Assembly (NCBI RefSeq): GCF_025244905.1
Contig: NZ_CP104285.1
Location: 1,240,001-1,304,000 of the forward strand
Direction: 5' to 3'
DNA: 64,000 nt
Source of the DNA: Enterobacter mori
Lineage (GTDB): Bacteria > Pseudomonadota > Gammaproteobacteria > Enterobacterales > Enterobacteriaceae
Position numbers and translations under genes: made by a program. Below the pieces are notes generated by a model. The model was not told the origin of the DNA. It worked only from the letters and a program-made list of their open reading frames with translations, and made no database searches. This document shows positions 1-64,000 of this stretch, one piece after another. How positions within the stretch are numbered: position 1 is the stretch's first letter; each line of letters begins with the position of its first letter.

Positions 1-816
1 GAATACGTTCGCGTGCCGAAAGGCAATGTCGGACCGTTCAAGGTGCCGCAACTGTTGTCAGATGACAAAGCGCTGTTCCTCTCAGATATTTTGCCCACAG
101 CCTGGCAGGCAGCAAAAAACGCGCAGATTGCAAAAGGCTCGAGCGTAGCAGTTTTCGGCGCGGGACCCGTCGGTTTGCTGACCATCGCCTGCGCACGGCT
201 GTTAGGGGCTGAACAGATCTTTGTCATTGACCATCATCCGTACCGGCTTCAGTTTGCTCAGGAACGTTACGGTGCCATTCCCATTAACTTTGATGATGAT
301 AACGACGCGGCGGAAAAAATCATTGAGCAGACGGCAGGGCAGCGCGGCGTGGATGCGGTGATTGACGCGGTCGGGTTTGAAGCCAAGGGCAGCACCACTG
401 AAACCATTCTCAGTAATCTCAAGATTGAAGGAAGCAGTGGTAAAGCGCTACGCCAGTGTATCGCGGCCGTAAGACGCGGTGGGGTGGTGAGCGTGCCGGG
501 CGTCTATGCCGGGTTTATTCATGGGTTCTTATTTGGCGACGCCTTTGATAAAGGGATCAGCTTTAAGATGGGGCAGACGCACGTTCATGCCTGGCTGGGC
601 GAGTTGCTGCCACTGATTGAAAAAGGGTTGCTGACGCCGGAGGAGATCGTCACGCACTATCTGCCTCTGGCCGATGCTGAACGTGCGTACAAAATTTTTG
701 AGAAACGGGAAGAGGCATGTCGCAAAGTCATTCTGGTCCCCGGCGCGGAAAGCCCCGAGGCGGCAGAGCAGCAGGTTAAAGGGCTGGTTAACGCTTTCCC
801 CGGCGGGGTAGTGTGA
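1..816 (+). CDS. ybdR: YbdR, zinc-dependent alcohol dehydrogenase (3' part; 5' end outside window)
   Basis: The reading frame is open from base 1 and runs 271 codons to a TGA, so the N-terminal catalytic part (about 140 residues if the length is as in E. coli, 412) is cut off by the window edge. The visible part has the Rossmann cofactor-binding motif GAGPVG at bases 157-174, followed by the acidic strand end (VIDHH), as in NAD(P)-dependent medium-chain dehydrogenases. The sequence matches E. coli YbdR closely by recall, and ybdR sits next to rnk in E. coli as here. The physiological substrate is not established; the family acts on formaldehyde-type or other alcohols. The zinc ligands lie upstream and cannot be checked. 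Confidence 0.9.
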
Positions 817-826
817 GCGGTGTCAT

Positions 827-916
827 TTACCAGTGGCGTTCAAGATACAGCACGGCCATGACGATAATCGCCAAAAAAATGAGAAAAATAAGTGTGATAG
901 CCAGTATCTCACTCAT
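827..916 (-). CDS. Small predicted single-span membrane protein, 29 aa
   Basis: A short ORF between ybdR and rnk encodes 29 residues starting MSEILAITL. About 21 consecutive hydrophobic residues (roughly 4-24) are followed by a polar tail, YLERHW. A purine-rich Shine-Dalgarno (GGGGA) lies about five bases before the ATG. The stop is 10 bases from the ybdR stop, and the gene is convergent with ybdR and codirectional with rnk downstream of it. The composition is typical of the small single-pass inner-membrane proteins of enterobacteria. I do not recognise a named family. The hydrophobic run, start site and SD together support translation, but function is unknown. Confidence 0.55.
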   Translation of the reverse strand: MSEILAITLIFLIFLAIIVMAVLYLERHW

Positions 917-993
917 GACCGTCCCCGCGGCACCAAAACAGATTAAGCGTGGATTAAGGTGATTTTGAGCGATATAGGACAATCGGGTGAAAT

Positions 994-1024
994 GACGAAA
1001 AGAGGATGCCAGTGCATCCTCTTT
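994..1024 (-). terminator. Intrinsic terminator of rnk
   Basis: Perfect 11-bp stem AAAGAGGATGC / GCATCCTCTTT with a CAGT loop. On the minus strand it is followed by a T-rich run (TTTTCGTCATTT), just after the rnk stop codon. Confidence 0.85.
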
Positions 1025-1044
1025 GCAGGGCAGGAAGCGCGGGA

Positions 1045-1455
1045 TTAACGCAGGTAATCGCCTGCAGCTTCTGGCTGGTAGAGCAGCTCAAGCACTTCCA
1101 GATGCGTCGACGCGCCACCCGGTAGTTCCCAGTGAATGGTATCACCTGCGCGCAGTCCCAGCAGGGCCGCGCCCACGGGCGCCAGGACGGAAAGCTGCGC
1201 GCTACTGTCGGTCATCTGCGCGGGATAAACCAGCGTGCGGGTCAACTCTTCACCCGTCGTCAGGTTACGGAATTTGACCTGGCTGTTCATGGTCACCACG
1301 TCATGCGGCATGGTCTCAGGCGTACACATCTGCGCGCGGTCAAGCTCCTCGTTCAGCGCATCGGCTACCGGGAGAGAAGCGAATTCGGGTTTCTCCAGAA
1401 GTCGGTCAATACGTTCTGCGTCGAGTTCATTAATGATAATTGTGGGTCTGGACAT
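1045..1455 (-). CDS. rnk: Rnk, regulator of nucleoside diphosphate kinase
   Basis: The 136-residue protein matches E. coli Rnk at the same length by recall, from MSRPTIIIN to the end. The family has a short N-terminal helical hairpin and a C-terminal GreA/GreB-like FKBP-fold domain (here about residues 50-130, with [14 protein letters not shown]). It binds RNA polymerase and has been linked to nucleoside diphosphate kinase levels and alginate control in other bacteria. The gene is monocistronic, with its own terminator. Upstream lie a candidate promoter with a CRP-like site and a terminator-like hairpin close to the likely transcription start. In E. coli rna is the upstream neighbour; here an 8-kb accessory block separates them. 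Confidence 0.96.
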
Positions 1456-1502
1456 TTATTACTCCATGTCGTGAATACTGCGTGTAACGCAGAAACCAAT
1501 CC

Positions 1503-1540
1503 AAAAGAAAACCCTCGCCGTCTGGCAGCGAGGGTTTAAC
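1503..1540 (-). terminator. Terminator-like hairpin in the rnk 5' region
   Basis: On the minus strand AACCCTCGC pairs perfectly with GCGAGGGTT over a 9-nt loop and is followed by TTTTCTTTT. It lies 48-85 nt upstream of the rnk ATG. No minus-strand gene ends here, since the next gene to the right is on the plus strand. It is therefore either a 5' leader stem-loop or attenuator of rnk, or an orphaned terminator left when the block between rnk and rna was inserted. Confidence 0.65.
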
Positions 1541-1547
1541 TCTCCCG

Positions 1548-1576
1548 ATGATACTGGCTGAGCGTGCAAGTTTGAA
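1548..1576 (-). promoter_or_regulatory. Candidate rnk promoter
   Basis: On the minus strand TTCAAA (1571-1576) and TATCAT (1548-1553) are separated by 17 bp. The predicted start near 1541 is directly before the hairpin at 1503-1540. Matches to consensus are 4/6 and 5/6, so this is a plausible but unproven sigma-70 promoter. Confidence 0.4.
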
Positions 1577-1591
1577 GTGATGAAGGTCACA
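1576..1591. promoter_or_regulatory. Candidate CRP site upstream of rnk
   Basis: AGTGA-N6-TCACA differs from the CRP core TGTGA-N6-TCACA at one base. Its centre (1583.5) is about 42 bp upstream of the start predicted from the rnk -10 element and abuts the -35 hexamer, which is class II activator geometry. It could also serve the divergent flavin reductase gene. Confidence 0.4.
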
Positions 1592-1704
1592 TTCATGGCC
1601 CATATGAATTTTCGCTGAAATTTATTCAGTCTTCATTCCGGGCGGAATACGTTACGCTGAGTGTCCTGAACCTGGGCGTTGCGCCCCACCAACGAGAGAG
1701 AACT

Positions 1705-2325
1705 ATGTACTTCTACCAACCGTCTCAGGGTCACGGCCTGCCGCACGATCCGCTGAACGCCATTATTGGTCCACGCCCGATTGGCTGGATCTCCTCCTGC
1801 GACACGAACGGCCTGCTTAACCTCGCGCCGTATAGCTTCTTTAACTGTTTCAACTATCGGCCACCGATCATTGGTTTTTCCAGCAACGGCTGGAAAGACA
1901 GCGTGCGCAATATTCACGAGACTGGCGAGTTTGTCTGGAATCTGGCCACGCGCGATCTGGCTGAAGCGATGAACATCACCTCGGCGACGCTTCCTCACGG
2001 TGAAGACGAGTTTACCGCTGCGGGATTAACGCCCGTTGCCAGCCAACGGGTGAAGGCACCCCGCGTGGCAGAGAGTCCGGTAAACTTTGAGTGCCGCCTG
2101 TCGCAGTGTATACAGTTGACCGGCGCAGACGGCACGCCAGTGGACACCTGGCTGGTATTGGGGGAAGTGGTCGGCATTCATATTGCTGATGCGCTGCTGG
2201 AAGAGGGCATTTACCAGACCGCGAAAGCGCAACCCATCCTGCGTGCGGGTGGGCCAACGGCGTATTACGGAATCAGCGACGAACACCGGTTCGACATGGT
2301 GCGTCCGGATGCGCGCAGGGGGTAA
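1705..2325 (+). CDS. Flavin reductase-like (FMN-binding split-barrel) protein
   Basis: The 206-residue protein starts MYFYQPSQGHGL and contains GPRPIGWISSCD and LAPYSFFNCFNYRPP, the usual opening motifs of the flavin-reductase-like domain. That domain binds FMN in a split beta-barrel, and members reduce flavins or act as small FMN enzymes; the substrate here is unknown. A GAGAGAG purine stretch precedes the ATG. The stop codon is one base before the start of ypdC, so the two are probably cotranscribed. The gene is not part of the E. coli rnk-rna interval, nor, as far as I recall, of the E. coli fry/ypd cluster, so its coupling to ypdC is specific to this lineage. Confidence 0.8.
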   Translation: MYFYQPSQGHGLPHDPLNAIIGPRPIGWISSCDTNGLLNLAPYSFFNCFNYRPPIIGFSSNGWKDSVRNIHETGEFVWNLATRDLAEAMNITSATLPHGEDEFTAAGLTPVASQRVKAPRVAESPVNFECRLSQCIQLTGADGTPVDTWLVLGEVVGIHIADALLEEGIYQTAKAQPILRAGGPTAYYGISDEHRFDMVRPDARRG

Positions 2326-2326
2326 T

Positions 2327-3172
2327 ATGCCTGACAACCGACTTCCCGCCGATCAGCAGTTTTTTGCTGAATTGCTGAGCGGGCTGGTGCTTAATCCGCA
2401 TCAACTGGGGCGCGTCTGGTTTGCTCGCCCATCCGCCTCAGCGCCTGCCGGGAGTTTCCGCCTGGAATGGCCCAGGCTTGAGGTCGTGCTGCGCGGTGTT
2501 TATGGCAACAAACTTATCCCGGAGCAAAAGGGAATCTCCCAGGGGGAGATGTTGTTTCTGCCTGCTCATGCGGTCAATGTGCCGATGATTGAAAAGCCAG
2601 TCATGTTACTGAGTCTTGTCTTTGCTCCTTCCTGGCTGGGCCTGGCATTTCAGGCCACAGGTCATGGGCAGCCGCAGCGGAAGATGGAACTTCCCCATTC
2701 GGAAAGAGGCGAGTGCACAGCAATGCTGATGGCGCTCACTCATCTGAGTGCATCACCACAGGATCAGGCTATTATTCAACCGTTGACGCTCAGCCTGCTT
2801 CACTGGTGTCGTAAGGTCGTCTCTTCACGCCCGGAACCGGGGCTTTCACGTCGGGATTTTCTTTATCAGAGTATCTGTAACTGGCTGGAGATTAACTATG
2901 CCGAACCCCTCTCGCGGGAGAGCGTTGCGGCACTGTTCACTATTTCCCCTAACCATCTGTCGCGCCTCTTTTCACAGCAGGGCACCATGAGCTTTGTCGA
3001 TTACGTTCGTTGGGTTCGAATGGGAAAAGCGCGCACTATTCTGCAAAAATACCACCTGCCGGTGGGCGAGGTGGCGAAGCGCTGCGGGTATCCCGACAGC
3101 GACTATTTTTCCAGGCTGTTCCGACGCCAGTTTGGACTGACGCCGGGGGAATACCGCGCCCGATTTCAGTAG
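2327..3172 (+). CDS. ypdC: YpdC-like AraC-family transcriptional regulator
   Basis: 281 residues. I chose the ATG at 2327 because a G-rich ribosome-binding stretch (CAGGGGG) precedes it and the preceding gene ends at 2325; longer in-frame starts lie inside that gene. The C-terminal hundred residues hold two helix-turn-helix segments of the AraC type (RESVAALFTISPNHLSRLF and PVGEVAKRCGYPDSDYFSRLF) and the terminal signature FRRQFGLTPGEYR. The N-terminal part (EWPRLEVVLRGVYGN) resembles E. coli YpdC. It faces the fry operon tail to tail with a 3-bp gap, the same partner as in E. coli, so it probably controls that operon. The inducer is unknown. Confidence 0.85.
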   Translation: MPDNRLPADQQFFAELLSGLVLNPHQLGRVWFARPSASAPAGSFRLEWPRLEVVLRGVYGNKLIPEQKGISQGEMLFLPAHAVNVPMIEKPVMLLSLVFAPSWLGLAFQATGHGQPQRKMELPHSERGECTAMLMALTHLSASPQDQAIIQPLTLSLLHWCRKVVSSRPEPGLSRRDFLYQSICNWLEINYAEPLSRESVAALFTISPNHLSRLFSQQGTMSFVDYVRWVRMGKARTILQKYHLPVGEVAKRCGYPDSDYFSRLFRRQFGLTPGEYRARFQ

Positions 3173-3175
3173 TTG

Positions 3176-5671
3176 TCAGAAATTGATTTCGGCATTCAGC
3201 AGATCAAGGAGGCTTTGCGGCGAGTCTGCTGCAAAAAGCGCCTCCCGAAATGCCTTGTTCACCAGTTTTCGCGCAAGTTGGGAGAACACTTTGACGTGGT
3301 TGTTTCCTTCCTGCGCGCCGAGCGTCAGCATGATTACCAGCTCGACCTCGCCCATATCCGATTCCCAATCAATGGGCTTTTCCAGACGGGCAATGCTAAT
3401 ACTGGAATGGCGTATCCACTGAGATTTAGTGTGCGGGATCGCCACGCCAAATCCGACCGCGGTAGTAACAATCTCTTCGCGCTGCCAGATGTCTTCTTCC
3501 AGCTCGAGCGGGTTCCCGGTGCGTCCCTGAATCGCGAGGTTGCCACACAGGAACTGGAGTACCTGCTCTTTTGATGCGAGTGGTTCGTTAAAGGCGATGG
3601 TTTCCAGCGCCAGTAGCGGGCGAGGTGGCTCTTCTGGTGTGAAATCAGCCAGCAGCGTTTCTATCTCCTCTGCGCTGCGACAGTCGCAGGCCTTATCCGC
3701 CAGTGCCCGACAGGCCTCGCTTTCCAGTTGGCGAAGCTGTGCTTTCACCGCCGGAATGCGTGGTCCGCTCATGCTGAATTCAGCAATTCCGAGACCTAAT
3801 AGCAGAGGGAGGTAACGACGTTCGCCGCCCAGCTCACCGCAAATACCGACCCATTTCCCGTGGCGTTGGGCGGTTGTGACTATCTGGCGCACCATGCGCA
3901 AAAATGACGGCGTGATCGGGTTATACAGCGGTGAAACCCGCGGGTTGTTGCGATCGACCGCGTAGAGGTATTGGGTCATATCGTTCGAGCCGATGCTGAA
4001 GAAATCGACCTCTTCACAGAAGTGATCGATGATAAAGCAGACTGAGGGCACCTCAACCATAATCCCCAGCGGCAGGCATGGCGTATGGCGTAACCCCTGT
4101 GCCGTCAGCTCTTCCCGGACTTTTTGCAACTCTTGTTTAACCCATAAAATCTGATCGAGATTGTGCACCATCGGGATCATCAGCAGTGCATTGCCGCTGG
4201 CGCCCGCGCGTAGAATGGCGCGCAGTTGGGTACGAAACAGGTGAGCAAATTCCGGGTAAATGCGTACCGCACGGTAGCCGAGGAAGGGGTTCTCCTCCTG
4301 CGGAATACTGAGATAGGGGATCTGCTTATCGCCGCCAATGTCCATTGTGCGGAAAATGACGGGCTTGCCTTCTGCGGAGAGTAACACCTGCTGGTAGGCT
4401 TCAAATTGCTCTTGTTCATCCGGCGCACTCTCGCGGTCCATATAGAGCATTTCAGTGCGAAACAGGCCCACGCCCTGCGCGCCACAGGCGAAGGCACCGG
4501 GAGCCTCCAGTGCGCTGCCGATATTGGCAGCGATATCCACCGCCACGTTATCCCGGGTAAGCGCCGGTAGCCCGGCGTCTTTGATCTGCTGCTGATGGCG
4601 TTTGTCCGCCAGGCGTTGCGCCACGCTGTAGTAGTGATTCACGGCCTCATCAGGCTCCGTGACCAGTACGCTACAAACACCGTCCAGAATCACCTCTTTG
4701 CCCGTATACGGCTCCAGAGAGGTAACCGCCAGGCCGCTCAGCACCGGAATTGACGCGGCGCGTGCCAGAATTAAGGTGTGCGAGGTGCGCCCGGTTTTCT
4801 CCAGCACCATGCCTTTCAGGTAGTGGGTATCAAGACTTAAAAACTGGCTGGGCGTTAAATCTTCGGCCAGCAGAATGGTTGGCGCATCGAGTGTGAACGC
4901 GGCTGTTTGCTGGAGTTCAGGCCAGGTAATATTGAGCAGTTGCTCACTGATGTCGCGAATATCGCTGACGCGCTCGCGGAGATAGTCGCTGGCGGAGAGT
5001 GACAGCTTATCGCAAATCTGCTCCATGTTGCGAATGATAGCCCCGGCAAGGCTCAGTCGCTCTTCATTGATAAGGCGGCGGATATTGCCACCGAATTCGT
5101 CATCCTGAATCAGCGAAAGATGGGCGCTGATAATGGTTTTGCTTTCCCCTTCCAGACCGCGCAGGCGCTGGTTAAGCTGCTCTGCCAGCGTTGCCAGGCT
5201 GTGTTCCAGCCGGGTGGTATCTTCCGGCGTGGCCGGGTTCTGGCGGTAACGCTGCAGGTTATCGCTCTGCCAGCCACGCAATGTGCCCGCGCCAATACCG
5301 CTGGCAAGCGTAATGGCGTGCTGCAGTTGCGGGGTGAGCCGCAGAAGCGAGCGGGGAAGGGGATGTGCGATGTGCGGTGCGTCGCCAGAGGGAATGCTGT
5401 CGCTGTCGATGAATAGCGTATTGATATACTGCTCAAGTGTGCGTCTGGCCTGCTCTTCATCGCTGCCGCTGATCTCCAGCACGCAACTGTCGTTAAACAG
5501 CGTGCCGGTGCTTATCAGCGCCAGCGAGCTTTTGGCATCCGCGTGGGTATTCAGCCGCTTATTAATAAAGCAAATGTCGCTGCGCCACATGCTGCACTGC
5601 TCCTTTAACGCCCAGGCTGGCCGTGCGTGCAGGCCGTTGGGCAGCGGGCAGAAAAACTCAATTGAAAGCAT
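3176..5671 (-). CDS. fryA: FryA, fused HPr-enzyme I-EIIA(Fru) PTS protein
   Basis: 831 residues, the same length as E. coli FryA (YpdD). The domains run in order. An HPr-like domain has His15 in NGLHARP. An enzyme I part has the phosphohistidine region GRTSHTLILAR (His298) and a PEP-binding half with GVGLFRTEMLYM and CGELGGE. A C-terminal fructose-type EIIA has His747 in AIPHTKS. All three phosphorylation histidines are present, so it could carry phosphate from PEP to EIIB without the general PTS proteins. It is the last gene of fryB-fryC-ypdF-ypdE-fryA. The sugar is not known; fructose-like substrates are inferred from domain type only. Confidence 0.95.
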   Translation of the reverse strand: MLSIEFFCPLPNGLHARPAWALKEQCSMWRSDICFINKRLNTHADAKSSLALISTGTLFNDSCVLEISGSDEEQARRTLEQYINTLFIDSDSIPSGDAPHIAHPLPRSLLRLTPQLQHAITLASGIGAGTLRGWQSDNLQRYRQNPATPEDTTRLEHSLATLAEQLNQRLRGLEGESKTIISAHLSLIQDDEFGGNIRRLINEERLSLAGAIIRNMEQICDKLSLSASDYLRERVSDIRDISEQLLNITWPELQQTAAFTLDAPTILLAEDLTPSQFLSLDTHYLKGMVLEKTGRTSHTLILARAASIPVLSGLAVTSLEPYTGKEVILDGVCSVLVTEPDEAVNHYYSVAQRLADKRHQQQIKDAGLPALTRDNVAVDIAANIGSALEAPGAFACGAQGVGLFRTEMLYMDRESAPDEQEQFEAYQQVLLSAEGKPVIFRTMDIGGDKQIPYLSIPQEENPFLGYRAVRIYPEFAHLFRTQLRAILRAGASGNALLMIPMVHNLDQILWVKQELQKVREELTAQGLRHTPCLPLGIMVEVPSVCFIIDHFCEEVDFFSIGSNDMTQYLYAVDRNNPRVSPLYNPITPSFLRMVRQIVTTAQRHGKWVGICGELGGERRYLPLLLGLGIAEFSMSGPRIPAVKAQLRQLESEACRALADKACDCRSAEEIETLLADFTPEEPPRPLLALETIAFNEPLASKEQVLQFLCGNLAIQGRTGNPLELEEDIWQREEIVTTAVGFGVAIPHTKSQWIRHSSISIARLEKPIDWESDMGEVELVIMLTLGAQEGNNHVKVFSQLARKLVNKAFREALFAADSPQSLLDLLNAEINF

Positions 5672-5693
5672 ACTTTCTCCTTACCGCGTGAGA

Positions 5694-6734
5694 TCAGCAC
5701 CTGAAATCCGTCAGGTGAGCCACGGTCTCACGGTTCATGCATGCCGCCAGGGCGACAAGCAATTGATGGGTGTGATGAATGTCTTTTTCATCGGCAATGG
5801 ATGCCGCGCAATGGCCATGCCGGGTTGGCGGCCCGAGTACCACGGTGGGAACACCCGTGCCGGAAAGATGCACTGCGCCACCGTCGGTACCGCCGTTGCT
5901 GAACATGTCTTTTTGCAGCGGTATGCCTAATGGGCATGCCACTTTTTCAATGAAGGCGGTTAATTTCGGTGGGGCGATAAGCGTTTTGTCATACAGCACC
6001 AGCATCGGACCCGCGCCGATTTGTCGATGATTTGCGCTGCCGTAATCAAAGTTTTTTGACCAGCAGGCGGTATCAAGCACCAGGGCAATGTCGGGTTGAA
6101 TCACGCGTGTGGCGGTCTGTCCGCCACGCAGGCCGACCTCTTCACTGGAGCTGGCCACCAGCCACAGCTCGCAGTCGAGCGGAGCCTGATGCAGTTCGCG
6201 CAGCAGAGCGATCAGCAGGTAGCAGCCCAGCCGGTCGTCAAAGGCTTTGCCCATCACCCGACTGTTTGGCAGGGTTTGGAAGGGGGTGTCAAAGGTGACG
6301 CGGTCGCCTGCGTCAATGCCGCTGTCAAACACCTCTTGCGCAGACGTTGCGCCGATGTCGACACGCAGATTGTCTACGGTATCGCCTTTAACGTCACCGT
6401 CGAGCAGACCAGGGATTTTAACGCCGGTGCGTGTAGTGATGCGAACCGGCTGAAGCGTGCGCGCCATCATGCGTACGTTGCCAATCGGCAGCACGTCAAT
6501 GGCGCCTTCACGGGATACGCTGCGCACCATAAAACCGACTTCATCCATATGGGCGCAAATCATCACCTTCGGCCCGGTGCTTTGGTTCACGCGGATGAGC
6601 ACGGAGCCGAGGCCGTCAAACTGTACCTCTTTATGGAGCTTGTGCGCCTCCGCGATCAGGATGTCGCGCACTTCCTGCTCTGAGGCCGCGATGGCATCGG
6701 CTTCGCTCAGTGCGCGCAGTAATTCGTGGTCCAT
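5694..6734 (-). CDS. ypdE: YpdE, M42-family metal aminopeptidase
   Basis: 346 residues, one more than E. coli YpdE. Metal-site motifs of the M42 family are visible: AHMDEVGF (His62), a DDRLGC aspartate, [10 protein letters not shown] with the catalytic glutamate pair, an LDTA aspartate, and the C-terminal RHGHCA histidine. The family forms large tetrahedral assemblies in the cytosol that remove N-terminal residues from peptides. The start overlaps the ypdF stop by one base (TGATG), so translation of the two peptidases is probably coupled. Why peptidases travel with a PTS is unknown; the same pairing occurs in E. coli. Confidence 0.93.
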
Positions 6735-7819
6735 CAGTGTTCTCCCGTCAGCAGCAGCGTTTTATCCATGGTGTATAGCACCTCGGCTCCCGTCTCCGTT
6801 ACCAGAACGACGTCTTCAATCCGCACGCCACCTGCGCCCTCCAGGTAGATCCCCGGTTCGACGGTCAAGAGCATTCCGGGCTGCAGCAGCGTGGTATCAG
6901 TTGGGGAAAATCGTGGATTTTCATGGACATCAATGCCGATGGCATGCCCGGTATTGTGGCCGAACTGCGGACCGTAGCCCGCAGATTCAATGACCGAACG
7001 TGCAGCGTTATCCACCTGCCGGCACGGAATACCCGGACGAATGGCCTGAATTGCTGCCAGTTGCGCCTTCAGCACGGTCTGGTAGATCGCATAGAGCGGA
7101 TGTTCCTCAGGTGCCTGGTGCTGCCCGGCGACAAGGAAAGTCCTCGTCATGTCCGAGCAGTATCCCTGGTGTTGGGCGCCAAAATCGAGGGTGATCAGCT
7201 CGCCTGCATGAATCACCTTGTCAGAGGCTTTTCCGTGCGGCAGTGCGCCGCGTGGCCCGCTGGCAACGATGGTGTCGAAAGAGGGTTTTTCCGCCCCCTG
7301 CAGTTTCATAAACCACTCCAGCTCGGCTGCGACCTCGCGCTCGCGCATGCCGGGCTGGATAAAGCGGCGGATATGCTGTGCGGCGCTGTCGGCAATGCGA
7401 CAGGCCGCACGAATGCGGGCAATTTCGTCCGCCGTTTTTATTTGCCGCAGGGTGTCGAGGGAGATACCGCAAAGCGTTGTATTCAGCGTGTCGCGCCACT
7501 GACAGCCGGTTTGCCAGCTGACGTGCTCACCTTCGAACCCCAGCGTGGCGAGGTTTTCCTCGGCAATGAGGCGGTTCATTACCGTGGCAAAGGGGTTTGC
7601 TGCCTCGAGCAGATGCATCTGGTAGCCTGCCGCATGCGGGGCGATATCGTGGTAATAGCGAAAATCCACCAGAATATGCGCGCGCGTTTGAGTCACCAGC
7701 ACGTAGCCCGATCCGGTTGAAATACCCAGGTGCGGCTGTTTGTTCTGACGCGAGGCGATCAGCACGCCATCCAGTTTTTCTGCTGCCAGCCAGTGGCGAA
7801 GCGTTGTCAGTAAATCCAT
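6734..7819 (-). CDS. ypdF: YpdF, M24-family Xaa-Pro-type aminopeptidase
   Basis: 361 residues, matching E. coli YpdF. The pita-bread metal ligands are all visible: two aspartates in [17 protein letters not shown], the histidine in [14 protein letters not shown], and glutamates in TVEPGIY and VRIEDVV. The N-terminal creatinase-like domain covers about residues 1-125. E. coli YpdF is reported to remove N-terminal residues, notably methionine before certain residues, and to have Xaa-Pro activity. It lies 11 bp after fryC and overlaps ypdE, inside the fry operon, so peptide trimming and sugar-type uptake are transcribed together. Confidence 0.93.
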
Positions 7820-7830
7820 TATTCACCCCA

Positions 7831-9081
7831 TTACAGCGTATCGATGGCGAGTTTTCCGCGTTTATGCATGCTGTTGCGGATCGTGACCACCAGCAGCGCT
7901 GTAATGACCGCACCGACAAGGATGCTTAGCATATAGGCACCGAGATTGGTCACCAGCGGCCACGCCCAGATGGCAGATTCCGGGAACCACTGAACGGCAC
8001 CAAGCGCGGTTGCGGTCATCGCCCCGGCGATAGCCCCGATCATATACGCAGGCAGCGTTGCGAGCGGGTTTTCCAGCAGGAACGGGATGGCCCCTTCGCT
8101 GATCCCCATAAAGGCCAGGAACATCGCCGTTTTACCCTGCGGATAAAGTTGCGGGCTGAACAGGCGTTTACCGGTCAGGCGATGGTCGATAAGCGTTGCC
8201 AGGCCCAGACCAATAGGCGGGATGACAATCGCCACGGCGCGAGAGGTGATCGGCAGCACGTGATCGGTGGTGAGCCCCAGCCCGACGAAACCCGCCGCTT
8301 TGTTGATGGGGCCGCCGAGGTCAATGGCGGTTGCGGCAGCCATACCAATGGCGTACATCATTGAACCTGCCTGACCTGCAGCGAGCAGCAGGGTGCGCAT
8401 GCCTGCGTTTAACCAGCCGCCAATAGGGGTGATGACGTAGTACATCGCCAGCATCACGAACAGGGCAGAGATAATCGGGATCAGGAACGTGCTTTTGAAG
8501 GCCAGCAGATACTGTGGCACGCTGATTTTGGTGTTCAGCCACTTCACCAGGTAGCCTGCGGCAATGGCGATAATCAGTGCACCAATAAAGGTGGACGGTA
8601 CCGGTTTGGTGGCAAGCCAGGTCAGTTTTTCCGGGTCAAAATTTAGCACCAGCGTAGGCTGTGTGGCGACAAGACCGCCGATAAAGCCTGCCGGAAAGGC
8701 CAGTTTGCCGCCGATGGAGTTGGCAACAAACGCGGAGAACATCGGAATGGCGAAGCTGAACAACAGTCCACCGAACGATTCTGTCAGGTAGCCGAACTTC
8801 AGCACCGAGAGGTTAAACCCGGTAAATTTTCCCGAGTTTAGCGCATCCATAATGCCGGTATCAGGTGGGATCTCCAGCCAGACGTAAGCGATAAGTTGTG
8901 AAATAGCGAGGATCACCCCGCCCATGATGAGCGTTGGCACCATGCGGGAAATACCCGACATAATGTGCTGAGGCAGCTCTTTCCAGAAGGTATTGCCCGC
9001 CGTGACCGGCGCGGGTTTGATTGCGAGCGTATCGCCCTCGTGACTTTCCGGGCGAACCGCACTGCGTTTTTTAATTGCCAT
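7831..9081 (-). CDS. fryC: FryC, fructose-like PTS permease EIIC
   Basis: 416 residues of mostly hydrophobic sequence with many transmembrane segments and the EIIC features of the fructose family (GGPINKAAG, GISEGAIPFLLENP). The latter probably lies in the substrate-binding loop. The first 35 residues are polar and cytosolic. It forms the membrane channel fed with phosphate by FryA and FryB. It sits 27 bp downstream of fryB and 11 bp upstream of ypdF. E. coli FryC is 415 residues. The transported sugar has not been defined in E. coli and cannot be read from sequence. Confidence 0.93.
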   Translation of the reverse strand: MAIKKRSAVRPESHEGDTLAIKPAPVTAGNTFWKELPQHIMSGISRMVPTLIMGGVILAISQLIAYVWLEIPPDTGIMDALNSGKFTGFNLSVLKFGYLTESFGGLLFSFAIPMFSAFVANSIGGKLAFPAGFIGGLVATQPTLVLNFDPEKLTWLATKPVPSTFIGALIIAIAAGYLVKWLNTKISVPQYLLAFKSTFLIPIISALFVMLAMYYVITPIGGWLNAGMRTLLLAAGQAGSMMYAIGMAAATAIDLGGPINKAAGFVGLGLTTDHVLPITSRAVAIVIPPIGLGLATLIDHRLTGKRLFSPQLYPQGKTAMFLAFMGISEGAIPFLLENPLATLPAYMIGAIAGAMTATALGAVQWFPESAIWAWPLVTNLGAYMLSILVGAVITALLVVTIRNSMHKRGKLAIDTL

Positions 9082-9108
9082 GACGAAAACCCCTGAGGTT
9101 GAAGATTA

Positions 9109-9435
9109 TTATTGTTGTTCTGCCGCGATCATCTCTTCGATCTCTTTCAGGGTGCCCGCCGCGTTTTTAATGGCGTCCTGAAGCGTAATCTCGTAGACGT
9201 CGCGCGTTTCAAAGCGCTCGTTGTCTTCCGGGGTGATGGCGATGGCATGGATGATAATGTCGGCTTCGGCGATATCCTGCGCCGTTAAGCGATTCTGGAT
9301 CCCATCTGCACCCTGCGTTTCAATTTTGACCTCGTAACCGGCTTCTGTGGCGGCATCCTCCAGCGCCTGAGCGGCCATAAAGGTATGTGCCAGGCCCATC
9401 GGGCAGGCGCACAGTGCGATCAATTTTTTAGCCAT
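9109..9435 (-). CDS. fryB: FryB, fructose-like PTS EIIB
   Basis: A 108-residue cytosolic EIIB of the fructose type. The phosphocysteine is Cys11 in the CPMGLAHT motif, the family's CPxGxAHT signature. It accepts phosphate from the EIIA part of FryA and passes it to the sugar bound by FryC. It is the first gene of the operon, with a strong AGGAGG ribosome-binding site in the bases just before the ATG. Upstream are a 15-bp perfect palindrome and the rna terminator, which isolate the operon from rna. Confidence 0.94.
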   Translation of the reverse strand: MAKKLIALCACPMGLAHTFMAAQALEDAATEAGYEVKIETQGADGIQNRLTAQDIAEADIIIHAIAITPEDNERFETRDVYEITLQDAIKNAAGTLKEIEEMIAAEQQ

Positions 9436-9544
9436 GTGAAATTCCTCCTGTAGATGACGCCACGATTATGGCGGGGAGGTTTCGTTTGTGTTTACCGGAT
9501 AAATGATGCAATAGCTGGATGAATAATGCAGGTGTGCAAAAGTG

Positions 9545-9559
9545 TGACGCCTGGCGTCA
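9545..9559. promoter_or_regulatory. 15-bp palindrome upstream of fryB, candidate operator
   Basis: TGACGCCTGGCGTCA is a perfect inverted repeat around one central base. A further TGACGCC half-site lies at 9454-9460, between it and fryB. A CATAAT -10-like hexamer lies near 9463-9469 on the minus strand with only a poor -35, as expected for an activated promoter. The binding protein is unknown; YpdC is the obvious candidate. Confidence 0.4.
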
Positions 9560-9565
9560 TATAAC

Positions 9566-9602
9566 GGAAAAGAATGAAAGACCGGGCATGAGGATGCCCG
9601 GA
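9566..9602 (-). terminator. Intrinsic terminator of rna
   Basis: On the minus strand CCGGGCAT / ATGCCCGG with a 4-nt loop, followed by TCTTTCATTCTTTT, seven bases beyond the rna stop codon. Confidence 0.8.
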
Positions 9603-9608
9603 ATGCGA

Positions 9609-10418
9609 TCAGTAACCGATTTTGTCGATCACAAACTGTTTGCCGCAGTTACCCGGATGTGGCTGCGGTGCGAAAGAAGCGGCAGAAAGCGGGTTATTGA
9701 TGGTGTCGGCTTTTAAGGAGATCTGCATTTCCGTGAGGTAAGCCGGACTGCCATTACAGGTAAGTTTGAATGCTTTGACGTTCTCTTTACCCCAACTTTT
9801 GGCAACGGCATGATCAAACTCGCGACGGCTTACGGTTTTACCGTAGTTATCCGCCAGGAATTGACCTACCGCGCTGGTTTTAACCTCCTGATTTAAACGC
9901 ACCATCGTGCCAAAGTAAGCGTCCGGATCAAACCCGAAGCAGACGCCGTGTTTGGCATATTCGTAACGTTCCAGGCAGGAGTTGCCGCCCGCGCCGGGCA
10001 TGACGCTGTTAAGTTTTGCGGCACCAGACAGAGACAGACCGGTTTCAGCGGCAGAACATTTGCGGCTTGCTTTTGCTTCTGGCATGTTCGGAATGGGGCG
10101 GGTGGCGCAGCCAAAACGCATCCAGCGGCGCTCATCTACGCCTCTGGACGCTATTGATTTAGGCAGGCCAGGCCACAAACCGTGCACGGTCAGGAAATCA
10201 GTTTTGCTGGCGCTCTCTTTTTGCAGGCGACATTCATCGGGTTCATTGCGATTGCGTTCGACCATGCTCTGACAGAATCCGGTTTGCCAGGAGAGCGCCA
10301 GAACGTAGCGATCGAAATCGCCATATTGCGTTGCCTTGAGGGGTTCTGCTTGTGCGGAGAGGACACAAAGGGCAAGCGCCATAGCGCCAGATGGGATAGC
10401 GATATCCTTACTGAACAT
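9609..10418 (-). CDS. rna: RNase I, periplasmic T2-family ribonuclease
   Basis: 269 residues from the ATG at 10418, chosen because AGGA lies at SD distance and a signal peptide follows (cleavage near SAQA|EPL, residue 24). E. coli RNase I is 268. The T2-family active-site motifs are present: HGLWPG (His79) and RYEYAKHG (Glu153, His157). Many cysteines fit the disulphide-rich periplasmic fold. It degrades RNA non-specifically to 2',3'-cyclic products. The mature part matches E. coli strongly while the signal peptide differs, which is usual. In E. coli rnk follows directly; here the fry/ypd block does. Confidence 0.95.
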   Translation of the reverse strand: MFSKDIAIPSGAMALALCVLSAQAEPLKATQYGDFDRYVLALSWQTGFCQSMVERNRNEPDECRLQKESASKTDFLTVHGLWPGLPKSIASRGVDERRWMRFGCATRPIPNMPEAKASRKCSAAETGLSLSGAAKLNSVMPGAGGNSCLERYEYAKHGVCFGFDPDAYFGTMVRLNQEVKTSAVGQFLADNYGKTVSRREFDHAVAKSWGKENVKAFKLTCNGSPAYLTEMQISLKADTINNPLSAASFAPQPHPGNCGKQFVIDKIGY

Positions 10419-10469
10419 TTGATTTCCTGATCGATTGAGTGCGATTAATTTCTGGAAATTATTAAAGCA

Positions 10470-10497
10470 CAAAAAGCGCCCGCAGGCGCTTTTTGGT
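10470..10497 (-). terminator. Intrinsic terminator of dcuC
   Basis: AAAAAGCGCC / GGCGCTTTTT with a CGCA loop, symmetric enough to act in both directions. It lies just after the dcuC stop and before rna. Confidence 0.85.
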
Positions 10498-10512
10498 TAT
10501 CAGGAATTTGGC

Positions 10513-11880
10513 TTAGGCGGCGCCGGGAACCAGCACTTCCGTGGCGATGATTACGATGATCAGGCCGACCAGAACGGGTACCGATGTCCGCTTCACCACC
10601 TCAAACGGCGAGATTTTTGCCATACCGGCGACCGCAACCACCACACCGGATACCGGAGAAATGGTACGGCCCAGGTTTGAGGCCTGAAGCATTGGGATGG
10701 AAAGGTAAGCCGGGTTAATGCCAGAGGAGTGAGCCAGTTTCGGGATCATCTCAACGAAGGCGTAAAACGGCGCGTTACCGGAACCCGTAGTCATTGCCGC
10801 CAGCATGGTGAGGATCACCAGGACCAGCATCAGGATAATGCTGGCAGAGCCGAACGAGGTGGCGATGGAGATCAGGCTCTGAATAAAGCCGATGGTGCTG
10901 AGACCCTGAGCAAACACGCCTGCGGCAACCAGCAGCATCACGACGCCAGCAAACGCATCCGCCATCCCGCGATAGGCCACTTCCAGTCCTGAAAACACCT
11001 TCTGAGTGTTGAAGCCGCGCACAAATTCCAGCAAGGCAGCCAGCAGCATACAGATCACCAGAATGGTGATGATGTGCAGCTGTGGACCCCATTTGCCGTC
11101 AAAAACCAGTACCCCGATGATCGGGGTGAACGGCAGAATGGCGTAAAACGCGGGCGCAGTGGTGGTGATTTCACTCACGTCCAGCATTTCATGGCTGATG
11201 TTCTCTTTCTTATCGAGATAGCGCTGCCAGAAGAAGTGGGCGATGCCCATCCCCACGATGGCAACAATGGAGATGGGCAGCGTGGTTTTAAAGGCGAAAT
11301 CGATGAGTGACATCTCCGCCGCTTTTGCCGCCAGCACAACGTCGCCGGAGGTTGGGGAGAGAATAATGGCTGCCGGAGACGCACAAATTGCCGCGGCCGC
11401 GCCACGGCTGATACCGACGTTGACCATAACCGGGAACAGCGTTGCCATGAGCAGTACGCCAAGGCCGGTTGCTGACGACACCGCAAGGGACATCAGGCAG
11501 GCGAGGAAATAGGCCGCGACCATGAGCAGATAGGGGGAGTTGATGTACTGCAGTGGTTTCGATGCCAGTTTAACCACCATATCGTTTGCGCCGATATGAG
11601 TCATATAGGCGGCAAAACCGCACAGCATCATAATCATCATGCCCAGGTCGCCGCCGCGGCTCATGAGCAGAATTTTTATATATTCAACAATGTCGGTGGC
11701 CGTATAGCCGGTGCTGGCTGCGCTGGCAGGTTACACCTGATGACCCATTAGCGCGCTAACAATCAGCAGCGTTAAGCCGCCGACAAATAATACGCCTGTG
11801 GCTGAGTACCCTTTAATGATGTAGCGAGCTACACCGACAATGACGACGACCCCGATAAGGAGTTCGATAAACGTAAGCAT
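10513..11880 (-). pseudogene. dcuC: dcuC, anaerobic C4-dicarboxylate transporter, in-frame stop at codon 50
   Basis: Reading from the ATG at 11880 gives MLTFIELLIGVVVIVGVARY, as in E. coli DcuC, but codon 50 is TAA (11731-11733 on the minus strand). E. coli has leucine there (HKV-L-P), so a single TTA-to-TAA change explains it. The frame then continues uninterrupted to 10513, ending 455 codons after the start (E. coli 461). The reading frame on both sides is well conserved, so the mutation looks recent. A restart at Met73 (11664) would drop the first membrane segments. The intact protein exports succinate and exchanges fumarate during anaerobic growth. The FNR-like site upstream is intact. 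A sequencing error cannot be excluded. Confidence 0.85.
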
Positions 11881-12587
11881 GATTTCCCCTGTCTACTTGC
11901 TACCCGAGAGCACAAATAATCAATAAAAAAAGAAGGATGAGAATGTGCCGAATTATTGCTCAGTCCTTGCTGATTAAAATCAATAAAAAGACTACTAAAG
12001 TAGGCATTGACGCTATTTTTGCCATGACTCCGGCATTTATGTCATATGGGTATTGACCGCCGGATACACCATTATATGTCATTTAGCGCACGGCAGGCCG
12101 GGAACGTGCGGGGCGCTGAGGCCAGTCTCTTCTGTGCACCTGGCAGTCTTTTGCTATAAGCAACATGCCGCGTATGGCTCAAAATCCTTTTTTCTTCACC
12201 GGGCATATTATTTTGGCGCAACGTATAAATATCTCTTACATGCTATATAAATTTAAAAAGACTTTGTGTGTTGTATTGAAGGCTGTGTTTTATTGTGCGA
12301 ATTAACCCTCTTTAATATAGCGTCTCTAGCCTTCAAATGTCGTGAGTTAATAAAGTAGGAGTGCTGCGAATATATACCAAAGTGAGAACGGATAGCGGGC
12401 TTACTGACGAGTGCTGAGGGCGGCGGCAGAGCCCGGCAGGGCTGGAGTGCAACTTCTCACCCTCTTTCTAAGAATATTCTCGGATTTAGGGTCATTAATT
12501 AGGAATAACGCTGATGTTGTTAAGGATTCATTCAACTATTCTATGGTAAACTTTGCCTTGAATACTAAGAATGGTAATTGCATTGTG
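11881..12587. other. Intergenic region between dcuC and pagP
   Basis: These 707 bp separate the divergent dcuC and pagP. The dcuC-proximal part holds an FNR-like site. The rest is AT-rich except for a GC-rich patch near 12410-12460. Short open frames here lack ribosome-binding sites and recognisable similarity. pagP is under PhoP control in related bacteria, but I found no convincing PhoP direct repeat by eye. Confidence 0.5.
11970..11983. promoter_or_regulatory. FNR-like site of dcuC
   Basis: CTGAT-N4-ATCAA matches the FNR consensus TTGAT-N4-ATCAA at 9 of 10 positions. It is 90-103 bp upstream of the dcuC ATG. E. coli dcuC is activated by FNR in the absence of oxygen. Confidence 0.65.
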
Positions 12588-13160
12588 ATGGTACGTAATA
12601 AATTTCCCCTGATTTTATTGTTTATTTTTGGGCAGTTAACTTTCTCTTCTGTCGCCAGGGCAGAGGATAACGCGGCGGATAAAGGTTGGTTCTCAACGTT
12701 TACGGATAACGTCGCGCAAACCTGGAAGGAGCCAGAACATTACGATCTCTATATTCCGGCGATAACGTGGCATGCACGTTTTGCCTATGACAAAGAAAAA
12801 ACGGACCGCTACAACGAACGTCCCTGGGGGGCGGGTTTTGGTCAGTCCCGTTGGGACGACAAAGGAAACTGGCACGGACTGTACCTGATGGCGTTTAAGG
12901 ACTCCTACAACAAGTGGGAGCCGATTGGCGGTTACGGCTGGGAGAAAACGTGGCGTCCTTTAGCGGATGAGAACTTCCGTCTTGGCCTGGGCTACACGGC
13001 AGGCTTTACGGCGCGTGATAACTGGAAGTACATCCCGATCCCGGTCCTGCTGCCGTTGGCATCCATTGGCTATGGTCCCGCGACGTTCCAGATGACCTAC
13101 ATCCCGGGAACCTATAACAACGGAAACGTTTACTTTGCCTGGATGCGTTTTCAATTTTAA
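12588..13160 (+). CDS. pagP: PagP, lipid A palmitoyltransferase
   Basis: 190 residues from the ATG at 12588. This start gives a normal signal peptide (basic MVRNK, hydrophobic core, cleavage near ARA|ED); upstream in-frame starts would add unlikely sequence, and a GTG at 12585 is an alternative. From [21 protein letters not shown] onward it matches E. coli PagP (186 residues). The catalytic His (TWHARF) and Asp-Ser pair (FKDSYNKW) are present. It is an eight-strand outer-membrane barrel that moves palmitate from phospholipid to lipid A, protecting against cationic peptides. It stands alone, with cspE downstream in the same direction. Confidence 0.94.
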
Positions 13161-13307
13161 CTGATAAAACATTACAAACTGGCGAAAAAGTGCACTCCCG
13201 TTGAATCATAAAGGATAAAAATACGTCAGCGAAAATTAACGCGACTTTTATCACTTTTTAGCAAAGATCCGCTGGACAAAAGGTTCCACAATTGATGTAC
13301 TGATACC

Positions 13308-13332
13308 CGACACAGCATTTGTGTCGTTTTTT
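13308..13332 (+). terminator. Terminator-like hairpin upstream of cspE
   Basis: CGACACA / TGTGTCG with a 5-nt loop, followed by six T, ends 18 bp before the cspE ATG. It is either the pagP terminator, 148 bp after the pagP stop, or part of the cspE leader. Confidence 0.6.
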
Positions 13333-13350
13333 AATGTAAAGGTAATTTTG

Positions 13351-13560
13351 ATGTCTAAGATTAAAGGTAACGTTAAGTGGTTTAATGAGTCCAAAGGATT
13401 CGGTTTCATTACTCCTGAAGATGGCAGCAAAGATGTGTTCGTACACTTCTCTGCAATCCAGTCTAATGGTTTCAAAACCCTGGCTGAAGGTCAGCGTGTT
13501 GAGTTTGAAATCACTAACGGTGCCAAAGGCCCTTCTGCTGCTAACGTAATCGCTCTGTAA
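13351..13560 (+). CDS. cspE: CspE, cold-shock-family RNA chaperone
   Basis: 69 residues, by recall one substitution from E. coli CspE. RNP1 (KGFGFI) and RNP2 (VFVHF) are present in the single OB-fold domain. It binds single-stranded nucleic acid, melts RNA secondary structure and is known to act as a transcription antiterminator in E. coli. I chose the ATG at 13351, which gives the family length and has AAGG upstream. The gene has its own terminator. A terminator-like hairpin sits just before its SD, which is notable for a protein that melts such hairpins. Confidence 0.97.
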
Positions 13561-13584
13561 TTCAGACGCGTCAGCAAGAATTTC

Positions 13585-13613
13585 AAAACCCGCTCCTTGA
13601 GCGGGTTTTTTTC
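13585..13613. terminator. Intrinsic terminator after cspE (bidirectional)
   Basis: AACCCGCTC / GAGCGGGTT with a short loop and a seven-T run on the plus strand; AAAA on the other side lets it work for the minus-strand small gene too. Confidence 0.9.
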
Positions 13614-13621
13614 GTTCTGAA

Positions 13622-13708
13622 TCAACCAATCAGATACATTTTCAGGAAGCTGGCGACGATTGCCACGCTCAGCAAAACCATTCCTGCGCCCATCAACTGT
13701 TCTTTCAT
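13622..13708 (-). CDS. Small predicted membrane protein, 28 aa
   Basis: The ORF begins MKEQLMGAGM and continues with a hydrophobic stretch (roughly residues 6-22), ending LKMYLIG. GAGGG precedes the ATG at normal SD spacing. It lies between the cspE terminator and crcB, on the minus strand and codirectional with crcB 70 bp upstream. Length, positively charged ends and a single hydrophobic helix fit the enterobacterial small membrane protein class. I do not recognise a named homologue, and no function can be assigned. Confidence 0.55.
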   Translation of the reverse strand: MKEQLMGAGMVLLSVAIVASFLKMYLIG

Positions 13709-13778
13709 ACTGTCACCCTCGCTCCGTATTACGTCCAGAGTGGCAGAGAAAAATTAAGCCAACATTAACGTCGGGCGA

Positions 13779-14162
13779 TTAATGCGCGCTGGCGGAAGAA
13801 AAGAGCCAAAATGCGATCCCGGTCATCGCAAATGAACCGAGCATATTGATGGCGATGTTCGTTAATGCCCAGCCAATGCGTCCTTCCTGAAACAGGAACA
13901 CCACTTCAGCAGAGAAGGTGGAGAACGTCGTTAAACCGCCACAGAAGCCGGTGGTAATCAATACTTTCCACACCGGATCGATATGTGTCATGCGGTTAAA
14001 CCAGGCTAGCCCCATACCGATAATAAAGGCACCAATCAGGTTTGCTGCCAGGGTTCCCATGGGAATGGCCTGATGAAGAGGGTTAAACCGCATACTCAAA
14101 AACCACCGCGCAACGCTACCCGTGCCTCCGCCAATAAAAACGGCTATAAGTAGTTGTAACAC
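13779..14162 (-). CDS. crcB: CrcB/Fluc fluoride ion channel
   Basis: 127 residues from a GTG at 14162 ([15 protein letters not shown]), which gives the E. coli length and start and has AGG about eight bases upstream; a TTG two codons earlier is less likely. Four transmembrane helices are apparent. Family motifs include [19 protein letters not shown] (pore asparagine) and [15 protein letters not shown] (phenylalanine-rich pore segment). Dual-topology dimers export fluoride across the inner membrane. No fluoride riboswitch is apparent upstream. It starts 68 bp from ybeM in divergent orientation. Confidence 0.95.
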
Positions 14163-14229
14163 TGTCAATACCTGCTATTGGATGTGTAAGTACGTCGAGT
14201 GTAACGCTGTTTTTGACCGGGGGACAAAT

Positions 14230-15018
14230 ATGTATGTTGCAGTAGGGCAGTTTGCGGTAACGCCGGACTGGAATGAGAATGCGGGAATCTGCGTCTCCCT
14301 GATGGCCCAGGCACGACTGAAGGGGGCATCTTTGCTGGTGCTTCCTGAAGCGCTGCTGGCAAGGGATGATAACGATCCCGATCTGTCGGTTAAGTCGGCG
14401 CAGTCGCTGGACGGGGCGTTTTTACAGCAGCTGCTGGCAGAGAGTGCTGGCAATCGCATGACGACCATTTTAACGGTGCATGTACCTTCTGCGCCGGGTC
14501 GGGCTGTGAACACGCTTGTGGCTATCCGTGGCGGCGAGATTATTGCACGCTACGCTAAGCTTCATCTCTATGATGCGTTCAACATTCAGGAGTCGCGACT
14601 GGTCGATCCCGGCGACAGCGTTCCACCCCTGCTGGACATCGATGGATTTAACGTGGGATTAATGACCTGCTATGATCTGCGCTTTCCAGAAATGGCACTG
14701 AATCTGGCTTTACAGGGCGCCGACGTCCTGGTATTGCCAGCGGCCTGGGTCAAAGGGCCCTTGAAAGAGCATCACTGGGCGACGCTGTTGGCCGCAAGGG
14801 CGCTTGATACCACTTGCTATGTGGTTGCCTCCGGAGAGTGTGGGAATAAGAATATTGGACAGAGCAGGGTTATCGATCCGTTGGGAGTGACCATCGCCTC
14901 GGCAGCCGAAGCGCCAGCGCTTTTGCTGACGGAGATACTATCAGAGCGAATTGCGCTTGCACGTCGGCAGTTACCCGTTCTTCGCAATCGACGGTTTGCG
15001 CCACCGCAATTATTGTGA
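14230..15018 (+). CDS. ybeM: YbeM, carbon-nitrogen hydrolase (nitrilase superfamily)
   Basis: 262 residues from the ATG at 14230, preceded by GGGGGA; longer in-frame starts run into the crcB promoter. The nitrilase triad is present: Glu40 ([10 protein letters not shown]), Lys110 (AKLHLYDAF) and Cys147 ([11 protein letters not shown]). The family hydrolyses amides; Nit1/YbeM-type members are reported as deaminated-glutathione amidases, a metabolite-repair role. In E. coli K-12 the gene is, as I recall, annotated as defective, whereas this copy is full length. tatE follows in the same direction after 126 bp. Confidence 0.88.
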
Positions 15019-15144
15019 TGTTTTTTTCAACAATGCTTGATTCACCTTGTTACAGATTGCTATTGTGTGCGCGCGTCAAATGTCCGTTAATACGATCGGG
15101 TTTTTGGCGCTTAATGCAGCCTGTTTTATGTAAAGAAGGTATCT

Positions 15145-15348
15145 ATGGGTGAGATTAGTATTACCAAACTGCTGGTGGTTGCCGCACTGGTCGTCCTGCT
15201 GTTTGGTACCAAGAAGTTACGCACGTTGGGTGGAGACCTGGGTGCTGCCATTAAAGGCTTTAAGAAAGCGATGAATGACGATGACGCGGCGGCGAAGAAA
15301 AGCGCCGAAGAAAGTGTTCCAGCAGAGAAGCTTTCGCACAAAGAGTAA
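15145..15348 (+). CDS. tatE: TatE, TatA-like twin-arginine translocase subunit
   Basis: 67 residues: an N-terminal transmembrane helix (residues 6-20), the [14 protein letters not shown] hinge and amphipathic helix, then a charged tail. E. coli TatE is also 67. It can substitute partly for TatA in export of folded proteins. The ATG has AGAAGG upstream. It is convergent with lipA, and the two share a bidirectional terminator. Confidence 0.95.
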
Positions 15349-15371
15349 TGGCAATCCTGCAAGGCTTGCAT

Positions 15372-15404
15372 AAAAAAACCGGCTCACGAGGCCGGTTTTT
15401 TTGT
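15372..15404. terminator. Bidirectional terminator between tatE and lipA
   Basis: AAAACCGGC / GCCGGTTTT with seven A before the stem and seven T after, so both tatE and lipA transcripts can end here. Confidence 0.9.
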
Positions 15405-15429
15405 GTTTCTGTAAAAAGATATTACAGGT

Positions 15430-16395
15430 TTATTTTACTTCTTCGCCTTTCGCCTGCATATCGGCGTGGTAGGAAGAGCGAACAAACGGGCCACACGCGG
15501 CATGGGTAAAGCCCATCGCCATGGCTTCGGCTTTCATCTCGTCGAACTCATCAGGGCTAACATAGCGCTGTACCGGCAGATGGTGACGGCTTGGCTGCAG
15601 ATACTGCCCCAGCGTCAGCATAGTGACACCGTGGCGGCGCAGATCGCGCATCACTTCGATGATTTCTGCATTGGTTTCACCGAGACCCACCATCAGACCG
15701 GATTTGGTCGGGATATGCGGATGCGCTTCTTTAAAACGCTCCAGCAATTTCAGAGACCAGTTGTAGTCTGCGCCTGGACGCACCTGACGGTAAATACGCG
15801 GCACGTTTTCCAGGTTGTGGTTGAATACGTCTGGTGGAGTGGCGGTCAGGATATCCAGCGCGCGGTCCATACGTCCACGGAAATCGGGAACCAGCGTCTC
15901 AATTTTGATGCTTGGGCTTTTTTCGCGGATGGCAGTAATGCAGTCTGCAAAGTGCTGAGCACCCCCATCACGCAGGTCATCACGGTCAACCGAAGTGATA
16001 ACGACATAACGCAACGCCATGTCGGCGATGGTCTGCGCCAGTTTCTGCGGCTCGTTTACATCTGGCGCAACAGGGCGGCCATGAGCAACGTCGCAGAACG
16101 GGCAGCGGCGGGTACAGATAGCACCCAAAATCATAAATGTCGCGGTACCGTGATTGAAACATTCAGCAAGGTTAGGGCAGGAGGCTTCTTCACACACGGA
16201 GTGAAGGCCATTTTTGCGCATCGCCGCTTTGATCCCCTGGATACGCGAAGAGTCCGCCGGCAGTTTGATTTTCATCCACTCCGGTTTTCTTAACAGCGCT
16301 TCGCGCTCTGTAGCCACGTTTTTAACCGGGATAAGGGCCATTTTATCGGCATCGCGGTATTTAACACCGCGTTCCATCACAATGGGTTTACTCAT
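15430..16395 (-). CDS. lipA: LipA, lipoyl synthase
   Basis: 321 residues, same as E. coli. The radical-SAM cluster cysteines are Cys94, Cys98 and Cys101 (CTRRCPFC). The auxiliary cluster, consumed as sulphur donor, uses Cys68, Cys73 and Cys79 ([12 protein letters not shown]). It inserts two sulphurs into octanoyl groups attached to E2 and GcvH proteins, completing the lipoyl cofactor begun by LipB at 17838-18479. It is monocistronic here, with ybeF upstream on the same strand. Confidence 0.98.
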
Positions 16396-16602
16396 AGCGT
16401 GCGTGTTCCAGTTGCGAATATCGAAGGAAAGCGTTTCAATTCAAGGGAATGTTGTATTTATCAACTATTTTTGAACGAACGACAGGCAGTATATCATTGA
16501 AACGGTCGGTAAAGCAGCCTGCCAGGTCGCCAATTTGTAAAATAGTTGTTGTTTTGTGCGTTTTGCCCAGCCTGCAGCAGGGGCTTGTGCTGTCAGGCTG
16601 GT

Positions 16603-17556
16603 TCAGAAGGCCTGGCGGATAACGTTGATGACGTTTTCCAGTACCGGATCGCGCAGGCTTAGCTTGTTGTAATGCAGCGAAATTTCAAGCGTTTCGTCAT
16701 TCAACTGATTGAGCGGAATGCTCTCCAGCGGCCAGCATTTTCGCAGCAGGGTAAAGAGGCGCAGAGGCATTACGCACAGCATGTCGCTACTGCCAATCAA
16801 GGATGCAACGGTAAACATATTGTAACTGCTGAAGCTCACCTGGCGCTCCGGGAAGAGTTCATCAATACGCTGCCGTAGCGGGTTGGCTCCCTGGCCTTCT
16901 GTCATAAAAGAGGAGTGCTCGTAGGCACGCAGGTTTTCTAGTGTCAAAGGCGCATTGAACGCGGGATGATGCTGGCGGCATACGAGGATCAGGCTGTCGG
17001 CGTACAGGACATGCTGGCCTAAAGCCCTTGCACTGAAATGATTGCTGTCAATGATCAGGTCGGTCTGGAACTGCGCCAGCTGGGTTTCAGGGTCATTCAC
17101 GGTGACGTTGCGGATCAACAGCTGCGGCGCATGTTGCTTTATTGTCTTGTAGATAGCAGGCATCACCAGCACGCCCAATGATGGGGAGGTGCCAATAGTG
17201 ATGGTTCTGTGTTTATCGTAGCTGCCCGTGAGGTCCAGCGCACCGAGAATCGATTCCAGTCCCTGACTGATGTATTCATGCAGATGTGTGGCATAAGCCG
17301 TAGGGGTTACGCCCTGGCCCTTACGTATAAATAACGGATCCGGGAAAATAGCGCGCAGCTTTTGAATTGACTGGCTAATTGCTGAGGGGGTCAGATTAAG
17401 AATTTTCGCAGCGTTAACGATACCCTTGTGGACATAAACTGCCTCAAAAATAGTCAACAAGTTGAGATCAATATTACGTAAAGTCCGAAAAATTTGTGGC
17501 TTATCTTCACCGCCGGGTTCATTCAGGCGTTTGGCTGGTAAATTAGTAGACTCCAC
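16603..17556 (-). CDS. ybeF: YbeF, LysR-family regulator
   Basis: 317 residues, as E. coli YbeF. The winged helix is near residues 28-88 (NLLTIFEAVYVHKGIVNAA, LTPSAISQSIQKL), and the rest is a periplasmic-binding-like effector domain. It lies between lipB and lipA on the same strand, a position conserved in E. coli; its targets are not established. A hairpin (CCAGCCTG / CAGGCTGG, 16567-16602) lies downstream without a clear T-run. Confidence 0.92.
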   Translation of the reverse strand: MESTNLPAKRLNEPGGEDKPQIFRTLRNIDLNLLTIFEAVYVHKGIVNAAKILNLTPSAISQSIQKLRAIFPDPLFIRKGQGVTPTAYATHLHEYISQGLESILGALDLTGSYDKHRTITIGTSPSLGVLVMPAIYKTIKQHAPQLLIRNVTVNDPETQLAQFQTDLIIDSNHFSARALGQHVLYADSLILVCRQHHPAFNAPLTLENLRAYEHSSFMTEGQGANPLRQRIDELFPERQVSFSSYNMFTVASLIGSSDMLCVMPLRLFTLLRKCWPLESIPLNQLNDETLEISLHYNKLSLRDPVLENVINVIRQAF

Positions 17557-17837
17557 GCTTTCACTCCGTATCCATTCACAATATGAATGATAGTTGAATT
17601 TATTTATTATGCTTGCAGAGATTCGTAAAGTGTTTCACTTGTTTAACGAAAACAGACAGTTGGGTGATTGTCACGCAAGTAATATGAGATCCGCAGGCGG
17701 CACTATCAAATTGCTGAATAATATGTATCGCTAATATGCGGGCGCTTCGAAAATATAGAATCTGCTGATTGTTGTAAAGCGTAAATGCGGGAAATAGGCG
17801 TGGCCCGTCAAATAATCGAGCCACTAGCAAGCATATA

Positions 17838-18479
17838 TTAAGCAGTGATATATTCGTGAGGAGGATTGTTAAGCAGTGCTAAAAAGTTATTCAAAAGTAC
17901 AGGGCGAATAATATCCGGGGTGGCGGTGGCTACCCACTGGCACATTTGCGTCATCTCCATACCCGCATAGCCGCACGGATTGATGCGCAGGAAAGGGGCG
18001 AGATCCATATTGATATTGAGCGCCAGCCCGTGGAATGAACAGCCTTTGCGAATGCGCAGACCCAATGAACAGATCTTCATCTCTCCCACATATACGCCCG
18101 GCGCATCCGCACGCGGATGGGCATCAATGCCGTATTCTGCGAGGGTGTTTACGACGGTTTGCTCCAACAGGGTGACAAGTTCACGGACACCCAACTTTCT
18201 GCGCTTCAGGTTGAGCAACACGTACATCACCTGCTGACCCGGACCATGATAGGTTACCTGCCCACCACGATCGCTCTGGATCACCGGGATATCGCCTGTC
18301 ATCAACAAATGTTCGGCTTTTCCTGCCTGCCCCTGGGTAAACACAGGAAGGTGTTCAACCAGCCAGATTTCATCGGGTGTGGTTTCATCGCGTGAATCGG
18401 TGAAGTCATGCATAGCCTGAGAGACAGGCTCGTAAGGTTGAAGCCCGAGATGGCGGACAAGAATGTTATCCTGGTACAA
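17838..18479 (-). CDS. lipB: LipB, octanoyltransferase
   Basis: 213 residues from a TTG at 18479 (protein begins [12 protein letters not shown]). This start gives the E. coli length and has GGAG upstream; an ATG further out adds 16 residues with no support in the family. The catalytic Cys169 (INPCGYAG) and Lys135 (GEMKICSLG) and the motif [12 protein letters not shown] are present. It moves octanoate from acyl carrier protein to lipoyl domains. It follows ybeD, from which it is separated by a 10-bp perfect hairpin. Confidence 0.96.
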
Positions 18480-18539
18480 AACGACGTCTCCGAAGACGGG
18501 GAGAAAAGGGTGCGGAAAGTATATCACAGCAGGGAGAGG

Positions 18540-18563
18540 GGTTACCCGGCAAACCGGGTAACC
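18540..18563 (-). other. Perfect hairpin between ybeD and lipB
   Basis: GGTTACCCGG / CCGGGTAACC forms a 10-bp perfect stem with a 4-nt loop, starting 10 bp after the ybeD stop. There is no T-run on the minus strand, so it is more likely an mRNA-stabilising or processing element than a terminator. Confidence 0.5.
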
Positions 18564-18572
18564 GCAGAGGGA

Positions 18573-18836
18573 CTACAGCACCATACGAACGATTTCGATA
18601 TTGCCGAGTTCTTCGTACAGCGTCTCAACCTGCTCAATGTGTGTCGCAGTGATGGTAATAGAAACCGAGTGGTAGTTGCCCTTGCTGCTTGGTTTTACTG
18701 ACGGAGAGTAGTCACCCGGCGCATGGCGCTGTACCACTTCAACCACCTGATCAACCAGCTCAGGCTTCGCCAGACCCATTACTTTGTAAGTAAATGAGGT
18801 AGGGAATTCAAGCAGTTCGTTAAGTTTGGTTTTCAT
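18573..18836 (-). CDS. ybeD: YbeD, small DUF493 (ACT-like fold) protein
   Basis: 87 residues, the same as E. coli YbeD and nearly identical by recall. DUF493 proteins have a ferredoxin-like fold similar to the regulatory ACT domains; a role in lipoate metabolism has been suggested from its neighbourhood with lipB. It lies between dacA and lipB on the same strand, with an intrinsic terminator upstream that separates it from dacA. Confidence 0.94.
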
Positions 18837-18862
18837 GTCAGCTCCGGCGTAACGTCAAAAAA

Positions 18863-18893
18863 GAATAACTCCCACGTCGGGTGGGAGTTATCA
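18863..18893 (-). terminator. Intrinsic terminator between dacA and ybeD
   Basis: ATAACTCCCAC / GTGGGAGTTAT with a short CG-rich loop, followed on the minus strand by TCTTTTTTGACG. Confidence 0.85.
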
Positions 18894-18942
18894 GGATACT
18901 TAGTATATGGGGATCAAAATCACACTTTCAAGTGTTCAGTTT

Positions 18943-20154
18943 TTAGCCAAACCAGTGGTGGAACATCAATTTAATGTAATCAATGATTTTGCCGAAGAAA
19001 TTGCCTTCAGGAATTTCATCCAGCACCACGAGCGGACGCTGATCGATGGTTTTGCCGTCAAGCTGGAAGTTGATGGTACCCACAACCTGGTTCTTCTGCA
19101 GCGGGGCGTGCAGTTCGGTGGTGTTGAGCACGTAGCTCGCTTTCAGATCTTTCATGCGGCCACGAGGAATGGTCAGATACAGATCTTTATCCACACCCAG
19201 GGAAGCACGGTCATTATCACCGAACCAGACTGGCTCTGAGGCGAACTCTTTACCCGCTTTCAGCGGATTGACGGTTTCAAAGAAACGGAAGCCCCAGGTC
19301 AGCAGTTTTTTGCTTTCGGTTTCACGGCCTTTGAAGGTGCGACCGCCCATCACGGCGGAAATCAGGCGCATCTGGCCTTCAGTCGCAGAGGCCACCAGGT
19401 TGTAACCCGCTTTATCGGTATGGCCAGTCTTGATGCCGTCAACGTTCAGGCTGTTATCCCACAGCAGGCCGTTACGGTTGGTCTGACGGATACCGTTGAA
19501 GGTGAACTCTTTTTCTTTATAGATGGTGTATTCGTTCGGGACATCACGGATCAGTGCCTGGCCAATCAGGGCCATGTCACGTGCGGAGCTGTACTGACCG
19601 TCAGCATCAAGACCATGTACGGTCTGGAAGTGACTGTTTTTCAGACCCAGTGCGGAAACATAGCTGTTCATCAGGCCAACAAACGCGTCCTGGCTGCCTG
19701 CTGCGAAATCGGCCATGGCGACGCAGGCGTCGTTACCGGACTGCAGGTTGATACCGCGGATCAGCTGAGAGACGGGAACCTGCATGCCAGGTTTCAGGAA
19801 CATCAACGATGATCCTTTGAACACCGGGTTACCGGTCGCCCAGGCATCGTTACCGATGGTGACCAGATCGGTTTCTTTGAATTTACCTGCCTTCATGGCC
19901 TGACCGATAACGTAGCTTGTCATCATTTTTGTCAGGCTGGCCGGATCGCGACGGGCATCGGCATTCTGTTCTGCCAGAACTTTGCCAGAGTTGTAATCGA
20001 TCAGGATGTAGGATTCCGCGTCGATTTGCGGAACGCCAGGGATCATGGTCTTGATGTTCAGGTCATCCGCGTGAGCTGCAGAGAGAGCAGCTGCGCAAAG
20101 GGCCGCGGTCAGCGCCATGCGCTGCACAAAACGAGCAGAAAAAGTGGTCTTCAT
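18943..20154 (-). CDS. dacA: PBP5, D-alanyl-D-alanine carboxypeptidase DacA
   Basis: 403 residues, as E. coli. A signal peptide ends at Ala29 (SAAHA|DD). Active-site motifs are SxxK at Ser73-Lys76 (ASLTKMM, mature Ser44), SGN (QSGNDAC) and KTG ([10 protein letters not shown]). The C-terminal 20 residues form the amphipathic anchor ([14 protein letters not shown]) that holds it to the outer face of the inner membrane. It trims the terminal D-Ala from peptidoglycan pentapeptides and maintains rod shape. It follows rlpA, with a 139-bp gap, in the cell-elongation cluster. Confidence 0.97.
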
Positions 20155-20293
20155 GGTCAGAACTACGACATCCGTGATGGAATTAAAAAAAGTGCCTTAC
20201 TATAGCAAATGCTATACAGGCAGGCATCCGACTTTCATCATGAGATTGTGAATGTGTTTTACACAAATTGACATTTCGGATACCGCCGATTCA

Positions 20294-21397
20294 TTACTTC
20301 GCAACAGTGATAAACGACTGGAGCTGCGCTTCGCTTTGCAAACGCTGTTGCAGGGAAGCTGCCTGTGATTTGCTGGCAAACGGCCCCATCTGAATACGCC
20401 AGACTGCACCGTTTTGCTCAACCCGGCCCGGTACACTGAACTGCTGGCTTAAGCGTTGCTGATACTGTTGTGCACGTGCCTGATCGCTGACGGCGCCGAC
20501 CTGAACCACGTAGCTGCCGCTTGCGGCCGCAGGGGCGGGAGCACTTTGCGTGGTCGCTGGTGCGGTCACGGGGGCAGGTTGCGTGACTGGGGCTGCAACA
20601 ACCGGGGCTGGCGTGGGTTCACTGCCTTCAAGAACGCCAGAGGATAAGGTTGTCGGAGCTCCAAGAAAACCGCTGCTTTTCACCGGGGCGCCGGTACTGT
20701 CATCGCTGTGTAACGTATCGTTACTGATGGCGCGGACTTCGCCTTGTGGTTGAGCAGGCTCTGCAGGGGTAGACGCACCTCCCATTCCACCACTTAGGTC
20801 AGGACGAGCCGGCAGGGCATAGGTTTGTTTCGCGACAGTCGTACAGGCGGTGCCTGGACCTGAAAGGGTGCCATCCTGCGCGACGATGATCGGATCGATA
20901 CGCACTTTGGTGTTGTTCGAAGTATTCAGACGGTCAGCCGCTGCCCGGGACAGCGAGATAACGCGGTCATTCCCGTATGGGCCACGATCGTTGATACGCA
21001 CGACGATCATACGACCGTTAGCCAGGTTGGTGACGCGAGCATAGCTTGGGATCGGCAACGTCGGATGTGCCGCCGTGATTTGCATCGGATCGAAGGTTTC
21101 GCCTGATGCGGTCAGGTTACTACCCGGCTCGGCATCATAAATGGCGGCAAAGCCAGCCTGGCTGAAACGGGAAGGATCCTGAACAATTTTGAAGCTTTTG
21201 CCGTCGCGCTGATAATCCTGATTCGCCGTTGCGTTCAGAGGTTCATAGATCGGATCGGCACCGCTAATTTCAACAATCGGGCCGTTACAGACCGCAGGCT
21301 GCGGCGGCGCGACGGTTGCCTGTTGCTGACCATCATCACTTGTGCAGGCTGCAAGTAAACTTGCTGCGATGCAGATCCCCAGCCACTGCTTACGCAT
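20294..21397 (-). CDS. rlpA: RlpA, septal-ring lipoprotein
   Basis: 367 residues from the ATG at 21397, preceded by AAGGGGAGC; E. coli RlpA is 362. The lipobox LLAAC gives lipidation at Cys17. A double-psi beta-barrel domain follows (about residues 75-165, with VRINDRGPYGNDRVISLS). A low-complexity Pro/Ala/Thr linker leads to a C-terminal SPOR domain (last 75 residues, YVVQVGAVSDQARAQQYQQ) that binds denuded septal glycan. In Pseudomonas the DPBB domain is a lytic transglycosylase; activity of the E. coli form is less clear. The gene is downstream of mrdA-mrdB. Confidence 0.95.
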   Translation of the reverse strand: MRKQWLGICIAASLLAACTSDDGQQQATVAPPQPAVCNGPIVEISGADPIYEPLNATANQDYQRDGKSFKIVQDPSRFSQAGFAAIYDAEPGSNLTASGETFDPMQITAAHPTLPIPSYARVTNLANGRMIVVRINDRGPYGNDRVISLSRAAADRLNTSNNTKVRIDPIIVAQDGTLSGPGTACTTVAKQTYALPARPDLSGGMGGASTPAEPAQPQGEVRAISNDTLHSDDSTGAPVKSSGFLGAPTTLSSGVLEGSEPTPAPVVAAPVTQPAPVTAPATTQSAPAPAAASGSYVVQVGAVSDQARAQQYQQRLSQQFSVPGRVEQNGAVWRIQMGPFASKSQAASLQQRLQSEAQLQSFITVAK

Positions 21398-21413
21398 TGC
21401 GCTCCCCTTATTT

Positions 21414-22526
21414 TTATACGCTTTTGGACAACATTTTTCTGTGGGTATGGATCGACATGACGATACCAAACCCGGCCATCAACACGATCAGTGCCGAGCC
21501 CCCGTAACTCACCAGCGGCAGCGGTACGCCTACAACCGGCAGAATACCACTCACCATACCAATATTTACGAAGACATAAACGAATAAAATCAGCATCAAT
21601 CCGCCTGCCATCACGCGACCAAAGGTGGTTTGCGCTCGTGCGGCAATCCACAGCCCCCGCATAATCAGCAGCACGTAGAGCGCCAGCAGAATTAAGATGC
21701 CCACCAGCCCTAACTCTTCTGCCAGCACGGCAAAGATAAAGTCGGTGTGGCGTTCGGGCAAGAACTCCAGCTGCGACTGCGTACCGTGCAGCCAGCCTTT
21801 CCCGCGCAGGCCACCGGAGCCAATCGCAATCTTCGACTGAATAATATGATAGCCCGCACCCAGTGGATCGGTTTCTGGATCGAGGAGCATCATCACGCGC
21901 TGGCGCTGGTAATCATGCATCAGGAAGAACCAGAGGATGGGGATAAAGGCGGCAACCAGCACCACCGCGATACCGATCAGACGCCAGCTCAGGCCTGACA
22001 GGAACAGGACAAACAGGCCGGACAACGCGATAAGAATCGAGGTGCCGAGGTCAGGCTGTGCTGCAACCAGCAAGGTTGGCAGGAAAATCAGCACCAGCGC
22101 GATCGCGGTATTTTTTAGCGAAGGCGGGCAGACGTCGCGGTTAATAAAGCGCGCGACCATCAGCGGTACGGCAATTTTAGCGATTTCCGACGGCTGGAAG
22201 CGGACTATCCCCAGATCCAGCCAGCGCTGTGCGCCCTTGGATATCGCACCAAAGGCATCCACCGCAACAAGCAGGATGATACAGAAAATATAGAGGTAGG
22301 GCGCCCAGCCTTCATACACGCGGGGTGGGATCTGCGCCATCACCACCATGATGACCAGGCCCATCGCGATTTGGCCGATTTTGCGCTCCATCATGCCGAT
22401 GTCCTGACCGCTGGCGCTCCAGATAACCAGGGCGCTGTATACCAGCAAAGCCAGCAGAATCAATAGCATGGCAGGGTCAATGTGGATTTTGTCCCACAGC
22501 GATTTTTTATTCGGATTATCCGTCAT
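21414..22526 (-). CDS. mrdB: RodA, SEDS peptidoglycan polymerase
   Basis: 370 residues with about ten transmembrane segments, as E. coli MrdB. The conserved SEDS signature near the C-terminus ([20 protein letters not shown]) and the loop after [13 protein letters not shown] are present. RodA polymerises glycan strands from lipid II together with PBP2, encoded two bases upstream by mrdA. The enzyme pair drives side-wall elongation under MreB guidance. rlpA follows after 16 bp. Confidence 0.97.
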
Positions 22527-22528
22527 GA

Positions 22529-24430
22529 TTATTGGTCCTCCGCCGCAGCGGCTGCCGGGTTTTCTGTCGGCAGTTCGGTGTTGTTATCACCCAGCATTAT
22601 GTGGTCGAGGATTTGACGCATGATGGTACCTACCGCCGGACCCGCGCCGCCGTTTTCGAGAATCATCGCCACTGCAACCTGCGGGTTATCATAAGGGGCA
22701 AACGCCGTCATGAGCTTGTGGTCACGCAGACGTTCAGCAATTTTGTGCGCGTTATAGGTTTCGTTTGCCTTCAGGCCGAAGACCTGAGCAGTCCCCGACT
22801 TGGCCGCTACTTTATAAGGCGCACCCGCAAAATATTTGTGCGCAGTACCGTTCGGACGGTTTGCCACGCCGTACATACCGTCTTTGGCAATTTCCCAGAA
22901 ACCGGAATGGATGTCGCCCACCGGTGCTTCATGCGGCTGCACCCACGGCACTTTTTTACCGTCTTCAACCGTACTTTGCAGCAGATGCGGAACCTTTACC
23001 ACGCCGTCGTTGATGAGGATCATCATCGCTTTGTTCATCTGTAGCGGGGTAGCTGTCCAGTAACCCTGGCCGATCCCAACCGGAATGGTATCACCCTGGT
23101 ACCACGGCTTCTTAAAGCGCTTCAGCTTCCATTCGCGGGTTGGCATATTGCCTGAACGTTCTTCCGCAAGATCGATGCCAGTGTAGTGTCCGTAGCCGAA
23201 TTTACTCATCCACGTCGACAGACGATCAATACCCATGTCATAGGCGACCTGATAGAAGAAGGTATCCGCAGACTCTTCCAGTGATTTGGTGACGTTCAGA
23301 TGACCGTGACCCCATTTCTTCCAGTCGCGGTAACGTTTTTCAGAGCCTGGCAGTTGCCACCAGCCGGGGTCAAACAGGCTGGTATTGCGATTGATCACGC
23401 CCGCACTCAGTGCAGAAACCGCAACGTAAGGTTTTACCGTTGACGCAGGCGGGTAAACACCCTGTGTCGCACGGTTCACCAGCGGGGTGTTCGGATCGTT
23501 AAGCAGACCGGAATAGTCTTTGCTGGAGATACCGTCCACGAAGAGGTTAGGGTCGTAGCTCGGCATAGAGACCATGGCCAGAATTCCACCGGTGCGCGGG
23601 TCGGTGACGATAACGGCGGCACGGCTGCCTGCCAGCAGGGTTTCGATATACTGCTGCAGCTTAAGGTCGAGTGTCAGATACACATCATGACCCGCCTGTG
23701 GCGGCACCTCTTTCAGCTGGCGGATTACGCGGCCACGGTTGTTAACTTCAACCTCTTCATAACCGGTTTCGCCGTGCAGCACATCTTCATAATAACGCTC
23801 AATCCCCAGCTTACCGATATCATGCGTTGCGGCGTAGTTGGCCAGCTTGCCGTCTTTATCAAGGCGGTCAACGTCTTTATCGTTAATCTTGGAAACGTAG
23901 CCAATTACGTGCGTCAGCGCAGAGCCGTAAGGATAGAAGCGGCGCTTATAGCCTTTTACTTCCACGCCGGGGAATCGATACTGGTTCACGGCAAAACGGG
24001 CCACCTGCACTTCTGTCAGGTTGGTTTTGACCGGAATAGACGTGAAGCGGTGAGAGCGGGAGCGCTCTTTTTTAAAGGCGGCGATATCGTCATCGTTGAG
24101 ATCGACAACGCTTCTCAGCGCGTTCAGCGTATCCTGCACGTTGTCGACCTTTTCCGGCATCATCTCGATTTGATAGATGGTGCGGTTTAAGGCCAGCGGC
24201 GTGCCGTTACGGTCGTAGATAATGCCGCGGCTTGGCGCGATCGGCACCAGCTTGATGCGGTTCTCGTTTGAACGCGTCTGGTAGTCGGTAAAGCGGACAA
24301 TTTGCAGATTATAGAGGTTGGCGATCAGCACGCCGGTCAGCAGCAAAATCCCCGTAAAGGCGACCAGCGCCCGGCGCACAAACAGCGCGGACTCAGCCGT
24401 ATAGTCGCGAAAAGAATTCTGTAGTTTCAT
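22529..24430 (-). CDS. mrdA: PBP2, elongation transpeptidase
   Basis: 633 residues, as E. coli. It has a short cytosolic segment, one transmembrane helix (about 23-45), a pedestal domain and a transpeptidase domain. The latter carries the active Ser330 (ASTVKP), SAD (EESADTFFY) and KSGT ([11 protein letters not shown]). It crosslinks peptidoglycan during cell elongation with RodA and is the target of mecillinam. It lies between rlmH (28 bp upstream) and mrdB (2 bp downstream). Confidence 0.98.
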
Positions 24431-24458
24431 CCGCTGCTTAATCTACCCTGGTCAGTCA

Positions 24459-24926
24459 TTACTCGCGGTGGTAGGGGTGGTTGGTAGTAATGCTCCACGC
24501 GCGGTACAGGCTTTCTGCCACCAGCACCCTAACAAGCGGGTGGGGGAGCGTCAGCGCGGAGAGAGACCAACTTTGTTCTGCTGCCGCTTTGCAGGCGGGG
24601 GATAACCCTTCAGGTCCGCCAATCAACAGACTGACATCACGACCATCCTGCTTCCAGCGCTCAAGCTCGTGCGCCAGTTGCGGCGTATCCCAGGGTTTAC
24701 CTGGAATATCGAGGGTAACGATGCGGTTTTTGCCTGCGGCAGCCAGCATCAGCTCGCCCTCTTTATCGAGAATACGTTTGATATCCGCGTTCTTGCCGCG
24801 CTTACCGGCAGGAATTTCCACCAGTTCGAACGGCATATCCTTTGGAAAACGACGCAGATACTCAGTAAAACCGGTTTGTACCCAGTCCGGCATTTTGGTG
24901 CCGACAGCGACCAGCTGCAACTTCAC
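24459..24926 (-). CDS. rlmH: RlmH, 23S rRNA pseudouridine-1915 N3-methyltransferase
   Basis: 155 residues, matching E. coli RlmH throughout. A SPOUT-family knot is indicated by [11 protein letters not shown] and the C-terminal [20 protein letters not shown]. It methylates a pseudouridine in helix 69 of 23S rRNA, at the subunit interface of the assembled 70S ribosome. It starts three bases after rsfS, so the two ribosome-related genes are probably translated from one message that continues into mrdA. Confidence 0.97.
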
Positions 24927-24929
24927 GCA

Positions 24930-25334
<405 letters not shown>

Positions 25335-25449
25335 TCACCGGCCGGGCTTTTGAAGGCGGGTATCATCCCACCCTCCGCCGGAGATTGCATCGCCATTTTT
25401 GTAAAACAATTTCTGTAAAGCAATGATCGGCGGGAAAGTCTGGCAGCGG

Positions 25450-25477
25450 AGGATAACAGTATGGCTTACCCTGTCAA
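25450..25477 (-). promoter_or_regulatory. Second candidate promoter upstream of rsfS
   Basis: A perfect TTGACA (25472-25477) and TATCCT (25450-25455) with a 16-bp spacer on the minus strand, inside the rsfS-nadD gap where cobC would be expected. Confidence 0.4.
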
Positions 25478-25515
25478 GGCAGGATAATCAATCAGCCGCT
25501 TTTTCTTGCCCCAGA

Positions 25516-26172
25516 CTATGCGTCTGCGCTTTTCTGATACAACCCGTGCTGATTGATATACGCCAGAACTGACGAGGGCAGCATATCGTCACAGGCTAAA
25601 CCCTGCTGCAGGCGCTCGCGAATGAGCGTCGCAGAAATATCAAACCACGGCGTCTCTGCCAGATAAATCTTCCCGGCAGGCTGATTATGCAGATCTTCCA
25701 CGTTGTCGGTGAGATGAGCTTCAAGCCATTGCTGGTACTGTTGTTCGCGCATGGTCAGGGGATATCCGGGGCGACGACAAACGAGAAGGTGGCTGTTCTC
25801 CAGTATGGTTTCATACTGATGCCAGGTGGGGAAGTTGAGCAGGGAATCCTGACCGATAATAAAGGCCAGCGGTTTATCCGGCCCTTGTTCAGCTCGCCAC
25901 TCCTGCAGCGTCTGGGACGTCCAGGACGGAGTGTTTCGACGCAACTCCCGTTCGTCAAGACGGAAAAGGGGTTTATCCGCAATCGCCAGTGCGAGCATCT
26001 CTTTTCGCTGCTCGCTGGTTGCCTCTGGCTGAGGACGGTGCGGCGGAACGTTATTGGGCATAATGATAACGCGCTGCAGGCCGATCAGATTCGCCAGAAT
26101 TTCAACCGGCTTAAGATGCCCGTAATGCACCGGGTCGAAGGTTCCGCCGTACAGCGCTTGTAGAGAATGCAT
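25516..26172 (-). CDS. nadD: NadD, nicotinate-nucleotide adenylyltransferase
   Basis: 218 residues from the ATG at 26172 ([10 protein letters not shown]), the E. coli-like start; ATGs three and four codons upstream overlap the end of holA. The nucleotidyltransferase motifs [12 protein letters not shown] (HxGH) and ISATLIRER are present. It adenylates nicotinate mononucleotide, an essential step to NAD. It is the last gene of leuS-lptE-holA-nadD. The C-terminus (QKSADA) is a few residues longer than in E. coli (213). Confidence 0.96.
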
Positions 26173-26173
26173 G

Positions 26174-27205
26174 CTATCCATCAATAAATACGTCTGCCAG
26201 CGCCTTGTGGCAGAGCAGCAGAGAAAGGCTTTCCAGCTCCGACCAGACCGACTGACCGTAATCTTGTTTCAACGTGAGCTCGGCGCGCATGAGCAACTGT
26301 ACAGCCTGGCGCAGTTGTTCATGACTCAGGCGGTTGATGGCCTCGGTGGTCATCGCCCTGCGGTTTTGCCATACACGGTGTTTATCAAACAGTGAACGCA
26401 ATGGCGTATGGGCAGACTGACGCTTGAGCGTATTCAGTAACAACAGCTCTCGCTGGAGCGTGCGCAGCAAAATGACAGGTTCACTGCCTTCAAGGCGCAG
26501 CTGCTGCAATATGTGCAACGCGCGTTTGCTCTTTGCTGAAAGCAGCGCGTCAACCCAGTGAAACGGCGTAAAGTGGGCAGCATCATTTACCGCCTGCTCG
26601 ACACGCGGTAACGTCAGTTTGCCATCAGGCCAAAGCAGAGAAAGCCTGTCCAGTGCCTGCGCCAGCGCCAGCAGGTTGCCTTCATAGCAGTAGCAAAGCA
26701 GCTGGTTCGCCGCCTCATCCAACTGAAGATTGTGCTGTTTTGCTCGCGCGGCTACCCATTTAGGCAGATGTGCCTGTTCAGGTGTCTGGCAGGTGACCTG
26801 CACAGCGTTGGTCGCGAGTTGAGTAAACCACGCTGCGTTTTCCTGCGCCTTGGTGAGCTTGTTGCCGCGCACAATCAGCAGCAGATCGCTGTGTAACAGG
26901 CTGACCAGGGTGGCGAGTTGCTCATTTATGGCCGCATTAGGGCCATTTTCCGGCAGCAGGATCTGGATTGTCTGGCGCGATGCAAACAGGCTCATTGCCT
27001 GGCAAAGTGAAAAGACGGCGTTCCAGTCGGTGCTGTTGTCCAACTGAACGGTGTGGTGTTCATCAAAGCCTTGAGTAACCGCCGCGTGACGAACGGCATC
27101 CAGACTTTCCTGAAGTAATAGGGGATCGTTTCCGAGCAGCAGATACGCCGCGCGCAGCCCTTCATTGAGCTGCGCGCGGAGTTGTTCAGGATACAACCTG
27201 ATCAT
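26174..27205 (-). CDS. holA: HolA, DNA polymerase III delta subunit
   Basis: 343 residues, as E. coli. It is the clamp-loader subunit that opens the beta sliding clamp. It has an AAA+-like fold without an intact nucleotide site (N-terminal third), a middle domain and a C-terminal helical collar domain. The start overlaps the lptE stop by one base, and nadD begins immediately after its stop, so holA is tightly embedded in the leuS operon. Confidence 0.96.
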
Positions 27206-27774
27206 CAGTTACCCATCGACGTTGACATGGTCGGCGCGTTAGCGTCCGGCGTGTCGATAATGTCAGAGCCTTGTTTCGTCGACGCAGCAATGCTTGGCAG
27301 TTTACGGATCAACTGTTCCGCTGCCTTATCATACATTTCGTTGATGATAATCTGCTGCTCGGCATCTTTTGCCAGCGCCGTTTGCGGGTTATCGAAGAAC
27401 GAACGGTAGACTTTGGTACTGATTGGATAAATATCTTTACCCGGGATCAATACGGCCGCTTTCACGTTAAGCACCATCTGATATTCCGCAGTACGGCCAT
27501 CCTGGAAGATGGACGCGGTATCTTTAGACAACGTCGAGGTCAGGATGCGGAAGGATGGAACATCCTGGCGCAAAGTGCCTTTCTCGATCAACTCAACATC
27601 GTTTAAACGGAGCTGGTTACGAACAGCCCGGCTGAGTGGGCCATTCGGATCCGATGAGTCGAAGATCAACGTTTTCATCTGAGGTGGCACTGCCGTGGTA
27701 TTGCGCAGATGCCACCCGCAACCTGCGGTGACAAGCACCGCCAGGGATAAGAGTATTGTTGCCAGTTGTCGCAC
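27205..27774 (-). CDS. lptE: LptE, LPS-assembly lipoprotein
   Basis: 189 residues with a lipoprotein signal (lipobox VTAGC, lipidated Cys19) and a mature domain matching E. coli LptE (193). It plugs the LptD barrel in the outer membrane and is needed for LPS insertion at the cell surface. It starts 14 bp after leuS and overlaps holA by one base. Confidence 0.96.
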
Positions 27775-27788
27775 GTTTCCTCCCGCGC

Positions 27789-30371
27789 TTAGCCAACGAC
27801 CAGATTAAGCAGTTTACCTGGTACGTAGATCACTTTACGTACGGTAACGCCCTCAAGATATTTCGCAACCAGCGGTTCCTGGCCTGCGCGTTCGCGAACC
27901 TGCTCTTCGGTTGCATCAACAGCCACGGTGATTTTACCACGCACTTTGCCGTTGACCTGCACCACAACCAGAGTCGTGTTTTCCACCATCGCGGATTCGT
28001 CTGCCACTGGCCACGGCGCATTGTCGATATCGCCTTGGCCTTTCAGCTCCTGCCACAGGGTGAAGCTGGCGTGCGGTGTGAACGGGTTCAACATGCGTAC
28101 AACGGCCAGCAGCGCTTCACGCATGATGGCACGATCCTGCTCGCCATCCTGCGGGGCTTTCGCCAGCTTGTTCATCAGTTCCATAATAGCCGCAATTGCG
28201 GTATTGAAGGTCTGACGACGACCAATATCATCGGTTACTTTCGCAATTGTTTTATGAACATCGCGACGCAGCGCCTGCTGATCTTCAGTCAGTGCCGCAG
28301 CGTTCAGTGCTGGCGCATCACCTTGTGAGGTGTGCTCGTAAACCAGTTTCCAGACGCGTTTCAGGAAGCGGTTAGCGCCTTCAACGCCGGATTCCTGCCA
28401 TTCGAGGGTCATGTCGGCCGGAGAGGCAAACATCATGAACAGACGCACGGTATCAGCGCCGTAACGCTCAACCATGACCTGCGGGTCGATACCGTTGTTT
28501 TTGGACTTGGACATCTTGCTCATGCCGGTATAAACCAGTTCATGACCTTCAGCGTCTTTCGCCTTCACGATACGGCCTTTTTCGTCGCGCTCAACGATCG
28601 CATCAACCGGAGAAACCCAGTTACGTTCGCCGTTCGCGCCCACGTAATAGAACGCATCTGCCAGTACCATGCCCTGACACAGCAGCTGTTTCGCCGGCTC
28701 GTCAGAGTTCACCATGCCCGCATCGCGCATCAGCTTATGGAAGAAGCGGAAGTAGAGCAGGTGCATGATGGCGTGTTCGATACCACCGATGTAGATGTCT
28801 ACCGGCAGCCAGTAGTTTGCCGCATCGGAATCCAGCATACCGTCCTGATACTGCGGGCAGGTGTAGCGCGCGTAGTACCAGGAGGATTCCATAAAGGTAT
28901 CGAAGGTGTCGGTTTCACGCAGCGCAGGCTGACCGTTGACGGTGGTTTTTGCCCACTCAGGATCGGCTTTGATCGGGCTGGTGATGCCGTCCATGACCAC
29001 GTCTTCCGGCAGGATCACCGGCAGCTGATCTTCAGGCGTTGGCATTACGGTGCCGTCTTCCAGAGTCACCATTGGAATTGGCGCACCCCAGTAACGCTGA
29101 CGGGAAACGCCCCAGTCGCGCAGACGGTAGTTCACTTTACGCTCGCCCACGCCCAGCGAAGCCAGCTTGTCGGCAATGGCGTTGAAGCCATCTTCAAAGC
29201 TCAGACCGCTGAATTCGCCGGAGTTGAACAGCGTGCCTTTTTCGGTCAGCGCTTGCTCGGACAGGTCGGGTTCAGAACCATCAGCGGCCAGAATAACGGC
29301 TTTAATCGGCAGGCTGTATTTGGTGGCAAACTCGTAGTCGCGCTGATCGTGGCCCGGTACGGCCATTACCGCGCCAGTGCCGTATTCCATCAGAACGAAG
29401 TTGGCGGCCCACACTGGAATGGCTTCGCCAGTCAGTGGATGTTTGGCATAGAAGCCCGTTGCAACGCCTTTTTTCTCCATCGTCGCCATGTCGGCTTCGG
29501 CCACTTTGGTGTTGCGGCACTCGTCGATGAAGCTAGCCAGTTCCGGATTGTTCTCTGCCGCTTTCTGTGCCAGCGGGTGACCTGCGGCCACGGCCAGGTA
29601 GGTCGCGCCCATGAAGGTATCCGGACGGGTGGTGTAGACGGTCAGAGTCTGGTCGTAGTTCTCAACGTTGAAGGTAATCTCTACGCCTTCAGAACGGCCG
29701 ATCCAGTTGCGCTGCATGGTTTTAACGGTATCTGGCCAGTGGTCCAGGTTATCCAGATCGTTCAGCAGTTCGTCGGCGTAAGCGGTGATTTTGATAAACC
29801 ACTGTGGGATCTCTTTACGCTCAACTTTGGTGTCACAGCGCCAGCAGCAGCCGTCGATAACCTGTTCGTTCGCCAGAACGGTCTGGTCATTCGGACACCA
29901 GTTAACGGCAGAGGTCTTCTTATACACCAGGCCTTTTTTGTACAGCTCGGTGAAGAACTTCTGCTCCCAGCGGTAATATTCCGGGGTGCAGGTCGCCAGC
30001 TCGCGGCTCCAGTCATAGCCAAAGCCCAGCATTTTGAGCTGGTTTTTCATGTACGCGATGTTGTCGTACGTCCACGGTGCCGGTGCAGTGTTGTTTTTGA
30101 CCGCCGCGCCTTCCGCAGGCAGACCGAACGCATCCCAGCCAATAGGCTGCAGAACGTTTTTGCCCAGCATACGCTGGTAGCGTGCAATCACATCGCCGAT
30201 GGTGTAGTTACGCACATGGCCCATGTGTAGTCGACCAGAAGGATAGGGAAGCATCGACAGGCAGTAATACTTCTCTTTGCTCTCGTCTTCGGTTACTTCA
30301 AAGGTGCGCTTCTCGTCCCAGTGTTGCTGGACTTTTGATTCTATCTCTTCCGGGCGGTATTGCTCTTGCAT
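27789..30371 (-). CDS. leuS: LeuS, leucyl-tRNA synthetase
   Basis: 860 residues from the ATG at 30371 ([15 protein letters not shown]), the E. coli start and length; an in-frame ATG eight codons upstream is less likely. Class I motifs are PSGRLHMGH (HIGH) near residue 42 and KMSKSKNNG. The CP1 editing domain that hydrolyses mischarged tRNA lies between, with the threonine-rich [13 protein letters not shown]. It heads the operon leuS-lptE-holA-nadD and diverges from ybeL. Confidence 0.98.
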
Positions 30372-30587
30372 GGCAGCCAGTGGTCCTGTGTTCAATACAG
30401 CTACAAAAATGTAGCCAATGGATGTGGTAATTCAGATCCGCATAGCATAGCCCAAACGCCCGCGTCAAAACAGCCTTTCGCACAAATGCGCGTTGCAGGA
30501 ATTTACCGGGTCTGTGCTTCACCTGACAAAGCGGCGCTGAAATAAGGTCTATTATTAGAAATAGTTACTTACCCGGGAGGCAAAATG

Positions 30588-31070
30588 ATGAACAAGGTTG
30601 CTCAATTTTACCGCGAACTGGTGGCGACACTGACGGAACGGCTGCGTAACGGCGAGCGCGATATCGACGCGCTGGTCGAACAGGCGCGCGCAAAGGTGAC
30701 GCAAACGGGTGAGCTAACGCGAACCGAAGTTGAAGAGGTGACTCGCGCAGTGCGCCGCGACCTGGAAGAGTTTGCGCGCAGCTACGAAGAGAGCCAGGAC
30801 GAGGTGGTCGACAGCGTCTTTATGCGGGTGATCAAAGAGAGCCTGTGGCAGGAACTGGCGGACATCACCGATAAAACCCAGCTGGAGTGGCGCGAGGTAT
30901 TTCAGGATCTCAACCACCACGGCGTGTACCACAGCGGTGAAGTGGTGGGGTTGGGCAATCTGGTCTGCGAGAAGTGCCATCATCACATTGCGGTCTATAC
31001 CCCCGACGTGCTGCCGCTGTGCCCGAAATGCGGGCACGATCAGTTCCAGCGTCGGCCATTTGAGCCCTAG
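30588..31070 (+). CDS. ybeL: YbeL, DUF1451 zinc-ribbon protein
   Basis: 160 residues from the second of two adjacent ATGs (30588), which has the better spacing from GGGAGG and the E. coli length. The N-terminal half is charged and probably helical or coiled coil. The C-terminus holds two CxxC knuckles (CEKCH and CPKCGHDQF), a zinc ribbon. Function is not established. It diverges from leuS and ends in its own terminator. Confidence 0.93.
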   Translation: MNKVAQFYRELVATLTERLRNGERDIDALVEQARAKVTQTGELTRTEVEEVTRAVRRDLEEFARSYEESQDEVVDSVFMRVIKESLWQELADITDKTQLEWREVFQDLNHHGVYHSGEVVGLGNLVCEKCHHHIAVYTPDVLPLCPKCGHDQFQRRPFEP

Positions 31071-31110
31071 GTAAAAGCGCAGGTTTATTCCCTCCGCAGA
31101 AGGTAAAAGC

Positions 31111-31136
31111 AAAACGGCAACCATGTTGCCGTTTTT
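31111..31136 (+). terminator. Intrinsic terminator of ybeL
   Basis: AAAACGGCAA / TTGCCGTTTT over a CCATG-type loop, with a T-run, 40 bp after the ybeL stop. Confidence 0.85.
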
Positions 31137-31144
31137 AGTGTCTG

Positions 31145-31175
31145 CTCCCTCTCCCTGTGGGCTGAGGGATCCCCA
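31145..31175. repeat. C/G palindromic repeat, copy a (truncated)
   Basis: CCCTCTCCC-TGT-GGGCTGAGGG followed by ATCCCC. It matches, in inverted orientation, the copy at 32969-33002 including its TCCCCA tail, but lacks the outer CCCTCACCC arm that complete copies carry. Confidence 0.7.
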
Positions 31176-31187
31176 GTAATTTTTTTC

Positions 31188-31329
31188 CTGAAGCGATGAA
31201 GATTGCTTCAGAGAAATGAATAACTTACAGCGATGTCCTGGTCCGGCTGTAAATCGCTGAGGCGTTTCCTGTAGGCCGGGGCGAGGCGCATGGATGCGCC
31301 GAGAGGGCGGGCTTTACAGGGATAATGAG
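31188..31329. repeat. Hairpin-rich DNA left of the IS element
   Basis: Three successive inverted repeats: CTGAAGC / GCTTCAG (31188-31211), CAGCGAT / ATCGCTG (31228-31259), and CCTGTA / TACAGG enclosing GGCGCA-TGGA-TGCGCC (31269-31320). No ORF or known gene is recognisable. It may be one half of a repeat element into which the IS inserted. Confidence 0.5.
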
Positions 31330-31330
31330 A

Positions 31331-31407
31331 TGGACGCTCCAGATTTTGCGGTATCAAAGTACCAGACTGGATCGTTGCAATACGTCCTGAAAAATGAGGA
31401 GCGTCCA
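31331..31407 (+). promoter_or_regulatory. Inverted repeat that can mask the transposase ribosome-binding site
   Basis: TGGACGCTCC (31331-31340, the left IS repeat) is perfectly complementary to GGAGCGTCCA (31398-31407). The second arm contains the SD (GGAG) and ends one base before the ATG. In a transcript entering from outside the IS, the stem would hide the start site. Confidence 0.6.
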
Positions 31408-31408
31408 C

Positions 31409-32434
31409 ATGAAAGTATCAACTCTTGGTATCGACCTGGCAAAGAACGTTTTTCAGCTTCATGGTGTCGATCACGAAGGCCATACGGTTTTACGTAAGAA
31501 GCTGACCCGGGCTAAATTCGTTCAGTTTGTCATTCAACTGGAACCTTGCCTGATTGGCATGGAGGCCTGCTCGTCCAGCCATCATTTTGCACGATTATTC
31601 AGTCGTCACGGCCATGAGGTAAAACTCATCCCTCCGCAATATGTGAAGCCTTATGTGAAAACGAATAAGACGGATGCAGCAGATGCTGAAGCTATCTGCG
31701 AAGCGGTAACCCGCCCGAATATGCGTTTTGTGCAGATAAAAACCGAAGAGCAGCAGGCCGTTTTAGCGTTACACACTGAACGGGGAATACTTATCCGTGA
31801 GCGCATCGCCTGCTCTAACAGCTTAAGAGCTACACTTGCTGAGTTTGGTATTACGATGGCGACCGGGCAAAGTCATCTGATCTGTGAGCTGCCGGCCATT
31901 CTGGAGGACGCCGACAATGGGTTATCTCCCTTTGTCAGAGCCAGTATCCTCAGGCAGGCTAAACATATCAGGGCACTTGAGGAGCAGATAAAAGAGGTAG
32001 AAGAGGCCCTGGCCTCCTGGTATAAAACACAGGCGGCCTGCCAGAGACTGGCAAAAATCCCTGGGGTGGGCATGCTAACGGCCACGTATGTGGTAGCAGC
32101 AGTGGGTAATGCCCGACAGTTCAGTACTGCAAAACAGTTCGCCTCATGGCTGGGGCTGACACCAAAAGAACATTCCAGTGGCGGTAAACAGCAACTGGGC
32201 GGGATAAGCAAACGTGGAGATGGATATTTCCGATACCTTCTGGTTCACGGCGCACGGGCACTTACTGCCTGGGTCAACCGGAAAGGCTCAGTTGAGGAGA
32301 ATGCCTGGCTTCAGGGATTGCTTGAGCGGAAGCACTACAATGTTGCAGTTGTCGCGATGGCGGCAAAAACAGCGAGGATCATGTGGTCAATGTTGGCACA
32401 CAATACTGAATATCAACCTCGCCAGCCCGCCTGA
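31409..32434 (+). CDS. IS110-family (IS1111 group) DEDD transposase/recombinase
   Basis: 341 residues from the ATG at 31409, preceded by GAGGAGC. The N-terminal RuvC-like DEDD domain has Asp9 (GIDLAKN), Glu52 (GMEAC), Asp89 and Asp92 (KTDAADAEAI). A coiled-coil-like segment spans about 180-215. The C-terminal Tnp domain has GVGMLTATYVVAAVGN and EHSSGGKQQLGGISKRGD; by comparison with other IS110 enzymes the serine in HSSGG (256-257) is the likely nucleophile. The protein is intact, so the element may be active. IS110 enzymes are directed by an RNA from the element's non-coding end. Confidence 0.92.
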   Translation: MKVSTLGIDLAKNVFQLHGVDHEGHTVLRKKLTRAKFVQFVIQLEPCLIGMEACSSSHHFARLFSRHGHEVKLIPPQYVKPYVKTNKTDAADAEAICEAVTRPNMRFVQIKTEEQQAVLALHTERGILIRERIACSNSLRATLAEFGITMATGQSHLICELPAILEDADNGLSPFVRASILRQAKHIRALEEQIKEVEEALASWYKTQAACQRLAKIPGVGMLTATYVVAAVGNARQFSTAKQFASWLGLTPKEHSSGGKQQLGGISKRGDGYFRYLLVHGARALTAWVNRKGSVEENAWLQGLLERKHYNVAVVAMAAKTARIMWSMLAHNTEYQPRQPA

Positions 32435-32696
32435 CACAAGGTCAGTCAATCTGACGAGGTGCTGAAAAATGAGTTAACGTCCTGGTATGTGCAGGTGACT
32501 TCAGAAGATGGCAAAACAGGTAAGACCGCAGGCAGGATACACCGAGAGGTAACAAGGGCAAGTTAGCCCGTAGAGGATGATTGGTACCTGCCTGGCGGAT
32601 TTCATCATGGTTCGGGATAAAAAATCCCATCAGAAACCGGATATATGGCTGCACCTACCCGTTTTATTACCGAACTGAAGAAAACATTGCATTCCG
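32435..32696 (+). ncRNA. Candidate IS1111 guide (bridge/seek) RNA region
   Basis: The 262 bp between transposase stop and right inverted repeat carry no gene. They contain an 8-bp stem CAGGCAGG / CCTGCCTG (32529-32536 with 32587-32594) enclosing GGGC / GCCC (32556-32559 with 32566-32569). In the IS1111 group the target- and donor-recognising RNA comes from this 3' non-coding end. Exact RNA ends and guide loops cannot be set by eye. Confidence 0.55.
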
Positions 32697-32707
32697 GGAG
32701 CGTCCAT

Positions 32708-32900
32708 ATACGTTACCTCCGCCCGTCCCCGACAAGCCGGAAGGAATAAGCCGAAGGCACCGCGAAGCGGCGATTTACCGCCGGGAGCCCGGGTCGCCAG
32801 GGCGGCGGCGATTGAGCCGCCCTGGCACGTTCACAGGTCATGTCCTTACAGAGTAGCAAGCAACATAAAGTGAACGGAATGACCGCTTCAGCCGTATGTT
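32708..32900. repeat. Hairpin-rich DNA right of the IS element
   Basis: GC-rich sequence with an 11-bp perfect stem GCCAGGGCGGC / GCCGCCCTGGC (32796-32826) and shorter palindromes. There is no recognisable gene. Together with the left flank it may be a single interrupted repeat element or the remnant of another mobile sequence. Confidence 0.5.
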
Positions 32901-33002
32901 CCCCCTCACCCCAGCCCTCTCCCTCAAGGGAGAGGGGGTCGTCCGTGCTGGTATTATTTTGTGGGGAACCCTCAGCCCTGTGGGAGAGGGCCGGGGTGAG
33001 GG
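32901..33002. repeat. C/G palindromic repeat, copies b1 and b2 (inverted pair)
   Basis: b1 (32901-32938) contains CCCTCACCCC and CCCTCTCCCT-CA-AGGGAGAGGG. b2 (32969-33002) is an inverted copy ending GGCCGGGGTGAGGG. The pair ends two bases before the rihA stop codon and can form strong stems at the 3' end of the rihA message. Confidence 0.75.
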
Positions 33003-33004
33003 CA

Positions 33005-33946
33005 TCAGGCCGCACAATAGTAAGCCAGCCGCTCCGCCAGCAAATCCACAAATGCTTCCCGGTCGATATCCACCATCACCGTGGTATTCGGTTTATTTCC
33101 CGTCAGGGAGTAATAGTCCACCACCGTCATCCCCTGGGTATATTTGCCCTGTGTCTCCACACCGACCCAACGTTCCACCGTGGTAAACATCTCTGGTTTT
33201 AACAGCCAGGCAATGGTGCACGGATCGTGCAGCGGCGCGCCGTGGAATCCCCATTTCTCGGCTTTGTGATACTCCATAAAGAAATCGAGCAGTTCGGCCA
33301 CGGTTGTCGCAACCGGGTTACCCACCGAGCGGAAACGCTCAATATCGCCCGCCATAATCTGCGCGCGGTGGGTAACGTCCAGCCCCGCCATCACAATCGG
33401 TAATCCCGACTGGAAGACAATCTCCGCCGCTTCCGGGTCGACAAAGATGTTGAACTCCGCCGCAGGCGTCCAGTTTCCCAACCCCATTGCGCCACCCATC
33501 AGCACGATCCGGGCGATTTTACCGTGCAGTTCCGGATGGCTGTTCAGCAGCAGCGCAACGTTGGTTTGTGGCCCGGTTGCCACCAGCGTGACGGGCTCCT
33601 CGCTTTCGCGCAGCACCTTCGCCATCAGTTCGACGGCGGTACAGTTTTGCGGTCCAAACCCCGGCTCCGGTAGGGTAGGACCGTCCAGCCCGCTTTCACC
33701 ATGAACGTTGTCGGCAATAATCAGCTCGCGCATCAGCGGCTTCACGGCCCCGCCAGCGACAGGAATATCGGTGCGTTTGAGCAGCGTCAGCATGCGCAGC
33801 ACGTTGCGCAGGGTTTTTTCAGGCGTCTGGTTTCCGGCGGACGAGGTGACGGCTTTTACGTCAAGTTCGGGGGAGGCAAGTGCAAGGACGAGGGCGATCG
33901 CGTCATCATGACCCGGATCGCAATCGAGAATAATAGGCTGTGCCAT
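33005..33946 (-). CDS. rihA: RihA, pyrimidine-specific ribonucleoside hydrolase
   Basis: 313 residues from the ATG at 33946 ([15 protein letters not shown]), with GGAG eight bases upstream; E. coli RihA is 311. The calcium-binding DCDPGHDD near the N-terminus and the C-terminal aspartate and histidine region ([13 protein letters not shown]) mark the nucleoside hydrolase family. It cleaves cytidine and uridine to base and ribose in salvage. It stands alone between the IS region and gltL. A palindromic repeat pair follows directly. Confidence 0.95.
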
Positions 33947-34034
33947 AGCGTTCTCCATACGTAGCGTTATTTTGTGACAAGGTTAACGCTGCAATGTGAC
34001 GCCGACGAGAAGAAGAGAGCTAAAGCGTGAAGCA

Positions 34035-34058
34035 GTGCGCAATCCGCAGATTGCGCAC
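34035..34058 (-). terminator. Hairpin after gltL, probable terminator
   Basis: GTGCGCAATC / GATTGCGCAC, a 10-bp perfect stem with a 4-nt loop, 8 bp after the gltL stop. The T-run is weak (TGCTTCACGCTTT), so termination may be partial. Confidence 0.6.
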
Positions 34059-34066
34059 CGGGGAGA

Positions 34067-34792
34067 TTAATGCAGGATTTTGGCGAGGAAATCTTTAGCG
34101 CGTTCGGATTTCGGGTTGGCGAAAAACTCCTCTTTCGGTGAATCTTCGACAATTTTCCCTTCGTCCATGAAGATCACGCGGTTAGCCACTTTACGTGCGA
34201 AGCCCATTTCGTGCGTCACCACCATCATGGTCATCCCTTCGTGCGCCAGTTCAACCATCACGTCCAGCACTTCGTTGATCATCTCAGGATCGAGGGCCGA
34301 CGTTGGCTCATCAAACAGCATTGCCACCGGATCCATACACAGCGCGCGGGCGATCGCCACACGCTGTTGTTGGCCGCCAGAAAGCTGTGCCGGGAACTTA
34401 TCGGCATGCGCCGAAAGCCCTACGCGTTCCAGGAGTTTTAGACCTTTCTCGCGCGACGCTTTTTTATCACGCTTAAGCACTTTTACCTGCGCCAGCGTCA
34501 GGTTCTCAATAATGGAGAGGTGAGGGAACAGCTCAAAATGCTGGAACACCATGCCAACGTGAGAGCGAAGCTGGGCAAGATTGGTTTTCTTGTCGTTCAC
34601 TTTGGTACCGTTGACGACAATCTCACCCTGCTGCACAGGTTCCAGGCCGTTAACGGTTTTGATCAGCGTCGACTTACCGGAGCCGGACGGTCCACACACC
34701 ACCACCACGTCGCCTTTTTTCACTTCGGTGGAGCAGTCGGTCAGCACCTGAAAGTGCCCATACCATTTTGAAACATTTTTCAGGGAAATCAT
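34067..34792 (-). CDS. gltL: GltL, glutamate/aspartate ABC importer ATPase
   Basis: 241 residues from the ATG at 34792 that overlaps the gltK stop by one base (TAATG), giving the E. coli length. Walker A is GPSGSGKST, the signature LSGGQQQR, Walker [13 protein letters not shown] and the switch histidine VVTHEM. It powers import of glutamate and aspartate through GltJK. It is the last gene of gltIJKL. Confidence 0.97.
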
Positions 34793-35466
34793 TATACCGT
34801 CCTTTTCTTCAGCCAACTGACCAACAGCGACGCGCTTAAACTAATCACAAAATAGACCCCACCCGCGAAGAGGACCATCTCAACCTGCGTACCATCACGC
34901 TCGCCGATGGTGGACGCGGTACGGAAGAAGTCTGCCAGACTCAGTACATAGACCAGTGAGGTATCCTGGAACAGCACGATACCCTGGGTCAGCAGGAGTG
35001 GAACCATGGCGCGAAACGCCTGTGGCAGAATAATGAGCTGCATGGACTGCCAGTGCGTCATTCCCAGCGCCAGCGCGGCGCTGGACTGCCCGCGGGAGAT
35101 ACTCTGAATGCCCGCGCGGATAATCTCCGAGTAGTAAGCAGCCTCAAACATCGAGAACGCCACCATGGCGGAGATCAGGCGGATATCGGTTTTCGGCGAC
35201 AGTCCCAGTACGTTCTGTAAGAATCCTGGAACAATCAGGTAAAACCACAGCAGCACCATAACCAGCGGGATGGAGCGGAAGACGTTAACGTAGGCAGTCG
35301 CGAACCAGGCGAGCGGTTTAAAGCTCGACAGGCGCATCACCGCCAGCAGGGTGCCCCAGACGATACCGATGATGATGGCAATCACGGTGATCTTTAAGGT
35401 GATCACCAGGCCATCCAGCAGGTAAGGCATGGATGGAACGATAGAACTCCAGTCAAATTCGTACAT
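34792..35466 (-). CDS. gltK: GltK, glutamate/aspartate ABC permease
   Basis: 224 residues with about five transmembrane helices and the EAA loop of polar amino acid permeases ([27 protein letters not shown]), which contacts GltL. It pairs with GltJ to form the channel. One-base overlaps with both gltJ and gltL indicate translational coupling. Confidence 0.97.
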
Positions 35467-36206
35467 TATTTGCCCCCCAGATTGCCCGGCAGGCGTACTT
35501 TGCGTTCAACCAGGTTCATCACCAGCATGATGAAAGCGTTAATCAGAACGTAAGCGAGCGTAATTGCCGTGAAGGATTCCCACGCGTGGGCGGAATAATC
35601 CAGCAGTTTGCCCGCCTGCGCCGCCATATCCACCAGACCGATAGTCGAGGCGATGGCCGAGTTTTTCACCAGGTTCATCATCTCTGAGGTCATCGGTGGG
35701 ACGATGACGCGGTAGGCGTTAGGCAGCAGAACGTAACGGTAAGCTTGCGGCAGCGTCAGGCCCATCGCCAGAGCCGCGTTCTTTTGCCCGCGCGGCAGTG
35801 ACTGAATGGCGGCACGCACCTGTTCGCAAACGCGCGCGGCGGTGAACAGCCCCAGGCACAGCATGGAAGAGACAAAGAATTGAACGTTAGGATCCAGTTC
35901 CGCCTTGAACCACATACCGATATTTTCCGGCAGCAGTTCCGGAATGACCAGATACCAGGTAAAGAACTGCACGATCAGCGGAACGTTACGGAACAGTTCC
36001 ACGTACAGGGTGCCGAGTGTTGAAAGAAAGCGATTGGGAACGGTGCGCAGAATACCGAACAGCGAACCGACAAGAAACGCGATAATCCACGCCGTTATCG
36101 ATAGCGCAACGGTGACCTGAAAGCCGCTCCACAGCCAGCCAAGATAGGTGGTGTTGCCGAACGGGGCTTGTTGCAGAAAGATGCCCCAGTTCCAGTCAAT
36201 TGACAT
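35466..36206 (-). CDS. gltJ: GltJ, glutamate/aspartate ABC permease
   Basis: 246 residues from the ATG at 36206 ([18 protein letters not shown]), the E. coli start; an upstream in-frame ATG would begin inside the gltI-gltJ terminator region. The EAA loop ([20 protein letters not shown]) is present. It partners GltK. Its expression depends on read-through of the terminator-like hairpin that lies 12-39 bp upstream. Confidence 0.96.
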
Positions 36207-36218
36207 AATAAACTCCAG

Positions 36219-36245
36219 AAAAAAAAGGGTAGCAGCGCTACCCTC
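36219..36245 (-). terminator. Attenuating terminator between gltI and gltJ
   Basis: AGGGTAGC / GCTACCCT with a 3-nt loop, followed on the minus strand by eight T. It probably allows more gltI than gltJKL transcript and forms the 3' end of the SroC RNA. Confidence 0.8.
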
Positions 36246-36380
36246 GAAGATTGGTGAGAAGCTCATTTTCGCGCTGAGTGGGGAACGACCACTCAACGTA
36301 TAGTCTGTCCATGCTTCCCGACAATCGAGAGGGCAGGAGATCCCGCCCCTGTCGTTCTAATTAGTTAAGCGCTTTATCGT
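36219..36380 (-). ncRNA. sroC: SroC-like sRNA from the gltI 3' region
   Basis: In E. coli and Salmonella SroC is released from the gltIJKL message between the end of gltI and the internal terminator, and it sponges the GcvB sRNA. The same architecture is here: the gltI stop at 36361, about 115 nt of non-coding RNA and a terminator with eight T. The 5' end near 36380 is approximate because it is set by RNase cleavage. Confidence 0.6.
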
Positions 36381-37266
36381 TTGGTGATTTGAACAGTGCT
36401 TTCATGTCGTCAGACAGTTCAAAGTTCATGTTGAGGTTCTTTGGTGGAATTGGGTTCTTGAACCATTTGTCGAACCATTTTTCCGCATCGCCGGATGTCT
36501 GTGCCTGCGCGATGGTGTCATCGATCAGCTTTTTGAACTGCGGATCGTCTTTACGCAGCATACAGCCGTAGGCTTCTTTGGACTGCGCGGTACCGACGAT
36601 ATCCCAGTTGTCCGGTTTCTTCGCTTTCGCACGTTCGCCCGCCAGCAGGGCGTCATCCATCATAAACGCGACGGCACGACCGCTTTCCAGGGTACGGAAG
36701 GAGTCGCCATGGTCTTTCGCGCTGATGATGCGCATGTCCATTTTCTTCTCGTCGTTCAGCTTGTGCAGCAACACTTCAGACGTAGTACCGGAGGTCACAA
36801 CAACCGCTTTGCCTTTCAGGTCAGCAAAATCTTTGATTGCTCCGCCTTTTTTGGTCAACAGACGCGTACCGACCACAAAGATGGTATCGGAGAAGGCGGC
36901 CTGTTTCTGACGCTCAAGGTTGTTGGTGGTAGAACCGCACTCAAAATCGAAAGTGCCGTTCTGCAGCAGGGGAATACGGTTCTGCGAGGTGATTGGAATC
37001 AGCTTTACCTGCAGGTCAGGTTTGTTCAGCTTTTTCTTCACAGCTTCAACGATGGCGTTGGAGTAATCCTGTGAATAGCCCACGACTTTTTGCGTGTTGT
37101 CGTAGTAAGAGAACGGGACAGAAGATTCACGGTGGCCGACCACGATGACGCCGTTTTTGGCAATCTTGTCGAGAGTGCTGCCTGCTGCCGGAGCGTCTTC
37201 AGCGTGAACGACGCCTGCAGACATTCCCATAACCAGCATTGCTGTGGCCAGTTTACGTAATTGCAT
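36361..37266 (-). CDS. gltI: GltI, periplasmic glutamate/aspartate-binding protein
   Basis: 301 residues from the ATG at 37266 (MQLRKLATAMLV), preceded by AAGGAG; E. coli GltI is 302. A signal peptide ends near VVHA|ED. The type 2 periplasmic-binding fold includes GHRESSVPFSYYD and SGTTSEVLL. It delivers glutamate or aspartate to GltJKL. It heads the operon, with a terminator after it that probably gives it excess expression. Confidence 0.96.
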   Translation of the reverse strand: MQLRKLATAMLVMGMSAGVVHAEDAPAAGSTLDKIAKNGVIVVGHRESSVPFSYYDNTQKVVGYSQDYSNAIVEAVKKKLNKPDLQVKLIPITSQNRIPLLQNGTFDFECGSTTNNLERQKQAAFSDTIFVVGTRLLTKKGGAIKDFADLKGKAVVVTSGTTSEVLLHKLNDEKKMDMRIISAKDHGDSFRTLESGRAVAFMMDDALLAGERAKAKKPDNWDIVGTAQSKEAYGCMLRKDDPQFKKLIDDTIAQAQTSGDAEKWFDKWFKNPIPPKNLNMNFELSDDMKALFKSPNDKALN

Positions 37267-37568
37267 ACCCAACTCCTTTCTTATCAGCGCCAGTGACGCA
37301 TTGATACCCATTGTGATGTTGTTATATCTCGCGCTAAGCGAGTGCAGTGTTATGCAAGCTTGTTAACATTTAGTCTGGCTTAATGTAAAGATTTTGCTGC
37401 GTTATTGTTTATTTTTGCGAAGCGCGCCGCACCATTCAGAGGCAATAATCTTTCGTTGCACCGTTTCGGTGCTACCGATGATCTACGCTGGTGCGACAAG
37501 GTTGTACATTAAGCCAAACTGCGTTTACGTGAATAAACAAAGCAATAGACGTGCCAGAATTGACATCA

Positions 37569-37680
37569 CCCTCACCCTGACCCTCTCCCTGGAAGGGAGA
37601 GGGGAAAAGGCGGAGCGGGAAATTGAAATGTGTACAGGATTCTTCCCTCTCCCCTATGGGGAGAGGGCCAGGGTGAGGGG
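37569..37680. repeat. C/G palindromic repeat, copies c1 and c2 (inverted pair)
   Basis: c1 (37569-37604) has CCCTCACCCTGA then CCCTCTCCCT-GGA-AGGGAGAGGGG. c2 (37645-37680) is an inverted copy ending GGCCAGGGTGAGGGG. About 40 bp of unique sequence lies between. It sits 5 bp after the lnt stop codon. The rest of the 419-bp gltI-lnt interval holds the gltI promoter region and no gene that I can see. Confidence 0.8.
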
Positions 37681-37685
37681 TAAGA

Positions 37686-39224
37686 TTATCGACGACGCTG
37701 ACGCAGGCTCATCAGCACCGCGGCAAAGCCGAACAGCGCGGTCAGGATCCACAGCGGCCAGTTGCCGGTGCGGGCGTACGGCGTCAGCCCCGTGGTTGGG
37801 GTGACCTGGGTGGTCAACACCTCTCGGGTAAACTGCGGGATCATGGCCTGGATTTCACCCTGCGGACCAATCACGGCGGTGATGCCGTTGTTGGTGCTGC
37901 GCAGCAGCGGACGCGCCAGCTCCAGGGAGCGCATACGTGCCATCTGGAAGTGCTGCCACGGGCCGATTGACTTACCAAACCAGGCATCATTGGAGATGGT
38001 CAGCAGATAGTCCGTATCCGGGCGGAAGTTATCGCGCACCTGCTCGCCGAGGATAATTTCGTAGCAGATGGCCGCCGTCAGGGCAACACCGTGCGCGTGC
38101 AGCTGAGGCTGAACGTACGGGCCGCGGCTGAAAGAGGACATCGGCAGGTCAAAGAACGGTGCCAGCGGGCGCAGAATCGACTCCAGTGGGACAAATTCAC
38201 CAAAGGGTACCAGGTGATTCTTGTTGTACCGGTCAGTGGATTGATAGCTGTATTCGCTGTCTTTGCCGAGCGTAATGATGGTGTTGTAGGTGTCGTAGCG
38301 GTTTTGCTGGTTAAGACGCGCATCAACAATACCGGTAATCAGCGTGCTCCCGCGCGCCACCAGCAGATCGTTCATCATGTTAAGGAACGGCTGCTGGTTC
38401 ATTTCCAGATCGGGAATGGCGGATTCCGGCCAGACGATCAGCTGCGATTTACCCATCACCTTTTCGGTGGCGTTGGCGTAGATCTTCAGCGTATTCAGCA
38501 GCTCTTTTTCGTCCCACTTCATGGACTGCGGGATATCGCCTTGCACCATGGAGACCTGCATGGCGCGCCCGGGTTCTGGCGTGAACCACTGGATATAACG
38601 CAGCGGGAAGGGCAGAGCGAATAGCACCAGCGCCACAGCCAGCATTTTCCAGCAGCGCGTGACCAGCGCCAGCACCAGCAGGCCGCTCACTACCATCAGC
38701 AGAAAATTAATCGCTTCAACGCCCATCACCGGCGCCAGGCCTTTCAGCGGGCCATCAATCTGGCTGTAGCCGAACTGCAGCCACGGGAAGCCGGTGAGGA
38801 CCCAACCGCGCAGGAATTCCGTTACCTGCCAGACAACCGGCGCGGCAATCGCGACGCGCAGCCAGGTGGTTTTAGGCCACAGGCGAGAAAGAATGCCGGC
38901 GAACAGCCCGGTATAGAGCGAGAGATAGGCGGCGAGCAGGACCACCAGGAAGACGTTAACCGGACCCGGCATACCGCCAAACTGGGCGATGCTAACGTAG
39001 ACCCAGTTGATGCCCGAGCCAAACAGCCCCAGTCCCCAGAAGTAACCGATGGCGGCAGCCTGTACCGGACGACGATTCAGGGTCAGACCCTGAAGCCCCA
39101 TCAGGGAGAGAATGGCCGCGGGCCAGATGTCGTAAGGAGAAAAAGCCAGCGTACCGCTGGCTCCGAGCAACAGCGCCAGCAGCAAACGGACGCGCTGGCG
39201 TTCAAGTAATGGGGCAAATGCCAT
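37686..39224 (-). CDS. lnt: Lnt, apolipoprotein N-acyltransferase
   Basis: 512 residues, as E. coli. Several N-terminal membrane segments precede a periplasmic nitrilase-like domain with the triad Glu267 (VWPESAIPD), a lysine in [13 protein letters not shown] context and a cysteine in AAICYEI. It adds the third acyl chain to the N-terminal cysteine of lipoproteins, which is needed for sorting to the outer membrane. It is the last gene after miaB, ybeZ, ybeY and corC. Confidence 0.97.
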
Positions 39225-39229
39225 TTACA

Positions 39230-40108
39230 TTAATCTTCCAGTTTTGGCACCGGTGAGTCGTCCGGCGTTCTGACGTGAACCTGAATAATACGTCGACTAT
39301 CGGCCATGGCGACTTTGAATTGGTAACCGTCGATGTCAACGGTTTCGCCGCGCGCCGGAAGATGACCAAAGGCCTGCATCACCAGCCCGCCAATGGTATC
39401 GACCTCTTCATCGCTGAAGTGAGTGCCGAAGGCGTCGTTGAAGTCCTCAATCGAGGCCAGCGCACGCACGGTCCAGGTGTGGCGGCTAAGCTGACGGAAA
39501 TCGATATCTTCTTCTTCGTCATACTCGTCTTCGATTTCACCCACGATCAGCTCAAGAATATCCTCGATCGTAACAAGACCGGACACGCCGCCGAATTCAT
39601 CAATAACAATCGCCATGTGGTAACGCTGAGAGCGAAACTCTTTCAGCATCCGATCCACACGTTTACTTTCCGGCACAACCACGGCCTGGCGTAACACTTT
39701 TTCCATGCTGAAGGCTTCGGCATCGCTGCGCATAAACGGCAGCAGATCTTTGGCCATCAAAATCCCTTCGATGTGATCTTTGTCTTCGCTGATGACCGGG
39801 AAACGCGAGTGGGCGGATTCGATGATCACATCAAGGCACTCGTCCAGCGTCTGGTTACGTTTCAGGGTGATCATCTGCGAGCGGGGGATCATGATGTCGC
39901 GAACGCGCTGGTCGGCGATGTCCATGACCCCTTCAAGCATTTCGCGCGTATCTTCGTCGATAAGGTCGTTCTGCCCGGAATCACGAATCAGCTCCAGCAG
40001 TTCGTCACGGTTTTTCGGTTCGCCGTGGAAAAGCTGGTTCAGAATGAGGGAGAAAAATCCCTTTTTACTGTTTGTCGTGTCGCTACTGTGTGAATTGTCG
40101 TCGCTCAT
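39230..40108 (-). CDS. ybeX: CorC (YbeX), CBS-domain protein
   Basis: 292 residues, as E. coli YbeX. There is an acidic, soluble N-terminus, two CBS domains (about 70-190, with [15 protein letters not shown] and [15 protein letters not shown]) and a C-terminal CorC_HlyC domain. Genetic work links it to magnesium and cobalt handling and, with YbeY and YbeZ, to ribosome function. It lacks the membrane domain of larger CorC relatives. It starts five bases before lnt and 89 bp after ybeY. Confidence 0.95.
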
Positions 40109-40197
40109 GGCGTTTGTTAAGGGTTCTCTTGTGAGTTCAATGTTTACCGCCGCGCGATGTCCTTACGCGGCGGCATGTTAGTCAGGCGCTAGACCGA

Positions 40198-40665
40198 CTA
40201 TTCTTTCTCGGCAATGTACGGATCCTCATAGCCCAGAGCAAGCATTATCTCTGTCTCGAGGGACTCCATCTCTTCCGCTTCGTCATCTTCAATGTGGTCA
40301 TAGCCCAGCAGGTGCAGGCTGCCATGTACCACCATATGCGCCCAGTGGGCGTCGAGCGGCTTTTGTTGCTCTTTGGCTTCCTGCTCAACCACCTGACGGC
40401 AGATGATCAGATCGCCCAGCAGTGGCATCTCGATGCCCGGCGGCGCTTCGAACGGGAAAGAGAGCACGTTGGTTGGCTTATCTTTCCCGCGGTAGGTCAG
40501 GTTAAGCTCATGGCTTTCTGCTTCATCCACCAGGCGAATCGTGACTTCTGATTCTTCCTGAAACTGGGGGATAACCGCATCCAGCCATTTCTGAAACTGT
40601 GCCTCATCTGGCATGCCGGAATTGTCTTCACAGGCCAGCTGTAAATCGAGGATCACCTGACTCAT
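40198..40665 (-). CDS. ybeY: YbeY, endoribonuclease for rRNA maturation
   Basis: 155 residues, as E. coli. The zinc-binding [11 protein letters not shown] near residue 114 is the UPF0054 signature. It is needed for 16S rRNA 3'-end maturation and late ribosome quality control. Its ATG overlaps the ybeZ stop by four bases (ATGA), so the PhoH-type ATPase and the nuclease are translationally coupled. Confidence 0.97.
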
Positions 40666-41705
40666 TTCTGTTCTTGCTCCTGCGCTTCGCGCTTACGTTC
40701 CGCGGCCTGTTCGGCCCTGCGTTTTTGATCTGCCTCTTCCCAGGCTTCATAGGCGTTAACGATACGTGCGACCACCGGGTGGCGAACGACGTCTTCACTG
40801 TGGAAGAAGTTGAAGCTGATTTCATCGACCTCGGCCAGGACTTCAATGGCATGGCGCAGGCCAGATTTGGTGCTGCGCGGCAGGTCGATCTGGGTGACGT
40901 CACCGGTAATAACCGCTTTCGAGTTAAAGCCGATACGCGTCAGGAACATCTTCATCTGTTCGATGGTGGTGTTCTGGCTCTCATCAAGAATGATGAACGC
41001 GTCGTTAAGCGTACGGCCGCGCATGTAGGCCAGCGGCGCAACTTCAATCACGTTACGCTCAATCAGCTTTTCAACTTTCTCAAAGCCTAACATCTCGAAC
41101 AGCGCGTCATAAAGCGGACGCAGGTAAGGGTCCACTTTCTGACTTAAATCGCCCGGCAGAAAGCCCAGTTTTTCACCCGCTTCAACGGCTGGGCGGGTCA
41201 GCAGAATACGACGGATATCCTGACGCTCCAGTGCATCCACTGCAGCGGCAACGGCGAGATAGGTTTTACCCGTACCTGCCGGGCCCACGCCGAAGGTGAT
41301 GTCGTGGTCGAGGATATTGGCGATATACTGCGCCTGATTCGGCGTACGTGGCTTGATGACGCCGCGTTTAGTCTTGATGTTGATCGCCTTACCGTAGTCC
41401 GGCACGCTTTCAGCGCTTTGCTCAAGCACGCGTGCCTCTTTAATGGCGAGGTGAATTTGTTCCGGTTCGATGTCCTGAATCTCGCCACGCATTGGGGCGG
41501 TATCGACATACAGGCTGCGCAGAATATCCGCAGCCGCGTTGACGCAGATAGGGCGTCCGGTGAGTTTGAAATGGTTATCGCGACGATTGATTTCGATACC
41601 CAGACGTCGTTCCAGTTGTTTGATGTTGTCATCAAACGGCCCGCACAGGCTCAGCAGGCGAGCGTTGTCTGCGGGCTCAAGGCTAATTTCACGCGTGTCT
41701 ATATT
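40662..41705 (-). CDS. ybeZ: YbeZ (PhoL), PhoH-family ATPase
   Basis: 347 residues from a TTG at 41705 ([12 protein letters not shown]), preceded by GAGGA and close to the E. coli length (346). An ATG 11 codons upstream has no SD. Walker A is [11 protein letters not shown] and Walker B IILDESQ; an N-terminal nucleic-acid-binding part precedes them. It interacts with YbeY in rRNA processing. The C-terminal tail is a charged repeat of Arg, Glu, Ala and Gln. Confidence 0.94.
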
Positions 41706-41860
41706 CAAACCGTTCCTCTTTGAGTGTTTTGTAGGCATGGCGACATAAAACTGTCATTACCGAAAGTATTCACGCCTTAGAATAAAGGCGCAAGCATTGC
41801 TATGCATATTGGGACGACGAGAGGAATTACAAGGCCTGCCGGAAAGGCAGGCCTGAAGGA

Positions 41861-43285
41861 TTACGGCTGGTAAATACCCACGCCAGAATCGTTAACTTTG
41901 CGGGTGCGAGAGATAACGGATTCCGGAGATTCAGCAATTCGCAGGCCCATTTCGTCTTCAGTACGTACCAGCTTCGCGCGAAGCGAGTTGGTCAGCACGT
42001 CGACAATTTCGACGTCCACGAATTTACCGATCAGATCCGGCGTGCCTTCAAAGTTCACCACGCGGTTGTTCTCGGTACGACCGGACAGCTCCATGATGCT
42101 CTTGCGCGAGGTACCTTCCACCAGAATGCGCTGAACGGTCCCGAGCATGCGACGGCTCCAGGCGTTGGCCTGCTGGTTAATGCGCTCCTGCAGAATATAC
42201 AGACGCTGTTTTTTCTCTTCTTCCGGCACATCGTCAACCATATCGGCCGCCGGTGTACCAGGACGTGCAGAGAAGATGAAGCTGTAGCTGACGTCAAAAT
42301 TCACCTCACCGATGAGCTTCATGGTGCGCTCGAAGTCATCGGTGGTTTCGCCAGGGAAGCCAACGATAAAGTCGGAGCTGATCTGGATATCCGGACGCGC
42401 GGCAAGCAGCTTACGAATGGTGGATTTATACTCCAGCACCGTATGTGGACGGCCCATCAGGTTCAGCACGCGGTCAGAGCCACACTGAATCGGCAGGTGC
42501 AGGAAGCTCACGAGCTCAGGTGTGTCGCGATAAACGTCAATGATGTCGTCGGTGAACTCCATCGGATGGCTGGTGGTAAAGCGAATGCGGTCGATACCGT
42601 CAATCGCGGCCACCAGGCGCAGCAGCTCGGCAAAGCTGCCGGTGGTGCCGTCGTAGTTCTCACCGCGCCAGGCGTTAACGTTCTGGCCCAGCAGGTTCAC
42701 TTCGCGAACGCCCTGTGCGGCAAGCTGCGCGATTTCAAACAGAATATCGTCTGCCGGACGGCTGACCTCTTCACCGCGGGTGTAGGGCACCACGCAGTAA
42801 GTACAATATTTGTTGCAGCCTTCCATGATGGAGACGAAGGCAGTCGGGCCATCAGCGCGCGGCTCTGGCAGACGGTCAAATTTTTCGATCTCCGGGAAGC
42901 TGACGTCAACGACCGGGCTGCGATTGCCGCGCACCTTGTTGATCATCTCTGGCAGGCGGTGCAGGGTCTGTGGGCCAAAGACAATATCCACATACGGCGC
43001 TCTCTGGCGGATCAGCTTACCTTCCTGCGACGCGACGCAGCCGCCCACGCCGATGATCAGGTCCGGATTTTTTCGCTTGAGAAGCTTCCAGCGGCCTAAT
43101 ACGTGAAAGACTTTTTCCTGCGCTTTTTCACGAATGGAACAGGTGTTCAGCAGCAGCACATCGGCTTCTTTCGCATTTTCAGTCAGCTGGTATCCGTGGG
43201 TGGTATCCAGCAGATCGGCCATCTTGGATGAATCGTATTCGTTCATCTGACAGCCCCAGGTTTTTATATGGAGTTTTTTAGTCAT
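41861..43285 (-). CDS. miaB: MiaB, tRNA-2-methylthio-N6-dimethylallyladenosine synthase
   Basis: 474 residues from the ATG at 43285 ([15 protein letters not shown]), the E. coli start and length; a longer frame upstream overlaps the ubiF promoter region. Auxiliary-cluster cysteines are in WGCQMN, NTCSIRE and VGGCVAS; the radical-SAM cluster is [10 protein letters not shown]-terminal TRAM domain binds tRNA. It adds the methylthio group at A37 of tRNAs that read U-starting codons, including leuW encoded in the array at 44714-45413. Confidence 0.97.
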
Positions 43286-43420
43286 CGACTTGCTCAGCTC
43301 AGGATTGCAAGCCGCGTATTGTAATGCTTTGGTGGGGTTGTGACCAGTATGAAGGTTGTGTGTCTCAGGACCGCAAAAATCCGGTAAACTTAAGGGATTC
43401 TCCAATAAGGAAAATTGACC

Positions 43421-44596
43421 ATGACACTCCTACACACCGAAGTTGCCGTTGTCGGCGGCGGTATGGTCGGCGGCGCGCTGGCGCTGGGGCTGGCGCAGCA
43501 GGGATTTGACGTAACGGTAATTGAACAGGCTGCTCCGCCAGCCTTCGATCCCGCCAGCAAACCGGACGTGCGCATTTCCGCGATCAGCGCGGCGTCCGTC
43601 GATCTGCTGCGCGGCCTGGGCGTCTGGGAGGCGGTGCAGGCGATGCGCGCGCACCCTTACAGCCGCCTCGAAACCTGGGAGTGGGAAAATGCCCACGTCG
43701 CGTTTGATGCCGCTGAGCTGAAGCTGCCGCGCCTGGGGTATATGGTGGAAAACAACGTGCTCCAGCTCGCGCTCTGGCAGGCACTGGAGGCGCATCCAAA
43801 GGTGACGCTGCGTGTTCCTGCCTCGCTCAAGGCACTGCATCGCCACGAAAATGGCTATCTCCTGACGCTGGATAATGAGGACGAGCTGGCCGTGAAGCTG
43901 GTTGTGGGCGCGGATGGCGCTAATTCACAGGTCAGACAGATGGCGGGGATTGGGATCCATGCCTGGCAATATCAGCAATCCTGCATGCTAATCACCGTCC
44001 AGTGTGAGAATGCGCCGGGCGAAAGCACCTGGCAACATTTTACGCCAAACGGTCCTCATGCTTTTCTACCGCTGTTTGATAACTGGGCATCGCTGGTGTG
44101 GTACGACAAACCAGCGCGCATTCGCCAGCTGCAGGGGCTGAGTATGGAACAGCTGCAGCGTGAAATTCTGCTGCACTTCCCGAGCCGCTTAGGTCACGTC
44201 ACGCCGGTTGCGGCTGGCGCATTCCCGCTCACGCGCCGTCACGCTTTACAGTATTCCCGTGAAGGGCTGGCGCTGGTGGGGGATGCGGCACACACCATTC
44301 ATCCGCTGGCCGGGCAGGGCGTGAACCTGGGATATCGTGACGTCGATGCATTACTGGATGTCCTCGGCAGCGCCCGAGGACACGCGGAAGACTGGGCCAG
44401 CCATCAGGTGCTGAAGCGTTATCAGACGCGCCGTATGGCGGATAACTTCATCATGCAGTCGGGGATGGATCTGTTCTACGCCGGGTTCAGCAACGACCTG
44501 GGGCCGGTGCGCATTTTGCGTAATATTGGATTGATGGCGGCGGAACGCGCCGGTGGTCTGAAGCGTCAGGCGCTGAAATATGCCTTAGGACTTTAA
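43421..44596 (+). CDS. ubiF: UbiF, 3-demethoxyubiquinol 3-hydroxylase
   Basis: 391 residues from the ATG at 43421 (AAGGAAAA ten bases upstream), the E. coli length; an in-frame TTG two codons earlier is less likely. FAD motifs are [19 protein letters not shown] at the N-terminus, the DG motif ([12 protein letters not shown]) and [18 protein letters not shown]. It hydroxylates the ring at C6 in aerobic ubiquinone synthesis. It diverges from miaB and ends just before a palindromic repeat and the tRNA terminator. Confidence 0.96.
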
Positions 44597-44613
44597 TCTT
44601 TGCTCCGACTATT

Positions 44614-44650
44614 CCCTCGCCCCTTTGGGGAGAGGGTTAGGGTGAGGGGG
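44614..44650. repeat. C/G palindromic repeat, copy d (single unit)
   Basis: CCCTCGCCCC-TTT-GGGGAGAGGG followed by TTAGGGTGAGGGGG, 17 bp after the ubiF stop. It is the same family as copies a, b and c, here unpaired. Confidence 0.8.
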
Positions 44651-44676
44651 AATCAGGCCGCACAGACAACAAAAAC

Positions 44677-44705
44677 AAAAAAGCCCGCAGAGCGGGCTTT
44701 TTTGT
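44677..44705 (-). terminator. Intrinsic terminator of the tRNA array
   Basis: AAAAAAGCCCGC / GCGGGCTTTTTT with a short loop. It ends leftward transcription of the seven tRNAs and can also serve ubiF from the other side. Confidence 0.9.
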
Positions 44706-44713
44706 TACTTAAG

Positions 44714-44788
44714 TGGCTGGGGTGCAGGGATTCGAACCCCGGAATGCTGGTATCAGAAACCAGAGCCTTACCGCTTGGCGACACCCCA
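44714..44788 (-). tRNA. glnX: tRNA-Gln(CTG)
   Basis: 75 nt with encoded CCA; anticodon CTG in TTTCTGATA. Compared with the next copy the acceptor stem has G7-C66 instead of A7-U66 and the T stem differs, with a G-U pair. Last tRNA of the array. Confidence 0.95.
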
Positions 44789-44825
44789 ATTGCGTTAAAC
44801 AGACTGCTTAACGACTTTTTTAAAT

Positions 44826-44900
44826 TGGCTGGGGTACGAGGATTCGAACCTCGGAATGCTGGTATCAGAAACCAGAGCCTTACCGCTTGGCGATACCCCA
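44826..44900 (-). tRNA. glnV: tRNA-Gln(CTG)
   Basis: 75 nt, CCA encoded, anticodon CTG, all stems paired (acceptor TGGGGTA / TACCCCA). Confidence 0.96.
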
Positions 44901-44944
44901 ACAATTTTTTCTAGTCTATCGAATAACTCGACAGATTACTAATT

Positions 44945-45021
44945 TGGTGGCTACGACGGGATTCGAACCTGTGACCCCATCATTATGAGTGATGTGCTCT
45001 AACCAACTGAGCTACGTAGCC
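44945..45021 (-). tRNA. metU: tRNA-Met(CAT), elongator
   Basis: 77 nt with CCA, acceptor GGCTACG / CGTAGCC, anticodon CAT in CTCATAA. It appears identical to metT. The paired G1-C72 end shows it is the elongator, not the initiator. Confidence 0.97.
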
Positions 45022-45038
45022 AGTACTGCAATCTTCGA

Positions 45039-45113
45039 TGGCTGGGGTACCTGGATTCGAACCAGGGAATGCCGGTATCAAAAACCGGTGCCTTACCGCT
45101 TGGCGATACCCCA
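45039..45113 (-). tRNA. glnW: tRNA-Gln(TTG)
   Basis: 75 nt, CCA encoded, anticodon TTG (TTTTTGATA). It appears identical to glnU. Confidence 0.97.
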
Positions 45114-45145
45114 ATACCGCGGAGAACCGCAAAATCGAAGAAATA

Positions 45146-45220
45146 TGGCTGGGGTACCTGGATTCGAACCAGGGAATGCCGGTATCAAAAACCGGTGCCT
45201 TACCGCTTGGCGATACCCCA
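45146..45220 (-). tRNA. glnU: tRNA-Gln(TTG)
   Basis: 75 nt, CCA encoded, anticodon TTG; a tandem duplicate of glnW with a 32-bp spacer between them. Confidence 0.97.
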
Positions 45221-45243
45221 TCCGTGCAACGCTTACCCGGGAA

Positions 45244-45328
45244 TGGTGCGGGAGGCGAGACTTGAACTCGCACACCTTGCGGCGCCAGAACCTAAATCTG
45301 GTGCGTCTACCAATTTCGCCACTCCCGC
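45244..45328 (-). tRNA. leuW: tRNA-Leu(TAG)
   Basis: 85 nt with a long variable arm, acceptor GCGGGAG, CCA encoded, anticodon TAG in GATTTAGGT. Confidence 0.97.
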
Positions 45329-45336
45329 AAAAAAGA

Positions 45337-45413
45337 TGGTGGCTACGACGGGATTCGAACCTGTGACCCCATCATTATGAGTGATGTGCTCTAACCAACT
45401 GAGCTACGTAGCC
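45337..45413 (-). tRNA. metT: tRNA-Met(CAT), elongator
   Basis: 77 nt with CCA, same sequence as metU. First tRNA of the array, about 30 nt downstream of the predicted transcription start. Confidence 0.97.
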
Positions 45414-45451
45414 ATCTTTTTTCGCGTTACCTTATCGGCGTTGCGGGGCGC

Positions 45452-45480
45452 ATTATGCGTATAGACCCTTGCAGCGTCAA
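45452..45480 (-). promoter_or_regulatory. Promoter of the tRNA array
   Basis: On the minus strand TTGACG (45475-45480), a 17-bp spacer and CATAAT (45452-45457), followed by the GC-rich discriminator GCGCCCCGC. Such discriminators are typical of ppGpp-repressed stable-RNA promoters. Confidence 0.8.
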
Positions 45481-45591
45481 CACCTTTTTCAACGAAAATA
45501 GCCTGAATGTGATTGTTTGGTTAGGTTGCGAACAGCGTGGCCGAATATTCGGCAATTATTGGTTATTAATCGGTTTTAGCAGGCGAAAACT

Positions 45592-45623
45592 GGGGAAAAA
45601 AATCAGGCCCCGGAGGGCCTGAT
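45592..45623 (-). terminator. Intrinsic terminator of asnB
   Basis: ATCAGGCCC / GGGCCTGAT with a short loop, followed on the minus strand by TTTTTTTCCCC, 14 bp after the asnB stop. Confidence 0.88.
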
Positions 45624-45636
45624 GTCTTCATATTGA

Positions 45637-47301
45637 TTATTTGTAGGCAGACTGGTGAACGCCGACCGCACGCCCTGACGGATCGTTCATGGATTTGAAC
45701 GATTCATCCCATTCAATCGCTTTGGCAGACGAGCAGGCGACGGAAGGGCCACCCGGTACACATTCGGCAGCGCTCGGTACCGGGAACAACTCTTCGAAAA
45801 TTTCACGGTACAGATACGCCTCTTTCGAGCCCGGCGTGTTGTACGGGAAACGGAAGCTCGCGGTTTCGAGCTGTTGATCGGTAACCTGTTTCGCCGCCAC
45901 CTCTTTCAGGGTGTCGATCCAGCTGTAACCGACGCCATCAGAGAACTGCTCTTTCTGACGCCACGCCACGCTCGCTGGCAGATAGGATTCAAAACATTCG
46001 CGCAGGATATGTTTTTCCATTTTGCCGTTGCCGCACATTTTGTCCTGAGGGTTAATGCGCATCGCCACGTCGAGGAATTTCTTATCCAGGAACGGCACGC
46101 GCGCTTCCACGCCCCAGGCGGACATCGCTTTGTTGGCTCGCGCGCAGTCAAACATATGCAGCGCCTGCAGCTTACGCACGGTCTCTTCGTGCAGCTCTTT
46201 GGCGTTCGGCGCTTTGTGGAAGTACAGGTAGCCGCCAAATACTTCGTCAGAACCTTCACCAGACAGCACCATTTTAATGCCCATCGCTTTGATCTTACGC
46301 GACATCAGATACATCGGCGTAGACGCGCGGATCGTTGTGACGTCATAAGTTTCAATGTGATAGATCACATCGCGGATCGCATCCAGACCTTCCTGCACGG
46401 TGAAGTGAATTTCATGGTGCACGGTGCCGAGGTGGTTCGCCACTTCCTGCGCGGCCTTCAGGTCAGGAGCCCCTTCCAGGCCCACAGCGAAGGAGTGCAG
46501 CTGTGGCCACCAGGCTTCAGAACGTTCCTGATCTTCAACACGACGCGCGGCGAACTTCTTGGTGATCGCGGAGATCACGGAAGAGTCCAGGCCGCCGGAG
46601 AGCAGTACGCCGTAAGGCACGTCTGACATCAGGTGGCTTTTTACGGAATCTTCCAGCGCCTGACGCAGCTCGGCTTTGTCCGTGACGTTGTCTTTTACCG
46701 CATCATAATCGAACCAGTCACGCTGGTAGTAAGGACGGATCTCGCCGTCTTTGCTCCACAGGTAGCTGCCTGCCGGAAACTCTTTGATGGTGCGGCAGAC
46801 CGGCACCAGGGCTTTCATTTCAGAGGCTACGTAGAAGTTGCCGTGCTCATCGTGGCCCATGTACAGCGGGATAATACCAATATGGTCGCGGCCAATCAGA
46901 TAAGCGTCTTTTTCGCTGTCGTACAGCGCGAAGGCAAACATGCCCTGCAGGTCGTCCAGGAACTCCGGGCCTTTTTCCTGATACAGCGCCAGGATCACTT
47001 CACAGTCGGAACCGGTCTGGAACGCGTAGCGATCGCCGTATTCGGCACGCAGCGCCTGATGGTTGTAGATTTCACCGTTTACCGCCAGCGCGTGCGTTTT
47101 TTTCTCGTTATACAGCGGCTGAGCACCGGCGTTGACGTCAACAATGGACAGACGTTCGTGAGCCAGAATCGCTTTATCGCTGGCGTAGACGCCTGACCAG
47201 TCCGGGCCGCGATGGCGCATCAGGCGGGACAGTTCGAGTGCTTTTTTACGCAGTTCGCCTGCGTCAGTTTTAATATCCAGTACGCCAAAAATTGAACACA
47301 T
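45637..47301 (-). CDS. asnB: AsnB, glutamine-hydrolysing asparagine synthetase
   Basis: 554 residues from the ATG at 47301 (MCSIFGVLDIK), the E. coli start; processing exposes Cys2 as the glutaminase nucleophile. The class II amidotransferase domain covers about residues 1-200. The synthetase domain with the PP-loop LLSGGLDSS binds ATP and aspartate. It makes asparagine in the cytosol with glutamine nitrogen. It is monocistronic, with its own terminator and about 215 bp between its start and the nagD terminator. Confidence 0.97.
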   Translation of the reverse strand: MCSIFGVLDIKTDAGELRKKALELSRLMRHRGPDWSGVYASDKAILAHERLSIVDVNAGAQPLYNEKKTHALAVNGEIYNHQALRAEYGDRYAFQTGSDCEVILALYQEKGPEFLDDLQGMFAFALYDSEKDAYLIGRDHIGIIPLYMGHDEHGNFYVASEMKALVPVCRTIKEFPAGSYLWSKDGEIRPYYQRDWFDYDAVKDNVTDKAELRQALEDSVKSHLMSDVPYGVLLSGGLDSSVISAITKKFAARRVEDQERSEAWWPQLHSFAVGLEGAPDLKAAQEVANHLGTVHHEIHFTVQEGLDAIRDVIYHIETYDVTTIRASTPMYLMSRKIKAMGIKMVLSGEGSDEVFGGYLYFHKAPNAKELHEETVRKLQALHMFDCARANKAMSAWGVEARVPFLDKKFLDVAMRINPQDKMCGNGKMEKHILRECFESYLPASVAWRQKEQFSDGVGYSWIDTLKEVAAKQVTDQQLETASFRFPYNTPGSKEAYLYREIFEELFPVPSAAECVPGGPSVACSSAKAIEWDESFKSMNDPSGRAVGVHQSAYK

Positions 47302-47518
47302 AACCTTCTCCGTTAACCCTGTTGCTTTGTAATGTTGCTTGCTTATGAAAATGCCGCAAAGGGGCAGGGCGCGCAAGCGTTTTACCGGGGGAAACGCAAA
47401 TAGCGCAATGGTGATTGCAGAATGTTGAAAAAAGCGTACGGCTAACGCACTTTTATTGAGGATTATTCAATAGAAGACGTTTTTTATTAGATAGTGCTTC
47501 GTTTTTGTGAGCCAGAAA

Positions 47519-47546
47519 TGAAAAACCACGCCCTGAGGCGTGGTTG
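47519..47546 (-). terminator. Intrinsic terminator of nagBACD
   Basis: AACCACGCC / GGCGTGGTT with a 4-nt loop and TTTTT on the minus strand, 5 bp after the nagD stop. Confidence 0.88.
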
Positions 47547-47550
47547 GGTG

Positions 47551-48303
47551 TCAGATAATGTCGATTTCATCGACGGAGGGGTAAATCCAGCTTGGCCGGA
47601 ACGGCATCGCGTCAATGTCATCAAGTTGAGAGACGCCAGAAAGCACCAGGATGGTCTCAAGACCCGCCTGGAAACCGGCCAGAATATCGGTGCGCAGGTT
47701 ATCGCCGACAATCACTGTTTCTTCCGAGTGGGCCTGCATCTTGTTCAGCGCGGCACGAATGATCCACGGGCTCGGTTTACCGACCACAAACGGCTGACGA
47801 CCGGAGATTTTTTCGATACCGGCGCACAGCGCGCCGCAGGCCGGATAAAAACCACGGCCGTGCGTATCCGGGTTGGTGGCGATAAAGCGCGCGCCGCTGG
47901 CGACAAAGTATGCAGCTTTATGCATCATCTCCCAGTTAAAGGAGCGCGTTTCGCCGACAATCACAAAGTCCGGGTTCACATCGGTAATGGTAAAGCCTGC
48001 TTTATACAGCTCGTGGATCAGCGCGCCTTCACCGACGACATAGGCCTTTTTTCCTTCCTGACGCTTCAGAAAATCAGCGGTTGCCATCGCGGAGGTATAA
48101 AACACGCTGTCCGGCACGTTGACGCCCGCCGTGGCAAAGCGGTTTGCCAGATCCTGACCGGTTTGGGAAGGGTAGTTCGTGAGAAGAACCAGTGGCATTC
48201 CTTTGTCGATGATGCGGTGAAGAAACTCCGCAGCACCCGGCACGGCAACGTTGTCGTGCATCAGCACGCCGTCGATATCACAAATTACATTCTTAATGGT
48301 CAT
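47551..48303 (-). CDS. nagD: NagD, HAD-family ribonucleotide monophosphatase
   Basis: 250 residues, as E. coli. HAD motifs are DIDGVLMHD (nucleophile and acid aspartates), the threonine in LLTNYPSQTG, the lysine in VGKPSPWI and GDNLRTDI. It dephosphorylates nucleoside monophosphates, with preference for UMP in E. coli. It is the last gene of nagBACD; its link to amino-sugar use may be UMP from UDP-GlcNAc turnover. Confidence 0.96.
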   Translation of the reverse strand: MTIKNVICDIDGVLMHDNVAVPGAAEFLHRIIDKGMPLVLLTNYPSQTGQDLANRFATAGVNVPDSVFYTSAMATADFLKRQEGKKAYVVGEGALIHELYKAGFTITDVNPDFVIVGETRSFNWEMMHKAAYFVASGARFIATNPDTHGRGFYPACGALCAGIEKISGRQPFVVGKPSPWIIRAALNKMQAHSEETVIVGDNLRTDILAGFQAGLETILVLSGVSQLDDIDAMPFRPSWIYPSVDEIDII

Positions 48304-48348
48304 GGACTATCCGACATCAAAAAAAGAAGGCGTTACTATAAGTCCCGA

Positions 48349-49569
48349 TCAACTTTCCAGCAAATGCTGGAGCAGGATCCCGTTGAGCATGGCGCGTTTT
48401 ACCAGGGCAAACGCACCAATTGCGGAGCGGTGATCCAATGTAGATCGCACTACCGGTAAATTCTGACGAAACGCTTTCAGCGCCTGGGTATTGATGCAAC
48501 CTTCAATGGCGGGCAGTAAGACTTTTTCGGCTTCGACGATTTCTCCGGCAATCACTACTTTTTGCGGGTTAAACAGGTTGATAGCAATGGCGATGGTTTT
48601 GCCAAGATGGCGTCCAACCTGCTCGATCACTTCGCAGGCCAGCGCATCGCCTTTATTGGCGGCTTTGCAGATGGCGCCGATCTTACAATCGTTCAGCGTT
48701 ACACGGCTTTGATAGCCCTGTTCCAGCAGATGGCGAACGCGATGCTCGATGGCGGCGTTGGCGGCAACCGTTTCAAGGCAGCCGAAGTTGCCGCAGTGGC
48801 AGCGCTCGCCGAGCGGTTCAACCTGAATGTGACCAATCTCGCCGACGTTGCCGTTGCGACCGATAAAAATGCGGCCATTCGAGATAATGCCTGCACCCGT
48901 CCCCCGGTGTACGCGCACCAGAATAGAGTCTTCGCAGTCCTGGCTCGCACCAAAGTAGTGCTCAGCCAGCGCCAGCGAGCGAATATCATGACCCACAAAG
49001 CAGGTGACTTTAAAGCGCTTTTCCAGTGCGTCTACCAGCCCCCAGTTCTCAACCTGGATATGCGGCATATAGCGAATCACGCCGCTTTCCGGGTCGACAA
49101 GACCGGGCAGGATCACTGAGATAGCGATAAGTTCGCGGATCTTACGCTGACAGCTCTCAATAAAGTGCGCGATGGTATTCAGCAGCGCGTGTTCCAGCGT
49201 CTCCTGGGTGCGCTCCGGAAGCGGGTAGTGCTCTTCCGCAATGGCTTTGCTGCTCAGATCGTAAAGCGTAAGGGTGGTGTCATGACGACCAAGACGCACG
49301 CCAATCGCCTGGAAATTACGGGTTTCGGTAATAATGGAGATGGCGCGGCGGCCCCCGGTGGAGGCCTGCTGATCGACTTCTTTGATCAAACCGCGCTCAA
49401 TGAGCTGGCGGGTAATTTTTGTCACGCTGGCAGGAGCAAGCTGGCTTTGTTCGGCTATCTGAATTCGAGAGATTGGCCCGTGTTGGTCAATCAGGCGATA
49501 TACCGCCGCGCTGTTAAGTTGTTTAACGAGATCGACATTACCGATTTGAGCTTGTCCGCCTGGTGTCAT
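48349..49569 (-). CDS. nagC: NagC, ROK-family repressor of GlcNAc genes
   Basis: 406 residues, as E. coli. The winged helix is at about residues 20-80 (SRIQIAEQSQLAPASVTKI). The ROK sugar-binding domain follows, with the zinc motif GHIQVEPLGERCHCGNFGC. GlcNAc-6-phosphate releases it from operators such as those proposed at 51774-51796 and 56018-56040. It lies within the operon it controls, eight bases after nagA. Confidence 0.97.
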   Translation of the reverse strand: MTPGGQAQIGNVDLVKQLNSAAVYRLIDQHGPISRIQIAEQSQLAPASVTKITRQLIERGLIKEVDQQASTGGRRAISIITETRNFQAIGVRLGRHDTTLTLYDLSSKAIAEEHYPLPERTQETLEHALLNTIAHFIESCQRKIRELIAISVILPGLVDPESGVIRYMPHIQVENWGLVDALEKRFKVTCFVGHDIRSLALAEHYFGASQDCEDSILVRVHRGTGAGIISNGRIFIGRNGNVGEIGHIQVEPLGERCHCGNFGCLETVAANAAIEHRVRHLLEQGYQSRVTLNDCKIGAICKAANKGDALACEVIEQVGRHLGKTIAIAINLFNPQKVVIAGEIVEAEKVLLPAIEGCINTQALKAFRQNLPVVRSTLDHRSAIGAFALVKRAMLNGILLQHLLES

Positions 49570-49577
49570 ACTTTTAC

Positions 49578-50726
49578 TTACTCAGTGACGACCTCGTTAC
49601 CATTAACGATGGTCTTAATAATTTTATAATCGTGTGTGAACGCCGTCAGGTTTGCAACCATACCCGGTGCAATTCCGCCAAGCTGTTTATCCACGCCGAT
49701 AGCGCGCGCAGGATAAAGGGTTGCCATACGCAGCACTTCATCAAGCGCAATGCCGCAATGCTCAACCAGGTTACGTACCCCTTCAATCATGGTCAGGGCA
49801 GAACCGCTCAGCGTGCCGTTTTCGTCCACACAGAGTCCATTGCGGTAGTATATTGTTTTACCAGCAAAAATGAACTGCTCAATATTTGCCCCTGCTGGCG
49901 CTGTGGCATCGGTCACCAGACACAGCTTGTCGCCTTTCAGGCGTTTGGCGTTGCGAATGTTGGTGAAATCGACGTGCAGGCCGTCTGCGATGATGCCGCA
50001 GTAGACGTCTGGCTCATCCAGAATTGCGCCAACCAGCCCCGGCTCGCGGCCGGTAATGTACGGCATTGCGTTGTACAGATGCGTCGCAAAAGTAATACCT
50101 GCGCGGAAACCGGCTTTCGCTTCTTTCTGCGTGGCGTTTGAGTGACCCGCTGACACCACGATCCCGGCGGCAGCCAGTTTGCTGATAACGTCAGTACCGG
50201 TCATTTCAGGTGCCAGCGTCACTTTGGTGATGACATCGGCGTTAGCACACATGTAGTCGACCAGCTCAGCGTCCGGTTTGCGGACGTAGTCCGGGTTATG
50301 CGTACCTTTCTTAACTATGTTCAGCCACGGTCCTTCAAGGTGCAGGCCCAGCGCCTGATTAGGGTGTTTGGCCAGGTATTCACGCATCACGCGGATACCC
50401 TGCTTCATGAGGTCATCGCTGCTGGTGATAAGCGTAGGCAGATAGCTGGTGCAGCCCGATCTCTCGTTGGCTTTCTGCATGATTTCCAGCGTTTCAACCG
50501 TCACCGCGTCCGCAGTGTCATTAAACTGCACACCGCCGCAGCCGTTAAGCTGTACGTCGATGAAACCGGGGGAGAGCGTTGCTCCATTGAGTGAGCGCTG
50601 TTCAATCTCCGGCGGCAGCTCGGCCAGCGGGCAAACACGTTCAATCAGGCCATTCGCGATAACAATCGCGTGGTCATCCAGAATTTCATGGCCGGTATAA
50701 ATCCGACCGTGGGTTAAAGCGTACAT
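49578..50726 (-). CDS. nagA: NagA, N-acetylglucosamine-6-phosphate deacetylase
   Basis: 382 residues, as E. coli. Amidohydrolase motifs include [17 protein letters not shown] (metal Glu), the histidines in SAGHSNAT and THLYNAM, and the catalytic aspartate in VTDATAPAG. It removes acetate from GlcNAc-6-P, producing the NagB substrate and consuming the NagC inducer. It sits 56 bp after nagB and 8 bp before nagC. Confidence 0.97.
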
Positions 50727-50782
50727 AACGACCCCCGGTTTTAAAAAAGCGACCGCCCCTGCAGACAGTGGCGGTTATTCAA

Positions 50783-51583
50783 TTACAGACCTTTGATGTT
50801 TTCTGCTTCTAACTCGTTAAAGTATTTCAGCGTTTTAACCTTCAGTTCCATGGTGGACGGTTCGTCACACACGACAACAGCTTTAGGATGCAGCTGCAGG
50901 CAGCTAATGGTCCACATGTGGTTAACGTTGCCTTCAACGGCCGCCTGAAGGGCCTGCGCCTTCACGCCGCCCAGTACCAGAATCATGACTTCTTCGGCAT
51001 CCAGCAGGGTGCCTACGCCAACGGTCAGGGCGTATTTCGGAACCTGGTTCACGTCGCCGTCAAAGAAACGGGAGTTTGCCACGCGGGTGTCATGGGTCAG
51101 CGTTTTAATACGGGTACGGGAAGCCAGAGAAGACGCTGGTTCGTTGAATGCGATATGGCCATCGTTGCCCACGCCACCCATGAACAGGTGGATTTTACCG
51201 TAAGAACGGATTTTTTCTTCGTACTGACGGCATTCTGCGTCAATATCAGGCGCATTTCCATTTAGCAGGTTAATATTTTCAGCAGGGATATCAACGTGAT
51301 CAAAGAAATTGCGGTGCATGAAGCTATGGTAGCTTTCCGGATGTTCCTTTGGCAGGCCAACATATTCGTCCATGTTGAACGTCACAACATGCTTAAAGCT
51401 AACCTGGCCCGCTTTGTGCATTTCAACCAGAGCTTTATATGCAGTCAGCGGCGTGCCGCCGGTTGGAAGGCCAAGAACGAAAGGACGATCGGCGGTAGGT
51501 TTGAACGCATTGATGCGGTTAACGATATGGCGTGCAGCCCATTTTCCGACTTGTTCAGCTGTTGCCAGGGGAATCAGTCTCAT
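50783..51583 (-). CDS. nagB: NagB, glucosamine-6-phosphate deaminase
   Basis: 266 residues, as E. coli. Active-site motifs are GLPTGGTPL, the catalytic base aspartate in NMDEYVGLP, and the histidine and glutamate in [11 protein letters not shown]. It converts glucosamine-6-P to fructose-6-P and ammonia. In E. coli it is a hexamer activated by GlcNAc-6-P. First gene of nagBACD, divergent from nagE. Confidence 0.97.
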
Positions 51584-51746
51584 TATTCACCTCTAAAGTT
51601 TAAGTAAAAGTGGGCGGATGATTAGTGCAACCTGAACTAAGCGTAACCTGGAACCTTTCAGGCCGGATCCATCCGTCTTGATTTTTTGAATGATAAAATA
51701 AGTTTTCGCTGTTAGCCAGTGAAAGGGAGGGTTCAATACGATATTT

Positions 51747-51762
51747 GGTGACAATAATCACA
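51747..51762. promoter_or_regulatory. CRP-type site between nagB and nagE
   Basis: GGTGA-N6-TCACA matches the CRP core with one mismatch and lies midway in the divergent promoter region, where E. coli has a CRP site shared by nagB and nagE. Confidence 0.65.
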
Positions 51763-51773
51763 AAAAATAGGTG

Positions 51774-51796
51774 TTTAATTTGCGATACGAATTAAT
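51774..51796. promoter_or_regulatory. NagC operator near nagE
   Basis: The core AATTTGCGATACGAATTAA corresponds to the E. coli nagE NagC site. It is 113-135 bp upstream of nagE. In E. coli NagC bound here loops to a second site near nagB; an AT-rich candidate for the partner lies around 51680-51705 but is weak. Confidence 0.75.
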
Positions 51797-51908
51797 TTTT
51801 CACACACTCACACTGCCAGTGAATCATCAACTGTATCTATCGTTCGTGACACAATAAAAACATAGTTTATGCGCGAGTCTTAACAAAGGGTCTCGTAGGG
51901 GGAATAGG

Positions 51909-53864
51909 ATGAATATTTTAGGTTTTTTCCAGCGCCTCGGTAGGGCTTTGCAGCTCCCTATCGCCGTGCTACCGGTTGCAGCGCTGCTGCTGCGATTCGG
52001 GCAACCCGATCTTCTTAACGTGCCGTTTATTGCCCAGGCAGGCGGCGCAATTTTTGACAACCTGGCGCTGATTTTCGCCATCGGCGTGGCGTCAAGCTGG
52101 TCAAAAGACAGTGCTGGTGCTGCGGCACTGGCAGGGGCTGTGGGTTACTTTATCCTCACGAAAGCGATGGTCACCATCAACCCTGAAATCAACATGGGTG
52201 TCCTGGCGGGTATCATTACCGGTCTGGTCGGTGGTGCGGTATATAACCGCTGGGCGAACATTAAGCTGCCAGACTTCCTGAGCTTCTTCGGTGGCAAACG
52301 TTTTGTGCCGATTGCGACGGGCTTTTTCTGTCTGGTTCTGGCCGCCATCTTTGGTTACGTTTGGCCGCCGGTGCAGCATGCTATCCATGCGGGCGGCGAG
52401 TGGATCGTGTCTGCGGGCGCAATGGGGGCGGGCATCTTCGGTTTCATCAACCGTCTGCTGATCCCAACCGGCCTGCATCAGGTACTGAACACCATCGCCT
52501 GGTTCCAGATTGGTGAGTTCACCAACGCGGCAGGTGCGGTATTCCACGGTGATATCAACCGCTTCTATGCGGGGGACGGCACCGCGGGCATGTTCATGTC
52601 CGGTTTCTTCCCAATCATGATGTTTGGTCTGCCGGGCGCGGCGCTGGCAATGTACCTGGCTGCGCCGAAAGCGCGCCGTCCAATGGTTGGCGGTATGCTG
52701 TTGTCTGTTGCGATTACCGCTTTCCTGACTGGCGTAACTGAGCCGCTGGAATTCCTGTTCATGTTCCTGGCTCCGCTGCTGTACCTGATGCACGCGGTGC
52801 TTACCGGTATCAGCCTGTTTGTTGCCACTCTTCTGGGTATCCACGCTGGCTTCTCTTTCTCCGCAGGCGCAATCGACTATGTGTTGATGTACAACCTGCC
52901 GGCGGCAAGCAGCAACGTCTGGATGCTGATGGTGATGGGCCTGATCTTCTTCGTTATCTACTTCGTGCTGTTCACTGCGGTTATTCGTATGTTTAACCTC
53001 AAAACGCCGGGTCGCGAAGATGCTACAGATGACGTGGTTACCAGCGAAGCCAATAGCAATACCGAAGAAGGTCTGACCCAGCTGGCGACCAGCTATATTG
53101 CCGCTGTTGGCGGGACAGACAACCTGAAAGCCATCGATGCGTGTATTACTCGTCTGCGTCTCACCGTGGGTGACTCCGCGCAGGTAAGCGATGCGATGTG
53201 TAAGCGCCTGGGTGCATCGGGCGTGGTAAAACTGAACAAACAAACTATCCAGGTCATCGTGGGTGCCAAAGCGGAATCCATCGGTGACGAAATGAAGAAA
53301 GTGGTAGCCCGTGGCCCGGTAGCGGCGGCATCAGCCGACAGCGCTCCTGCGACGACGGCTGCTGCCCCGGTCGCGAAGCCGCAAGCGGTTCCTAACGCAG
53401 TGACGGTTGCTGCGCTGGTTTCTCCGATCACCGGTGATGTGGTAGACCTTGAGCAGGTCCCTGACGAAGCGTTCGCCAGTAAAGCGGTGGGTGATGGCGT
53501 AGCCGTGAAGCCAACGGACAAAACCGTTGTGTCTCCTGCAGCCGGTACTATCGTGAAAATCTTCAACACTAACCACGCGTTCTGCCTCGAAACTGAAAAA
53601 GGCGCGGAGATCGTTGTCCACATGGGTATCGATACCGTTGCGCTGAACGGCCAGGGCTTTACTCGCCTGGTGGAAGAGGGCGCTGAAGTGGTGGCAGGCC
53701 AGCCGATTCTGGAAATGGATCTGGACTTCCTGAACGCCAATGCGCGCTCCATGATAAGCCCAGTGGTGTGCAGCAACATCGACGACTTCAGCGGTCTGGT
53801 TCTGCAGGCGAAAGGTCAGGTGGTTGCGGGCCAAACGCCACTGTATGAGATTAAAGGCAAGTAA
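51909..53864 (+). CDS. nagE: NagE, N-acetylglucosamine PTS permease EIICBA
   Basis: 651 residues (E. coli 648). The order is a membrane EIIC domain (about 1-370), an EIIB domain with phosphocysteine Cys412 (KAIDACITRLRL), an Ala/Pro-rich linker (about 470-500), and a glucose-type EIIA with His571 (EIVVHMGIDT). It imports GlcNAc and delivers GlcNAc-6-P, the NagC inducer. It is monocistronic, divergent from nagBACD. Confidence 0.97.
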   Translation: MNILGFFQRLGRALQLPIAVLPVAALLLRFGQPDLLNVPFIAQAGGAIFDNLALIFAIGVASSWSKDSAGAAALAGAVGYFILTKAMVTINPEINMGVLAGIITGLVGGAVYNRWANIKLPDFLSFFGGKRFVPIATGFFCLVLAAIFGYVWPPVQHAIHAGGEWIVSAGAMGAGIFGFINRLLIPTGLHQVLNTIAWFQIGEFTNAAGAVFHGDINRFYAGDGTAGMFMSGFFPIMMFGLPGAALAMYLAAPKARRPMVGGMLLSVAITAFLTGVTEPLEFLFMFLAPLLYLMHAVLTGISLFVATLLGIHAGFSFSAGAIDYVLMYNLPAASSNVWMLMVMGLIFFVIYFVLFTAVIRMFNLKTPGREDATDDVVTSEANSNTEEGLTQLATSYIAAVGGTDNLKAIDACITRLRLTVGDSAQVSDAMCKRLGASGVVKLNKQTIQVIVGAKAESIGDEMKKVVARGPVAAASADSAPATTAAAPVAKPQAVPNAVTVAALVSPITGDVVDLEQVPDEAFASKAVGDGVAVKPTDKTVVSPAAGTIVKIFNTNHAFCLETEKGAEIVVHMGIDTVALNGQGFTRLVEEGAEVVAGQPILEMDLDFLNANARSMISPVVCSNIDDFSGLVLQAKGQVVAGQTPLYEIKGK

Positions 53865-53888
53865 TCGCTCCTGAGTAGAGTCATGCCT

Positions 53889-53924
53889 TAAGCGGCGGGG
53901 GGTATCCTCCGCCGCTTTTTTTTT
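53889..53924 (+). terminator. Intrinsic terminator of nagE
   Basis: AAGCGGCGG / CCGCCGCTT with a loop of about 10 nt and nine T, 25 bp after the stop. Confidence 0.88.
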
Positions 53925-54034
53925 GCAGCAAATGCCCCCATTATTTTCTCAAGAGACGTTTTAAGGGTTGTCACTACGTCCGGGTTATAAGATCATATGC
54001 CGTTATACGTTGTTTACGCTTTGAGGAATCCACG

Positions 54035-55702
54035 ATGAGTGAGGCAGAAGCCCGCCCGAGTAACTTTATTCGTCAGATCATCGATGAAGATCTGGCCAGT
54101 GGTAAGCACACCACAATTCATACCCGCTTCCCGCCGGAGCCGAACGGCTACCTGCATATTGGGCATGCAAAATCTATCTGCCTGAACTTTGGTATTGCGC
54201 AAGACTATCAGGGCCAGTGCAATCTGCGTTTCGATGACACTAACCCAGTAAAAGAAGACATCGAATACGTTGAGTCCATCAAGAACGACGTGCAATGGCT
54301 GGGTTTCAGCTGGTCTGGCGATATCTGCTACTCCTCTGACTATTTCGATCAGCTGTACGCTTACGCGGTTGAACTGATCGGCAAAGGTCTGGCGTACGTT
54401 GACGAACTGTCTGCAGATGAGATCCGTGAGTACCGCGGTACGCTGACCGCGCCGGGCAAAAACAGCCCATACCGCGATCGCAGCGTGGAAGAGAACCTGG
54501 CGCTGTTTGAAAAAATGCGTGCCGGTGGCTTCGAAGAAGGCAAAGCGTGTCTGCGTGCCAAAATCGACATGGCGTCTCCGTTCATCGTGATGCGCGATCC
54601 GGTGCTGTACCGCATCAAGTTTGCGGAACACCACCAGACCGGTAACAAGTGGTGCATCTACCCGATGTACGACTTCACCCACTGCATCAGCGATGCGCTG
54701 GAAGGCATTACGCACTCTCTGTGTACGCTGGAGTTCCAGGACAACCGTCGTCTGTACGACTGGGTGTTGGATAACATCACCATTCCTGTGCATCCGCGTC
54801 AGTACGAGTTCTCTCGTCTGAACCTGGAATACACCGTGATGTCCAAGCGTAAGCTGAACCTGCTGGTGACCGACAAGCACGTTGAAGGCTGGGATGACCC
54901 GCGTATGCCGACCATCTCCGGTCTGCGCCGTCGTGGTTATACCTCCGCGTCTATCCGCGAGTTCTGCAAACGTATTGGTGTCACCAAACAGGACAACACC
55001 ATTGAGATCGCATCTCTGGAGTCCTGCATTCGCGAAGACCTGAACGAAAACGCTCCGCGCGCGATGGCGGTGATCGACCCGGTTAAACTGGTTATCGAAA
55101 ACTACCCGCAGGGCGAGAGCGAGCTGGTGTCTATGCCTAACCATCCGAGCAAGCCGGAGATGGGCACCCGCGACGTGCCGTTCAGCGGCGAGATCTGGAT
55201 CGATCGTGCTGACTTCCGCGAAGAAGCGAACAAGCAGTACAAGCGTCTGGTGCTGGGTAAAGAAGTCCGTCTGCGTAATGCGTACGTGATTAAAGCTGAG
55301 CGCGTTGAGAAAGATGCAGAAGGTAACATCACCACCATCTTCTGTTCTTACGATGCAGAAACGCTGAGTAAAGATCCTGCTGATGGTCGTAAGGTGAAGG
55401 GCGTTATTCACTGGGTGAGCGCGACGCATGCGCTGCCTGTCGAAATCCGCCTGTACGACCGTCTCTTCAGCGTGCCTAACCCAGGCGCGGCTGAAGATTT
55501 CCTGGCGACCATTAACCCGGAATCACTCGTTATCAGGCAGGGTTACGCTGAGCCGTCCCTGAAAGCGGCTGAAGCGGGTAAAGCGTTCCAGTTCGAGCGT
55601 GAAGGTTACTTCTGCCTGGACAGCCGTTATAGCACCGCAGAAAAACCGGTATTTAACCGTACCGTCGGCCTGCGTGACACCTGGGCTAAGATCGGCGAAT
55701 AA
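54035..55702 (+). CDS. glnS: GlnS, glutaminyl-tRNA synthetase
   Basis: 555 residues (E. coli 554). Class I motifs are HIGHAKS near residue 43 and the KMSKS equivalent VMSKRKL. Two C-terminal beta-barrel domains read the anticodon. It charges the four glutamine tRNAs encoded at 44714-45220. The gene is isolated, with a terminator on each side. Confidence 0.98.
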
Positions 55703-55728
55703 TATTGCTGCTCTGGTCAAGGAGAGAC

Positions 55729-55757
55729 AAACGCCGCTTATTGCGGCGTTTTTTTTA
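55729..55757 (+). terminator. Intrinsic terminator of glnS
   Basis: AAACGCCGC / GCGGCGTTT with a 5-nt loop and an eight-T run. Confidence 0.9.
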
Positions 55758-56017
55758 TTTATGATCATGGTATTAAGCCAGGGCTTAAAGATAAGCCGCT
55801 AAAATATTAGGTCAATGTGGTGCTACTTATTTTTCTAAAAAAAGTTTGTACTTCTCCGAAATACAAAAAGGATGAAAAATAAACAGTAAGTGCCTGCGCT
55901 ACCCGCTGAAATTTCTGATATTTCCCCGCCAATCCTCGCTCTCCTCTAAATGTTACAAAGCACTACGAATTATGTGCACTTCGTCATAATCCTGACTTTT
56001 GCCCACGGAAAAGCATT

Positions 56018-56040
56018 GATAATTCGCGTCGCGAAAAATA
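56018..56040. promoter_or_regulatory. NagC operator upstream of chiP
   Basis: GATAATTCGCGTCGCGAAAA has the NagC pattern AATTCG-N3-CG-(A/C)AAA. E. coli chiPQ is repressed by NagC. The site lies 108-130 bp upstream of the ATG. Confidence 0.6.
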
Positions 56041-56128
56041 ACCTAAAGGCGGTAGTTAATTCGAGGGTATTTCTAACTACCCCTGACCTTTTGGTCTTTT
56101 ATATTTTCGCCGTTGAGGCGTTTTAATT

Positions 56129-56141
56129 CGTCAAAGAGGAA
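56129..56141 (+). promoter_or_regulatory. ChiX sRNA pairing site covering the chiP ribosome-binding site
   Basis: CGTCAAAGAGGAA is fully complementary to the ChiX seed UUCCUCUUUGACG known from E. coli and Salmonella. It contains the SD (GAGGA), so ChiX binding would block translation until chitobiose induces the competing chb RNA. chiX itself is not in this window. Confidence 0.85.
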
Positions 56142-56147
56142 TAATCT

Positions 56148-57545
56148 ATGCGTACGTTCAGTGGCAAACGTAGTGCGCTGGCGCTGGCTATCGCCGGTGT
56201 GACAGCAATATCGGGCCTGGTGGTAGCACCAGAGGCAAAGGCCGCGGGTTTCATCGAAGATTCTACCCTCACGGGCGGTATTTATTACTGGCAGCGTGAG
56301 CGTGACCGTAAAGACGTCACTGAAGACAAATACAAAACCAACCTTTCTCACTCCACCTGGAACGCTAACCTGGACTTCCAGTCAGGCTATGCCGCGGATA
56401 TGTTCGGTCTGGATATTGCTGCCTTCACCGCCATTGAAATGGCTGAAAACGGCGACAGCGGACACCCGAACGAAATCGCCTTCTCCTCCAGTAACAAAGC
56501 GTATAAAGAAGACTGGTCTGGCGATAAAAGCGGTGTCAGCCTGTACAAGGCAGCAGCGAAATTCAAATACGGCCCGGTGTGGGCACGTGGGGGCTATATT
56601 CAGCCAACCGGTCAAACACTGTTAGCGCCGCACTGGAGCTTTATGCCGGGTACCTACCAGGGCGCGGAGGCCGGGGCTAACTTTGACTACGGCGATGCGG
56701 GTGCGCTGAGCTTCTCCTATATGTGGACCAACGAGTACAAAGCACCGTGGCACATTGAGATGGACAAGTTCTACCAGAACGATAAGAAAACCAAAGTCGA
56801 TTACCTCCACTCGCTGGGCGCGAAATACGACTTCAAAAACGATCTGGTCCTGGAAGCTGCATTTGGTCAGGCGGAAGGTTATATCGATCAGTATTTTGCT
56901 AAAGCCAGCTACAAATTTGATATTGCAGGCAGCCCGCTGAGCACCAGCTACCAGTTCTACGGCACGCGCGATAAAGCCAGCAATGGCACCGTTAACGATA
57001 TCTATGACGGCACTGCATGGCTGCAGGCGCTGACCTTCGGCTACAAAGTGGGCCAGGTTGATTTACGTCTGGAAGGGACATGGGTGAAGGCTGAAGGGCA
57101 GCAGGGCTATTTCCTGCAGCGTATGACGCCAACCTATGCGTCCTCAAATGGTCGTCTCGATATCTGGTGGGATAACCGCTCTGACTTCAACGCCGACGGC
57201 GAAAAAGCCGTGTTCTTCGGTGCAATGTATGACCTGAAAAACTGGAACCTGCCGGGTTGGGCTGTGGGGGCATCTTACGCTTACGCCTGGGACGCAAAAC
57301 CTGCAGATATGGCGACACCGGACGCGTACTACGATCCAAACTATCGTCTGAAAGAGTCTTCTTACAGCCTGGATGCGATCTACACCCTGCAGGATGGACG
57401 TGCAAAAGGGACGATGTTCAAACTGCACTTCACGCAGTATGACAACCACTCCGATATCCCGAGCTACGCGGGCGGTTACGGCAACATCTTCCAGGATGAA
57501 CGTGACGTGAAATTCATGGTCATCGCGCCATTCACTATCTTCTGA
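56148..57545 (+). CDS. chiP: ChiP, chitoporin
   Basis: 465 residues of the OprD porin family. A signal peptide ends at about residue 32 (PEAKA|AGF). The rest has alternating beta-strand character and ends in aromatic phenylalanine (APFTIF), as outer-membrane proteins do. It lets chito-oligosaccharides through the outer membrane. chiQ follows after 44 bp. Regulation by NagC and by the ChiX sRNA is supported by the sites directly upstream. Confidence 0.95.
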
Positions 57546-57589
57546 TGAACACACCGGTGGGCAATGTCCCGCCGGTATGGAGACTGCAC

Positions 57590-57919
57590 ATGATGAAAAA
57601 AATCGTAATCGTCGCGTTGCTGGCATCAGGGCTGGTGGCGTGTGCTCAGACTGAGGCACCAAAAGAAGATTCCCGCCTGAAGGAGGCCTATAGCGCCTGT
57701 ATCAATACAGCGGAAGGGTCGCCGGAGAAAATCGAAGCCTGCCAGAGCGTGCTGAACGTGCTGAAGAAAGAGAAAGCGCATGAGCAGTTTGCGACGCAGG
57801 AAAACGTCCGCGTGATGGATTACCAGGCCTGCATTCAGGCGCGTAAAACCGGTAACGATCAGGAAGTGGCGAAGCGTTGCGATAAGATTTGGAGCGAGAT
57901 TCGCAGTAACAATAAATAA
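57590..57919 (+). CDS. chiQ: ChiQ (YbfN), lipoprotein of the chitoporin operon
   Basis: 109 residues from the ATG at 57590 (GGAG seven bases upstream); the next codon is also ATG and would give the E. coli length of 108. The signal ends in the lipobox LVAC. The mature part is short, charged and contains four cysteines, probably two disulphides. Function is unknown; cotranscription with chiP implies a role at the outer membrane in chito-oligosaccharide use. Confidence 0.92.
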   Translation: MMKKIVIVALLASGLVACAQTEAPKEDSRLKEAYSACINTAEGSPEKIEACQSVLNVLKKEKAHEQFATQENVRVMDYQACIQARKTGNDQEVAKRCDKIWSEIRSNNK

Positions 57920-57929
57920 GTTGCTTTAC

Positions 57930-58005
57930 GCCCGGTGGCGCTGCGCTTACCGGACCTACAAAGGTGTCATAGCCCGTAGGCCCGGTAAGCGCAGCGCCAC
58001 CGGGC
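57930..58005. repeat. REP pair (BIME-like) between chiQ and fur
   Basis: Two 30-nt REP units in inverted orientation (57930-57959 and 57976-58005) differ at one position. The second reads GTAGGCCCGGTAAGCGCAGC onward and runs into a six-T tract, so it can also end chiPQ transcripts. fur converges from the other side. Confidence 0.85.
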
Positions 58006-58061
58006 TTTTTTGCGCAAAAAAAAAGCCAACCTTACGGCTGGCTCAGAGTATAAACACGATA

Positions 58062-58508
58062 TTATTTCGCGTCGTGCGCGTGGTCGTCTTCGCGGCAATC
58101 GCCTTCAGCACAATGACCGTACAGGTACAGGCTGTGGTTGGTCAGGCGAATCCCATGACGAGCGGCGATTTCACGCTGGCGTGATTCGATGGAATCATCG
58201 CTGAATTCAATAACCTTGCCACAATCGAGGCAGATCAGGTGATCGTGATGATGCTGCTGGGTCAGCTCGAAAACGGATTTACCGCCCTCGAAGTTATGAC
58301 GGGTAACAATGCCCGCGTCATCGAACTGGTTCAGCACACGATACACGGTTGCCAGCCCAATCTCTTCACCCATGTCGATAAGACGTTTGTAGAGGTCTTC
58401 CGCACTGACATGGTGATTGTCTGGCCCCTGAAGCACTTCAAGGATTTTTAACCGAGGAAGCGTTACTTTCAGGCCAGCCTTCTTTAATGCGGTATTGTTG
58501 TCAGTCAT
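58062..58508 (-). CDS. fur: Fur, ferric uptake regulator
   Basis: 148 residues, as E. coli. There is an N-terminal winged helix (LYKRLIDMGEEIGLATVYRVLNQF) and a dimerisation domain with HHHDHLICLDCG metal ligands and the ending GDCREDDHAHDAK. With ferrous iron it represses iron uptake genes. Its start overlaps the stop of the leader ORF uof, so translation is probably coupled. fldA, upstream on the same strand, may contribute read-through transcripts. Confidence 0.98.
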   Translation of the reverse strand: MTDNNTALKKAGLKVTLPRLKILEVLQGPDNHHVSAEDLYKRLIDMGEEIGLATVYRVLNQFDDAGIVTRHNFEGGKSVFELTQQHHHDHLICLDCGKVIEFSDDSIESRQREIAARHGIRLTNHSLYLYGHCAEGDCREDDHAHDAK

Positions 58509-58587
58509 GCGGAATCTGTCCTGTTGCTAAACGATTCACTTCTAAAGAAGAAGTGACAGAAAATGCACTTGGGATATTGCGTCTCAT
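58501..58587 (-). CDS. uof: Uof, leader peptide upstream of fur
   Basis: A 28-codon ORF starting MRRNIPSAF whose stop codon (58501-58503) lies just inside the fur coding start. In E. coli an uof ORF of the same length occupies this place. Translation of uof is required for fur translation, and RyhB represses uof, linking Fur synthesis to iron. Length, position and overlap fit; a strong SD is not obvious. Confidence 0.65.
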   Translation of the reverse strand: MRRNIPSAFSVTSSLEVNRLATGQIPHD

Positions 58588-58799
58588 TATAGAACTGCCA
58601 TGGCTAAATGAAAACTGCAAGTCTCAAGCAAAGTATGCTTATAAAAACGTGGTATCACCAACAAACTTGTTCGATGGCATCCACTTTTTACCAGGGGGAT
58701 ATTGTACAGGTCTGAACGAAAAAGTTAAAAGTTTGTAGCAATTAATTTAATCGGTTTTACCTGGTAAACGGGCGCAACCGGAGTTGCGCCACCGTGAAA

Positions 58800-59330
58800 T
58801 CAGGCGTTAAGAATGTCGTCGAGGTTCAGTTCTTCGCGAACCTGCTTAACCCATTTCTCAACGCGTTCAGCGGTCAGTTCCGGCTGACGGTCTTCGTCGA
58901 TGGCCAGGCCGACAAAGTGGTCGTCATCTGCCAGGCCTTTAGAGGCTTCAAAGTGGTAACCCGCCGTTGGCCAGTGGCCCACGATAGCAGCACCGCGCGG
59001 TTCAATAATGTCGCGGATGGTGCCCAATGCGTCACAGAAGTATTCTGCGTAGTCTTCCTGGTCGCCACAACCGAACAGCGCGACCAGCTTACCGTTGAAG
59101 TCAACTTCTTCCAGGGTTGGGAAGAAATCGTCCCAGTCACACTGCGCTTCACCGTAGTACCAGGTCGGGATACCCAGCAGCAGGATGTCATAGCCTTCGA
59201 GATCTTCTTTGCTGCTCTTGGCGATGTCGTGCACATCGGCAACGTCTTTACCGAGCTGTTTTTGAATGTTTTTTGCGATATTTTCGGTATTGCCGGTATC
59301 ACTGCCGAAGAAAATGCCGATGATTGCCAT
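58800..59330 (-). CDS. fldA: FldA, flavodoxin I
   Basis: 176 residues from the ATG at 59330 ([17 protein letters not shown]), the E. coli start. The phosphate loop GSDTGNTEN and flavin-stacking loops ([26 protein letters not shown]) are present. It is an essential FMN electron carrier for IspG/IspH, biotin and methionine synthesis and radical-SAM enzymes such as LipA and MiaB, both in this window. It lies upstream of fur on the same strand. Confidence 0.97.
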
Positions 59331-59485
59331 GAGTAAAATAACCTCTTGAAACTTAATGGTATGGTGGCGCAATTTGTCCACGGATAAGGGCAATAATAGC
59401 AGAACAGGCAACCCCGCGGAAACTGCTATCGCGCAGGACTGCACTCTGTGCTACATGAAAAGGGTCATAAAGGGGATTTTCAGAC

Positions 59486-59773
59486 TTATGCCTTGCTGCG
59501 CAATGTCTCAAGTTGAGTAATTAACATCTCTTCAATCAGTTCGCTGCGGCTGATGTTACGCGCCTCGGCCAGCTCATTCAGTGCATCGACAGCATCGGCG
59601 TTCAGCTTCAGTTCGACACGCTTAAGCCCACGATTTTTATCGCGTTTAAGCTGGTTGCGTTTATTAATACGCAGCTGTTCATCGCGCGAGAGCGGATTCG
59701 TTTTCGGTCGTCCCGGTCGACGCTCATTCGCGAACAGATCTAGTGTCGTACGGTCCGTTTGTTCTTTGGCCAT
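59486..59773 (-). CDS. ybfE: YbfE, LexA-regulated small DNA-binding-like protein
   Basis: 95 residues matching E. coli YbfE (97) by recall. The N-terminal half is very basic, with an RRPGRPKTN AT-hook-like motif. The C-terminal half resembles a ribbon-helix-helix (RVELKLNADAVDALNELAEARNISRSELIEEML). E. coli ybfE is in the LexA regulon; I could not find a good CTG-N10-CAG box upstream here. Function is unknown. Confidence 0.9.
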   Translation of the reverse strand: MAKEQTDRTTLDLFANERRPGRPKTNPLSRDEQLRINKRNQLKRDKNRGLKRVELKLNADAVDALNELAEARNISRSELIEEMLITQLETLRSKA

Positions 59774-59859
59774 GATTCTGAGACTTCGGGGGAAATACGC
59801 CGCCCTGCTAATGCCCGGGCGATAAGCGCGCCATCATACATCACCGAAAACGGCACGCC

Positions 59860-59882
59860 AACGACTGGAAGCCCACAACCTT
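59860..59882. other. Hairpin downstream of ybfF
   Basis: GACTGGAAG / CTTCCAGTC with a 7-nt loop, 20 bp after the ybfF stop. There is no T-run in the direction of ybfF transcription, so it is more likely a 3' stabiliser than a terminator. Confidence 0.45.
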
Positions 59883-59901
59883 CCAGTCGCTCTCTTTTTA
59901 A

Positions 59902-60675
59902 TCAATTTGCAGTATCAGAGAGATAGCGACGAATGGCGCGCAGTACAGCGTCCGGTTTTTCGGCGTGAACCCAGTGCCCGGCACCGGCGATCACATGGGC
60001 TCGGGCCTGCGGGAATTGGGCCAGGAGCGTGTCGCGGTAGGCATCGGTAACATAAGGAGAATTTCCGCCGCGAATAAAGAGGGTAGGGTGTGGCCACGCG
60101 GGGACGGTTTCCCAGCCCACGATGTTATTGTACTGCTCCCAGAGCACCGGCACGTTAAAACGCCATTGCCCGTCGACGAATGACTTCAGCAGGAATTGCA
60201 CGACGCCTTCTTCATCCAGATGCTCACGCATCACGGCGGCAGCCTGTTGGCGCGTCGCGACACCCGCGTCTGTGACCGCATTAATAGCGGCGAAAATCTC
60301 ATCGTGACGACGGACGTTGTAATCCACAGGCGCGACGTCAATGACAATCAGCCCGTTGATACGCTCTGGCGCAAGCGCCGTCAGGGCCATCACCGCTTTG
60401 CCACCCATGGAATGCCCGATCAGCGTTACCTTTTGCAGGCTATGTGCATCCAGCGTATCCAGCAGATCCTGCGCCATCGCCGCGTAGGTCATCTCGTCGG
60501 AACGCCCGGAAAGACCGTGATTGCGCATATCAACCTGAAAAATATCGTGGTCGGAAACCAGATCGCGCGCCAGCACGCCCAGGTTATCCAGGCTACCAAA
60601 CAGCCCGTGAACCAGTACGATGGGAGAATTATTGTTCGGCGATTGTGCAGATTGCGCTCGGGTATTCAATTTCAT
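59902..60675 (-). CDS. ybfF: YbfF, alpha/beta-hydrolase esterase
   Basis: 257 residues (E. coli 254). The nucleophile elbow GHSMGG (residue about 89), the oxyanion region VHGLFGS near the N-terminus and the terminal catalytic histidine in GAGHWVHAEKPD are present. The E. coli protein hydrolyses acyl-CoA and short esters in vitro. It diverges from seqA and is followed by ybfE. Confidence 0.94.
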   Translation of the reverse strand: MKLNTRAQSAQSPNNNSPIVLVHGLFGSLDNLGVLARDLVSDHDIFQVDMRNHGLSGRSDEMTYAAMAQDLLDTLDAHSLQKVTLIGHSMGGKAVMALTALAPERINGLIVIDVAPVDYNVRRHDEIFAAINAVTDAGVATRQQAAAVMREHLDEEGVVQFLLKSFVDGQWRFNVPVLWEQYNNIVGWETVPAWPHPTLFIRGGNSPYVTDAYRDTLLAQFPQARAHVIAGAGHWVHAEKPDAVLRAIRRYLSDTAN

Positions 60676-60858
60676 GGCAAAGTTCTTTTTTTACGTATGT
60701 CAGGTTAGGGTATCATGTTGACCATTCTGCCGCCCGGCTGCAAGGATCCAGTTTAATCTGACTTTTGCCGCCTGCCGGGTTTGACGCTATCCGCTGTTGG
60801 GATTTGACCTTATAATCCCAACGACTTGTATTCAGATAAGATATCGCACTGGATTAAG

Positions 60859-61407
60859 ATGAAAACAATCGAAGTTGATGACGAACTCTATCAGTTTATT
60901 GCCAGCCAGACGCGGCATATCGGGGAGAGCGCGTCCGACATTTTACGGCGTATGCTTAAAATTTCCGCCGCCTCACAGCCTGCTACCCCTGTCACAAAAG
61001 ATGTCGTGTCTCAGCCGAGCGTTGTTGCACAAGCAAAACCTGCCGTGATACCGGCAAAGGATAAAGTGCGCGCAGTACGTGAACTATTGCTGTCTGATGA
61101 ATATGCAGAGCAGAAAAAGGCGGTTAACCGCTTTATGCTGGTGCTGTCTACACTTCATTCACTGGATAACAACGCGTTTGCTGAAGCGACCGAGTCGCTG
61201 CACGGTCGCACCCGTGTCTATTTCGCGGGCGACGAACAGACGCTGCTGCAAAATGGCAATCAAACCAAACCTAAACATGTCCCTGGCACACCGTACTGGG
61301 TCATCACCAATACCAATACGGGCCGCAAGTGCAGCATGGTTGAACATATCATGCAGTCCATGCAGTTCCCGGCGGAATTGATTGAAAAGGTTTGCGGTAC
61401 AATTTAA
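60859..61407 (+). CDS. seqA: SeqA, replication sequestration protein
   Basis: 182 residues from the ATG at 60859 (MKTIEVDDELYQFIA), the family start. The N-terminal oligomerisation domain (1-35), a flexible Pro/Ala/Val linker and the C-terminal domain that reads hemimethylated GATC (TPYWVITNTNTGRKCSMVEHIM) are present. It delays re-initiation at oriC and organises new DNA. The stop is 24 bp before pgm, and the two are cotranscribed in E. coli. Confidence 0.97.
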   Translation: MKTIEVDDELYQFIASQTRHIGESASDILRRMLKISAASQPATPVTKDVVSQPSVVAQAKPAVIPAKDKVRAVRELLLSDEYAEQKKAVNRFMLVLSTLHSLDNNAFAEATESLHGRTRVYFAGDEQTLLQNGNQTKPKHVPGTPYWVITNTNTGRKCSMVEHIMQSMQFPAELIEKVCGTI

Positions 61408-61431
61408 CCCTTGCATCAAAAGGACCAGGCA

Positions 61432-63072
61432 ATGGCAAATCACAGCCGTGCAGGCCAACCTGCACAACAAAGCGATTTGATTAACGTCGCTCAACTGACT
61501 GCGCAGTATTACGTACTGAAGCCGGTCGTGGGCAACGCAGAACACGCAGTGAAGTTTGGTACATCTGGTCACCGCGGCAGTGCGGCGCGCCATAGCTTTA
61601 ACGAACCGCACATTCTGGCCATTGCCCAGGCCATCGCGGAAGAGCGCACCAAAAATGGCGTCACCGGTCCATGCTACGTAGGGAAAGATACTCACGCCCT
61701 GTCTGAACCGGCGTTTATTTCCGTACTGGAAGTGCTGGCAGCGAATGGTGTGGATGTGATTGTTCAGGAGAACAACGGTTTCACGCCAACGCCTGCGGTC
61801 TCTAACGCAATCCTTGTGCACAACAAAAAAGGTGGCGCACAGGCTGACGGTATCGTCATTACGCCATCTCATAACCCGCCAGACGACGGTGGCATTAAAT
61901 ACAATCCGCCTAACGGTGGCCCGGCAGACACCAACGTCACCAAAGTGGTGGAAGACCGTGCGAACGCCCTGTTAGCCGACGATCTGAAAGGCGTTAAACG
62001 TATTTCTCTGGATGCCGCCATGGCGTCCGGTCATGTGAAAGAGCAGGATCTGGTTCAGCCGTTCGTGGAAGGGCTGGCGGATATCGTCGATATGGCGGCC
62101 ATCCAGAAAGCCGGTCTGAAGCTGGGTGTAGATCCGCTGGGCGGCTCCGGTATTGAATACTGGAAACGCATTGCAGAGCATTACAAGCTGGATCTGACCA
62201 TCGTAAACGATCATGTCGATCAGACCTTCCGCTTTATGCACCTCGATAAAGACGGCGCGATCCGCATGGACTGCTCCTCCGAGTGCGCGATGGCCGGCCT
62301 GCTGGCGCTGCGCGATAAATTCGATCTGGCGTTTGCTAACGACCCGGATTATGACCGTCACGGTATCGTCACCCCTGCCGGGCTGATGAACCCGAACCAC
62401 TACCTGGCTGTCGCCATTAACTACCTGTTCCAGCACCGTCCGCAGTGGGGCAAAGAGGTAGCTGTCGGTAAAACGCTGGTCTCCTCTGCGATGATCGACC
62501 GCGTGGTCGATGCGCTGGGCCGCAAGCTGGTGGAAGTGCCGGTGGGCTTCAAATGGTTCGTTGACGGTCTGCACGACGGCAGCTTCGGCTTCGGCGGTGA
62601 AGAGAGCGCGGGCGCGTCCTTCCTGCGCTTCGACGGCACGCCGTGGTCAACCGATAAAGACGGCATCATCATGTGTCTGCTGGCGGCGGAAATCACCGCA
62701 GTCACCGGTAAGAACCCGCAGGAACATTACAACGAGCTGGCGGAGCGTTTTGGCGCGCCAAGCTATAACCGCATTCAGGCTGGTGCGACCTCTGCACAGA
62801 AAGCCGCGCTGTCCAAACTCTCTCCGGAGATGGTCAGCGCAAGCACCCTGGCGGGCGATCCGATCACCGCGCGCCTGACGGCGGCGCCGGGTAACGGAGC
62901 GTCTATCGGCGGCCTGAAAGTGATGACCGAGAACGGCTGGTTCGCCGCGCGTCCATCCGGTACGGAAGATGCGTACAAAATCTATTGCGAGAGCTTCCTC
63001 GGCGCTGAACATCGTCAGCAGATTGAGAAAGAAGCGGTAGAAATTGTCAGCGAAGTGCTGAAAAACGCGTAA
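61432..63072 (+). CDS. pgm: Pgm, phosphoglucomutase
   Basis: 546 residues from the ATG at 61432 ([13 protein letters not shown]), with AGGACCAGG upstream and the E. coli length. The catalytic phosphoserine is Ser146 in [11 protein letters not shown]. The metal loop NDPDYDRHG, sugar-binding [10 protein letters not shown] and phosphate-binding RPSGTED are present. It interconverts glucose-1-P and glucose-6-P for glycogen, trehalose and UDP-glucose. It ends before a REP pair. Confidence 0.98.
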
Positions 63073-63085
63073 GTGCGGTTTGTGT

Positions 63086-63156
63086 GCCGGGCGGCACTGC
63101 GTTTGCCCGGCCTACAACAACGATCGTAGGCCCGGTAAGCGCTAGCGCCACCGGGC
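63086..63156. repeat. REP pair (BIME-like) between pgm and potE
   Basis: Two inverted REP-type units (63086-63115 and 63126-63156); the second reads GTAGGCCCGGTAAGCGCTAG onward and is followed by seven T. It separates two convergent genes and can terminate both. Confidence 0.8.
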
Positions 63157-63162
63157 TTTTTT

Positions 63163-64000
63163 TCAACTGTGCTTATTCTTCAATTCAAACCGTGGTGACA
63201 CCAAACCGTACAGCGTCCAGCCCATAAAGGTCACCATCGCCCCGTAGAGCATCGCTTCCTGGCCGGATGAGTAGAGCGCATAGAAGCTGTAGATTGCCCC
63301 AATCAACGCCACGATATTGGCCGCTCGCGCCTTGCGCGGATCCACCTTCGCGACTTTCTGAATAATCACCAGCGCCGCCATCGAGAGAATATACGGGATG
63401 ATGTTGGTCACCACCGCCAGATTGACCAGCACGTTAAACTGGCTGTTCAACGACGGGCTGATGGTCATCAGCGACAAACCACTCTGGAAGATAACAATCG
63501 CCAGCATGCCCTGCACCGGCGCATCCGCTTTGGTCACGCGGGAGAAGATTTTTGGGAAGTAACCTTCATCAGCCGAGGATTTAAACACCTGTGCGATGGT
63601 GAACTGCCAGCCGAGCAGCGAGCCGCAGCAGGACATGACCATCAGCCCCATGATCACTTTCCCGACCTCAGGCGTGAACATCTGCGCGAAGGCCAGCCCG
63701 AACGGTGCCGTGGAGTTGGCCAGATCCATGTTTGGCACAATGCCCGCAATCACGTTCGTCGAAACGATATAGATCACCGCCGCACCCAGGGTGCCGCCGA
63801 GTACCGCAATCGGCACGTTCTTCTCCGGATTCTCTACCACTTCCGCGTTCGCGCAGGCGGATTCCAGGCCGAGGAAGGCCCACAGCGTCATGGCGATGGA
63901 TGACCCAACAGCGGTAAAGAAAGGTACGTTGTGCGGGTTCCAGGAATTCGCGTACAGCGTCGGGCTAAACCAGAACCAGCCGATGATGCACAGACCGACT
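63163..64000 (-). CDS. potE: PotE, putrescine-ornithine antiporter (3' part; 5' end outside window)
   Basis: The frame stays open to the right edge, giving the last 279 codons of a protein that is 439 residues in E. coli. The visible part has several transmembrane helices and matches E. coli PotE (GWFWFSPTLY, TLWAFLGLESACANAEVVE, ending VSPRFELKNKHS). It belongs to the APC superfamily and exchanges ornithine for putrescine, or imports putrescine, at the inner membrane. In E. coli speF lies upstream in the same operon; it would be beyond 64000. Confidence 0.94.
   Translation of the reverse strand, partial: VGLCIIGWFWFSPTLYANSWNPHNVPFFTAVGSSIAMTLWAFLGLESACANAEVVENPEKNVPIAVLGGTLGAAVIYIVSTNVIAGIVPNMDLANSTAPFGLAFAQMFTPEVGKVIMGLMVMSCCGSLLGWQFTIAQVFKSSADEGYFPKIFSRVTKADAPVQGMLAIVIFQSGLSLMTISPSLNSQFNVLVNLAVVTNIIPYILSMAALVIIQKVAKVDPRKARAANIVALIGAIYSFYALYSSGQEAMLYGAMVTFMGWTLYGLVSPRFELKNKHS

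Follow-up and report, generated by a model that had tools for sequence, protein, structure and literature searches.

A conserved 3' RNA of an IS1111-type element that very probably guides insertion into a hairpin of TRIP1 repeats

The window, a 64,000-nucleotide stretch of Enterobacter mori DNA (NZ_CP104285.1, positions 1,240,001 to 1,304,000), carries on its forward strand an IS1111-type element of 1388 bp (31323..32710). Its extent follows from three identical copies in the source genome and from ends placed by comparison with relatives and with uninterrupted sites; the three copies also suggest that the element has moved recently. The left end reads TAATGAG-ATGGACGCTCC and the right end GGAGCGTCCAT-ATA. 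Comparison of the ends resolves these into a 7-nt left extension (TAATGAG, 31323..31329, +), which is a candidate donor segment, a left subterminal inverted repeat (31330..31340, +), and a right subterminal repeat with a 3-nt extension (32697..32710, +), the extension boundaries being set by uninterrupted sites except for one shared base, T. The repeats are perfect over 11 bp, as expected of IS1111 elements (~11-13 bp), and the extensions of 7 bp on the left and 3 bp on the right are likewise those of the group. Kluyvera has three related copies, and among 5426 complete E. coli genomes 172 have a match, 168 of them with at least 80% of the element's length; identity is 90-95% in 174 of the 175 E. 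coli matching records.

The element encodes a DEDD transposase of 341 aa (31409..32434, +). A single open frame runs to 32434; the mechanical listing of open reading frames starts it at an upstream in-frame ATG (31394, giving 346 aa), and we took the conserved ATG at 31409 as the start. The product matches the Pfam families DEDD_Tnp_IS110 and Transposase_20 and the NCBIfam entry 'IS110 family RNA-guided transposase' (E = 1.9e-108), and alignment of six proteins shows that D9, E52, D89 and D92 are invariant, residues that we take to be the DEDD set. Together, these features bear out the intact DEDD recombinase proposed in a preliminary description of this DNA. The sequence GLTPKEHSSGG fits the IS1111 motif GL-P----S(T)G, the length falls within the 330-350 aa of IS1111 transposases, and the solved structures that are similar in sequence are those of the ISCro4 and IS621 transposases (two distinct sequences). 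Downstream of the gene, as in other IS1111 elements, lies a non-coding region, here of 262 nt (32435..32696, +; delimited from the sequence and the ORF list), which is overlapped by mechanical ORFs.

This 262-bp 3' end had been described as structured, with an 8-bp stem that encloses a second hairpin. The stem is formed by CAGGCAGG (32529-32536) and CCTGCCTG (32587-32594) and closes a target loop (32529..32594, +), inside which lies a GGGC/GCCC hairpin (32556..32569, +; strands 32556-32559 and 32566-32569), as proposed. A further hairpin toward the 3' side (32609..32638, +) comprises an outer GGTT/AACC helix and an inner GGGAT/ATCCC helix (helices 6 and 7). The stability of the fold is unremarkable: the 262 nt fold at -74.3 kcal/mol with z = -1.40 (21 of 200 shuffles equally stable), and the 151-nt core with z = -1.81 (9 of 200). 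Single-sequence folding was dropped as proof of an RNA because of the z of -1.40; what sets the RNA apart is covariation. Compensatory changes affect 19 of 46 predicted pairs in an alignment of seven sequences. In a larger alignment of 59 matches (56 distinct rows), which was fitted to the structure and is hence biased in its favour, 91.1% of cells are paired as opposed to 66.5% in shuffled controls (0/500), the covariation score is 0.651 as opposed to 0.170 (0/500), and both-side changes occur in 27 of 35 pairs as opposed to 21.9. Sliding the structure by 1-3 columns lowers pairing to 32-43%. The number of further pair types is the one unexceptional measure of five (86 compared with 82.2 in shuffles, 57/500). 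Helix 2, the 8-bp stem, shows both-side changes at all eight pairs, and helix 4, the inner hairpin, is paired in 99.6% of cells and covaries at 4/4 pairs. The 3' region of homologous elements thus contains a conserved, covarying RNA. The conserved RNA spans 32507-32657; toward the two ends of 32435-32696 conservation is lower than in that core.

The core (32507..32657, +) was captured in a covariance model built on seven elements. Near-duplicates were left out of the seven-row model alignment (G087b, the second G027 copy, Kluyvera, other E. coli copies and the first G292 copy), as was the truncated G368. In two overlapping draws of genomes, the model hit 50 of 394 at the level of the order and 48 of 392 at that of the family, and loci were taken from part of these matches; the resulting 59-match set has 58 sources and excludes L067, L068 and L097-L099 as repeats of elements already present. 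Four of five further elements were matched, with ISKpn2 left unmatched; a Klebsiella element of 51% identity was matched at 1.7e-22, the seekRNA region in an element of the ISEc11 family at E = 2.3e-20, IS4321 at 4.8e-12 and ISShdy1 at 2.6e-5. No Rfam family occurs in the element at gathering score, and a permissive Rfam scan of 31100-33050 gave no match within it. For ISEc11, the transposase-bound seekRNA has been sequenced and its region is reported to be needed for movement (PMC11187229), such that the structured RNA described here is homologous to a sequenced seekRNA.

Resemblance to ISEc11 extends beyond the RNA core. As described for that element (PMC11187229), both have a downstream non-coding region, subterminal repeats, 7- and 3-nt ends and a T guide that precedes a B guide; the transposases are 42% identical. 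The two differ in their repeats and in their targets, which is GTGAAAATACTG for ISEc11 and a TRIP1 hairpin here. IS621 shares a sequence-related DEDD transposase and a non-coding RNA with target-matching guides (PMC11208160), whereas in its IS110 group, according to the accounts in PMC11187229 and PMC11208160, the RNA is usually encoded at the left end, with the two guides in reverse order.

IS1111 seekRNAs are described as carrying first a T guide, which pairs with the top strand, and then a B guide, which pairs with the bottom strand (PMC11187229). We compared guides with flanking DNA in the 33 of 59 elements that have resolved ends, the other 26 having been dropped because their ends could not be resolved. 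Across the 33, the T guide fits its own right flank over a mean run of 7.48, compared with 4.12 (sd 0.20) upon permutation (0/5000), and the B guide fits the left flank plus the element's first four bases over 7.52 compared with 4.78 (0/5000), or the left flank alone over 4.94 compared with 3.78 (0/5000). Swapping the roles of the guides gives no signal in three of four controls and a small excess in the fourth, in which the T guide is set against the left flank (4.73 compared with 4.02, 1/5000). Removal of similar guides leaves the result intact for both T (n=27, 7.30 compared with 4.07, 0/10000) and B (n=22, 7.84 compared with 4.70, 0/10000). The poorly fitting T guides, by run, belong to the ISYen1-family element L046 (4.0), L085 (4.0), L077 (4.0) and L083 (4.5). 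L046, from Yersinia, resembles the present element closely (68% nucleotide and 70% protein identity, with the same repeats and RNA core) but has another right flank. These 33 natural guide-flank pairs show how readily IS1111 RNAs are retargeted.

The same data weigh on the idea that the structured region is a regulatory sRNA or the 3' end of an mRNA and guides nothing. ISPpu9 offers a precedent, in that an sRNA, Ssr9, lies downstream of its transposase gene and has been suggested to influence expression (PMC8450116). An expression regulator, however, would have no need of loops that track the flanks of 33 elements, and the covariance model finds the ISEc11-family region; we consider this explanation very improbable.

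In the present element, the T guide GAGGTAAC (32546..32553, +) is complementary to GTTACCTC to the right of the insertion point, pairing over 8 nt with its own right flank and, one base longer, over 9 nt with TGTTACCTC in the E. coli sites. The B guide GGATGAT (32575..32581, +) is weaker: against the left junction GGA|TAAT it matches GGAT, then, after one difference, AT, so that the fit consists of GGA of the left flank and the element's first bases and becomes poorer further left. A candidate donor guide, TTCATCA (32601..32607, +), is partly complementary to the left extension TAATGAG and changes with the extension in some relatives, with modest support (deduplicated n=7, 161/10000). The expectation that loops would be complementary to both target and donor strands is therefore borne out for the T guide and right flank, as it is across the 33 relatives with T before B, is partly so for the B guide, and is only suggestive for the donor. 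The partial B fit could mean that the element descends from seekRNA elements but has a drifted guide and has lost efficient movement. Against such drift stand the three identical copies in the source genome, the intact reading frame and the T guide's fit of 8 nt (9 in the E. coli sites), and we think it unlikely.

The DNA into which the element has inserted is a TRIP1-like repeat. According to PMC10888264, TRIP1 repeats occupy five loci in E. coli and measure 146-273 bp. The left part of the interrupted repeat lies at 31251..31322 (+) and the right part at 32711..32822 (+); when joined, the flanks are 78.8% identical over 189 columns to TRIP1a (aqpZ-lysO) and TRIP1c (yohP-dusC) of E. coli K-12, loci that we located by the positions given in PMC10888264. 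The exact uninterrupted target exists in K-12 TRIP1a and TRIP1c and is absent at the partial K-12 copy TRIP1b (putP-efeU). Element-free yegH-asmA regions of two E. coli strains read TTTTACAGGGATGTTACCTCGCGCCC, and because these uninterrupted sites carry that sequence, insertion can be written as GGGA^TGTTACC without target duplication; in K-12, the repeat at yegH-asmA is missing its left half. Junction and orientation are identical in thirteen TRIP1-type insertions, which come from three hosts; this uniformity, together with the absence of duplication, is the specificity expected of an IS1111 element. The target, which the preliminary description had considered undescribed, is in fact a hairpin in TRIP1 repeats, and together with this RNA it provides a worked example of guide and target for an IS1111 element of Enterobacteriaceae. 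The flanking repeat had been considered as REP or similar, a candidate that was dropped when the yohP-dusC copy in strain N3 and the literature identified it as TRIP1; it was unmatched in a phage collection.

Two copies are exceptions to this specificity. L008, a plasmid copy outside TRIP1, has a right flank, TGTTACCTC, that matches the T guide along 9 nt, and a poorly matching left flank, a hint that the match on the right can be the dominant one. The truncated copy L141, also outside TRIP1, adjoins GCAGGGA. In the source genome, partial TRIP1-like repeats without the target hairpin are present at G000:C1 1418452, 1532604 and 2903211-2903658. A search of that genome left no target-pattern match with fewer than two mismatches; since the other TRIP1 pieces are partial and no near-exact target is left, all three full sites found are occupied. 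Among relatives, rejoining the flanks of L048, L074 and L075 gives what look like nearly perfect palindromes centred on a loop of GGGA or TGGA, and hairpin loops seem, from these flanks, to be a favoured kind of target. L092 sits in a terminator-like (rho-independent) sequence, AAGCTTCGGCTT | TTTTTT, with guides that fit over runs of 9 and 9.

Taken as a whole, these observations are best explained if 32435-32696 encodes a seekRNA (also called bridge RNA) that belongs to an IS1111-type element and is aimed at the TRIP1 hairpin, a reading to which we assign a probability of roughly 0.93. The proposal that a guide RNA arises from the 3' end of the element has thereby gained a covarying core, a match to the ISEc11-family region and guides that track flanks in 33 relatives. 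The anatomy of the element, the conserved RNA structure, the guide-flank match across relatives, the target and the uninterrupted site are direct observations; transcription, RNA binding, circle formation and catalysis we infer from published relatives. By that analogy, the ends of an excised circle would abut to form a promoter, with TATAAT spanning the junction and a weak -35 element (9/12, a score computed without a chance control, for what is a candidate promoter); in the integrated element, a scan detected no promoter before the transposase gene on the gene's strand. A transcript from the circle promoter would carry both transposase and RNA, the RNA, expected for an IS1111 seekRNA to measure 70-100 nt and to be required for movement, would bind the transposase, and the target loop would expose both guides. 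The T guide would then pair with the top strand to the right of the insertion point and the B guide with the bottom strand to the left, and such pairing would direct entry at one site, GGGA^(T/C)GTTACCTC, in the TRIP1 hairpin, in one orientation and without duplication. This mechanism is already published; the link to inversions and the third repeat copy set out below look new. We found no report of either, or of the target, in a literature search that had most subscription papers and the IS databases outside its scope.

The distribution of the element in E. coli bears on large inversions that have been attributed to TRIP1. Six more copies were taken from E. coli: the truncated L141 and five others (L142-L146), which lie between genes that are non-adjacent in K-12, in the order dusC-element-aqpZ or lysO-element-yohP; L006 (yohP-dusC) and L007 (yegH-asmA) are not rearranged. 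These five are TRIP1a x TRIP1c recombinant junctions, that of SMS-3-5 included, a strain whose 1.3-Mb inversion has been ascribed to TRIP1 (PMC10888264). The E. coli relative at these junctions is ~92% identical to the present element. Scanning 5426 E. coli genomes with a 1900-nt joined query, which covers one TRIP1 orientation, we found the lysO-TRIP1-yohP junction in 50 genomes, with an IS110-family transposase inside all 50 (SMS-3-5 and IAI39 included); a shorter query, which cannot span the element, found an element-free version of this junction in 0/5426. The dusC-TRIP1-aqpZ junction occurs in 83/5426 genomes, with the element in 59 of the 60 matches listed and hence in at least 59 of 83, and the short query found it without the element in one of 5426 (KFu014). 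Long and short queries combined would place the element in 82 of 83. In KFu014 (NZ_CP091712.1, H218 and H347), one recombinant junction is filled and the reciprocal one empty, which could reflect either that one copy was lost or that an empty site recombined with a filled one. All junction counts are uncorrected for kinship of the genomes.

We consider it quite probable, and prefer this reading, that the inversions arose by homologous recombination of element copies that lie inverted in TRIP1a and TRIP1c, and not through the short TRIP1 repeats or the recombinase. All 50 lysO-yohP junctions hold the element and none is without it, the dusC-aqpZ junction has it in 59 of the 60 matches listed with one junction lacking it, and the element is present in 172 of 5426 genomes overall. 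The genomes are, however, related and the counts uncorrected for this, the dusC-aqpZ figure rests on 60 of 83 matches, and one TRIP1 orientation is covered. In the published interpretation (PMC10888264), TRIP1 repeats alone caused the inversions, which would require the element to have come later or by descent. The element-free junction of KFu014 agrees with that interpretation, but element-free junctions number 0 and 1 of 5426 even though 5254 of the 5426 genomes have no element match, and we judge it improbable. A term search of the main text of PMC10888264 found no transposase, and that paper was the only one found that links TRIP1, rearrangement and IS110. IS621 is reported to invert DNA in engineered assays (PMC11208160), so inversion guided directly by the RNA is conceivable, though unproven. 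In its fullest form, transposase and RNA would act as a natural RNA-guided invertase that, besides inserting, flips E. coli segments of more than 1 Mb at element-bearing TRIP1 sites, with expression kept low by a terminal-repeat lid on the mRNA; we judge this improbable. Recombination between copies of the element, our preferred reading, offers an alternative cause for published megabase inversions (TRIP1a x TRIP1c), with K-12 holding both target sites empty.

The proposed lid would arise from a third copy of the terminal repeat, GGAGCGTCCA (31398..31407, +), which overlaps the ribosome-binding site of the transposase gene. The predicted leader of the transposase mRNA (31332..31411, +; z = -3.16) consists of an outer stem and two hairpins, with the start codon just outside. 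In 29 of 33 elements with a recognised start codon (L102, L106, L110 and L084 were dropped; L102 and L110, which are ISEc11-like, thus fall outside this scoring), the mean run of complementarity to the element's own left repeat is 6.52 compared with 4.86 upon permutation, the highest of 10000 permutations being 5.86. A run of at least 7 directly before the start codon occurs in 12 of the 29, compared with a permutation mean of 3.2 and maximum of 9, and a wider scan of all 33 elements gives 6.92 compared with 5.58. Such runs span several different repeats, reaching 12 nt in L112 and 9 in L093, L078 and L074; in the group with TGATGTG ends (L081, L085, L101, L103, L115, L117, L087 and L090) they are only 3-5. 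Six leaders fold alike, with an outer stem, two inner hairpins and the start codon outside (z from -1.6 to -5.2), these six and a set of 13 being chosen examples. The third copy at the ribosome-binding site co-varies with the ends in the window (31330-31411) and in L112, L074, L078, L093 and L048.

From this pattern we propose that the third copy may serve as a lid on translation: the left repeat would fold back on it at the ribosome-binding site and keep transposase synthesis low, a self-limiting control that would tie the element's DNA ends to translation of its transposase. Alternatively, the third copy could be a transposase binding site at the start of the gene. In the present element the ribosome-binding site is predicted to be unpaired at 0.20 with the left repeat and 0.27 without it, and so is largely paired either way. 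A predicted leader structure likewise buries the ribosome-binding site of the IS110-family transposase of ISPpu9, where weakening of the leader is reported to have raised translation (PMC8450116). That leader is 244 nt long and opened by an antisense RNA (PMC8450116), whereas the one described here is ~80 nt and has the terminal repeat as its predicted outer stem. A literature search found no report of a leader hairpin in IS1111 elements.

Palindromic CCCTCTCCC.../GGGAGAGGG repeats flank the TRIP1-like repeat on both sides (31139-31170 and 32896-33010), and these palindromes attract spurious microRNA matches in the permissive Rfam scan. Known RNAs elsewhere in the window comprise the cspA thermoregulator, sroC, the rnk leader and seven tRNAs (13250-13612, 36214-36365, 1500-1608 and 44717-45413).
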